Origin: a bacterium
GTDB lineage: Bacteria > CAIJMQ01
Assembly: GCA_023135785.1 (NCBI GenBank)
Contig: JAGLSL010000038.1
Location: 1-37,049 of the forward strand
Length of the DNA stretch: 37,049 nucleotides
Direction of reading: 5' to 3'
Below the pieces are notes generated by a model. That model did no database searches. It saw only the letters and a list, made by a program, of their open reading frames with translations, and was not told where the DNA came from. Position numbers and translations under genes: made by a program. This document shows, one piece after another, positions 1-37,049 of this stretch; within the stretch, counting starts at the first letter, position 1; each line of letters starts with the position of its first letter.

Positions 1-93
1 CCATTATGTTTCTGAACTTCTGCAGGACTTTTAAAAAGGCTATAAGTTTTAACTTTGTGCCCCTTCCTCCTGTCATTCCCACCCACCTCTCTT

Positions 94-172
94 GTCATTG
101 CGAGGTCCGATGACTCCGAAAGGACGGAGTATACGGACTCTTCGGGGGGCGGGAACGACAAAGCAATCTCTT
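94..172. repeat. 79-nt palindromic repeat, copy 1
   Basis: A 79-nt element opening with GTCATTGCGAG and ending GCAATCTCTT. It recurs at the same length at 877-955. The core can fold: GTCCG and ACTCCG pair with CGGAGT and CGGAC across a 3x3 internal loop and an AAAGGA apex. It lies upstream of the hicBA promoter. Reading frames across it are low-complexity translations of the repeat and are not genes. It looks like an intergenic REP/MITE-type element; no transposase is nearby. Confidence 0.8.
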
Positions 173-180
173 TTCACCCT

Positions 181-230
181 GTCATTCCCGCCCCTGCTTT
201 CGCAGGGGTAAACTCTATCGGGAATCCATT
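181..230. repeat. 50-nt palindromic repeat (GTCATTCCCG family), copy 1
   Basis: Begins GTCATTCCCGCCCCTG and contains the hairpin CCCCTG-CTTTC-GCAGGGG. A near-identical 50-nt copy lies at 2048-2097, upstream of the MNT-HEPN pair. The following bases (ATCCATTTAGTTGTTTC) recur around 819-836, so composite repeats separate the toxin-antitoxin units. Apart from these repeats and the hicBA promoter, 1-344 shows no supportable gene. Confidence 0.75.
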
Positions 231-284
231 TAGTTGTTTCTTTATTCTTTTACTATTCATCTTTGTGCCTGTTTCTCCTCCCTG

Positions 285-313
285 TTGCCAACTCTTTCTT
301 GAACATCTATAAT
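285..313 (+). promoter_or_regulatory. Predicted sigma70-type promoter of hicBA
   Basis: TTGCCA (285-290), a 17-bp spacer and a perfect TATAAT (308-313). The predicted start at about 320 leaves a 25-nt leader with an AGGTG Shine-Dalgarno before the hicB ATG at 345. The 13 bases TATAATATGCCCA beginning at the -10 are repeated exactly at the -10 of the MNT-HEPN promoter (2242-2254). Confidence 0.6.
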
Positions 314-344
314 ATGCCCAATCAAAAAATGTGGAGGTGAATGC

Positions 345-563
345 ATGCTTAGCAACTATACAGCTAAATATACAAAAATAGAATCAGGCTATATGGCGCA
401 ATTAGTAGAATGGCCCGAAATAGTGACAGAAGGCAAAACTCTCGAAGAAACCCGAGAAATGCTCAAAGATGCTCTACGAGAAATGGTAGCCGCATACAAC
501 CAGCAAGACAAAGAAATTCCCATCGGCGGCGCCCTTATAGAACAAGTCCCCGTCAATATTTAG
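345..563 (+). CDS. hicB: HicB-family antitoxin
   Basis: A 72-residue protein matching the small HicB fold (degraded RNase H-like). It has an N-terminal strand around YTAKYTKIESGYMAQLVEWP, then the typical GKTLEETREMLKDALREMV helix. HicB proteins neutralise the HicA mRNA interferase and usually repress their own promoter. It has a good Shine-Dalgarno (GGAGGTG) and its own promoter. One base separates its stop from hicA, so the pair is translationally coupled. The order is antitoxin first, the reverse of the classical hicAB order but common in HicBA loci. No ribbon-helix-helix extension is visible, so DNA binding may depend on the complex. Family call is confident; toxicity is untested. Confidence 0.88.
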   Translation: MLSNYTAKYTKIESGYMAQLVEWPEIVTEGKTLEETREMLKDALREMVAAYNQQDKEIPIGGALIEQVPVNI

Positions 564-564
564 C

Positions 565-753
565 ATGTCAGTAAAACGTCGCGACCTTATCAAATATTTT
601 CAACAAAACGGTTTCTATCTGCTACGTGAGGGGAAGAAACATTCCATTTATACCAACAATCTAAAAACAATCCCTATTAAAAGACACCGCACTATTGATA
701 GAATTACAGCAAACGAATTATGCAAACAAGCTGCTCTCAAACCCCGATTCTAA
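565..753 (+). CDS. hicA: HicA-family mRNA interferase toxin
   Basis: A 62-residue basic protein with the double-stranded RNA-binding-like HicA fold: the LIKYFQQNGFYLLREGKKH segment carries the expected single catalytic histidine (His26), followed by strands ending in PIKRHRTI. HicA toxins cleave mRNA, independently of the ribosome in characterised members. It starts one base after hicB stops, with no separate ribosome binding site, consistent with coupled translation. Length is normal for the family and the frame is intact, so it is probably functional. The GSH motif seen in many HicA proteins reads KKH here. Confidence 0.87.
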   Translation: MSVKRRDLIKYFQQNGFYLLREGKKHSIYTNNLKTIPIKRHRTIDRITANELCKQAALKPRF

Positions 754-876
754 ACTACAGCTGTAATCTTGAGCCTTAACTTTGCGCTCTTTTCTCGTCA
801 TTCCTGTGCAAACAGGAATCCATTTAGTTGTTTCGTTATTCTTCTACCAATATCCCAAAGCCCTTCCCTTTTCCTT

Positions 877-955
877 GTCATTGCGAGGCCCGATGACTCC
901 GAAAGGACGGAGTATACGGACTCTTCAAGGAGTGGGAACGACGAAGCAATCTCTT
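877..955. repeat. 79-nt palindromic repeat, copy 2
   Basis: Second copy of the element at 94-172, same length and same foldable core, lying between hicA and the RhuM-Fic gene. Overlapping reading frames on both strands between 769 and 1008 are translations of this repeat and are not annotated. Confidence 0.8.
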
Positions 956-963
956 CTCCCCCT

Positions 964-998
964 GTCATTCCCGTGAACGCTACGTGGTTCATGGTTGC
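964..998. repeat. 35-nt repeat carrying a -35 element, copy 1
   Basis: The 35 bases from GTCATTCCCGTGAAC to CATGGTTGC match 2188-2222 at all but one position. Each copy holds an inverted repeat (TGAAC and GTTCA arms). The TTGC at its right end begins the -35 box of the promoter of the gene downstream. Confidence 0.75.
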
Positions 999-1023
999 GG
1001 TTATTTAAATAGGGGAATATAAT
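995..1023 (+). promoter_or_regulatory. Repeat-borne promoter of the RhuM-Fic gene
   Basis: TTGCGG (995-1000), 17-bp spacer, TATAAT (1018-1023). The predicted transcription start is about 1030, only 3 nt before the ATG at 1033, so the message would be almost leaderless. The sequence AGGGGAATATAAT around the -10 is shared with the promoter at 2219-2247. Confidence 0.55.
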
Positions 1024-1032
1024 AAAAGCGAT

Positions 1033-2028
1033 ATGAAAAAACAGGAAATTAAAAAAGGCGAGATAGTAATTTATAAATCTCCATCGGGTCCAGGAATCCG
1101 GGTAAAATTAGAGAAAGATACTGTATGGCTTGACGCTCATTTAATAGCACAACTTTTTGATGTCAATCGTCCGGCAATAGTTAAACACATAAATAATATC
1201 TACAAAACCATCGAATTTCACGAAAAATCAACCTGTTCCATTTTGGAACAGGTTGCTGCAGACGGCAAAATAAGAAAAATGAACCTTTACAATCTGGATA
1301 TGATTATCTCCGTTGGTTATCGTGTCAATTCCAAGCGTGCTACCCAATTCCGTATATGGGCAACAAAAACACTTAAAGAACATTTAGTTAAAGGATATAC
1401 CATCAACGAAAAGAGATTATTAACCACTCAAGAAAAATTCAAGGAACTACAGAATGCGATTGAGCTTTTACAGGGTAAAGCCCGACACAAACTTCTATCC
1501 GGACAAGAACAGGAAATCTTAAACCTTCTTGCTGATTATTCCAAAACCCTTACCCTGCTTGACCAATACGACAAAGAAAAACTGCCACTGGTTAAAAAAA
1601 CAAAGGGGAAATTTGTTTTAAAATATGAAGGATCTCTCAAGGTTATCCGCAGAATAAAAACCGAATTGGCTTCTAAAAAAGAAGCAAGCAATTTATTTGG
1701 CAATGAATCAGGCGAAAAGTTTCAAGGCATTTTAGGTAGTATCTACCAAACCTTTGGCGGCAAACAATTATATCCCTCACTGGAAGAAAAAGCCTCTCAT
1801 CTTTTATATTTCATAATCAAAGACCATCCCTTTATTGACGGAAACAAACGCATCGGCTCATTTTTGTTTGTCTATTTTTTAGATAAAAACAACCATCTTT
1901 ACAAAACAAGCGGTGAAAAGAAAATAAACGACAATGCCTTAACCGCCTTATCACTTTTAATTGCCGTGAGCAACCCCAAAGAAAAAGATAACCTGATTAA
2001 AATCATCACCAACCTACTAATCGCCTAA
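1033..2028 (+). CDS. RhuM-family protein with C-terminal Fic/Doc domain
   Basis: A 331-residue protein. The N-terminal ~130 residues match the RhuM (virulence RhuM / KilA-N-like) domain, with the WLDAHLIAQLFDVNRPAIVKHI helix-turn-helix-like segment and the NLDMIISVGYRVNSKRATQFRIWAT core. A helical linker leads to a Fic/Doc domain with the active-site loop HPFIDGNKR (His265), which fits the family motif HxFx(D/E)GN(G/K)R. Fic proteins AMPylate targets, and Doc phosphorylates EF-Tu; the lysine in the motif resembles Doc. No separate antitoxin gene follows, so the RhuM part may recognise a partner or DNA. It lies between two toxin-antitoxin pairs. Family assignment is firm; the activity is unknown. 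Confidence 0.85.
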   Translation: MKKQEIKKGEIVIYKSPSGPGIRVKLEKDTVWLDAHLIAQLFDVNRPAIVKHINNIYKTIEFHEKSTCSILEQVAADGKIRKMNLYNLDMIISVGYRVNSKRATQFRIWATKTLKEHLVKGYTINEKRLLTTQEKFKELQNAIELLQGKARHKLLSGQEQEILNLLADYSKTLTLLDQYDKEKLPLVKKTKGKFVLKYEGSLKVIRRIKTELASKKEASNLFGNESGEKFQGILGSIYQTFGGKQLYPSLEEKASHLLYFIIKDHPFIDGNKRIGSFLFVYFLDKNNHLYKTSGEKKINDNALTALSLLIAVSNPKEKDNLIKIITNLLIA

Positions 2029-2047
2029 CCCTTATCCTCTTCACCCT

Positions 2048-2097
2048 GTCATTCCCGCCCCTGCTTTCGCAGGGGGAAACTCTAGCGGAAATCCATT
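2048..2097. repeat. 50-nt palindromic repeat (GTCATTCCCG family), copy 2
   Basis: Second copy of the 181-230 element, with the CCCCTG/CAGGGG hairpin kept. It directly follows the RhuM-Fic stop codon and begins a tandem run of repeat elements up to 2222. Confidence 0.75.
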
Positions 2098-2102
2098 CTC
2101 TT

Positions 2103-2153
2103 GTCATTCCCGCGAATGTTTACCCGCCAATCTTTAGTGGTAGGCGGGAATCC
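2103..2153. repeat. 51-nt palindromic repeat, forward copy
   Basis: Begins GTCATTCCCGCGAATG and contains CCCGCC...GGCGGG arms around CAATCTTTAGTGGTA. An inverted (reverse-complement) copy of the same length lies at 9800-9850, after the DUF559 nuclease gene. Confidence 0.7.
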
Positions 2154-2187
2154 AACAATAAAAACTACAACAGGAATCCATTTAGTT

Positions 2188-2222
2188 GTCATTCCCGTGA
2201 ACCCTACGTGGTTCATGGTTGC
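2188..2222. repeat. 35-nt repeat carrying a -35 element, copy 2
   Basis: Matches 964-998 at all but one position and again ends in the TTGC that begins a -35 box. Confidence 0.75.
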
Positions 2223-2247
2223 TCTTCGTTCAAGAGGGGAATATAAT
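2219..2247 (+). promoter_or_regulatory. Repeat-borne promoter of the MNT-HEPN pair
   Basis: TTGCTC (2219-2224), 17-bp spacer, TATAAT (2242-2247). The predicted start is about 2254, which is itself an in-frame ATG of the MNT gene. Same layout and same flanking repeat as the promoter at 995-1023. Confidence 0.55.
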
Positions 2248-2547
2248 ATGCCCATGGAAATGACAAAAGAAGAGATTAAAAAAATTGTAAGAAACAATAA
2301 AGATATCTTGCGGAAATATGAAGTAGCCACTATTGCGCTGTTCGGTTCTTACGCAAGAGGTGAACAGAATAAAGGAAGCGACGCGGATTTCCTAATAGAA
2401 TTTAGGCAGCCCACTTTCCGCAACTATATCGGTCTTCTTTCAGAATTAAAAAGATTAATCGGCAGACCAGTGGATTTAGTCTCTAAGGATGCCCTTAAAA
2501 AACGCATAAAGTCTCAGATTCTCAAAGAAGCAGAAAAAATAATATGA
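2248..2547 (+). CDS. mntA: MNT-type nucleotidyltransferase antitoxin (MntA-like)
   Basis: About 97-99 residues with the minimal nucleotidyltransferase signature GSYARGEQNKGSDADFLIEF (residues 33-52): GS, then the two acidic ligands Asp45 and Asp47. MntA-type proteins add AMP to the partner HEPN toxin and so inactivate it. The frame is open further left but runs through repeat DNA, so the start is placed at 2248, 2254 or 2260 (all in-frame ATG). If the predicted promoter is used, 2248 abuts the -10 and the true start would be 2254 or 2260, without a leader. The stop overlaps the HEPN gene start by 4 nt. The call is confident; the exact start is not. Confidence 0.87.
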   Translation: MPMEMTKEEIKKIVRNNKDILRKYEVATIALFGSYARGEQNKGSDADFLIEFRQPTFRNYIGLLSELKRLIGRPVDLVSKDALKKRIKSQILKEAEKII

Positions 2548-2882
2548 GTAAAAGAGATTATAAACTATACATCGACGATATATTGGAATCTATTCAAAAA
2601 ATTAAACAATATACCGAGGACATGACGTTTGAAGAATTCTCCCCAAATAATAAGACAATTGATGCTGTAGTAAGAAACTTCGAAATTATGGGTGAAGCTT
2701 CCAAACAAATACCAAAAACAATAAAAGATAAATATAAAGATATTGAATGGAAATCTCTAATTCAATTCAGAAATGTAGTAGTTCATGAATATTTTGGAAT
2801 AGACCTCAAAATCATGTGGGATATAATAAAAAACGAAATACCGCCTTTAGAAGCAAAAATCAAAAAAGTATTAAAAGCTTGA
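2544..2882 (+). CDS. hepT: HEPN-domain RNase toxin (HepT-like, DUF86)
   Basis: A 112-residue all-alpha protein. The HEPN RNase motif R-x4-H is present as RNVVVH (Arg76, His81), followed by EY, so the tyrosine that MntA AMPylates in characterised pairs (R-x4-6-H-x-Y) is Tyr83. The preceding helix with EIMGEASKQIP is typical of the DUF86/HepT family. It starts within the last codons of the MNT gene (ATGA overlap), the usual toxin-antitoxin coupling. Length and motifs are complete, so it is probably active. Confidence 0.9.
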   Translation: MSKRDYKLYIDDILESIQKIKQYTEDMTFEEFSPNNKTIDAVVRNFEIMGEASKQIPKTIKDKYKDIEWKSLIQFRNVVVHEYFGIDLKIMWDIIKNEIPPLEAKIKKVLKA

Positions 2883-3043
2883 TTATTATAGCCTGAAGAC
2901 CTACCGACCCAACTCAATACTACAAATTACTGTGACAATTACTGCGACATCAGAGAATCAAGACCAATCAGTTCTAAGTCCGTCTAACCAAAAGTGGACG
3001 GGCGAATTGTAAGTGGTAAGTTTAAACTAAAAACTCCGAAGGA

Positions 3044-3077
3044 GTCCGAATTTCGATGTAACATCGAAACATCGGAC
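3044..3077. repeat. Nested hairpin in the 2883-3372 gap
   Basis: Outer arms GTCCGA (3044-3049) and TCGGAC (3072-3077) enclose inner arms TTTCGATG (3051-3058) and CATCGAAA (3062-3069). There is no T-tract, so it is not a clear terminator. The first part of this 490-nt gap (2883-3140) also holds a tandem CTGTAAA repeat (3112-3136) and no convincing gene. Confidence 0.6.
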
Positions 3078-3140
3078 TGAAAACCCTGTCTGCCGATTTG
3101 TAATGCTTTTCACTGTAAACTGTAAACTGTAAACTGAATT

Positions 3141-3168
3141 TTGAGTTCACTGAAAATTCCCATATAAT
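3141..3168 (+). promoter_or_regulatory. Predicted promoter of the restriction-modification leader
   Basis: TTGAGT (3141-3146), a 16-bp spacer and TATAAT (3163-3168). The predicted start at about 3175 gives a leader of roughly 200 nt before the first restriction gene at 3373. That leader holds a small reading frame and a series of hairpins. Confidence 0.5.
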
Positions 3169-3205
3169 AGGGGGAAATTTTGACTTTTAAGTTGTAAGGA
3201 GTAAA

Positions 3206-3301
3206 ATGAATTTAAATATAACAGTCCTGAGTTTAGAAGGGGGAACCTGGACACTAAAACCAGTCAAAAACTGGTCCGCCAATTTTTGTGGTGGAAAGTA
3301 A
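3206..3301 (+). CDS. Possible 31-residue leader peptide
   Basis: A short frame of 31 codons plus stop, beginning MNLNITVLSLEGG and ending NFCGGK. It has an AAGGA Shine-Dalgarno at 3196-3200, 5 nt before the ATG, and lies 30 nt downstream of a predicted promoter. Its stop codon shares its last base with the first base of a terminator-like hairpin (3301-3356). No family is recognised. It could be a leader peptide controlling the downstream operon, a very small antitoxin or regulator, or chance. The two small hairpins inside it (3259-3275 and 3276-3294) would be disrupted by translating ribosomes, which is why an attenuation role is suggested. Confidence 0.3.
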   Translation: MNLNITVLSLEGGTWTLKPVKNWSANFCGGK

Positions 3302-3356
3302 AACCTTCGCTTTACCTGCCTCGCTGAGGGCAGGAAAAAAGGCGAGGGTTTTTTGT
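3301..3356 (+). terminator. Terminator-like hairpin before the restriction operon
   Basis: AAACCTTCGC (3301-3310) pairs with GCGAGGGTTT (3342-3351) with a single G-U pair. Inside it, CCTGCC (3315-3320) pairs with GGCAGG (3329-3334). A run of T follows to 3354. It sits between the small leader frame and the GGAGG ribosome binding site of the gene at 3373, so it would end the leader transcript unless read through. Confidence 0.55.
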
Positions 3357-3372
3357 TGGGGGAGGAAATTTT

Positions 3373-4299
3373 ATGAAAAGCTACTATCGAATAATGCTGG
3401 GTCGTCAAAGTGCGCATGCAGACGAGGCCTACAAGGGAAATTTTATCGGTGTAGGATGGTTTAAAAACATAGATTTAACAAACAAGTTATTAGAAGACTG
3501 GCGAGAGTTTAGAAAAGAAATAATTCCCTTATATCTTAAAGAATACCCCGACAAATCAAAGATTGCGGCTGGGCTTGCTTGTAGCATGTTATGGAGCATA
3601 AGTAAGGGCATACTTATAGACGATATTGTTTTGTGTCCAGATGGTAAAGGCTCATACTATGTTGGAGAAGTTATAATAAATTATTCTTACCATAAGGGAG
3701 CAAATCTTCCACATCAACGAGGTGTTCGTTGGTTCTCAAATACAATCGAAAGAACACAAATGAGTCAAGCCTTGCAATACTCTACTGGTGCAATTGGAAC
3801 ATTGAGTAACGTTACTAAATACGCAGGAGAAATAGAACAACTAATTGCTGGAGATCGTCCACCAACTATTTTCGCAACTGATAAATCTATTGAAGACCCA
3901 ACGGCATTTGCTATAGAAAAACACCTAGAGGATTTCTTGGTGCAAAATTGGAAACACACTGAACTTGACAAAAAATACGATATCTTTGAAGTGGAAGGAG
4001 AACTTGTCGGACAGCAATACAAAAGTGACACTGGATCAATAGATATTTTGGCGATTAGCAAGAATAAAAAAGAATTACTAATAGTAGAGCTCAAAAAAGG
4101 ACGAGCAAGTGATGTAGTTATTGGGCAAGTCCAACGCTATATGGGATATGTTAAGGAAGAGTTGGCAGAAGAAGGGCAAGTTGTTCGGGGAGTAATTATT
4201 GCATTGGAAGATGATATTCGTTTACGAAGAGCACTATCAGTTGCCCAGAATATTGATTTTTATACCTATACAATCGATTTCAAACTTATAAAAAAGTAA
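3373..4299 (+). CDS. PUA/EVE-like plus NucS-type PD-(D/E)XK restriction nuclease
   Basis: A 308-residue protein of two parts. Residues 1 to about 150 (YYRIMLGRQSAHADEAYKG..., FIGVGW, GDIV-like DDIVLCPDG, GVRW) resemble PUA/EVE-type domains found at the N-terminus of Mrr-like restriction proteins, which read modified bases. Residues about 175-300 match the NucS/EndoMS C-terminal nuclease: the PD-(D/E)XK core is SIDILA (Asp224) and VELKK (Glu239, Lys241), followed by GQVQRYMGYVKEEL. It is the first gene of a four-gene operon, with a GGAGG ribosome binding site and 3 nt to the next gene. It may be a second, modification-dependent nuclease or an accessory factor of the type IIS system. Activity is inferred from motifs only. 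Confidence 0.75.
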   Translation: MKSYYRIMLGRQSAHADEAYKGNFIGVGWFKNIDLTNKLLEDWREFRKEIIPLYLKEYPDKSKIAAGLACSMLWSISKGILIDDIVLCPDGKGSYYVGEVIINYSYHKGANLPHQRGVRWFSNTIERTQMSQALQYSTGAIGTLSNVTKYAGEIEQLIAGDRPPTIFATDKSIEDPTAFAIEKHLEDFLVQNWKHTELDKKYDIFEVEGELVGQQYKSDTGSIDILAISKNKKELLIVELKKGRASDVVIGQVQRYMGYVKEELAEEGQVVRGVIIALEDDIRLRRALSVAQNIDFYTYTIDFKLIKK

Positions 4300-4302
4300 A
4301 CT

Positions 4303-6123
4303 ATGGCAAAACTTAAAGATATTCCAAAAGTTAATAGGCCCAGAGAGCGATTCTTAGAGAAAGGACCGGATGCACTATCTAAAAGCGAGCTTTTGGCTAT
4401 TTTGCTTGGTAGTGGAATAAAAGGGAAGAATGTCAAAGAATTAGCTGGGCAGATTGTTAGAAAGTTTAGCGCGAAATTCTTAAATTTATCTATTGATGAT
4501 CTTCTTGAAATTCAAGGGATTGGCCAGGCAAAAGCTTTGCAAATTGTTTCTGCTTTGGAGTTGGTAAAAAGGTTTTACTTGGATTCTTCCCCAAAGGACA
4601 ATATCATTTTGGCAGCACAAGATGCAATTTCTATAACTTCCGATATACGAGATAAGAAAAAAGAATATCTGGTATGTCTTTATCTCAACGCAAGAAATGT
4701 GCTGATTAAAAAAGAAGTTATTTCAATTGGTATATTAGATAAAAGCATTATTCATCCACGCGAAATTTTTGGGCCTGCCGTAGAGTTAAGGGCGGCTGGT
4801 ATCGTTCTATTGCACAATCACCCGTCGGGAGATGTTACTCCTAGCAAGCAAGATATCGAGATCGTAAATAAAATTCTCGAGGCGGGGAAAATAATGGGCG
4901 TAAATGTTATTGACTTTATTATCGTTAGTGAAAACAGTACTCATAGCTTTTTTACTGATATGCAAAACCCTGACCAGAAAGTCACGTCTTATGTTTCCGA
5001 TGGCGTACAGTATTCGCTTTTTGATCTATTGGAAACCAAACAACCGACGTATACACCAGAAATTAAAAAAATACATAAAGTATATTTTTATCCCGATAAT
5101 AGAACAAAGTCCGGACATTTCCAGCTACAAAATAGAAGGTTTTTAGGAAATAAGTATAAACTGCTTGGTTTTATTGAGGACATTGTTAACGAAAAGTGCA
5201 ATGGCTTCGGTGTATTTTGCGATATTTTTGCAGGTACCGGTGTTGTAGGCGAGCGGTTTAACGAGAAAAGTATAAAGATTATTGCGAATGATTTTTTAAC
5301 AAGCAATTACCTTCCATTAAAAGCCTTTTTGGGAACTTCGGAAATTGATTTTGAAGAAGTAGAAAAGAAAATAAGATTGCTTAATAACTTAGAAGCACAC
5401 AATGATAATTATTTTTCAAGACATTTCGGTAATACCTTTTTTACCTTAGAGAATGCCCGTAAAATCGGAGTTATTAGGGAAAAAATTGACAAGATTGCAG
5501 AAAACGAAAATGAAAAAGCGATTTTGATTACCGCATTGCTCTATGCAGTCGATAAGGTAGCAAATACGGTTGGTCATTATGACGCGTACAGAAAGAAATT
5601 AGACACAATTCAGCCATTGCGCCTTTTAGTTCCAGATTTTGAGCCAGAGAATAATTCAAATAACGAAATATACAAAGAAAACGCAAACCAGCTTATTAGA
5701 AAAATAAATTGCGATGTCTTGTATATTGATCCTCCCTATAACTCTCGCCAGTACTCAGATGCGTACCATTTATTAGAAAACCTTGCCATGTGGGAAAAGC
5801 CATTGGTTCACGGCAAAGCGAAAAAAATGGACAGAACACATATTAAAAGTGATTACTGCTTAAAATCGGCGTCGAGAGCGTTTACTGATTTGATTTCTAA
5901 TGCAAACTGTAAGCATATTTTAGTCTCTTATAATAATACGGGCGAATCTAAGGATGGACGATCAAATGCTCGGATTAGTGATGAACTGATGATAAATATA
6001 TTAAAAACTCGTGGCGGTGTTGATATTTTTGAACGAGATTATAAAGCATTTACAACTGGCAAAAGTAATACAGATGGACACACTGAGCGAGTTTTTTATT
6101 GCAAAGTAACAAAACAATTATGA
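4303..6123 (+). CDS. RadC (JAMM) - DNA adenine methyltransferase fusion
   Basis: A 606-residue fusion. Residues 1-~225 are a complete RadC/UPF0758 protein: the N-terminal PRERF and GPDALSKSELLAILLGSG segments, a helix-hairpin-helix (QGIGQAKALQ, 71-80) and the JAMM metal site HNHPSGDVTPSKQD (His171, His173, Asp184). Residues ~285-606 are an alpha-class (D12-type) N6-adenine methyltransferase: motif X NRRFLGNKYK, motif I DIFAGTGVVG (307-316) and motif IV DPPY (476-479). A linker of about 50 residues joins them with no frame break. It overlaps the AlwI-family endonuclease gene by 4 nt, so the methyltransferase half probably protects one strand of that enzyme's asymmetric site. The role of the RadC half is unknown. 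Confidence 0.85.
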   Translation: MAKLKDIPKVNRPRERFLEKGPDALSKSELLAILLGSGIKGKNVKELAGQIVRKFSAKFLNLSIDDLLEIQGIGQAKALQIVSALELVKRFYLDSSPKDNIILAAQDAISITSDIRDKKKEYLVCLYLNARNVLIKKEVISIGILDKSIIHPREIFGPAVELRAAGIVLLHNHPSGDVTPSKQDIEIVNKILEAGKIMGVNVIDFIIVSENSTHSFFTDMQNPDQKVTSYVSDGVQYSLFDLLETKQPTYTPEIKKIHKVYFYPDNRTKSGHFQLQNRRFLGNKYKLLGFIEDIVNEKCNGFGVFCDIFAGTGVVGERFNEKSIKIIANDFLTSNYLPLKAFLGTSEIDFEEVEKKIRLLNNLEAHNDNYFSRHFGNTFFTLENARKIGVIREKIDKIAENENEKAILITALLYAVDKVANTVGHYDAYRKKLDTIQPLRLLVPDFEPENNSNNEIYKENANQLIRKINCDVLYIDPPYNSRQYSDAYHLLENLAMWEKPLVHGKAKKMDRTHIKSDYCLKSASRAFTDLISNANCKHILVSYNNTGESKDGRSNARISDELMINILKTRGGVDIFERDYKAFTTGKSNTDGHTERVFYCKVTKQL

Positions 6124-7952
6124 GAAAACCTTGGTCAATATCAACAACTGTTAGAAACCCCGATAGATTACGGGACTTCTTGCTCGTTTTGAAAGAGTTA
6201 GAGAGACAACCGTTTAATTTGGAAAATCAAATTGAATATCAAATTCTTCTCATTCAAAATAAGATATACAAACCGACTGATTTAACTAAAGAGCAAAAAG
6301 AGTATTTTGATGATCTTGAAAAAGAAATGCCATCTTCTCTAGCAAAAGAAATTTTTAATGCACAAAATTATAAAGACCCTGCAATGCGTGGCCGAAACTC
6401 TGTTGCACCACTTAATAAAATGGGATTATGTATTGCAAAAAATTCGGCTGAAGGCGTGAAAATAACCCCGCTTGGCGAATATTTCCTTTCCGAGGAGTAT
6501 GATTTAGGTAAATTATTCTTTATCCATTTTTTGAAATGGCAACTTCCCAATCCAGCAAGTAGGACATTTTCTAAAAGAGATGGATTCTCTATCAAACCTT
6601 TTATTGGGACTTTACATCTTATTAACGAAGTAAATAAAATATGGGGCAAACTTGGGAGGGATCCAATCGGAATAAACAAGGATGAATTTTCTCTTTTTGC
6701 TTTAACACTTATTGATTATAAGAGCATCAAAAAACAAGCGGAAAAATTGATTGAATATCGCACTGGACTACGTTCACAGAAAGATGACAAGAGTAGAAAA
6801 CACTTCAAAGAACAATTTAGGAAAAACTTTGCCATGGCATTTTTAGGAACAGAAAAAACTGACGAAATTACAAAGCTACTCAACAACCTTAAGGATTATG
6901 GCGACAATGCAATTCGATATTTTAGATTGACCAGATACTTACATATTCGAGGTGGTGGATTTTATGTTGATCTGGAGCCAAGAAGGTCTATTGAAATTGA
7001 TAATCTGCTATCAACCGATAATGCTTCTCCTTTAGTATTTGAAAATGCCGATGCATATATAGAATATCTTGCCGATATTGAGCAACCTGTTTTGCCGTGG
7101 GAGACAAAATCTGAATTAGTAAAAATTGCAGAAAAGCTAACCCAAGATGCAAAGAATTACGTAGCGGCTTTGATATCAAAAGCGATAAGCGTTTCTGTCT
7201 TTAATTTTCAAGGGGTAAAATCTTTGAATACAGAACAGCTAAAGCAATATATTGAAGATTTACGATTTTATCGTAGAAAACTGCAAGAAGTGGAAACTCG
7301 TTTTGAGTCCCAAGATGTATCGAAAATCAAGGAATACATCAACGCACTCCAAACTATTCATAAATCAAGCAAAAAAAAGAGCATTGAACTTGAAAGACTC
7401 TCAACGCTTGCACTCAATGCTCTCAACGATGCATTAGAGATAAAACCAAACTATCCGGTGGGTGATGATAATGAACCAACTTTTACTGCACCCGCTAATA
7501 AACCAGACATAGAATGCTTCTACGAAAAGTTTAATTCGGTATGTGAAGTTACAATGCTTACAAATCGTTCGCAATGGTATAACGAAGGCCAGCCAGTCAT
7601 GCGCCATGTGAGAGATTTCGAGAATTTCCACACCGACAAAGCAACTTATTGCCTATTTATCGCTCCGCGGCTACATCAAGATACAGTAGAGACGTTCTGG
7701 ATGGCAATTAAATATGGGTACAAAGGAGCAACACAAAGAATCGTTCCTCTTTCCATTGCGCAATTTATTAGATTGCTCGAAATTCTCCTGGAAGTCCGAA
7801 AGAAAGGGAATCAATTTACACATGATGAATTATTAAATCTTTACAAGCAAGTTTTGGGGCTTACGAATCATGTAACACATTCTGAGGAGTGGATTGAGCG
7901 AATACCGGAGACAATCACTGCTTGGCAAAAATCTGTTTTAGCAAAGCAATAA
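6120..7952 (+). CDS. AlwI-family type IIS restriction endonuclease
   Basis: A 610-residue protein matching the AlwI/MlyI/PleI/BstNBI restriction family. The N-terminus KPWSISTTVRNPDRLRDFL is characteristic. The C-terminal catalytic region has PDIECFYEKFNSVCEVTML (Asp463, Glu476), the family's variant of PD-(D/E)XK in which the usual lysine position is not K, followed by the conserved EGQPVMRHV. Known members bind short asymmetric sites (GGATC, GAGTC) and cut a few bases away. The ATG at 6120 overlaps the previous stop (ATGA) and is preferred to an in-frame TTG at 6099. Two methyltransferases flank it, as expected for an asymmetric site needing one enzyme per strand. The actual specificity cannot be read from sequence. 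Confidence 0.85.
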   Translation: MRKPWSISTTVRNPDRLRDFLLVLKELERQPFNLENQIEYQILLIQNKIYKPTDLTKEQKEYFDDLEKEMPSSLAKEIFNAQNYKDPAMRGRNSVAPLNKMGLCIAKNSAEGVKITPLGEYFLSEEYDLGKLFFIHFLKWQLPNPASRTFSKRDGFSIKPFIGTLHLINEVNKIWGKLGRDPIGINKDEFSLFALTLIDYKSIKKQAEKLIEYRTGLRSQKDDKSRKHFKEQFRKNFAMAFLGTEKTDEITKLLNNLKDYGDNAIRYFRLTRYLHIRGGGFYVDLEPRRSIEIDNLLSTDNASPLVFENADAYIEYLADIEQPVLPWETKSELVKIAEKLTQDAKNYVAALISKAISVSVFNFQGVKSLNTEQLKQYIEDLRFYRRKLQEVETRFESQDVSKIKEYINALQTIHKSSKKKSIELERLSTLALNALNDALEIKPNYPVGDDNEPTFTAPANKPDIECFYEKFNSVCEVTMLTNRSQWYNEGQPVMRHVRDFENFHTDKATYCLFIAPRLHQDTVETFWMAIKYGYKGATQRIVPLSIAQFIRLLEILLEVRKKGNQFTHDELLNLYKQVLGLTNHVTHSEEWIERIPETITAWQKSVLAKQ

Positions 7953-7954
7953 TT

Positions 7955-8770
7955 ATGAAATTGGATACTATTTACCAAGGCGATTGCATAAAAGTTTTGA
8001 ATGAAAAAATTGATAAAAAATCAGTTGATTTGATTTTTGCCGACCCCCCCTACAATCTTTCCGGCAATGGACTCAAATGGGAGGGCAATAAAACTGGTGG
8101 TGATTGGTATATGGTAAATGAAGAATGGGACAAGATGACTGCTCCAGAGTATATACAATTTACAAAAAAGTGGATTGGAGCTTGCTTCAAGGTATTAAAA
8201 AACAACGGCTCAATTTACATTTCTTGCACCTATCACAATATTGCTGAGGTAATGATTGTTCTTAAACAACTCGACTTCAAAATCAACAATGTTATTGTTT
8301 GGCAAAAGACAAATGCGATGCCCAACATGACCAAAAGGGTTTTTACTCACTCAACAGAATTTGTTGTATGGGCTGTGAAAGGCAAAAAATGGGTATTTAA
8401 CTACCAAGAGCTTAAAAAAATAAATCCTGAGAAGCAAAAAGATAATTCTCCAAAGCAAATGAGAGATGTTTGGTCTCTACCTCTTGTGCAAGGCAAAGAG
8501 AGATTGCATGGAAAAGATGGTCGCGCCCTACATCCAACCCAAAAGCCAGAAGAAATGCTAAAAAGGATAATTATTGCCTCATCAAACAAGGGTGATTTAA
8601 TTCTTGATCCTTTTTTAGGAAGTGGCACAACGGCGGTGATTGCTGAAAAACTTAGCAGAAACTGGATAGGAATTGAAAAGAATAAAAAGTATATTGAAGC
8701 GGCAAAAAAAAGAATTCACAATGAAAAAAAGAAAAAATTGAAAAAGAAAGTATTAAGAGATGATAGTTAA
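7955..8770 (+). CDS. Beta-class DNA methyltransferase
   Basis: A 271-residue methyltransferase in the beta arrangement: catalytic motif IV ADPPYN (DPPY 30-33) near the N-terminus, and the S-adenosylmethionine motif DPFLGSGTT (from Asp218) near the C-terminus, followed by AEKLSRNWIGIEKNKKYIEAA. DPPY favours N6-adenine, though N4-cytosine enzymes of this class exist. The ATG is at 7955, 2 nt after the endonuclease stop; an upstream in-frame TTG lies inside that gene and is less likely. It is the second methyltransferase of the operon and probably modifies the opposite strand of the type IIS site. The C-terminus is very lysine-rich. Confidence 0.87.
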   Translation: MKLDTIYQGDCIKVLNEKIDKKSVDLIFADPPYNLSGNGLKWEGNKTGGDWYMVNEEWDKMTAPEYIQFTKKWIGACFKVLKNNGSIYISCTYHNIAEVMIVLKQLDFKINNVIVWQKTNAMPNMTKRVFTHSTEFVVWAVKGKKWVFNYQELKKINPEKQKDNSPKQMRDVWSLPLVQGKERLHGKDGRALHPTQKPEEMLKRIIIASSNKGDLILDPFLGSGTTAVIAEKLSRNWIGIEKNKKYIEAAKKRIHNEKKKKLKKKVLRDDS

Positions 8771-8796
8771 AAATCAAAATCTGGAGGGGATAGGTT

Positions 8797-8919
8797 ATGG
8801 ATTCTAAAAAACCAGACACTTTATTCTTCAAATTATGTTATAGACAGTATGAATTTGAAATGGAAGAGACTAATCAGATATACCAGCGGTTCAGTTTTGC
8901 AATAGAAAGGGTCAAATAG
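8797..8919 (+). CDS. Small ORF after the restriction operon
   Basis: A 40-codon frame, MDSKKPDTLFFKLCYRQYEF onward, with a strong GGAGGGG Shine-Dalgarno at 8783-8789, 27 nt after the methyltransferase stop. No family is recognised. Its last six codons fall inside the first copy of a 17-bp repeat (8901-8917), so the gene may have been cut short by a repeat and the C-terminus may not be original. It could be a small controller or remnant protein of the restriction system, or chance. Confidence 0.35.
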   Translation: MDSKKPDTLFFKLCYRQYEFEMEETNQIYQRFSFAIERVK

Positions 8920-8927
8920 AAAGAAAT

Positions 8928-8951
8928 AGAAAGGGTCAAATCTTGACATTT
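8928..8951. repeat. 24-bp direct repeat, left copy
   Basis: A perfect 24-bp direct repeat (starts AGAAAGGGTCAAATC, ends GACATTT) with a second copy at 9886-9909; similarity continues a further ~12 bp with mismatches. A 17-bp part also forms a local tandem (8901-8917 and 8925-8941). The pair brackets the DUF559 nuclease gene. Confidence 0.8.
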
Positions 8952-9000
8952 GACATAATGAAAATTAGGGTCAGGTCTTGCATTAACACAAAACTAAATA

Positions 9001-9744
9001 ATGCCTAAAAAACCGGCGTTGGTTGGGATTGTTCCCAGAAAAGAACTTTGGCCTAAAATTCAAAAAGAAGGTTGGTATCATATCCCTGTTAAATCTGCGC
9101 CCAAGAATGCCGATGTAATAGAGTATCTGGCTTTTTATTTTCCAAAAGTTTTCGGGGATGAGTATCAGTATAGAGTAATTTATTACGCAAAAGTTTTAGG
9201 ATGCGAGACAACTAAAAGAATTAACCTTTTCCCCGATGAACCCGCCCATCCAAAGGCAATGAATGATTATTTTAAGTTCTCTTTGGCCGAAATAGAAAAA
9301 TTGCCAAAACCAATCCCAAGCAAAACGTGGAGAAGAATTATTCATATACCCACGAGTTTGGAAAAGTTATTGACTGCGGAAGAAATTAATGATTTGTGGG
9401 ATAGCAGCCCTTTGGAAGAGAAAATGTATTTGGAAATGAAAAAGCGAGATATAGAAGCGCAAAGGCAGTTTTATGTTAAAGTTGGCAGGCAGTTTTATTG
9501 TTTGGATTTTGGCGTGTTTTGTCGTGAAGGGAATATTGATATTGAATGTGATGGTGAGAAATATCATATTTTACCCGAAGCAATGACTAAAGATAGACAA
9601 CGGAATAATCAATTAACCAGTTGCGGATGGAGTGTGTTGAGATTTTTGGGCAAAGAAATTAATGGCGATATTGGGGGCTGTTTTACGACAATAGAAAAAA
9701 CCATAAATAATTTGGGCGGTTTCAAAATTAGGGACCCAAATTAG
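9001..9744 (+). CDS. DUF559/Vsr-like PD-(D/E)XK nuclease-domain protein
   Basis: A 247-residue protein. The C-terminal third matches the DUF559/Vsr-like endonuclease fold: GNIDIECDGEKYH (near residues 178-190) gives the acidic residues, then KDRQRNNQLTSCGWSVLRFLGKEI, where the lysine/arginine helix and the GWxVLRF strand are diagnostic. The N-terminal ~120 residues are not recognised and may read the substrate. No Shine-Dalgarno is evident before the ATG. The last codons (KIRDPN) are encoded by a repeated word (AAATTAGGGAC at 9724 and 9737), so the C-terminus merges into repeat DNA. The gene lies between 24-bp direct repeats just after the restriction operon, suggesting a mobile defence or repair cassette. 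Confidence 0.75.
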   Translation: MPKKPALVGIVPRKELWPKIQKEGWYHIPVKSAPKNADVIEYLAFYFPKVFGDEYQYRVIYYAKVLGCETTKRINLFPDEPAHPKAMNDYFKFSLAEIEKLPKPIPSKTWRRIIHIPTSLEKLLTAEEINDLWDSSPLEEKMYLEMKKRDIEAQRQFYVKVGRQFYCLDFGVFCREGNIDIECDGEKYHILPEAMTKDRQRNNQLTSCGWSVLRFLGKEINGDIGGCFTTIEKTINNLGGFKIRDPN

Positions 9745-9799
9745 GGACAGCGCCCATTAAAAAATACGACGGATGCGAAATAGAAGGACAGATTGAATT

Positions 9800-9850
9800 G
9801 GATTCCCGCCCACCACTAAAGATTGGCAGGTAAACTTTCGCGAGAATGAC
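9800..9850. repeat. 51-nt palindromic repeat, inverted copy
   Basis: Reverse-complement copy of 2103-2153, with arms GATTCCCGCC and GGCAGG. It lies in the 9745-9991 gap, which otherwise holds the direct repeat at 9886-9909 and a CCCTGAA/TTCAGGG hairpin around 9955-9978. Confidence 0.7.
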
Positions 9851-9885
9851 AAAAGGGGAGTTTACCCCTGCAAAAAGAAAGAGCA

Positions 9886-9909
9886 AGAAAGGGTCAAATC
9901 TTGACATTT
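9886..9909. repeat. 24-bp direct repeat, right copy
   Basis: Perfect copy of 8928-8951 in the same orientation. The distance between the two copies is 958 bp and contains only the DUF559 nuclease gene and short repeats. Confidence 0.8.
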
Positions 9910-9991
9910 TACATTAGTGAAATATGACTGAAGAATCACAAACAAGTAGAGTTACCCTGAACCACGTAGGATTCAGGGCACTACGTGAACA

Positions 9992-10546
9992 ATGAAAAAA
10001 ATTGTCGATCCCAACAAAATTAAAATTGGTGATATTATTTTAGTTGCCGGTGGCACAAGGGCAACAATAAATATTCAAAAGAAGCTCGGTTATGGCGAGA
10101 GCAGTAAATGGACGCATGTTGCCGGAAGTATCGGTGGGTATGATTTGGTCGAAGGATGGATTCCCCAATCTGTAGTGAGCAATCTGCAGGAAAAGTATGT
10201 TGACAGAGGAATAGAAATAAAGGTGATGAGAAGGAAATTCGGGAGCAATTACGACAGAATAAAAGTTGCGCTGTGGTGGGCAGCTATGAACAATATCCCA
10301 TATGATTACCTTCAGCTTTTGCGTTTTCCTATTATTGCGGGTTATTTAGGCAGAGCGTTTTTATTTTTGAGAAATCTTTTCAACAGCAAAAAACGTTTGA
10401 TCTGTTCTGAACTCGTAACGAACGGGTTTTATAAGCAAGGTTATAATTTGTTTAACAAACGTTCCGAAGATATCCTCCCTGCCGATTTTGATGATGCAAA
10501 ATTATTTAATGAAGTAAGTGATATCTGGCTAAATACTAGACGTTAG
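9992..10546 (+). CDS. YiiX-like permuted papain-fold (NlpC/P60 superfamily) protein
   Basis: A 184-residue protein of the YiiX/YebB-like permuted NlpC/P60 family. It begins KIGDIILVAGGT, a family hallmark, followed by WTHVAG with the catalytic histidine (His42) and RLICSELVTNGFY with the catalytic cysteine (Cys138). Such enzymes act as amidases or peptidases on peptides or lipids; the substrate here is unknown. No signal peptide is visible, so it is probably cytosolic. A hydrophobic stretch (residues 109-130) precedes the cysteine. The final codons (NTRR, stop) are read from a TAGACGTTAGAC microrepeat that also brackets the next gene. Confidence 0.75.
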   Translation: MKKIVDPNKIKIGDIILVAGGTRATINIQKKLGYGESSKWTHVAGSIGGYDLVEGWIPQSVVSNLQEKYVDRGIEIKVMRRKFGSNYDRIKVALWWAAMNNIPYDYLQLLRFPIIAGYLGRAFLFLRNLFNSKKRLICSELVTNGFYKQGYNLFNKRSEDILPADFDDAKLFNEVSDIWLNTRR

Positions 10547-10576
10547 ACAATAGACATTAGACTCAATCCAAAATAA

Positions 10577-11638
10577 ATGGCAAAAGAAAAACTGCGCTAT
10601 GAGGTGGATCCGTATAATCGGTTGGTTGTTGAGGAAACCGGTAGAAAACTTCCGTTGTCTCGTTTCCGCAGGGTATTGGACGGAAAGTTCAAAACAGGTC
10701 CAAATGGGACCCTGATTTACCATATCAAAGCTCCGATGTATGGGCTTGATACAAAGAGCAAGGCGCCGCATCAGGTAAAGCTAAGAGGTAAATGGTCTTT
10801 AAATAAAAATCATGACTTAGTGCTTACGTTGGATAACTGGCGCAGGCAGACGATGGGGGATGAGATTACTTTAAAGGGTGAGATAGTATCTGTTTCTTCA
10901 AGTTCCCTCTCTTTTGCAGTAACGACAAGGTCCGAGGAAAATCTTGATACAAGAAATATTCTAAAACTGCAAGGCAGGTGGCAGGCGGATAAGCATAATC
11001 GCCTAACCTTCAGGGTAAAGAAGGGTGAAGGCAGGCACGATACCCTAACCTTTGACGGCATCTGGGAAATTGATAAGAAGCACAGGATAGTTTATAAATA
11101 TGAGAAAGCCCAGCTGATACGCAAAAAAACACTTAAAGAAACCCTCATTTTCAAAGGTTCTTTTGATATCACCAAGCGAAACAAGTTGTCCTATGAACTA
11201 AGCCCGAAAGGGAAATCGGTTTTTGATTTCCGGACCGGCTTGGGGTTTCTGCACGAAAAGTATATAAAATACGAAATCGGCATAGGGGGCTCTAACAGAA
11301 GGAAGCCGTTTAAAAGGACTTTAGTCCTTTACGGCAAATGGAAGATAAAGCGAAATGTTGGACTGTTGTTCGAAATTAAGTACGAAAAGCCCGCCACTTC
11401 TGCCACTTCCGCCATTAAAAACTGGCGAGGCAGGCCCAAGGTTATTAAGTTTGGGGCCGATGCCAGACTTACCAAAAAAGATGAGATCAAATTCAGGATT
11501 AAAAATGAGATGGGCAAAAATTTAGGTCTTGAGCTTAAATTATCAAGAAAATTACTTCGGGGCGATGGCAAAGCTTTCATCAAGCTTCTTAAGGATAAAA
11601 AAGAAGCCGCAATATATGTAGGCGCCGGGTTGAGATGA
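10577..11638 (+). CDS. Beta-repeat protein of unknown function
   Basis: A 353-residue protein not recognised as a characterised family. It consists of about ten divergent units of roughly 30-34 residues with the pattern hydrophobic-x-hydrophobic-x-G-x-W-x-hydrophobic-D-K-x-x-x-hydrophobic-x-hydrophobic. Clear examples are LRGKWSLNKNHDLVLTL (69-85), LQGRWQADKHNRLTFRV (131-147), FDGIWEIDKKHRIVYKY (159-175), FKGSFDITKRNKLSYEL (192-208) and LYGKWKIKRNVGLLFEI (251-267). Alternating polar and apolar residues suggest an all-beta sheet, barrel or solenoid. There is no signal peptide and it is rich in lysine, so it is probably cytoplasmic. Residues 271-287 contain an extra, repeat-derived segment. It is flanked on both sides by the same short TAGACATTAGACT repeat. 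Confidence 0.7.
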   Translation: MAKEKLRYEVDPYNRLVVEETGRKLPLSRFRRVLDGKFKTGPNGTLIYHIKAPMYGLDTKSKAPHQVKLRGKWSLNKNHDLVLTLDNWRRQTMGDEITLKGEIVSVSSSSLSFAVTTRSEENLDTRNILKLQGRWQADKHNRLTFRVKKGEGRHDTLTFDGIWEIDKKHRIVYKYEKAQLIRKKTLKETLIFKGSFDITKRNKLSYELSPKGKSVFDFRTGLGFLHEKYIKYEIGIGGSNRRKPFKRTLVLYGKWKIKRNVGLLFEIKYEKPATSATSAIKNWRGRPKVIKFGADARLTKKDEIKFRIKNEMGKNLGLELKLSRKLLRGDGKAFIKLLKDKKEAAIYVGAGLR

Positions 11639-11716
11639 TGAGAAATGGTAAATGGACTTTAGACATTAGACTATAGACGTTAGGATAGATTCTAGATGCT
11701 AAGTACTGGATACGAT

Positions 11717-11751
11717 CCCCCCTTGATTTCCTTGAAATCAAAGCAGGGGGG
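11717..11751. repeat. G/C-tract hairpin
   Basis: CCCCCC (11717-11722) and GGGGGG (11746-11751) enclose TTGATTTC/GAAATCAA arms. It is the first of several hairpins in the 11639-11886 gap; no T-tract follows. Confidence 0.6.
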
Positions 11752-11784
11752 ACTTCGTACTCCAACGGGAGTACTACGGGGGGG
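11744..11784. repeat. 41-nt repeat with ACTCC/GGAGT hairpin, copy 1
   Basis: Runs from CAGGGGGGACT through CGTACTCC and GGGAGTACTACGGG. A second copy of equal length lies at 16091-16131 upstream of the DUF502 gene. Confidence 0.7.
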
Positions 11785-11790
11785 GGCTCC

Positions 11791-11819
11791 GCACTCTTCT
11801 GATTAAATCAGAAGAGTGC
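11791..11819. repeat. 29-nt perfect palindrome
   Basis: GCACTCTTCTGATT (11791-11804) and AATCAGAAGAGTGC (11806-11819) are perfect inverted arms around a single base. It lies 68 bp before the dehydrogenase gene at 11887. It could be an operator or part of the intergenic repeat family; no second copy is seen in the window. Confidence 0.7.
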
Positions 11820-11886
11820 TTCGGGGCTTGACTGAAAAGGATTTATTCTTCATAATACCGACCTTAAACTAAAAGGGGGAGCAAAA

Positions 11887-12942
11887 ATGGCTAAATATAA
11901 AATTGCGGTTATTCCCGGTGACGGAACGGGGACAGAGGTGGTAAATGAAGGTCTGAAGGTGCTTGAAGCAACCGGTAAAAAGTTTGGTTTTGAGTATGAA
12001 ACAAAAACTTTTGATTTTGGCGGTGAAAGATATTTAAAGACAGGCAAGACTCTGGATAAAGAAGATATAGAGGAATTAAGGCAATATTCGGCAATTTATC
12101 TGGGCGCGATAGGTCATCCCGATGTAAAACCGGGCATATTGGAAACGGGTATTTTATTGAATTTAAGATTTTCGCTTGACCAATATATAAATCTGCGTCC
12201 GATAAAACTTTATAATGAGGCGTTTTGTCCACTAAAGGATAAGAAGCCAGAAGATATTGATTTTGTTGTTGTTAGGGAAAATTCAGAGGGGCTTTATAAG
12301 AGCATGGGTGAGTTCCAGAATAAAGGAACTAAGGATGAAGTGGCGACTCAGATTTCCTATAACACGAGAAAAGGTGTAGAGCGCTGTATCCGTTACGCTT
12401 TTGAGGTGACTAAAAAACGGAATAAAGGCAAAAAACTGACTCTTTGCGGGAAGACAAATGTTTTAACTTTCGCCTGGGATCTATGGCAGAGAACTTTCAA
12501 CGAGGTGGCAAAAGAATATCCTGATATTAAAACCGATTATGCTCACGTTGACGCGACAACTATGTGGTTTGTTAAAAATCCCGAATGGTTTGATGTTATC
12601 GTTACGGATAATATGTTCGGCGATATCATAACCGATTTGGGCGCGATGATTCAGGGCGGGATGGGAATTGCCGCAGGCGGAAACATCAATCCCGAAGGCG
12701 TTTCTATGTTTGAGCCAATCGGCGGAAGCGCTCCGAAATATACGGGTCAAAATGTTATTAACCCGTTAGCCGCAATTTGCGCAGGCGCTATGATGTTGGA
12801 AACTTTGGGCGAAGCGGAAGCGGCAAAAGCGATTGAGAACGCGGTAATAGATATCGTCCGCAAAGAATTGAAATCATTAGGCGCGGGTAAAATGGGATAT
12901 ACTACATCGCAGGTAGGCGATTTAGTGGTGGCGCGGATATAA
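11887..12942 (+). CDS. leuB: Isopropylmalate/isocitrate dehydrogenase family enzyme
   Basis: A 351-residue NAD(P)-dependent beta-decarboxylating dehydrogenase. Landmarks are [10 protein letters not shown], the substrate arm [14 protein letters not shown], the [10 protein letters not shown] loop, GKTNVL with the catalytic lysine, the metal-binding [13 protein letters not shown], and the nucleotide-site [15 protein letters not shown]. The family includes 3-isopropylmalate (leucine), isocitrate and tartrate dehydrogenases. The [14 protein letters not shown] substrate loop fits isopropylmalate dehydrogenase or a broad-specificity relative; the RENSEGLY and HPD-type features do not decide. No other leucine genes are adjacent, so the symbol is tentative. 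It has a strong GGGGGAG ribosome binding site. Confidence 0.8.
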
Positions 12943-12955
12943 ATAAACGAGGGAC

Positions 12956-13012
12956 AGTACATAGTATTTGGTATTTAGTCTTTTATATAGTACATACCAT
13001 ATACTATGTACT
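12956..13012. repeat. AT-rich inverted repeat after the dehydrogenase
   Basis: AGTACATAGTAT (12956-12967) and ATACTATGTACT (13001-13012) are perfect inverted arms with a 33-nt loop holding further short inverted words. It could act as a weak terminator or processing hairpin after the dehydrogenase, but has no T-tract. Confidence 0.5.
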
Positions 13013-13047
13013 ATATACCAGAAACCATAAACCATACACTTACACAG

Positions 13048-13076
13048 TTGACTTCTCTCTGTCTGTTCTTTAATAT
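13048..13076 (+). promoter_or_regulatory. Predicted promoter of the phoH-pgpH-ybeY operon
   Basis: TTGACT (13048-13053), 17-bp spacer, TAATAT (13071-13076). The predicted start at about 13083 lies about 5 nt before the phoH ATG, so the message would be nearly leaderless; no Shine-Dalgarno is visible. Confidence 0.5.
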
Positions 13077-13087
13077 CTTATTAACAG

Positions 13088-14059
13088 ATGCGGAAAACAA
13101 CCACTCGAAGAATCTCTCTTGCCAATAAAGAGCAAACTTTAAAGATACTTGGCAGAAACGACAAATTGTCACATCTATTGGAAAAGGAATTTGATATCGT
13201 CGTTATAGGCCGAGGCGAGGATATAGCTCTAAAAGGAAAACCTGCGCAGGTGTCTAAAGCCAAAAAGTTTATGGACAAGATATTGTTGTTATCTGAAAAC
13301 AAGGAGGATATAACAGAGGACGATATTCTTTTTGCGATGCAAAAAACAAATAAAGATAAAGCAGGCAATTTGGAGAAAATTATACAAGACAGGATAGAGA
13401 TTCCCGCCGAAAGAAAATATATCGTTCCCAAAAATCCCGCCCAGAAGAGATATATAGAATCTATAAAGGAAAACGAAATTGTTTTCTCGATAGGCCCCGC
13501 GGGAACGGGAAAAACATATCTTGCAATGGCTATGGCGGTGCATTATTTGGCAAATAATAGAACCGGCAGAGTAATTTTGGTGCGTCCTGCCGTTGAGGCG
13601 GGAGAAAAATTGGGGTTTCTGCCCGGAGACCTGCAGGAAAAAATCAATCCGTATCTTCGTCCGCTTTATGACGCTTTATATGAAATGTTGGAAACGGAGA
13701 AATTGCATCAATACTTGCAAAGAAATATAATTGAGATAGCACCGCTTGCATATATGAGGGGCAGAACATTTAATGATGCCTTTATCGTGCTGGACGAAGC
13801 TCAAAATTCCACGCCCGAACAGATGAAGATGTTCTTGACGCGTTTGGGATTTGATTCTAAAGTTATAGTTACGGGAGATATTACACAGATTGATTTACCC
13901 GTAGGCACTGCTTCGGGTCTTATAGAAGTTCAACATGTCCTTAAGGGTATAAAAGGCATTGACTTTGCATATTTCACGGAAAAAGACGTTGTTCGACACA
14001 AGTTGGTGCAAGAAATTATAAGAGCCTATGAAAAACAGAAAAACAAAAAAACAAACTGA
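13088..14059 (+). CDS. phoH: PhoH-like ATPase
   Basis: A 323-residue PhoH/YbeZ-type protein. It has an N-terminal KH-like segment (about 30-75, VVIGRGEDIALKGKPAQV) and a P-loop ATPase core with Walker A GPAGTGKT (136-143), RPAVEAGEKLGFLPGDL and Walker B IVLDEAQ (Asp236, Glu237). PhoH proteins are RNA-linked ATPases thought to work with YbeY in ribosome or RNA maturation. The gene order phoH-pgpH-ybeY is a common bacterial arrangement and supports this. It overlaps pgpH by 32 nt. The length is normal for the family. Confidence 0.92.
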   Translation: MRKTTTRRISLANKEQTLKILGRNDKLSHLLEKEFDIVVIGRGEDIALKGKPAQVSKAKKFMDKILLLSENKEDITEDDILFAMQKTNKDKAGNLEKIIQDRIEIPAERKYIVPKNPAQKRYIESIKENEIVFSIGPAGTGKTYLAMAMAVHYLANNRTGRVILVRPAVEAGEKLGFLPGDLQEKINPYLRPLYDALYEMLETEKLHQYLQRNIIEIAPLAYMRGRTFNDAFIVLDEAQNSTPEQMKMFLTRLGFDSKVIVTGDITQIDLPVGTASGLIEVQHVLKGIKGIDFAYFTEKDVVRHKLVQEIIRAYEKQKNKKTN

Positions 14060-15581
14060 CGTAAAGCTGGTCCGCCCAAAAAGCGGAATAAAAAAGAAAC
14101 TTTACCTTACTATAAAGAAACAGCTTAAATATTTCAGGAAACCGCTGGAATATGTGCGTAAAGTCAACACATGCTTAATCGGCATTATTTTTTATATAGC
14201 TACACTCGGGCTTGTTTTAAAATCCATGAACTTATTGCAGGATTTGAATGCAAACCTGCCGCAAATCGCAGGGATAGCTTTATGTGTATTCCTTTTCTTA
14301 TTTTTAATGCTGTTTTATCTTTCCAAATATAATGCTTCTGTTATAAAGCATCCTCTTAAATTTTTAATTTTCTGTTTAATCAATTTCGGAACACTTTTAA
14401 TAGCACACGGATTTTCCAAAACAACACTCTCACAATATAGCATTCCTGCAGTTTTAACGGGGATACTACTTGCTTCATTGATTGGTGGACGCGAAGCGCT
14501 TGCCTGTATAATAATTTTGGGAGGACTAATAGGATTTATATCAAATTTCAGAATAGACGTTGTTTTTACTTTTATAATGATGGGCGGATTAGCTGCTTTG
14601 AGTATTCCTTTTATACACAAACGCAGAGACTTATTTAAAATGGGGCTTGTAGCAGGAAGCATTGGAGCAGTATTCATAATAAGTTGGGGGCTTTCACAAG
14701 GATGGACCGTCAAAAACATTGCGATACAAGGATTATACGTTGTAGGAAGCGCTTTGGTTTCAGCCTTTTTAGCGTTGGAAATATTGCCCTTTTTAGAAAA
14801 CCTTTTCGGGAAAATTACCGAGGCTAAACTATTAGAATTATCACGTTTGACTCATCCTTTGTTGGTTAATTTAAGAGAAAAAGCTCCGGGCAGTTATCAG
14901 TCGTGTTTAATGGTTGCAAATTTAGCTGAAGCGGCGGCAGAAAAAGTACATGCAAACTCGTTACTTGCAAAAGTGGGCGCTTATTACCACGACATAGGAA
15001 AAATAAAAAACCCGCCATACTTTGCGGAAAATTTAAGCTTAAACTCCAAGAGCAGGCATAAAAAAGTAAACCCTGCGCTTTCTAGTTTAATTCTTATCTC
15101 TCATGTAAAAGAAGGGGTTCAATTAGCAGAGAAATACCGCCTGCCTCAAAAAATTCGGGATATTATAAATCAACATCACGGCACAACTTTTACTTCTTTC
15201 TTTTATCAGGAAGCCTTGAAAAAAGAATCCAACGATACGGTTGACGAAGATTCTTTCCGTTATCCTGGTCCCAAACCTCAAAGCAAAGAAGCCGCAATTG
15301 TAATGTTGGCAGATAGCGTAGAAGCGGCTTCCCGCACACTTGAGGACCCATCGCCCGCAAGAATAAGACATTTGGTAGAAAAGTTAACAAATGAAAAACT
15401 CCTGGGAAAACAACTTGACGAATCTCAACTTAACTTTAATGATTTGCACGTGATTCAGGAAAGTTTGATTCAATCTCTTACGGGAACCTTCCATAGCCGA
15501 ATCAAATATCCGTCTTCCGAGGAAACAGACGCGGAAAAAGACACGAAAGATAAAAATGGACATTCAAATACAAGAGAATAA
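14028..15581 (+). CDS. pgpH: 7TM-HD family protein (PgpH-like), short form
   Basis: A 517-residue membrane protein with a 7TM-HD layout: about eight hydrophobic segments between residues 46 and 255, then a cytoplasmic HD domain (about 275-480). Characterised PgpH enzymes hydrolyse cyclic-di-AMP and are about 700 residues long. This one lacks the long extracellular domain between the first and second membrane segments. In the HD domain the His-Asp pair (YHDIGK, 321-322), His359, His383-His384 and a later DSVEAA are kept, but the first ligand motif, normally Y-x-H-S, reads YQSC with Ser292 in place of histidine. It overlaps phoH by 32 nt and ybeY by 26 nt. Activity is therefore uncertain. Confidence 0.85.
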   Translation: MKNRKTKKQTDVKLVRPKSGIKKKLYLTIKKQLKYFRKPLEYVRKVNTCLIGIIFYIATLGLVLKSMNLLQDLNANLPQIAGIALCVFLFLFLMLFYLSKYNASVIKHPLKFLIFCLINFGTLLIAHGFSKTTLSQYSIPAVLTGILLASLIGGREALACIIILGGLIGFISNFRIDVVFTFIMMGGLAALSIPFIHKRRDLFKMGLVAGSIGAVFIISWGLSQGWTVKNIAIQGLYVVGSALVSAFLALEILPFLENLFGKITEAKLLELSRLTHPLLVNLREKAPGSYQSCLMVANLAEAAAEKVHANSLLAKVGAYYHDIGKIKNPPYFAENLSLNSKSRHKKVNPALSSLILISHVKEGVQLAEKYRLPQKIRDIINQHHGTTFTSFFYQEALKKESNDTVDEDSFRYPGPKPQSKEAAIVMLADSVEAASRTLEDPSPARIRHLVEKLTNEKLLGKQLDESQLNFNDLHVIQESLIQSLTGTFHSRIKYPSSEETDAEKDTKDKNGHSNTRE

Positions 15582-15978
15582 AAAAGCAAACAAATACCGC
15601 AATATAATACTCCAAGCCGGAGAGAAAACCCTATCGTTTATGGGTAAAGAAAAAAAATCTTTAGGCATTCTTATAACAGACGAACACCAAATACGCCAAC
15701 TTAATAAAAAGTTTCGAAATACCGATGAACCTACGGATGTGCTTGCTTTTCCTTACGGGGAAAAACGTTCGCCATATCTTGGAGACATAGCAATTTCATT
15801 GATGCAAGCCAAAGAACAAGCAAAAACATATAAGGAGAAATTAGAAGATGAGCTTGCAAGACTGGTAATACACGGTGTTTTGCATCTTTTGGGAGAAACC
15901 GACTACACATCTAAGTCAAAGGAAAAGATGTGGGCTAAACAGGAAAAAATTCTTACGTCATTAAAAGAGAAAAATTAA
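15556..15978 (+). CDS. ybeY: YbeY-like endoribonuclease / rRNA maturation factor
   Basis: A 140-residue YbeY protein. Markers are the LNKKFRNTDEPTDVLAFPYG segment, GDIAIS, and the zinc motif region VIHGVLHLLGETDY. The canonical motif is H-x3-H-x5-H; here the first two ligands are His106 and His110, but the third position is Asp116 rather than histidine. YbeY acts in 16S rRNA 3'-end maturation and ribosome quality control, and pairs functionally with PhoH, encoded two genes upstream. The start lies inside pgpH with no separate ribosome binding site. Aspartate can bind zinc, so loss of function is not implied. Confidence 0.88.
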   Translation: MDIQIQENKKANKYRNIILQAGEKTLSFMGKEKKSLGILITDEHQIRQLNKKFRNTDEPTDVLAFPYGEKRSPYLGDIAISLMQAKEQAKTYKEKLEDELARLVIHGVLHLLGETDYTSKSKEKMWAKQEKILTSLKEKN

Positions 15979-16020
15979 AAGAAGGGAAGAGAAATAGATC
16001 TCCCCTCTGTTTTCCCCTTA

Positions 16021-16078
16021 GAAATTCTATAGAATTTCAAGGACCAAAGCCCCGGAAATGCTTTGCATTTCACGGGGC
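16021..16078. repeat. Two adjacent hairpins between ybeY and the DUF502 gene
   Basis: GAAATTCTATAGAATTTC (16021-16038) is a perfect palindrome. Next, GCCCCG and GAAATGC pair with GCATTTC and CGGGGC (16049-16078, one unpaired A). Neither has a clear T-tract, so they are called intergenic palindromes rather than a terminator. Confidence 0.65.
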
Positions 16079-16090
16079 AAGGAAAACTAG

Positions 16091-16131
16091 CAGGGGGGAC
16101 TCCGTACTCCTACGGGAGTACTACGGGAGGG
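16091..16131. repeat. 41-nt repeat with ACTCC/GGAGT hairpin, copy 2
   Basis: Second copy of 11744-11784. Its right end (ACGGGAGGG) also supplies the Shine-Dalgarno of the DUF502 gene that starts at 16138. Confidence 0.7.
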
Positions 16132-16137
16132 ATAAAA

Positions 16138-16779
16138 ATGGAAGAAAAAGAGGGCAGAAGCATAAGAAGAGGATTAAGAAATAATTTTTTAACAGGATTT
16201 TTCATCGTTCTTCCCATAACCATTACCCTATGGATTTTATGGTTTTTTGTATCAAAGATTATTGCAGCTTCTCTAACGTTACTGCCGACAGAGACATCTT
16301 TATTCGCAAAAGCTTTCTGGTCAATAAGCATAATCCTTTTAAGTATTTTTGCAATAATTATGATAGGTATTACCGCAAGAAATGTTTTCGGGAAAAAAAT
16401 TCTAGATTTAACGGAAAAAATTCTACATAGGATTCCGGTTGTAAAATGGGTTTATGAGACAGCAAAGAAAATGTCTCACACTTTCTTCGGCCAGAGATTA
16501 AAAGTTCTCCAAAAAGTTGTTCTCATAGAATATCCTCATGCGGGTATATATCAAGTAGGATTTGTAACATCGACTATAAAAAATGGGATTGTCGGTAAGA
16601 GTGAAGAACCGCATGTAAGTGTTTTTCTGCCAACAGCTCCAAATCCAACAAGCGGATTTTTGCTGATGTTGCCGGAAAAAGATGTCATGCCCCTCGACAT
16701 CTCGGTGGAAGACGCAATGAGATTCGTTATTTCTGTAGGAGCAATTCTTCCAAATTCAAAAATCATAAAAAGTGAATAG
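16138..16779 (+). CDS. DUF502 family membrane protein
   Basis: A 213-residue protein. Two transmembrane helices lie near the N-terminus (about 18-42 and 57-80), with FLTGFFIVLPITITLWILWF and the IGITARNVFGKKI motif between membrane and soluble part. The C-terminal domain contains HRIPVVKWVYETAKKM, a DUF502 hallmark, and FLPTAPNPTSGFLLMLPEKD. The function of DUF502 is unknown. The start is the ATG at 16138, 6 nt after GGGAGGG; a longer frame from 16063 reads through repeat DNA and is rejected. The last codons overlap the next gene's GTG by 8 nt, which links it to the LPS-export genes. Confidence 0.85.
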   Translation: MEEKEGRSIRRGLRNNFLTGFFIVLPITITLWILWFFVSKIIAASLTLLPTETSLFAKAFWSISIILLSIFAIIMIGITARNVFGKKILDLTEKILHRIPVVKWVYETAKKMSHTFFGQRLKVLQKVVLIEYPHAGIYQVGFVTSTIKNGIVGKSEEPHVSVFLPTAPNPTSGFLLMLPEKDVMPLDISVEDAMRFVISVGAILPNSKIIKSE

Positions 16780-17290
16780 AATACCACAGGCACAAAGAAA
16801 AATAAAAAAGGCAACTCTGTGCCTCTGTGCCTTTGTGCCTTTGTGCTTAACCCTGCTTTTCGCTCAATCCATAACCAAAGGATTCAGAGCAAAAAAAATG
16901 GACGGAGAAATTATCAAGTGGGAACTTGAGGCAGATTCTGCGCAATTTGACGAAAACGTAAAAACACTTAAAGGAGTAAAAGTAAAATTTTACCCCAAAG
17001 ACAAAAACTCGTTTACAATAAAAGCAGATGACGGAGTAGTGAAAGAAAATGTTTCAGCAGAAAAGAGAGATGAGATATATTTAAAAAATAATGTTCAAGT
17101 AATAGGTTATCTAAATTCAAACATAAAATGCGACAGTCTATCGTGGGACTCCATATCCGAAACTATGCATACACAAGACAAAGTAGAAATAGAAGCTGAA
17201 AAATGGAATATTAAAGGCGAAGGCATAGAATTTGCTCCATCCGGGGATATAATGACTATTAAGAAAGATGTTACAATGCGAATCAATTAA
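16772..17290 (+). CDS. lptC: LptC-like LPS-export protein
   Basis: A 172-residue protein with an N-terminal signal anchor (about residues 14-32, LCLCAFVPLCLTLLFAQS) and one OstA/LptC-type beta-jellyroll domain (about 45-172; typical words are WELEADSAQFDENVKTLKGVKVKFY and KAEKWNIKGEGIEF-like repeats). LptC carries LPS from the inner-membrane transporter to LptA. The predicted GTG start at 16772 overlaps the DUF502 gene and lacks a clear ribosome binding site; an ATG at 16898 would omit the anchor. The signal anchor is read from a TGTGCCT microrepeat, which is unusual. Position before lptA and lptB supports the call. Confidence 0.75.
   Translation: MNRIPQAQRKIKKATLCLCAFVPLCLTLLFAQSITKGFRAKKMDGEIIKWELEADSAQFDENVKTLKGVKVKFYPKDKNSFTIKADDGVVKENVSAEKRDEIYLKNNVQVIGYLNSNIKCDSLSWDSISETMHTQDKVEIEAEKWNIKGEGIEFAPSGDIMTIKKDVTMRIN
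16785..16848. repeat. TGTGCCT microrepeat with inverted partner, inside lptC
   Basis: Four imperfect tandem copies of a TGTGCCT-type word (16815-16848) stand opposite an inverted arm CACAGGCACAAAG (16785-16797). The whole lies within the first 26 codons of the LptC-like gene. Confidence 0.75.
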
Positions 17291-17293
17291 ACA

Positions 17294-17878
17294 ATGAGAA
17301 AAAACTATCATTTAAATAAGATAATTCCTTTGAGACGATTAGGATTTTACTTACTCGTAACCAAGAAGCAGGCTGGTTTCTTTGCAGGGTTAATATTTGT
17401 TTCTTTCTTTATTTTAAGCGCTATACCAATAACATTCGGCGAAGAGATTTCTAAAATAAATGACGAGAGTTTATATAAACGCCAGATTACGGCAGATTCC
17501 TTAAGATGGGAATACGGAGCAAAAACAGCCATATTTACCGGCAACGCAACCATGATATCCAAAGAAGGCAATATTACTGCGGATAAAATGATTATATTTT
17601 TTGATGAAAAAGACGAAGTAGAAAAGATAACAGCCGAAGGAAATGCCGACCTGATAAGAGAAAAACAGAAATGTGGCGCAGAGATAATAGAAATATATCC
17701 CGACAAAGACTTAATACTTTTAGAAAAATCTGCTTGGATTTCTTCCGGCAAGACGATGTTTAAGGGAGAAGAAATTAGTTTTGATACAGCAAAAGAGATT
17801 ATTAATATAACAAAAGGTGTAAAAGGGGAAATCAGTACGGGAAATAATGAAGAAATTAAAAATAAAAATGCAAAATGA
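17294..17878 (+). CDS. lptA: LptA/OstA-like LPS-export periplasmic protein
   Basis: A 194-residue protein with an N-terminal signal segment (about 28-50, AGFFAGLIFVSFFILSAIPI) and an OstA/LptA jellyroll domain (about 60-180) with repeated words such as ITADSLRWEYGAKTAIFTGNA, GNITADKMIIFFDE and ITAEGNADLI. LptA bridges the periplasm in LPS transport. It lies 3 nt after lptC. The long basic N-terminus may mean the real start is internal, although no better start with a ribosome binding site is obvious. The last residues (EIKNKNAK) come from an AT-rich repeat that continues into the gap before lptB. Confidence 0.8.
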   Translation: MRKNYHLNKIIPLRRLGFYLLVTKKQAGFFAGLIFVSFFILSAIPITFGEEISKINDESLYKRQITADSLRWEYGAKTAIFTGNATMISKEGNITADKMIIFFDEKDEVEKITAEGNADLIREKQKCGAEIIEIYPDKDLILLEKSAWISSGKTMFKGEEISFDTAKEIINITKGVKGEISTGNNEEIKNKNAK

Positions 17879-18042
17879 CAAATCAAAGTTGAAAATGAGA
17901 AACAGAATTCTTGATGCGAAATACTTGATATTAGTAAAATCAATCAATAAAACCTTGTTAACACTGGGTTCGCCTTTTTACATTTTAATATGTAATTTTG
18001 ATATTTGATTTTTGATGTTTAATTTTAAAGCGAAGTGTAACC

Positions 18043-18762
18043 ATGCAATTTGAAGGCAGAAATTTAGTTAAATCTTTAGGCAGAAAACAAATAGTCAAAG
18101 ACATATCTCTAAAAGTAAGCAAAGGCGAAATTGTCGGTCTCCTAGGTCCCAATGGCGCAGGCAAAACAACTACTTTTAGATTGATGGTGGGATTATACAA
18201 ACCTGATAAGGGTGACATATATTTAGACAGTCATAATATTTCAAACCTGCCTTTATATTTAAGAGCAAGAAAAGGGTTAGGATACCTGCCACAAGACAGT
18301 TCTATCTTTAGGAAAATGACTGTGAAAGACAATTTTAATGCAGTACTTGAATTCCTACCCATAAGTAAAGAAGACAAACAAAAAAAAATGGAATCAACAC
18401 TGGAAGAAATGGGGCTTACGATAATACAAGACAGTTTATCTTACTTTCTTTCCGGAGGTGAGAGAAGAAAAGTAGAAATAGGAAGAATTCTTCTATTATC
18501 ACCCTATTTTTTGCTACTTGACGAACCGTTTACAGGAATCGACCCGCTTGGAATTCAAGATATACAAAACATTCTTAATTCATTAAAAGAGAAAGGCATC
18601 GGCATACTTATTACAGACCACAACGTAAAAGACACTTTAAAAATTACCGACCGAGCATATCTCATTTCTTCGGGCAAAATAACCTGCGAAGGGACCCCGA
18701 AAGAATTACTCAATAACCCAACAGCAAGAAAACTGTATTTTGGGCATAGTTTCAATATGTAA
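18043..18762 (+). CDS. lptB: LPS-export ABC ATPase LptB
   Basis: A 239-residue ABC ATPase close to LptB: Walker A GPNGAGKT (35-42), the Q-loop region YLPQDSSIFRKMTVKDN, signature LSGGERRKVEIGR, Walker B LLLDEPFTGIDP and the switch histidine in TDHNVKDTL. These words are close to those of LptB and separate it from other ABC ATPases. It powers LPS extraction with LptF/LptG, which are not in the window. It follows lptC-lptA after a 164-nt AT-rich gap of repeat character. recG begins 2 nt after its stop. Confidence 0.9.
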   Translation: MQFEGRNLVKSLGRKQIVKDISLKVSKGEIVGLLGPNGAGKTTTFRLMVGLYKPDKGDIYLDSHNISNLPLYLRARKGLGYLPQDSSIFRKMTVKDNFNAVLEFLPISKEDKQKKMESTLEEMGLTIIQDSLSYFLSGGERRKVEIGRILLLSPYFLLLDEPFTGIDPLGIQDIQNILNSLKEKGIGILITDHNVKDTLKITDRAYLISSGKITCEGTPKELLNNPTARKLYFGHSFNM

Positions 18763-18763
18763 G

Positions 18764-21106
18764 ATGTCTAATCAACCGTCTGTTGTAGAAATAATTTCTC
18801 TATTAGAACGTAAGCTTAGAAATAAGTCCAACATTGAGAGTCTTTCGCTCACCCCTTCTTTCAAAAATTATATAAATCACTGGGTTAATAAAGCTTTAGA
18901 ATATCCGCAACCAGAATACCTATTAAAACGATTTAGTGTTCTTAAAAAAATGTTTTCCGATTATGCTTCGCAAAATGTCGATGAAAGAAAAAAGACACTG
19001 CAAAAAAGCAAAAAGTTATTAAACGAATCAAAATCATTAATTTTTTTGGAAAGAGTTATTCAGTATGTAAAAGGCGTAGGGCCCAAAAGAGCTTCTTATC
19101 TTAAGAATTTAGAAATTGTTAAGGTTAGAGATTTGTTGACGCATTTTCCTCTTCGCTATGAAGATCGCTCGAAATTTACTCCCATTTCAAAGGTAAATTT
19201 TGGAGATTATGTAACCGTAAAAGGAGAAATTAGAGTAAGAGACGATGTGTTTACTGCCAGAAGAAAGCGCATAACAAAAGCAATTATTGATGACGGAACT
19301 GACAGGATTGTCTGCGTATGGTTTAACCAACCATACATGAAAAAACTTCTGCCTATAGACAAAGAGATTATTTTATCGGGCAAAGTAACGGGGTTTGGCG
19401 AGAAACAAATAGTTCATCCTGTATTTGAATTAGTAGAAAAAAACGATCCCGTCCATACGGGTAGAATTGTTCCTATTTATCCTCTTACCGGTAAAATAGG
19501 CATGCGTTATTTAAGAACTTTAGTAGATACAATTTTAAAAGAATCAGATGCAGATGGTTTTCTTTATGAGTATTTGCCCGAGGCCCTGATAAATGCAAAA
19601 GAATTGATGAGTTTTGAAAAAGCCACAAAAAACATTCATTTTCCCGAAAGCATAGAAGATAAAGAAACAGCCAGAACAAGGTTTATATATGAAGAATTTT
19701 TATTTCTACAGTTGGGTCTTGTGTTTATGAGAAATATGAAGAAGGAAAATAAAAAGACAACATTTAAGAGCGAAGGCGAATTGCTCGAAAAATTAGAAGA
19801 AATCCTGCCGTTTTCCTTAACAAACTCGCAGAAAAAAGTATTGAATAAAATCAAAGAGGATATGACTTCGACTACTCGCATGATGAGATTATTGCACGGT
19901 GAAGTCGGTTCAGGGAAAACGGTAATTGCCCTTGGGGCAATTATTCTTGCAAAAGATAACGGTTATCAATCAGCAATAATGGCTCCTACGGCGGTTTTAG
20001 CCGAACAGCATTATATTACACTGCAAAAATTCGCGTTATCTTTGGGAATGGAAATAGAGCTTATAATTTCAGGGCAAAAACAAAAAGAACGAAGAGAAAT
20101 CCTTAAAAAACTAAAAGACGGCAAAATAGATGTCTTAATTGGGACACACGCTCTTTTGCAGGAAAATGTTGAATTTAAAAATTTGGGGCTTGCGGTCATA
20201 GACGAAGAGCATAAATTCGGTGTTTTGCAAAGAACGCATTTTATGGATATTTTTAGCCATAAACCCGAAATATTGATAATGAGCGCAACGCCTATTCCTC
20301 GTTCATTGGCCTTGGCTTTATACGGAGATATGGACATATCTACGCTTAATGAATTGCCTGCAGGCAGGGCTCAAACTTCAACTTTTTGGATAGACGAAAA
20401 AGACAAAGACAAAGTTTACGATTTTATAAAAGAAGAATTGGATAAAGGACGACAAGTTTTTATAGTTACTCCTCTCATTGAAGAATCGGAAAAATTGGAA
20501 GTGGATTCCGCTACTGAAATTTTTGAATTTCTAAAAGAAAACGTTTTCTCATCATATAAACTTGCGCTTTTACACGGCAGGATAAAAAAAGAAGAGCAAC
20601 AAAAAATAATGAAAGCTTTCCGCAATAAAAAAACTGATATCCTTGTGGCAACATCTTTAATAGAAGTTGGAATAGACATACCATCCGCAACCGTAATGGT
20701 TGTCCTTAACGCCGAGAGATTTGGATTGGCGCAACTTCATCAATTGCGTGGCAGAATAGGACGAGGCGAACACAAGTCTTATTGCATTCTGGTATCTAAT
20801 CCAAAAACAGAGGAAGGTAAAAAACGTCTAAAAGCAATGACTTCCACCTCGGACGGTTTTAAAATTGCGGAGGAAGACCTTGAAATACGCGGCCCCGGTG
20901 AACTTCTCGGCACAAAACAACATGGTTTCCCTGAAATAAAACTGGGCAATATAATAAAAGATTTAGAACTGCTTGAGAAAGCAAAACAAGATGCTGAGGC
21001 TTTATTAAAAGAAAGTCCCGCGCTTGAGAATTACGATATGCTAAAAGATATTTTATTCAATAAATTTCCGTATATAGAAAAATTATTGATAAAACGAAAA
21101 TATTAA
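18764..21106 (+). CDS. recG: ATP-dependent DNA helicase RecG
   Basis: A 780-residue RecG: an N-terminal extension (about 1-100), the wedge/OB domain (VKGVGPKRASYLKN, DLLTHFPLRYEDR), then two helicase domains with Walker A GEVGSGKT, the DEEH box in VIDEEHKFGVLQR, MSATPIPRSLAL, and the C-terminal QLRGRIGRGEHKSYCIL and RGPGELLGTKQHG motifs. RecG remodels stalled replication forks and Holliday junctions. The ATG at 18764, 2 nt after lptB, is preferred to a TTG at 18740 inside lptB. It converges with the HAD gene; the two stops are 2 bases apart. Confidence 0.95.
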   Translation: MSNQPSVVEIISLLERKLRNKSNIESLSLTPSFKNYINHWVNKALEYPQPEYLLKRFSVLKKMFSDYASQNVDERKKTLQKSKKLLNESKSLIFLERVIQYVKGVGPKRASYLKNLEIVKVRDLLTHFPLRYEDRSKFTPISKVNFGDYVTVKGEIRVRDDVFTARRKRITKAIIDDGTDRIVCVWFNQPYMKKLLPIDKEIILSGKVTGFGEKQIVHPVFELVEKNDPVHTGRIVPIYPLTGKIGMRYLRTLVDTILKESDADGFLYEYLPEALINAKELMSFEKATKNIHFPESIEDKETARTRFIYEEFLFLQLGLVFMRNMKKENKKTTFKSEGELLEKLEEILPFSLTNSQKKVLNKIKEDMTSTTRMMRLLHGEVGSGKTVIALGAIILAKDNGYQSAIMAPTAVLAEQHYITLQKFALSLGMEIELIISGQKQKERREILKKLKDGKIDVLIGTHALLQENVEFKNLGLAVIDEEHKFGVLQRTHFMDIFSHKPEILIMSATPIPRSLALALYGDMDISTLNELPAGRAQTSTFWIDEKDKDKVYDFIKEELDKGRQVFIVTPLIEESEKLEVDSATEIFEFLKENVFSSYKLALLHGRIKKEEQQKIMKAFRNKKTDILVATSLIEVGIDIPSATVMVVLNAERFGLAQLHQLRGRIGRGEHKSYCILVSNPKTEEGKKRLKAMTSTSDGFKIAEEDLEIRGPGELLGTKQHGFPEIKLGNIIKDLELLEKAKQDAEALLKESPALENYDMLKDILFNKFPYIEKLLIKRKY

Positions 21107-21108
21107 AA

Positions 21109-21699
21109 TCACAATAAAGATAACAGTTCCTTTTTGAACTGCTGAGGATTCTTAAAAAGAATTGTATTTATTCCCAAATCTTTCCCAGAGAGAATATTTT
21201 CTTCTTTGTCATCTATAAAAACTGCTTCCTGCGGTTTTATTTTTAATCTATCCAAAGTTATCTCATAAATCTTTTTATCGGGTTTAGTAACCCCTTCCAC
21301 GCAAGAGAAAACCGTCAAATCAAAAAAACTATATTTTTTTTCACGGAAAAAATTCACCATAGGCATTTCTGTATTTGATAAAAGCGCAATTTTATATCCT
21401 TTATCTTTTAGAGAAGATACTATTGAAAAAACTTCTTTCTTTTCCGAATACACAGCCCTGAACGCTTCTGTTAAAAGAGAGGAAACAGACGGAACCGCAA
21501 CATTTAGGTAAAAGCATGCGTTTTTCCAAAATGCGTTCTCGGTAACTTTGCCCTTTGCAAAATCTTCGTAGAATTTGGAAGTGATTTCTATGAAAGTTTT
21601 TTTAGGCACTTTTAAATATTGGGAACAATACGTCATAAATCCGGCAACGGGATTGTCTATCAACACACCGCCCCAATCTAATATAATCGCTTTAATCAT
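21109..21699 (-). CDS. HAD-superfamily hydrolase (IA-like)
   Basis: A 196-residue HAD hydrolase. Motif I is ILDWGGVLID, with the nucleophile aspartate and glycine in place of the second aspartate of DxD, as in the YihX-like group. Motif II is LLSNTE, the conserved lysine is in TKPDKKIYE, and motif IV is FIDDKEENI. A helical cap lies between motifs I and II (about 20-85). Substrate is unknown; phosphatase activity on small phosphorylated compounds is typical. Absence of the second aspartate may alter leaving-group protonation. It is a monocistronic gene between recG (convergent) and lon (same strand). Confidence 0.82.
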   Translation of the reverse strand: MIKAIILDWGGVLIDNPVAGFMTYCSQYLKVPKKTFIEITSKFYEDFAKGKVTENAFWKNACFYLNVAVPSVSSLLTEAFRAVYSEKKEVFSIVSSLKDKGYKIALLSNTEMPMVNFFREKKYSFFDLTVFSCVEGVTKPDKKIYEITLDRLKIKPQEAVFIDDKEENILSGKDLGINTILFKNPQQFKKELLSLL

Positions 21700-21758
21700 A
21701 AAATTAATTTGGGCTAAAACAGTTTCTTTTTGTAGGTAAAATTATTTGGCTATTTCTT

Positions 21759-21803
21759 ACGGGGTAAACCCCGTTAGAGATAGTCCCGATGTAATATCGG
21801 GAC
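21759..21803. repeat. Tandem hairpins between lon and the HAD gene
   Basis: ACGGGG-TAAA-CCCCGT (21759-21774) is followed by GTCCCGAT-GTAAT-ATCGGGAC (21783-21803). Both lie downstream of lon (minus strand) in the 21700-21869 gap. The word CCCCGTTAGAGAT next to the first hairpin also encodes the end of Lon. Confidence 0.65.
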
Positions 21804-21869
21804 GTAAACCTTAGTTAAACCTGTATATAATCTTTTGCTTTTTATTATATATAACGCTTTGCTCAAACT

Positions 21870-24395
21870 TTACCTTTTCATCTCTAACGGGGTAAATATT
21901 TTTTCAAAAACTTGGCCGATTTCTTCAACGAGTAAGAACTTAATATTCTTCTTAACATAAGCAGGAATTCCTATTAAATCTTTTTCGTTTTCTTTGGGAA
22001 GAATTATCGTCTTAATACCGTCACGATAGGCTGCTAAAACTTTGCCTTTAATACCTCCCACAGGAAGAACCTTGCCTCTTAGGGTAATTTCTCCTGTCAT
22101 AGCTATTTTTTTTCTAACAGGCTTTTTAGCCAATGCCGAAGCCATAGCAACTGTCATGGCAACTCCCGCAGAAGGACCATCTTTGGGAATCGCGCCTTCG
22201 GGAACATGGATATGAATATCAATATCTTTATAGAAATCTTTCTTGAGTTTTAATTTCTCTTTATGATGAGAACGAATGTACGACAAAGCCGCTTGAGCCG
22301 ATTCCTGCATTACTTCTCCTAATTGTCCTGTTAGGGCAAGTTTTCCCTTGCCTTCCATAACAGTTGCTTCAACCAGAAGAATTTCCCCTCCGGTCTCGCT
22401 TACGGCAAGCCCGATAGAAACCCCTACTTCATCTTTCTCTTCCGCTATCAGATGATGATATCTCGGAGGTAATAGGAGTTCTTCCACCATTTTTTCAGTA
22501 ACAATAAATTTTATTTTTTCACCTTTTTTCTTTGTGTTAGAATATTTCTTTTCAACTTTTCTTCGCGCCATTTTTCTGAAAACAGCGGAAAGTTCCCGCT
22601 CTAGGCTTCTTACTCCTGCTTCGCGGGTATAATATCTTATTATTTTATGGAGCGCTTCATTGGAAATGGATATTTCCCCCTCTTTAAAACCGTGCGATTT
22701 TTGTAATTTCGATATTAAAAACTTAAGCGCTATTTGTTTTTTTTCTTCTTCCGAATATCCGTCAAACTCAATAATTTCCATGCGATCTAAAAGTGAGAGA
22801 GGTATAGCGTATGGAGTATTTGCAGTAGTTATAAACATAACCTTTGAAAGGTCAAAATCAACATCTAAGTAGTGGTCATTAAATTGAGTGTTTTGTTCCG
22901 GGTCAAGCACTTCAAGTAGTGCCGCAGACGGATCGCCTCGAAAATCCATACTCATTTTATCGATTTCGTCTAATAGAAAAACAGGGTTTTTGCTTCCGGC
23001 TTTATGCATGGATTGAATTATTTTCCCCGGCAAAGCGCCGATATATGTCCTTCTGTGACCTCTTATTTCAGCTTCGTCTCTTACTCCGCCCAATGAAATG
23101 CGGGCAAATTTCCTGCCTAAAGCCCTTGCAATGGACTTAGCGATAGATGTTTTACCAACTCCCGGCGGTCCCGCAAAACACAAAATAGGACCCTTTGGAT
23201 TGCCAACAAGTTTTCTAACCGCCAAATATTCCAAAATTCTTTCTTTTACCTTTTCCAGACCATAATGGTCTTCGTTTAGAATTTTCTCAGACCATTTTAT
23301 ATCAAGCTTGTCCTTTGTTTCTTTGCTCCACGGCATATTGGTTAACCATTCAACATAATTTCTTATGACTGTAGCCTCAGGGGAAATGCTCATCATCTTG
23401 GAAAGTTTTGCAACCTCTGCCGAAGCTCTTTTTTCCACTTCTTTGGGCATACCGCTTTTGCGAATTTTTTCTTTTAAAGAAGAAATGTCGGGGTCTTCTT
23501 CTCCTCCCAATTCTTTCTGAATCGCTTTCATTTGCTCCTGCAGATAGAATTCTTTCTGCGTTTTACGTATCTTCTCTTTAACTTTTCCGTGTATTTTTTC
23601 TTCAACTTTTATAACTTCAATTTCAGTTTTCAACAGTTCAGATACTTTAGTTAACCTTATATGAGGAGAGAATATTTCAAGTAGTTGTTGTTTGGCCTGT
23701 GTTTTTAACGGAAGATAAGAAGAGACTATATCCGCAAGTTTTCCAGCCTGAGATATCTGTTGAACGGAATTCATATAATCATTACCACCTTGCCCCGATA
23801 AAGAAGCACGCGAAGATAACGTCTTTGTATTGAGTTTAGCGTATTGTTTGAATTCATTTTTTACCTGATTAATAAGCATTGCTTCTTTTGCGATATGCAA
23901 GGAAGAATTGTCAAAGGAAACCGAAGCAACTTCTTTCTGATAAAACGTATCATCGTCTTCATAAGAAACTTCCGCCGTCATGGACGTCCCTGCTTTCCCT
24001 TTACCGGAAAACTGAGAAAAAGATTTTATTTTTACTCTTTTTAGACCTTCGATAAGAACCTTAAAATAGCCCTCGTCCATTTTTACAGCCTGAATTATTT
24101 TCCCTAAAATTCCAACCTTATATAAATTTTGAGGCGTAATAATCTCTATCGAGGGGTTTTTTTGAGTAACAAGAACTATTGTTCTGCTTTTGTTTGCCCA
24201 TGCCCTGTTTACTGCATTTATAGACACTTGGCGTCCGACAAGAAGCGGAGCAACCATATAAGGAAAGACAACCACATCTCTCAAAGGAAGAAGCGGAAAA
24301 ACATCTAATGGGCGAGCAACGCCTTTTGTCTGTTTAATACTGGGCGTACCCAGAGGATTCTTTTTAGATTTTCGAGATTTATTTTTTAAGGACAA
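21870..24395 (-). CDS. lon: ATP-dependent protease Lon
   Basis: An 841-residue bacterial LonA protease. It has the N-terminal substrate domain ([23 protein letters not shown]), a coiled helical region ([17 protein letters not shown]), the AAA+ module with Walker [10 protein letters not shown] and Walker B FLLDEID, and the Ser-Lys protease domain with [10 protein letters not shown] (catalytic Ser) and [15 protein letters not shown] (catalytic Lys region). The TTG start at 24395 is chosen because AAGGAGG lies 8 nt upstream; a longer frame to 24416 would include that ribosome binding site as codons. The last residues (FTPLEMKR) are read from a repeat word found again at about 21764-21779. Confidence 0.95.
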
Positions 24396-24514
24396 AACAC
24401 CAACCTCCTTTATCAAAAATTATGATAGATCGCAAAGTTCAAGAAAAACAGGTCTCGTAAACTCACAAACAAGTTGCCTTTCTTTTTTACTATAAATTTT
24501 ATTATATCTATGAT

Positions 24515-25066
24515 TTACGTGTTCTCTTCTTCTGAAAAAGTTTCTTCTTGAACAGAACGGTCTTTCCTCGTCGCAATTCTTTGTACATAAACTTTAATGG
24601 CAGTAATGCTGTCTATTCCCATTACGTCCTTAACATATCTCGACACCAAATCTTGAAACTTAGAAGTAAGTTCGGGAAGATTGACATCTCTTTCTACGAC
24701 TAATCGAGCATGGATTTCAATGCCGTCTCTACCTGCAACTACTTGTGGTTTGGCGTCTTTTATCTCGTGTATTTCCGTGCTTAGACTTTTGACATAACCT
24801 TCAAGCGCGTCATATGCAACTCTTACTTCTCCCAAAGGATTGCTAAACGCCACTACCGGCATTTTGTTTAAACTCTGTACAGCTATAATTATTTCCACAA
24901 TCCCTAATAGAGCAAAACTAATCCCACCAATAAGAATCTTAAAACTGTGCTCTTTAACCAATGCGTCTACTGTAATTACATCCAAGCTAAATAAAATTAA
25001 TAATACTCCCAGCCCTATAAAAACTACCGTGGCTAAAAACAACATAAACCCGTTATACACTCTCAT
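24515..25066 (-). CDS. amaP: AmaP-like (Asp23-anchor) membrane protein
   Basis: A 183-residue protein with two N-terminal transmembrane helices (about 7-30 and 43-65) and a C-terminal cytoplasmic domain of Asp23/AmaP type (GRDGIEIHARLVVERDVNLPEL and VQDLV-like SKFQDLVSRYVKDVMGI). In Gram-positive bacteria AmaP anchors Asp23 at the membrane in the cell-envelope stress response. Presence in a genome with LPS-export genes is less often discussed. Strong ribosome binding site (AGGAGGG, 6 nt before ATG). It follows accC by 29 nt, so it probably belongs to the pepP-efp-accB-accC transcript. Confidence 0.78.
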   Translation of the reverse strand: MRVYNGFMLFLATVVFIGLGVLLILFSLDVITVDALVKEHSFKILIGGISFALLGIVEIIIAVQSLNKMPVVAFSNPLGEVRVAYDALEGYVKSLSTEIHEIKDAKPQVVAGRDGIEIHARLVVERDVNLPELTSKFQDLVSRYVKDVMGIDSITAIKVYVQRIATRKDRSVQEETFSEEENT

Positions 25067-25095
25067 TGTAACCCTCCTTTTGGTTCTCCGACTCC

Positions 25096-26460
25096 CTAGA
25101 GACCAGAGACCTTTCTTTGCCTGCTTAAAATTTTATCAAGTAATTCCGAATAATCGTCGCCTTTAATAAAAAAAGGATGCGATATTAGTCGTTTGTGAAA
25201 CGGAATCGTAGTTTTAACTCCCTCTATAATAAATTCGTCTAACGCTCTTTTCATACGGGCAATAGCTTCATTTCTGTCCCTTCCCCACACAATTAATTTT
25301 GCCAACAAAGAATCATAATACGGAGGAATAATATAGCCGCTATAAAGATGCGTGTCCACCCTAACAAAAGGGCCTCCGGGCAAACGAAGATTTGTTATCT
25401 TACCCGGAGAAGGCATGAAATCCGCATTGATATCTTCGGCATTTATTCTGCATTCTATCGCCCATCCTTTGGGCTGGGTCGAATCGGCAGAATATCCTAT
25501 AAGTTCGCCCGAAGCGATGCGAACTTGTTCTTTTACTAAATCTATATTGCAAACCATTTCTGTTACGGGATGCTCTACTTGTAACCTGGTATTCATCTCC
25601 ATAAAATAAAATTGTCCCGCCTTATCCATAAGAAATTCCACGGTTCCCGCATTTGTATAATTTATAGCTTTCACCGCCTCCGCCGTATATTTGAAAAGTT
25701 TCTTTCTTTCTTTGGCATTTACGACAGGAGAAGGAGACTCTTCCAATAGCTTCTGATATCTTCTTTGAATTGAGCAATCCCTTTCTCCAAGAGTAAGCAC
25801 ATTTCCTTTTTTGTCTGCCAATACTTGCACCTCTATGTGGCGGGAATATGGCATAAATTTTTCAATGTAAAGACTCGCATCTCCAAACGCTACTTCTACT
25901 TCTCTTTGGCAAGCGATAAACAAAGAAACAAACTTTCCGTCATTGTAAGCTATTCTCATCCCTTTCCCACCACCGCCCTTTGCAGCTTTAATAATAACCG
26001 GATAACCAATTTTTTTAGCAAGTTTCAAGGCTTCTTCTTTATTATTAACAACATCTTCACTTCCCGGAGTAACAGGCACCCCTGCTTTTTTCATAATTTT
26101 GCGTGCCTGAACCTTGTCTCCCATCAATCTTAGCGCTTCGGCCGAGGGACCTATAAAAGTTATATTGCAAGACGAGCACACATCAGCAAAATGCGCATTC
26201 TCCGCCAAAAATCCATAACCTGGATGTATAGCTTCCACATTTGTTATCTCAGCCGCAGAAATTATCGCTGCCATATTAAGATAACTTTCCGAAGCCGCCG
26301 CAGAACCTATGCATATAGATTCATTGGCAATTTTGGTATGAAGAGAATCTTTGTCGGCTTGAGAATATACGGCTACCGTACGGATTCCCATTTCGTTCAG
26401 AGTCCTTATGACTCTTACAGCTATTTCTCCTCTGTTTGCTACAAGTACTTTTGAAAACAT
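25096..26460 (-). CDS. accC: Biotin carboxylase subunit of acetyl-CoA carboxylase
   Basis: A 454-residue biotin carboxylase with KVLVANRGEIAVRVIRT at the N-terminus, the EAIHPGYGFLAEN motif, the ATP-grasp glycine loop KAAKGGGGKGMR, and MNTRLQVEHPVTE with the catalytic residues. It carboxylates biotin on AccB using ATP and bicarbonate, the first step of fatty-acid synthesis. It follows accB after 71 nt of repeat-like, T-rich sequence. The carboxyltransferase genes accA and accD are not in the window. The final residues (KVSGL) come from a GGTCTCTGGTCTCTAG direct repeat. Confidence 0.95.
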   Translation of the reverse strand: MFSKVLVANRGEIAVRVIRTLNEMGIRTVAVYSQADKDSLHTKIANESICIGSAAASESYLNMAAIISAAEITNVEAIHPGYGFLAENAHFADVCSSCNITFIGPSAEALRLMGDKVQARKIMKKAGVPVTPGSEDVVNNKEEALKLAKKIGYPVIIKAAKGGGGKGMRIAYNDGKFVSLFIACQREVEVAFGDASLYIEKFMPYSRHIEVQVLADKKGNVLTLGERDCSIQRRYQKLLEESPSPVVNAKERKKLFKYTAEAVKAINYTNAGTVEFLMDKAGQFYFMEMNTRLQVEHPVTEMVCNIDLVKEQVRIASGELIGYSADSTQPKGWAIECRINAEDINADFMPSPGKITNLRLPGGPFVRVDTHLYSGYIIPPYYDSLLAKLIVWGRDRNEAIARMKRALDEFIIEGVKTTIPFHKRLISHPFFIKGDDYSELLDKILSRQRKVSGL

Positions 26461-26531
26461 ATTTTTCTTAGTTTTTTCTATTTAGAATCCGGTTTCTGTT
26501 ATCTGCCCTCTGATTTCTGTCTTCTGTTTTT

Positions 26532-27011
26532 TTATTTAGGCGGAAGTTCTACCAAAAATAGCGGCTGTCCAAATTCCACTGGCTGACCATTTTCCGCCAA
26601 CATTTTTACAATTTTGCCTTTAACATCTGCCTTTATCTCGTTCATTATCTTCATTGCTTCAATGATACACACCGTATCGTCTTCGTTGATTTCCTGCCCT
26701 ATCTCCACAAAAGACGCAGAATCAGGCTCAGGAGAAGAATAAAAAGTCCCAATCATCGGAGAAACTATTTCATGCGTCCCCTCTTCTAGTTTTGGTTCTT
26801 GCTCTTGTATTTGTGGCTGTTTCTGAGTCTGTTCCAAAGGTTGAGCAGGTACAGAAATAACTTCCGCGGGAATTTCCCTGCGATTAGAAGTTTTTCTTTC
26901 CTTTACTTCCTTTTTCAACTTAAACCGAACCCCTTCGCTTTCCACTTCCAACTCTGCGATTTTCGCTTTCTGAAAAATCGCAATAATCTTTTTTAACTCT
27001 TTTAGGTCCAT
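26532..27011 (-). CDS. accB: Biotin carboxyl carrier protein of acetyl-CoA carboxylase
   Basis: A 159-residue AccB. The C-terminal biotinyl domain (about 80-157) has the biotinylation motif EAMKIMNEI with the modified lysine, preceded by VSPMIGTFYSSPEPDS. The middle is a proline/glutamine-rich linker (VPAQPLEQTQKQPQIQEQEP). The N-terminal DLKELKKIIAIFQKAKIAELEVE helix is typical. Its ATG overlaps the efp stop by one base (TAATG), so the two genes are translationally coupled. It partners AccC, encoded next. Confidence 0.95.
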   Translation of the reverse strand: MDLKELKKIIAIFQKAKIAELEVESEGVRFKLKKEVKERKTSNRREIPAEVISVPAQPLEQTQKQPQIQEQEPKLEEGTHEIVSPMIGTFYSSPEPDSASFVEIGQEINEDDTVCIIEAMKIMNEIKADVKGKIVKMLAENGQPVEFGQPLFLVELPPK

Positions 27012-27583
27012 TATTTTGCCCTTTCTAAATACTCGCCAGTGCGAGTATCCACTTTAACTATATCGCCCTCTTTTACAAAAAGGGGCACTTTAATGGTAAT
27101 ACCTGTTTCCAGCATTGCGGGTTTAGAACCGCCTGCAGCTGTATCTCCTTTAAACCCCGGCGGTGTTTCAACTATTTTAAGCACGACAGATACGGGCAGT
27201 TTTAAAGTTATAGGGTCTCCTCCGCTCTCGGCAATAGATACGCTGTCCCCTTCTTTCATATAAAATTTCTGGTCACCCACTTTTTTATCCGACAAGGAGA
27301 TTTCCCTGCCTGTTTCCGTATCCATAAAATGGAATAGACCCCCATCAGAATAAAGATAGGTAACTTTTTTGTCTTCCAATATAACCTGTTTTATCGTCTC
27401 ATCCGACCTTAAGCTGGGCTCCAAAACCTGACCCGTAACAATATTTTTCATTCTAACCGCCATAGTAGCTCGGCGCTGTGCTACTTTAATATGATGGAAC
27501 TCAACGATAGAAAAAATCCCGCCGTTGTAAAGAATATACATGCCTTTAGTAAATTGGTTGGGAACAACAGTTCTAGTTTCCAT
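27011..27583 (-). CDS. efp: Translation elongation factor P with an atypical tip loop
   Basis: A 190-residue EF-P with three beta-barrel domains. The C-terminal signature VETPPGFKGDTAAGGSKPAM and the KVDTRTGEYLERA end are fully typical. EF-P relieves ribosome stalling at polyproline. The domain-I tip, usually KPGKGxAF with a modified lysine (or arginine) at the position of E. coli Lys34, reads KVAQRRATM (residues 33-41): Gln36 aligns with Lys34 and Arg37-Arg38 follow. The start is METRTVV at 27583; a longer frame to 27667 runs through pepP and repeat DNA. The gene lies in the standard pepP-efp-accB order. Confidence 0.92.
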   Translation of the reverse strand: METRTVVPNQFTKGMYILYNGGIFSIVEFHHIKVAQRRATMAVRMKNIVTGQVLEPSLRSDETIKQVILEDKKVTYLYSDGGLFHFMDTETGREISLSDKKVGDQKFYMKEGDSVSIAESGGDPITLKLPVSVVLKIVETPPGFKGDTAAGGSKPAMLETGITIKVPLFVKEGDIVKVDTRTGEYLERAK

Positions 27584-27617
27584 AGTGTTTTTTAAGAAGA
27601 AGCCTGCCCGACAATCT

Positions 27618-28709
27618 TTAGGGCGTGGACTGCCAACAACTTTTATAAAGGCTGGTAAGCACTTCACATCCTTTTGAAGTGACTAATACCGTATCTTCTA
27701 TTCTAACTCCGTATTTATTGGGGATGTAAATCCCCGGTTCAATAGTTATGACCATCCCTTCTTTCAAATTCACGCTTCCGTGAGAAGAAAGAGAAGGCGC
27801 CTCGTGTATATTTAATCCAACCCCATGTCCAAGTCCGTGAATAAAAAATTGCGCAACATCTTTTTCCCAAAACATCTCGCGTACTAACTTACACAAATCA
27901 GAAGTCTTAACTCCGGGCTTGACATTTTTTATTGCGGTTTCTTGAACTTTCAGGACAAGGTTATATGTCTCTTTTTTCTTTGCGTCCATTATATTTTTAC
28001 CTATAGTGCGTGTCAAGTCAGAACCATACCCTTGACAACTTGCGCCACAGTCAATAATCACAAGCTCGCCCTCCCGCAAAAGCTCATTGGTAGGGTGTGC
28101 GTGTGGAAAAGAAGCTCTGCTTCCCGAAGCTATAATCGGATAAAACGGCAGATGTCCCGAACCTTCCTTTTTTAATCCGTATTCCAACTCATTAGCCAAA
28201 TCCAACTCGCTCATCCTGCCCCATTTTATATTCTTTATAAGCGTTGTCATTGCCTTGTCAATGATATTACAAGCACGGCGGATATTTTTAGCTTCCTCAT
28301 CATCTTTTATGATTCTTAAATTCTCAACCCAACCTTTCGTCGGTTCAAGTTTTATCCCTTTACAGCTTTTTTTAAGTGTTTCAAAAAAGTCATAAGTTGT
28401 ATGCTCAACTTCAAAAGCCGTATTTTTTATACCTGCTTTAGCAAATAATTTAAGCAAACTCTTAAGAAAGGGTTTCCTCATTTCGACAAGTTCAATCCCT
28501 TTTTCGTCCGCAATTTCTATTTTTGCCTGTTGGGTATAACGCGAATCCACCAATAAAAATGTAATATCCTTGGTTACAAGAATCACACCCTCGCCTTTAA
28601 ATGAAGGACATAAATAATGCACATTAACCTGTTCACGAGTAAGAAACGAATCTATCCCCTTACGTTTTAACTTTTTTATTATTTTTTTTCTGCGGAATTC
28701 GTAATTCAT
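27618..28709 (-). CDS. pepP: Xaa-Pro peptidase (M24 family)
   Basis: A 363-residue M24 metallopeptidase. The creatinase-like N-terminal domain (about 1-130) is followed by the pita-bread catalytic domain with all five metal ligands visible: VIIDCGA and GSDLTRTI (two Asp), GLGHGVGL (His), ITIEPGIY (Glu) and RIEDTVLV (Glu). Such enzymes release residues before proline. The gene begins the pepP-efp-accB-accC cluster with a good GGGGAG ribosome binding site 8 nt before ATG. The last residues (CWQSTP) and the 34-nt gap to efp overlap a CAATCTTTAG palindromic repeat of the type at 2103-2153. Confidence 0.9.
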   Translation of the reverse strand: MNYEFRRKKIIKKLKRKGIDSFLTREQVNVHYLCPSFKGEGVILVTKDITFLLVDSRYTQQAKIEIADEKGIELVEMRKPFLKSLLKLFAKAGIKNTAFEVEHTTYDFFETLKKSCKGIKLEPTKGWVENLRIIKDDEEAKNIRRACNIIDKAMTTLIKNIKWGRMSELDLANELEYGLKKEGSGHLPFYPIIASGSRASFPHAHPTNELLREGELVIIDCGASCQGYGSDLTRTIGKNIMDAKKKETYNLVLKVQETAIKNVKPGVKTSDLCKLVREMFWEKDVAQFFIHGLGHGVGLNIHEAPSLSSHGSVNLKEGMVITIEPGIYIPNKYGVRIEDTVLVTSKGCEVLTSLYKSCWQSTP

Positions 28710-28716
28710 ATATTGA

Positions 28717-28837
28717 ATCTCCCCGCGCTAAAGCACGGGTTTTTATTTAGTTGTCCCCGCAATGTAAACCATCGAAAAATTTCCCGAAGGGATATTTTTC
28801 CGATACTTTGTGGGGTAATCGGAACTATATTCCGATT
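28717..28837. repeat. Palindromes upstream of pepP
   Basis: CCCCGCGCTAAAGCACGGG followed by TTTTT (28719-28742) looks like a terminator on the plus strand, although no plus-strand gene precedes it. A second hairpin, AATCGGAA-CTATA-TTCCGATT, lies at 28817-28837. The rest of 28710-29062 holds the 5' leader of pepP and a third palindrome at 29036-29064, with no gene I can support. Confidence 0.5.
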
Positions 28838-29035
28838 TAGCATAAAATACCACATTTTTTAACAAAAATCAACTAAAATAAGCAAAAACATGTAAAAAAT
28901 GACGCTTTTTCGGCGTTTTTAGGTGTTTTTTGGGCTAATTCTAATACATTTAAACTCCAATATGCTATCGGGGCGTATCAATTTCGGAATGAGGATTGCG
29001 GATCCGCCTCATCATCAAAATGGTGGACGAGATCT

Positions 29036-29064
29036 CGCCAAAATTTGCTTTGCAAACTTTGGCG
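29036..29064. repeat. Palindrome overlapping the 3' end of tRNA-Ser(TGA)
   Basis: CGCCAAAATTTGC (29036-29048) pairs with GCAAACTTTGGCG (29052-29064) apart from one A-C mismatch. Its inner end overlaps the last two bases of the tRNA gene on the minus strand. Confidence 0.6.
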
Positions 29065-29150
29065 GAGGAGAGAGGATTCGAACCCCTGAGACTCTTACGA
29101 ATCTAACGGTTTTCAAGACCGTCGCATTCAACCGCTCTGCCACTCCTCCA
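29063..29150 (-). tRNA. tRNA-Ser (anticodon TGA)
   Basis: An 88-nt tRNA. On the minus strand the acceptor arms are GGAGGAG and CTCCTCC with G as discriminator. The anticodon loop is CTTGAAA, giving TGA (serine UCA). A long variable arm, typical of class II serine tRNAs, lies before the T-arm with GGTTCGAATCC. The 3' CCA is not encoded. Confidence 0.93.
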
Positions 29151-29251
29151 GTACTTCAGGTTAACAGAAGTTAATATTGGTTAATAAAGGTTACGTAAAA
29201 GATTTTGCAACATATATTAACCGTTTTTAACCATTGTTAACCAGTTTTGTA

Positions 29252-29327
29252 TGGTGCCCCGAGGCCGATTCGAACGGCCACTACTTCCTTCGCAGGGAAG
29301 CGCTCTATCCTACTAAGCTATCGGGGC
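29252..29327 (-). tRNA. tRNA-Arg (anticodon GCG)
   Basis: A 76-nt tRNA including an encoded 3' CCA. Acceptor arms are GCCCCGA and TCGGGGC, the anticodon stem is CTTCC/GGAAG with loop CTGCGAA, and the T-arm is GGCCG-TTCGAAT-CGGCC. The anticodon reads GCG (arginine CGC/CGU). The D-loop GG is followed by A, matching the A20 arginine identity element, with C35 also present. Most bacteria use ACG (read as ICG) for these codons, so this is unusual. Confidence 0.92.
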
Positions 29328-29384
29328 ATATTAAAGTTTTAAGTAATAACTGGTAAGTAGAGATTTCTTATTTTACAATATTTA

Positions 29385-29630
29385 CTATAGCAAATGTCTT
29401 TTTAGAAATACTCTTCCAGAGCCTGATTTGAGATACTTTTCAAAATTATAAGCTAAATATTTATTGCGAAAAGAGATGTAACACATTAATTCAATTGGTA
29501 ATCTATTTTGTGTAGCAGGAACATTCCCTTTCCTATGTCGTTCAATCCTTTCTTTAAGGTTACTGGTACAACCTATATAAAGTTTTTTATCATTACAAGT
29601 CAACATATAAACACAATAATTCACATTCAT
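29385..29630 (-). CDS. Small GIY-YIG endonuclease-domain protein
   Basis: An 81-residue single-domain GIY-YIG protein: CVYMLTCNDKKLYIGCTSNL holds the GIY/YIG-type words (VYML, YIG), followed by the catalytic arginine helix LKERIERHRKG and the conserved FEKYLKSGSGR end. It belongs to the UPF0213/UvrC N-terminal-like group of small nucleases whose role is mostly unknown. The start at 29630 is chosen because the frame further upstream is tRNA-Ser and palindromic repeats. It lies between two tRNA genes on the same strand and may be co-transcribed with them. Such genes often sit beside tRNA or rRNA loci. Confidence 0.82.
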   Translation of the reverse strand: MNVNYCVYMLTCNDKKLYIGCTSNLKERIERHRKGNVPATQNRLPIELMCYISFRNKYLAYNFEKYLKSGSGRVFLKRHLL

Positions 29631-29660
29631 ATTGAAGTGCCCACCGTCGCGTTCTTCTGT

Positions 29661-29696
29661 GGCGGATTGTATCCGCCGAAGCCCGCTATGGCGGGC
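29661..29696. repeat. Two adjacent short palindromes
   Basis: GGCGGAT-TGT-ATCCGCC (29661-29677) and GCCCGC-TATG-GCGGGC (29681-29696) stand back to back between tRNA-Ser(CGA) and the GIY-YIG gene. Confidence 0.65.
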
Positions 29697-29701
29697 GAAG
29701 G

Positions 29702-29786
29702 CGGAGAGAGAGGGATTTGAACCCCCGTTCCCTTGCAGGAAATCCGATTTCGAATCGGACGCTTTCAGCCGCTCAGCCATCTCTCC
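29702..29786 (-). tRNA. tRNA-Ser (anticodon CGA)
   Basis: An 85-nt class II tRNA. Acceptor arms are GGAGAGA and TCTCTCC with G as discriminator. The anticodon loop TTCGAAA gives CGA (serine UCG). A long variable arm and the T-arm GGTTCAAATCC are present. The 3' CCA is not encoded. Confidence 0.93.
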
Positions 29787-29840
29787 CTTTAATGTTACGG
29801 AGCGTATTTTTCCAGAATAGACGACTATTGTCAATTTTAC

Positions 29841-29866
29841 CCAGCCCTTACAGACAAGGGCTGGGT
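29841..29866. repeat. Perfect 10-bp-arm hairpin between divergent units
   Basis: CCCAGCCCTT (29841-29850) and AAGGGCTGGG (29857-29866) with a 6-nt loop. No T-run follows on either strand, so it is not a clear terminator. It lies between the start of the minus-strand tRNA cluster and the plus-strand alkD-like gene. A TTGACA on the minus strand (29835-29830) could be the -35 of the tRNA cluster, but no good -10 follows. Confidence 0.55.
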
Positions 29867-29904
29867 TCATCTGTCTCGCCGTAGAGCACTTTTAAAAAGA
29901 CTTT

Positions 29905-29913
29905 TGTTATAAT
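29905..29913 (+). promoter_or_regulatory. Extended -10 promoter of the AlkD-like gene
   Basis: TGTTATAAT is a perfect extended -10 (TGnTATAAT). No strong -35 is present, as is usual for this class. A GGAGGA ribosome binding site (29925-29930) precedes the ATG at 29939. Confidence 0.5.
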
Positions 29914-29938
29914 ATCACCAAATCGGAGGAATTAAAAT

Positions 29939-30646
29939 ATGAAGAATATAATCACCGATATCCGCAGGAAACTGAAACGAAACTCAAACAAAAAAAATAT
30001 AAAATCAATCCAAAAATTCTTCAAAGAAAAAATTAAAGCCCACGGCGTAAAAACACCTCTCGTAGTTAAGATAGCCAAAGAACATTTTAAACTCATAAAA
30101 CACAAACCCAAAAAAGATATATTTGCGGCCTGCGAAAAATTTTTAAAATCGGCATATATGGAAGAATCTTTTATAGCTTATAATTGGTCACGCGCTCTTC
30201 ATAAACATTACGAACCCAAGGATTTCAAAACTTTCGAAAAATGGGTTAAAAACCATATCTCTAATTGGGCGCAGTGCGACACATTCTGCAACCATACAAT
30301 CGGAACATTCATTGAAAAATTTCCACAATTCATAAAAGAACTAAAAAAGTGGACAAAGTCCAAAAACAGATGGGTAAGACGCGCTTCTGCAGTAACGCTT
30401 ATTCTGCCCGCAAGAAAAGGAATGTTCCTGAAAGACATCTTTGAAATAGCCGACAGCTTATTGCTTGATGAAGACGATATGGTCCAAAAAGGATACGGCT
30501 GGCTCCTTAAGGTAACAAGCCAAAAACATCAAAAAGAAGTTTTTGATTATGTAATGAAAAACAAACAAGTTATGCCGCGAACCGCCTTACGCTATGCCAT
30601 AGAAAAAATGCCGGAGAAGATGCGCAAGAAAGCTATGAGAAAATAA
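29939..30646 (+). CDS. AlkD-like DNA alkylation repair protein
   Basis: A 235-residue, highly basic all-helical protein of the DNA alkylation repair (AlkD, HEAT-like repeat) family. The active-site residues known from Bacillus AlkD appear at matching places: Trp110 and Asp114 in NWAQCDTFC, and arginine in NRWVRRASAV (Arg147/Arg148). AlkD removes bulky or positively charged alkylated bases without flipping them. It has its own promoter and a strong ribosome binding site, and appears monocistronic. The length is normal. It sits immediately left of a second restriction-modification unit. Confidence 0.87.
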   Translation: MKNIITDIRRKLKRNSNKKNIKSIQKFFKEKIKAHGVKTPLVVKIAKEHFKLIKHKPKKDIFAACEKFLKSAYMEESFIAYNWSRALHKHYEPKDFKTFEKWVKNHISNWAQCDTFCNHTIGTFIEKFPQFIKELKKWTKSKNRWVRRASAVTLILPARKGMFLKDIFEIADSLLLDEDDMVQKGYGWLLKVTSQKHQKEVFDYVMKNKQVMPRTALRYAIEKMPEKMRKKAMRK

Positions 30647-30701
30647 AGCACAAAGCCACGTTTAAATTTAGTAGAAATTTATTACGTGGAGAAAAAAGGC
30701 A

Positions 30702-30731
30702 ATGAAGTTAGTTTTAGGAGTTGACAGGTAA
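30702..30731 (+). pseudogene. Possible 5' remnant of an interrupted gene
   Basis: After TACGTGGAGAAAAAAGGCA the sequence reads ATG and nine codons, MKLVLGVDR, then a stop. MKxxLGVD is how many actin/RNase-H-fold proteins begin (for example RuvC-like or BadF/BadG-type genes). This may be the start of a gene cut by arrival of the restriction-modification unit. The evidence is only nine residues. Confidence 0.2.
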
Positions 30732-30792
30732 AAAAGAGTTTTTTATCCACTATTTTATATTTTTAATGTTTGATATAATAATTAAAGAAACG

Positions 30793-31725
30793 ATGAACGC
30801 AATTTCAATTAGAGATAAGGCTTGGCAAAATACTGACCGTATCCCTATTTGGGTTCGTGGTAGGGAAATTGGATTAGACCAATTTAATACTTTACCCGAA
30901 GTAGCAAAGTATTGCTGGAACTCATTGCAAAAATTTCTTAAAAAAGATAAGGTGATTTTAAATAATTATAAGATTATTGAACCAAGTGCAGGGACTGGTT
31001 CTTTTTATAATCTTTTACCCAAAAAAAATCGCATTGGTATAGATGTAGAAAAATATAATAAAGAATATGTCCAGCAGGACTTTTTAACTTGGGAACCAAA
31101 TCATACAGACAATAGACCCTGTATCTCGATCGGAAATCCTCCGTTTGGGTATAGGGGTTGGCTGGCATTAGCTTTTATAAATCGTGCAGCAGAATTTTGC
31201 AATTATGTGGGGTTTATTTTGCCAATGTCATTCCAGAGTGATGGAAAGGGTAGTCCTAAAAACAGAGTGATAGGAATGAAATTAGTCCATTCAGAAAAAC
31301 TTCCAAACGATTTATTTGTATTACCCAACGGAGAAAAAACGCAGATAAATACCCTTTGGCAGATTTGGAAAAAGGGCAATGCTCCTGCTTTACCCGATTT
31401 AAGCGAATGCGACCCTTTTATTGATTTGTTTACGGTTGATTTACGAAAAGAAAGATTGTGCGGTATGAATAAAATTGATAATTGCAATACTTTTCTACAA
31501 AGAACATATTTTGGAAAATATCCAAAGTTGGTTAATAATTTTTCAAAAGTAAAATATGGTTGTGGCTATGGTATCTTAATTAAAAAAGAGAAAAGAAAAA
31601 TCACAAAAATTTTAAAGAGTATAAATTGGGATAAATACAGCAATCTTGCAGCACATAATTGTAGACATATTTCTATGTATCATATTAAACAAGCATTAAT
31701 AGAAAATGGAAAATTAAATGTCTGA
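30793..31725 (+). CDS. N6-adenine-type DNA methyltransferase
   Basis: A 310-residue methyltransferase with gamma-like order: S-adenosylmethionine motif I EPSAGTGSFYNLLP (from Glu63), an acidic GIDVEKYN loop, and catalytic motif IV IGNPPF (Asn115-Phe118), the N6-adenine signature. The C-terminal half lacks recognised motifs and probably reads DNA. The start is placed at ATG 30793; ATG 30766 and TTG 30721 are in frame, but a TTGACA at 30721 looks like a -35 and the extra residues are hydrophobic and AT-rich. It overlaps the nuclease gene by 8 nt, so it is probably the modification half of a type II pair. Confidence 0.8.
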   Translation: MNAISIRDKAWQNTDRIPIWVRGREIGLDQFNTLPEVAKYCWNSLQKFLKKDKVILNNYKIIEPSAGTGSFYNLLPKKNRIGIDVEKYNKEYVQQDFLTWEPNHTDNRPCISIGNPPFGYRGWLALAFINRAAEFCNYVGFILPMSFQSDGKGSPKNRVIGMKLVHSEKLPNDLFVLPNGEKTQINTLWQIWKKGNAPALPDLSECDPFIDLFTVDLRKERLCGMNKIDNCNTFLQRTYFGKYPKLVNNFSKVKYGCGYGILIKKEKRKITKILKSINWDKYSNLAAHNCRHISMYHIKQALIENGKLNV

Positions 31726-32212
31726 CCCTCTCAAAATTTTTCGTGATGTTGCGATAAGCAAAATAATAGATAAAAAGTGGGCAGGACAACCTCACGAAGC
31801 CTTTAAACATTTAGGCAATACCAGTAAGGGAGATACTGGGCAAGAATTTATAACACAATATGCGAGAGAACTTGGCTTTACTGCTGAAAATTTTGGACGC
31901 ACTGGGGATAAAGATATAACAATTGGAAATAAAAATTTTGAGGTAAAGTTAGCATCTGAAGATACTGCGGGTAGTTTTCAATTTAATCATATTCGTCTTG
32001 ATTATAGATACGATTTTATTATATGTTTAGGTGTTACTCCGAGTAAACTGCTTTTCCAAACATATAGTAAGGCAGACATTGCAACCAACAAGGTGGGAAC
32101 TTTAGTATCTATGGGGCGAGGTCAAAATTCAAGTTTCAAACTCACCAAAAAGAAATGCGATTTATTAGATATCCACAACCTTAAAGATGTTCTTTCGGAA
32201 CTATTGAAGTAA
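31718..32212 (+). CDS. PD-(D/E)XK type II restriction endonuclease-like protein
   Basis: A 164-residue protein with a compact PD-(D/E)XK core: Glu43 in GQEFITQYARELGF, Asp66 in GRTGDKDITIG, and Glu75-x-Lys77 in NFEVKLAS, followed by FQFNHIRLDYRYDFIICLGV. This fits small type II endonucleases; I cannot assign a named subfamily. It overlaps the upstream methyltransferase gene by 8 nt, which strongly supports a restriction-modification pair. Recognition site unknown. The small size suggests a dimer acting on a palindromic site, which is inference. Confidence 0.72.
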   Translation: MSDPLKIFRDVAISKIIDKKWAGQPHEAFKHLGNTSKGDTGQEFITQYARELGFTAENFGRTGDKDITIGNKNFEVKLASEDTAGSFQFNHIRLDYRYDFIICLGVTPSKLLFQTYSKADIATNKVGTLVSMGRGQNSSFKLTKKKCDLLDIHNLKDVLSELLK

Positions 32213-32335
32213 ACGAGGCTGCCCCTAAAATAATATAGAAGAAAATCAACAAAAAAAACAACCAACCGAATACAAATTACTTATTGATTTTGCCTGTGAA
32301 AAAAAAGAAAGTTTTTCAAGGGAGTAAAATATCTG

Positions 32336-32857
32336 GTGCAAAGTCAATCTTTTAAATTTGGTCTAAAAATAAAAAATATTGACAAGAAAAACACACCTAA
32401 AGGAAAAATAAAAAGAATGCTATTGCGATCTGCCGAAGGATGTGAAATTTACCATCCAATAGACGAAGAGTTTTCTTTCCCGGAACTAAATCCAGGCCAA
32501 GAAATCATACTTTGGTGGCCAAATCCATTAACTATAATACTAAAGGGGCAAGCGTGGGTAGGATGTACTGTTGAACCAGAAAATAGAGAAACGACAAAAT
32601 TTATTACTTATCAATTCGATGGAAACTGTAACAAGGAGTCCCCTTATGCACGCCCAAATGAATGGGGATTTGGAATTTTTATTAGAGGTGAATTAGAGCA
32701 ACAACAAGCAACGACAAATTTTTTAATATTCTTGCTGACTCTACTTGTATTTTTAGATGGGGTCTGGGGATTAAATGCAATATTTAAGCAAATATTTAAA
32801 GTATTCGGCTGGTTGTTTTCATTAATAGGATCATTATTTGTAGGACTTGCAGGTTAA
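32336..32857 (+). CDS. Membrane-anchored protein of unknown function
   Basis: A 173-residue protein with no recognised family. Residues 1 to about 125 are soluble and likely beta-rich (FGLKIKNI, EIYHPIDEEFSFPELNPGQEIILWWPNP). The C-terminus has one or two transmembrane helices (about 128-146 and 152-171, FLIFLLTLLVFLDGVWGL and FGWLFSLIGSLFVGL). The GTG start follows GGGAG at 32320-32324 after 11 nt. It sits 123 nt after the endonuclease gene and ends before a terminator-like hairpin. It may be an accessory or effector of the restriction unit, or an unrelated passenger. The 32213-32335 gap is AT-rich and shows nothing else. Confidence 0.55.
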   Translation: MQSQSFKFGLKIKNIDKKNTPKGKIKRMLLRSAEGCEIYHPIDEEFSFPELNPGQEIILWWPNPLTIILKGQAWVGCTVEPENRETTKFITYQFDGNCNKESPYARPNEWGFGIFIRGELEQQQATTNFLIFLLTLLVFLDGVWGLNAIFKQIFKVFGWLFSLIGSLFVGLAG

Positions 32858-32937
32858 ATGCAACGATGGTAGATAAATGTTTTTCCCGTTTACCCCAAGC
32901 AATATTATTAAGAACAACCCTACTGATTCTCCTTCTT

Positions 32938-32975
32938 AAACCCGCCTTCACTTTACGAGTTTCGGCGAGGTTTTT
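32938..32975 (+). terminator. Terminator after the second restriction unit
   Basis: AACCCGCC (32939-32946) pairs with GGCGAGGTT (32964-32972) with one bulged base, followed by TTT. The wording is related to the hairpin at 3301-3356 before the first restriction operon. It lies between the plus-strand unit and the convergent PAC2 gene. Confidence 0.5.
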
Positions 32976-33957
32976 ATTGGTTTTCCTTTTTGAATAGGTC
33001 AAGGAATCTATCTTCGTAGTGTTTGAAAAGCTCCCATTTATCAAGAAGCGCTTTTAGTTCCAATGCTTTTTTAGTGTCTTTTTTGCAGACATCAAATAGT
33101 TTTTCTATTCTATATTTTACCTGGGGTGAGATTTCGGAACTTATGCCCAATTCTTTTTCAAGTTTTTTAGAAGCGTCCTCTTCTTCATCCCCTTCCATTT
33201 CGCCTTGCGCCTCATCTCCTTCTTCAACAAGTAGATTTTCTCTTATATGGTCTATAAGTTTTTTTATCTGTCTTTTTGCCTCGGCGGATGAAGCTTGCAT
33301 CTGTTTCATATCGATTTTTAGATTAAACATTTTAGATAAAACATCAAGTGCGGCAAGACAGGACGGAGTATATTCTATTTGCAAAGCATAAAAAGGTAGT
33401 TCCGCAAGAAGACACGCGCCCAAAATTCCCGATTCCTTTGCCACTCCCAGAAGCAGACCGTTTAGTCCGCTTATGTATGCCGCTTTCATCGGTTTTACTT
33501 CATATGTTTTTAGTTTGTCGATAAGTTTAGAATTTGTGGCAACGCCCCATACTTTTAATCCGGCTATGTTTTCTTCGTATATAAGCATTCCCGCAAGAGT
33601 GTATATCAATCCTACTTTAAGTTTTTTCGCAAATGCTACTATTTCCCGAGCAAGTTCGTATTGTTTTGATGATGAGGGTTGGGTTTCGCCGAGAAACAGA
33701 ATTATGTCGTTTTTTAATGCCGCATCTTTGTAATAATAAAACTTGTTTTTAGGAAAATATGGCGCTTGGATTATATTGTCTTTTGCGCTTATTGATGTTG
33801 GCGGCGAATAAGTAGTTGAAGGAATTTCAGCGAATTCTTTTACGGGTAATTTCTGCATAAGATATGAAACTGCTTTGAAAGCAACACCGCCCATTCCGGG
33901 CCAAGCGGCGATTAATATGGGTTTTTTCAATTTCGGTCTTGATTTTATTTTTATCAT
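32974..33957 (-). CDS. PAC2-family protein (proteasome-assembly-chaperone-like)
   Basis: A 327-residue protein. The N-terminal ~215 residues match the PAC2 family: PILIAAWPGMGGVAFKAVSYL, AEIPSTTYSPP, FLGETQPSS, YTLAGML and GLNGLLLGVAKESG. The C-terminal ~110 residues are a helical, highly acidic region (EEGDEAQGEMEGDEEEDASKK, then a basic helical end). PAC2 proteins include eukaryotic proteasome-assembly chaperones; bacterial and archaeal members are uncharacterised. No proteasome genes are visible here. It appears monocistronic or lies at the end of the minus-strand group with the malic enzyme gene (77 nt). Confidence 0.8.
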   Translation of the reverse strand: MIKIKSRPKLKKPILIAAWPGMGGVAFKAVSYLMQKLPVKEFAEIPSTTYSPPTSISAKDNIIQAPYFPKNKFYYYKDAALKNDIILFLGETQPSSSKQYELAREIVAFAKKLKVGLIYTLAGMLIYEENIAGLKVWGVATNSKLIDKLKTYEVKPMKAAYISGLNGLLLGVAKESGILGACLLAELPFYALQIEYTPSCLAALDVLSKMFNLKIDMKQMQASSAEAKRQIKKLIDHIRENLLVEEGDEAQGEMEGDEEEDASKKLEKELGISSEISPQVKYRIEKLFDVCKKDTKKALELKALLDKWELFKHYEDRFLDLFKKENQ

Positions 33958-34034
33958 TTTAAACGATGATTACAGAGATTCCTAAATAGATTACAATGAT
34001 TATAAGAAAAAATAATCGCCGGAATCCGTTTCAT

Positions 34035-35228
34035 TTAATCGCTGAAATCTATTTTATTCACTTTTGTTTTTATCGCCGCCTTTGCCACTTCTTTTGCAAC
34101 TTTAGCGGAGACTTTTTTATCAAGAGGCGAAGGTATAAAATAGTCTTCGCTTAATTTGTTTGCGGGCACAAGTGAAGCTATTGCATATGAAGCCGCAAGT
34201 TTCATTTCTTCGTTTATGACGCTTGCTCTAACGGAAAAAGCGCCTTTAAAAATACCGGGAAAGCCCAATACATTGTTAATCTGATTTGGAAAATCCGACC
34301 TGCCTGTACCTATTATTCTTGCGCCTGCTTTTTTTGCTTCATCGGGCATAATTTCAGGGATAGGATTGGACATCGCAAATATTATCGGGTCTTTTTCCAT
34401 TGTTTTTACCATTTGCCTGGTGACACAATTGGACGCTGATACACCGATGAACAGATTGCTTGAAACAAACGCATTTTTTAAATTACCTTTTAAATTATTT
34501 TTATTCGTTATTTTTGCGATTTCTTCTTTTATAAAATTCATATTGTTTTTTCGCCCCTTATAAATAATTCCGCTTCTATCGCACATTAGAATATCTTTAA
34601 CTCCTGTGTTCAAAAGAAGTTTAGCTATTGCCACACCTGCGGCACCTGTACCGTTAATAATAGCTTTTACCTGAGAAAGGTTCCTTTTTGTAAGTTTTAA
34701 AGCGTTAATTAACGCGGCTAACACCACAACTGCTGTGCCATGCTGATCATCGTGGAATACAGGAATGCTAAGTATCTTTTTTAATTTTTCTTCTATTAAG
34801 AAACAACGCGGGGAAGAAATGTCTTCAAGATTTATACCTCCAAAACTCGGCTCAAGATGTTTTATGCATTCGCATATTTCATCAGCATCCTGCGTATCCA
34901 AACATATAGGGAACGCATCTACTCCCGCAAGTTCTTTGAAAAGCAGACATTTACCCTCCATAACCGGCATAGCACCCTCGGCTCCGATATTGCCAAGTCC
35001 AAGAACCGCCGAGCCGTCGGATACAACAGCTACAAGATTACCTCTGCCTGTATAAAGATAGGATTTATCTTTATCTTTCGCAATGTCTTCTGAAGGTTTA
35101 GCAACTCCGGGTGTATATAATAAAGATAAATCTTTTTTTGTTTTAAGAGGCACTTTAGAAATTATTTCCAGCTTGCCTTTTAATTTTTTGTGCAGTTTTA
35201 ACGATTCTGTATATACATTTTTTTTCAT
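34035..35228 (-). CDS. Malic enzyme (NAD(P)-dependent, short bacterial type)
   Basis: A 397-residue malic enzyme lacking the phosphotransacetylase domain. Landmarks are LLYTPGVAKPSEDIAK, SDGSAVLGLGNIGAEGAMPVMEGK, the metal site HDDQHGTAVV, and the nucleotide-binding NGTGAAGVAIAKLL. It decarboxylates malate to pyruvate with NAD(P)H formation. The start is MKKNVYTES at 35228; a longer frame to 35327 reads through an inverted repeat and the end of tsaB. Cofactor preference cannot be read with confidence. It follows tsaB after 70 nt of repeat sequence. Confidence 0.92.
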   Translation of the reverse strand: MKKNVYTESLKLHKKLKGKLEIISKVPLKTKKDLSLLYTPGVAKPSEDIAKDKDKSYLYTGRGNLVAVVSDGSAVLGLGNIGAEGAMPVMEGKCLLFKELAGVDAFPICLDTQDADEICECIKHLEPSFGGINLEDISSPRCFLIEEKLKKILSIPVFHDDQHGTAVVVLAALINALKLTKRNLSQVKAIINGTGAAGVAIAKLLLNTGVKDILMCDRSGIIYKGRKNNMNFIKEEIAKITNKNNLKGNLKNAFVSSNLFIGVSASNCVTRQMVKTMEKDPIIFAMSNPIPEIMPDEAKKAGARIIGTGRSDFPNQINNVLGFPGIFKGAFSVRASVINEEMKLAASYAIASLVPANKLSEDYFIPSPLDKKVSAKVAKEVAKAAIKTKVNKIDFSD

Positions 35229-35259
35229 TATTATTTTCTCTTTTTTATTTAACCCCCCG

Positions 35260-35318
35260 TTAGAAGTAAACAGCCAAAGGCAACTGCCTGCCATTATATC
35301 AGTTGGCAGAACTTCTAA
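35260..35318. repeat. Inverted repeat at the tsaB end
   Basis: Outer arms TTAGAAGT (35260-35267) and ACTTCTAA (35311-35318) enclose CAACTG...CAGTTG (35281-35286 and 35300-35305). The tsaB stop codon and its last residues (SIRSSAN) lie inside this element. Confidence 0.65.
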
Positions 35319-36021
35319 TGGAGTCAACGCCAGGTCTTAAATATTGCGCTTTTAAATTCAATGAAGAAAGTTTGCCAGCTTTGCTCATTTTACCATGCGC
35401 CTGAAAAGCAATGTCCGAAGCTCGTATATAATTTAGGGCTAGAGGCGCAAAAATAGCCGATTTGCCTAATTTTTTCTTTATTAGAACTTTATATCTTACG
35501 GCGGCTTCACCGATAAATATCGTCGGTTTCTTTATTTTTTTAAGCCGCTTTTCAATATCCAAAACTGATTCTTTTTCTATTTTTTTAAACCCCCGATTAG
35601 AAACTTTATACAACGCCGAAAATACGTCTTGTCCCCGAGACGATATTAAAGCGCAAATTGGGTAGGTACAATACGACAGATTAAAAGCAAGCGCATCTAA
35701 TATGGATATGCCGACAACGGGAATATCCAACCCGATAGATAAACCTTTTGCAACAGACATGCCCAGTCTAGTTCCGGTAAACAAACCGGGGCCTTTGGCA
35801 ACGGCAATGCCTTCTATTTCTTCTTTTTTTATTCCCGTTTTACTTAACAATTCGTCAATTGCGGGAACTAATATTTGGGAAAGCCGTCCGTACGAATCAA
35901 AGACATATTCTCCAATAATTTTTTCTCCATCTATAAGGGCAACACTCCATATAAAAGTGGATGTCTGAATTCCTAAAATCTTAGAGAAATTTTCAATTTT
36001 GGAGAAACTTTTAGTTTTCAT
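35299..36021 (-). CDS. tsaB: tRNA threonylcarbamoyladenosine protein TsaB
   Basis: A 240-residue TsaB-like protein of the ASKHA fold: ILGIQTSTFIWSVAL at the N-terminus, KGPGLFTGTRLGMSVAKGLS (usually GPGSFTGLR) and GISILDALAF. TsaB is a non-catalytic partner of TsaD and TsaE in t6A37 tRNA modification. The C-terminal half is divergent, as is usual. About ten residues precede the usual MxILGIDTS start. The last six or seven residues are read from the inverted repeat at 35260-35318. It follows the gspF/pilC-like gene after a 184-nt gap (36022-36205) in which I see no gene. Confidence 0.88.
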   Translation of the reverse strand: MKTKSFSKIENFSKILGIQTSTFIWSVALIDGEKIIGEYVFDSYGRLSQILVPAIDELLSKTGIKKEEIEGIAVAKGPGLFTGTRLGMSVAKGLSIGLDIPVVGISILDALAFNLSYCTYPICALISSRGQDVFSALYKVSNRGFKKIEKESVLDIEKRLKKIKKPTIFIGEAAVRYKVLIKKKLGKSAIFAPLALNYIRASDIAFQAHGKMSKAGKLSSLNLKAQYLRPGVDSIRSSAN

Positions 36022-36205
36022 TTTAATGTGTAAATAAGTTGTCCCGATTTAAAAAAGTTATAAACCCGTTAAAAAAAATTCTGAAACATTTATTATTCTT
36101 GCGGGTCTAACAGGGCGAGCGAATTGTAATTTCTATTGTTCGCAATGTCAACATTAGCGTTAAAATTTATATTTTAACTAAACTCAAAAGGAAAATCTAA
36201 AAACA

Positions 36206-37049
36206 CTAAAAGAGGTTGTCGAACTGACCTAAGTATCCCGTATAAAATTTGATAATTATAGACCCGATATATATCGCCACCACAAGGTAGATTAAAATAG
36301 GCAGAATAATAATAATTCTTTTTATTATCTCATCACTTTCCGCCTCATAGTACTCTGCTATTTTGTCCAACATAGCATCAATCTGCCCGCTCTCTTCACC
36401 TGCGGACAACATTTCAATCACAAGACTAGGGAAAAATCTTACCTTTCTAAACGCTGATGTTAAACTTCCGCCTTGCTCTATGTCGGGTAAAACTTTGAAA
36501 ACAGCATTTGTGATAGGGATATTACCGCAACCTTCCGCCGCAAGGCTAACCGCCCTTACCATATTTTCTCCGGCGCTGTGCAGCGCGCTTAAGTTCCACA
36601 TAAAACGGGCGATAGCAAGTCTTTTTATCAACGGGCCTATGATAGGAATATAACCAAAAAAATACTGCGAAAAACTTTTCAATACATAAATTCTGTTGGA
36701 AATCTTTACTATTAATAGTATAAGAAAGAAAAAACCGTATAAGAACATTAATGCTCCCGATACTGTTTCCAAAAAAGGCATAAAACCGTCCAGGAAAAGC
36801 GTAGGAACCGCAGGGATCAAAATCGCCGCGTGAATTAAAAAAACAGGATATAGGGAACCTGTTGTCAATTTTGCCTGAATCTTGTGGTTGCGTTCAAGAT
36901 TATCTCCAATTTTAAATAAGCTTGCGTCTAATTTGCCTGACTTTTCTCCTATTTCTACGATTCTTAGCTGTAGCGAAGAAAAAACATTAGGATGAACCTT
37001 CATCGCGCCAGTCAGAGTTGCACCTTTTTCAATCTCTGCTGTTACACTG
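36206..37049 (-). CDS. Type II secretion / type IV pilus inner-membrane protein (GspF/PilC), partial
   Basis: The 3' part (281 codons in the window) of a GspF/PilC-family gene; the frame stays open to the right edge, reading EIEKGATLTGAM just before the first internal ATG at 37003, so the 5' end lies outside. Two T2SSF domains are visible (about VFSSLQLRIVEIGEKSGKLD and FFPSLVIEMLSAGEESGQID), with three transmembrane segments: about SLYPVFLIHAAILIPAVP, LMFLYGFFFLILLIV and the C-terminal IIIILPILIYLVVAIYIGSI. GspF/PilC is the membrane platform of the pilus or pseudopilus machine. Other components are outside the window. Confidence 0.88.
   Translation of the reverse strand, partial: SVTAEIEKGATLTGAMKVHPNVFSSLQLRIVEIGEKSGKLDASLFKIGDNLERNHKIQAKLTTGSLYPVFLIHAAILIPAVPTLFLDGFMPFLETVSGALMFLYGFFFLILLIVKISNRIYVLKSFSQYFFGYIPIIGPLIKRLAIARFMWNLSALHSAGENMVRAVSLAAEGCGNIPITNAVFKVLPDIEQGGSLTSAFRKVRFFPSLVIEMLSAGEESGQIDAMLDKIAEYYEAESDEIIKRIIIILPILIYLVVAIYIGSIIIKFYTGYLGQFDNLF

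Follow-up and report, generated by a model that had tools for sequence, protein, structure and literature searches.

A RadC-adenine methylase fusion with a putative clamp-binding linker in a recurrent AlwI-type restriction-modification cassette

What a RadC module contributes to a DNA methylase, and which neighboring genes belong with such a fusion, are questions raised by a four-gene locus in a draft bacterial genome of 1.34 Mb in 104 contigs. The function of RadC, a widespread protein, is disputed. We analyzed a stretch of 37,049 nucleotides of this genome (the window), in which a RadC module is joined to an adenine methylase next to an AlwI-type endonuclease, a second methylase and a further nuclease gene.

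Four consecutive ORFs occupy the plus strand at positions 3373–8770, and their coordinates bore out the spacings of +3, −4 and +2 given by the first-pass annotation. That annotation had placed the block at 3141–8770; its end held, and its start moved to 3373, with no long ORF at 3141–3372. Its domain calls agreed with the profiles: a NucS-type nuclease domain in gene 1 (g1; 3373–4299, 308 residues), a RadC-D12 adenine methylase fusion in g2 (M1; 4303–6123, 606 residues; Pfam UPF0758_N, RadC and MethyltransfD12), an AlwI/N.BspD6I-type endonuclease in g3 (6120–7952, 610 residues; PF09491 RE_AlwI, E 4e-84) and a beta-class, CcrM-like adenine methylase in g4 (M2; 7955–8770, 271 residues; PF01555 N6_N4_Mtase, E 2e-64). 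The start ATG of g3 sits within an ATGA overlap with g2.

The endonuclease is homologous to N.BspD6I over nearly its full length (2ewf, E 8e-34), and its acidic residues D463, E476 and E489 are invariant and aligned with those of N.BspD6I. Because identity to the AlwI-family enzymes is about 25%, a recognition site is not transferable from them to g3. In the AlwI family, the two strands of an asymmetric site each have their own methylase (PMC9799307), and two methylases stand beside g3. The D12 domain of M1 (5140–5901, plus strand; residues 280–533; PF02086, E 1.1e-29) carries DIFAGTG and DPPY motifs, and residues 272–603 match the PADLOC MTase_II model PDLC03373 (E 1e-118). M2 scored 272 bits with a CcrM model, below the model's cut-off, and a methylase of its type is present in every complete cassette described below. 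Profiles and conserved cassettes together upheld the assignment to an AlwI-type type IIS system with two methylases, in which g3 would bind an asymmetric site and cut or nick beside it, with M1 and M2 each methylating one strand.

A single genome scan with g3 returned 15 loci under many phylum labels. Each window gene was compared with these loci by tblastn, and longer stretches were added from a Patescibacteria sample. The unit that recurs consists of a D12 methylase, an AlwI endonuclease and a CcrM-like methylase, with order and overlaps conserved. At 10 other loci, labeled as several distant phyla, a RadC-D12 fusion is followed by the same endonuclease; RadC is thus fused to the methylase in 11 of the 15 cassettes whose methylase start is readable (the window, L004, L005, L006, L009, L012, L013, L016, L018, L125 and L126). 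A contig end cuts g4 in L006, and L018 is incomplete past the first third of g3. RadC is truncated in L004 only, beside a transposase-like ORF. The four cassettes that lack a fused RadC have LexA in its place (L127) or nothing (L007, L008 and L129, the last with a small HTH-like ORF upstream), and the more distant L014, L015 and L017 carry two beta methylases instead. We rejected a mis-joined frame or a one-off event as the origin of the fusion, which is a single stop-free frame with 11 members. These results demonstrated that the RadC-methylase fusion is genuine and exceeds a minimal type IIS system, as first proposed. Taken by itself, the cassette g2–g4 is very probably a horizontally mobile AlwI-type type IIS restriction-modification system.

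Several loci depart from the common form. The endonuclease of L125 (5191–7008) is 52% identical to g3, and both methylases of that locus are 84–85% identical to those of the window, a pattern that suggests exchange of the endonuclease gene alone. At L010 (375–2261) a D12 fragment is joined to an endonuclease, one having lost its end and the other its start, a sign of either cassette decay or faulty assembly. The cassettes of L008 and L016 lie among ORFs resembling a serine recombinase and phage packaging genes, surroundings that, as read from sequence, hint at carriage by integrating elements. Viral contigs yielded no relatives when scanned with g3 or the D12 part by itself; relatives were recovered with an alignment as query.

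We next consider gene 1. The first-pass annotation had taken all four genes as one composite system in which gene 1, a PUA/EVE-like and NucS-type protein, attacks DNA modified by others. The three-base spacing between g1 and g2 fits this, as does the C terminus of g1, which is a NucS_C domain (PF01939, E 2.9e-8). The protein matches the PADLOC candidate PDC-S02 over its full length (506 bits), and with the NucS equivalog NF003270 it scored 37.8 bits against a cut-off of 216, the C-terminal nuclease domain alone matching. The proposed N terminus received weak support: the AlphaFold model had low confidence (pLDDT 50), and its best N-terminal fold match, a YTH domain, had a probability of 0.91 but an E of 0.04. 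A role for g1 as a reader of modified bases was not supported. Its distribution also disfavors the composite system. By tblastn, g1 was found in none of the related cassettes, neither at the g3-scan loci nor in the Patescibacteria stretches, and it was absent from the same-genus genomes searched. The gene order g2–g4 thus recurs and g1 does not recur with it; of the two components said to go beyond a minimal system, gene 1 is missing from all related cassettes found, and RadC is kept in 11 of 15 cassettes. Homologues of g1 at 56–60% identity sit with other systems: in Acinetobacter, on plasmid DNA, they lie within a type I restriction operon, at L031 next to nuclease-like and helicase-like ORFs, and at L032 next to a YhcG-like ORF, the labels of these three ORFs being read from sequence. 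In the L005 cassette, another candidate defense gene, PDC-S18, occupies the position upstream of g2. The homologues beside other systems and the PDC-S18 in this slot point to g1 as a neighbor that travels among defense loci: judged by its genomic contexts, it is an independent defense-island nuclease and not a member of the cassette. A four-gene composite is most improbable.

Further genes lie nearby. A RhuM-Fic gene (1033–2028; PADLOC candidate PDC-S23) and, directly upstream of the island, a MntA/HepT-like toxin-antitoxin pair (2101–2882; NCBIfam scores just below the cut-offs) precede the four genes. A DUF559 nuclease gene (9001–9744) follows them and was absent from all related AlwI cassette loci compared. 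A second restriction-modification-like pair of overlapping genes lies at 30721–32212 and comprises a PADLOC type II methylase (PDLC03280, E 8e-56) and a small type II endonuclease-like gene (E 2e-11). Inverted repeats of 58 nucleotides, 91% complementary, flank the island at 2098–2155 and 9798–9855; we rejected them as transposon ends, partial copies being scattered across the genome of the window. In an empty-site comparison with a sister genome, the sole matching contig stops within the neighboring gene.

The RadC module of g2 has the full architecture of its family. An N-terminal part with a helix-hairpin-helix (HhH; GIGQAKAL) spans 4315–4536 (residues 5–78; UPF0758_N E 3.5e-22, HHH_5 weak), and a JAB/JAMM domain with an intact HxHx7SxxD motif spans 4621–4950 (residues 107–216; Pfam RadC, PF04002, E 1.8e-34; structural match 2qlc), both on the plus strand. 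The RadC model NF000642 scored 208.7 bits against a cut-off of 180. The HxHx7SxxD motif is found in every alignment row that has a JAB domain, and the GIG..K of the HhH part is conserved. Among the close relatives L005, L006 and L009, dN/dS was 0.014–0.018 for JAB, 0.034–0.050 for HhH and 0.053–0.063 for D12; between the window and L126 it was 0.042, 0.065 and 0.059, respectively, and the other pairs were saturated at synonymous sites. JAB is thus the most conserved part of g2, with the lowest dN/dS of the protein. The low dN/dS and the intact motif indicated that RadC in g2 is under selection and is not baggage; decay was rejected on the same grounds, the only truncated copy being that of L004. 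The host also has an ordinary, separate radC on another contig, so that the RadC of g2 is a second copy.

For the unknown function of RadC, the first-pass annotation had offered branched-DNA recognition or proteolytic control as possible examples. The strength of this constraint bears on whether RadC itself is catalytic. It could be a metal-dependent nucleic-acid-processing enzyme that, for example, trims or tags branched or damaged DNA at restriction cuts, the fusion coupling modification to repair of accidental self-cleavage. The intact metal motif and the constraint on JAB are consistent with such an enzyme, as are a separate RadC-family gene that adjoins another AlwI system (L128) and a domain analysis that places RadC among likely nucleic-acid-processing JAB proteins without a ubiquitin groove (PMC5512222). 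However, no established substrate was found for any RadC, and cassettes L007, L008, L127 and L129 manage without a fused one. We regard this explanation as improbable. The structural model of g2 was not good enough to show how RadC and the methylase are arranged.

Between RadC and the methylase, residues 222–278 form a linker with no predicted structure (in a g2 model of low overall confidence). In an alignment of 11 rows, Q236, L239 and F240 are the only invariant linker residues before Y261. In the window the peptide is Q-Y-S-L-F (5008–5022, plus strand; residues 236–240), and across the alignment it appears as QYSLF, QNSLF, QHSLF, QTSLF, QGTLF or QAPLF. We take the peptide to fit the QL[SD]LF type of beta-clamp-binding motif, a resemblance that is a lead and not proof. 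A conserved Q-x-x-L-F-type peptide in a disordered region, as expected for clamp binding, is present in 11 of 11 rows, with the disorder taken from the low-confidence model.

The motif is not a property of RadC itself. We rejected it as a RadC tail, since three standalone RadCs examined lack it; conversely, it is kept without RadC in L007 and L008. Outside the RadC lineage it stands just before the methylase domain as QLSLF (L050), QLELF (L019) and QLPLF (L069 and L127), and in further forms as QGALF (L076), QEELF (L100) and QQDIF (L091). M2 has no such motif in its sequence. Nine of 36 clusters of AlwI-associated D12 methylases (70% identity) carry it against 0.5 in shuffles, and 27 do not; in terms of density, there are 9 clusters per 1,446 N-terminal residues and 5 matches per 18,773 in-domain residues. 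Because the pattern had been noticed before it was tested, the RadC lineage was left out of a second test, in which 6 of 33 clusters had the motif against 0.34 expected (P<=0.0002), and none of eight unrelated control patterns was enriched. Shuffles and control patterns thus rejected a chance motif. A beta clamp (PF00712) is encoded in 11 of the 13 motif-bearing host genomes searched; the PF00712 search did not find it in two archaeal-labeled bins (G042 and G722), both of which could be misbinned; one of the contigs (L006) is only 4.2 kb.

RadC is one of several occupants of its position. Across D12 methylases, the N-terminal slot is occupied by RadC, LexA or HTH or is empty, and on the D12 tree three changes of the RadC label suffice, versus 9.5 in shuffles. 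L007, which has no RadC, falls inside the RadC group, a placement that suggests loss. L019 is an HTH-D12 fusion (Pfam HTH_17), and the slot of L026 holds a Cro/C1-like HTH, as judged from its sequence. At L127 (2392–4086), LexA with an intact S24 peptidase signature is fused to the D12 methylase through a linker that carries QLPLF, and the cassette is otherwise unchanged. L018 has lexA as the gene immediately upstream of g2, L131 has one next to the system, and L005 and L016 have separate HTH genes upstream.

These occupants raise the question of whether the slot is purely regulatory. RadC would then enable M1 to act as sensor or regulator for the operon that encodes it, responding to DNA damage or incoming DNA, and QxxLF would serve another partner or have a minor role. 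The LexA and HTH fusions of L127 and L019, together with the upstream genes of L005, L016 and L018, argue for such a slot. However, RadC is no known transcription regulator, HTH and LexA genes often adjoin RadC-bearing systems, where regulation may already be covered, and the survival of QxxLF after RadC in L007 is left unexplained. On balance we find a purely regulatory slot rather unlikely.

The explanation that we prefer, and to which we give about an even chance, is an AlwI-type variant in which M1 is tethered to the replication clamp, RadC acts as a DNA-structure or regulatory module, and g1 is separate. The QxxLF peptide, on its flexible linker, would most likely dock on the beta sliding clamp, as its motif, conservation and recurrence suggest, and docking would allow daughter DNA to be re-methylated while it is being made, behind the fork. 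The RadC module, with its HhH and intact JAMM site, would most likely add binding of DNA structures at forks, or regulation, to the methylase, in a slot that relatives fill with HTH or LexA modules. A more specific form, that of a clamp-riding methylase whose RadC recognizes forks or branched DNA, is a tentative possibility; protection would then be established in step with replication, and DNA uncopied by the host replisome would stay exposed.

The putative clamp motif is the most testable new point to come from the sequence. If it works, it would show how a restriction-modification system can shield its own DNA just as that DNA is replicated, and if clamp riding and fork or branch recognition by RadC both hold, RadC would gain a concrete role. 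What RadC does can be tested directly in this cassette, where it is joined to a partner whose chemistry is known, is under tighter constraint than that partner, and can be lost or give way to LexA or HTH. We found no paper describing either a methylase fused to RadC or a restriction-modification methylase with a clamp motif in a search mostly outside subscription journals; relative to that literature the combination is new, and the fusion may stand in REBASE.

Compared with known systems, the cassette is closest in its endonuclease to N.BspD6I/R.BspD6I, BstNBI, PleI, MlyI and AlwI, with which it shares the homology of g3 and two methylases for an asymmetric site. It differs in showing no small subunit in the operon and in the RadC and QxxLF of M1, and the homology of g3 to N.BspD6I fits nicking as well as dimeric double-strand cleavage. 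In AlwI systems on Enterococcus, Staphylococcus and Lactococcus plasmids (L019, L020 and L025), a methylase whose D12 part is 47–50% identical to that of the window likewise precedes an AlwI endonuclease, but its N terminus is HTH rather than RadC, and the second methylase is D12 rather than CcrM-like. With PDC-S02 and NucS (EndoMS), g1 shares the full-length PDC-S02 match and the NucS-type C-terminal nuclease domain, respectively; its N-terminal half is not NucS-like, and it stands outside the AlwI cassette. The RadC module shares with the RadC family (UPF0758) the complete HhH and JAB architecture and the metal motif, with 2qlc as the closest solved structure, but is fused to a methylase through a QxxLF linker foreign to the three standalone proteins examined. 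Finally, M.EcoGIX and M.BceJIII are plasmid methylases tied to replication through DNA polymerase I (PMC7736820). The link between methylation and the replication machinery resembles the docking proposed for M1, whereas their partner is DNA polymerase I, and, as described, they come without an endonuclease such as that of this cassette.
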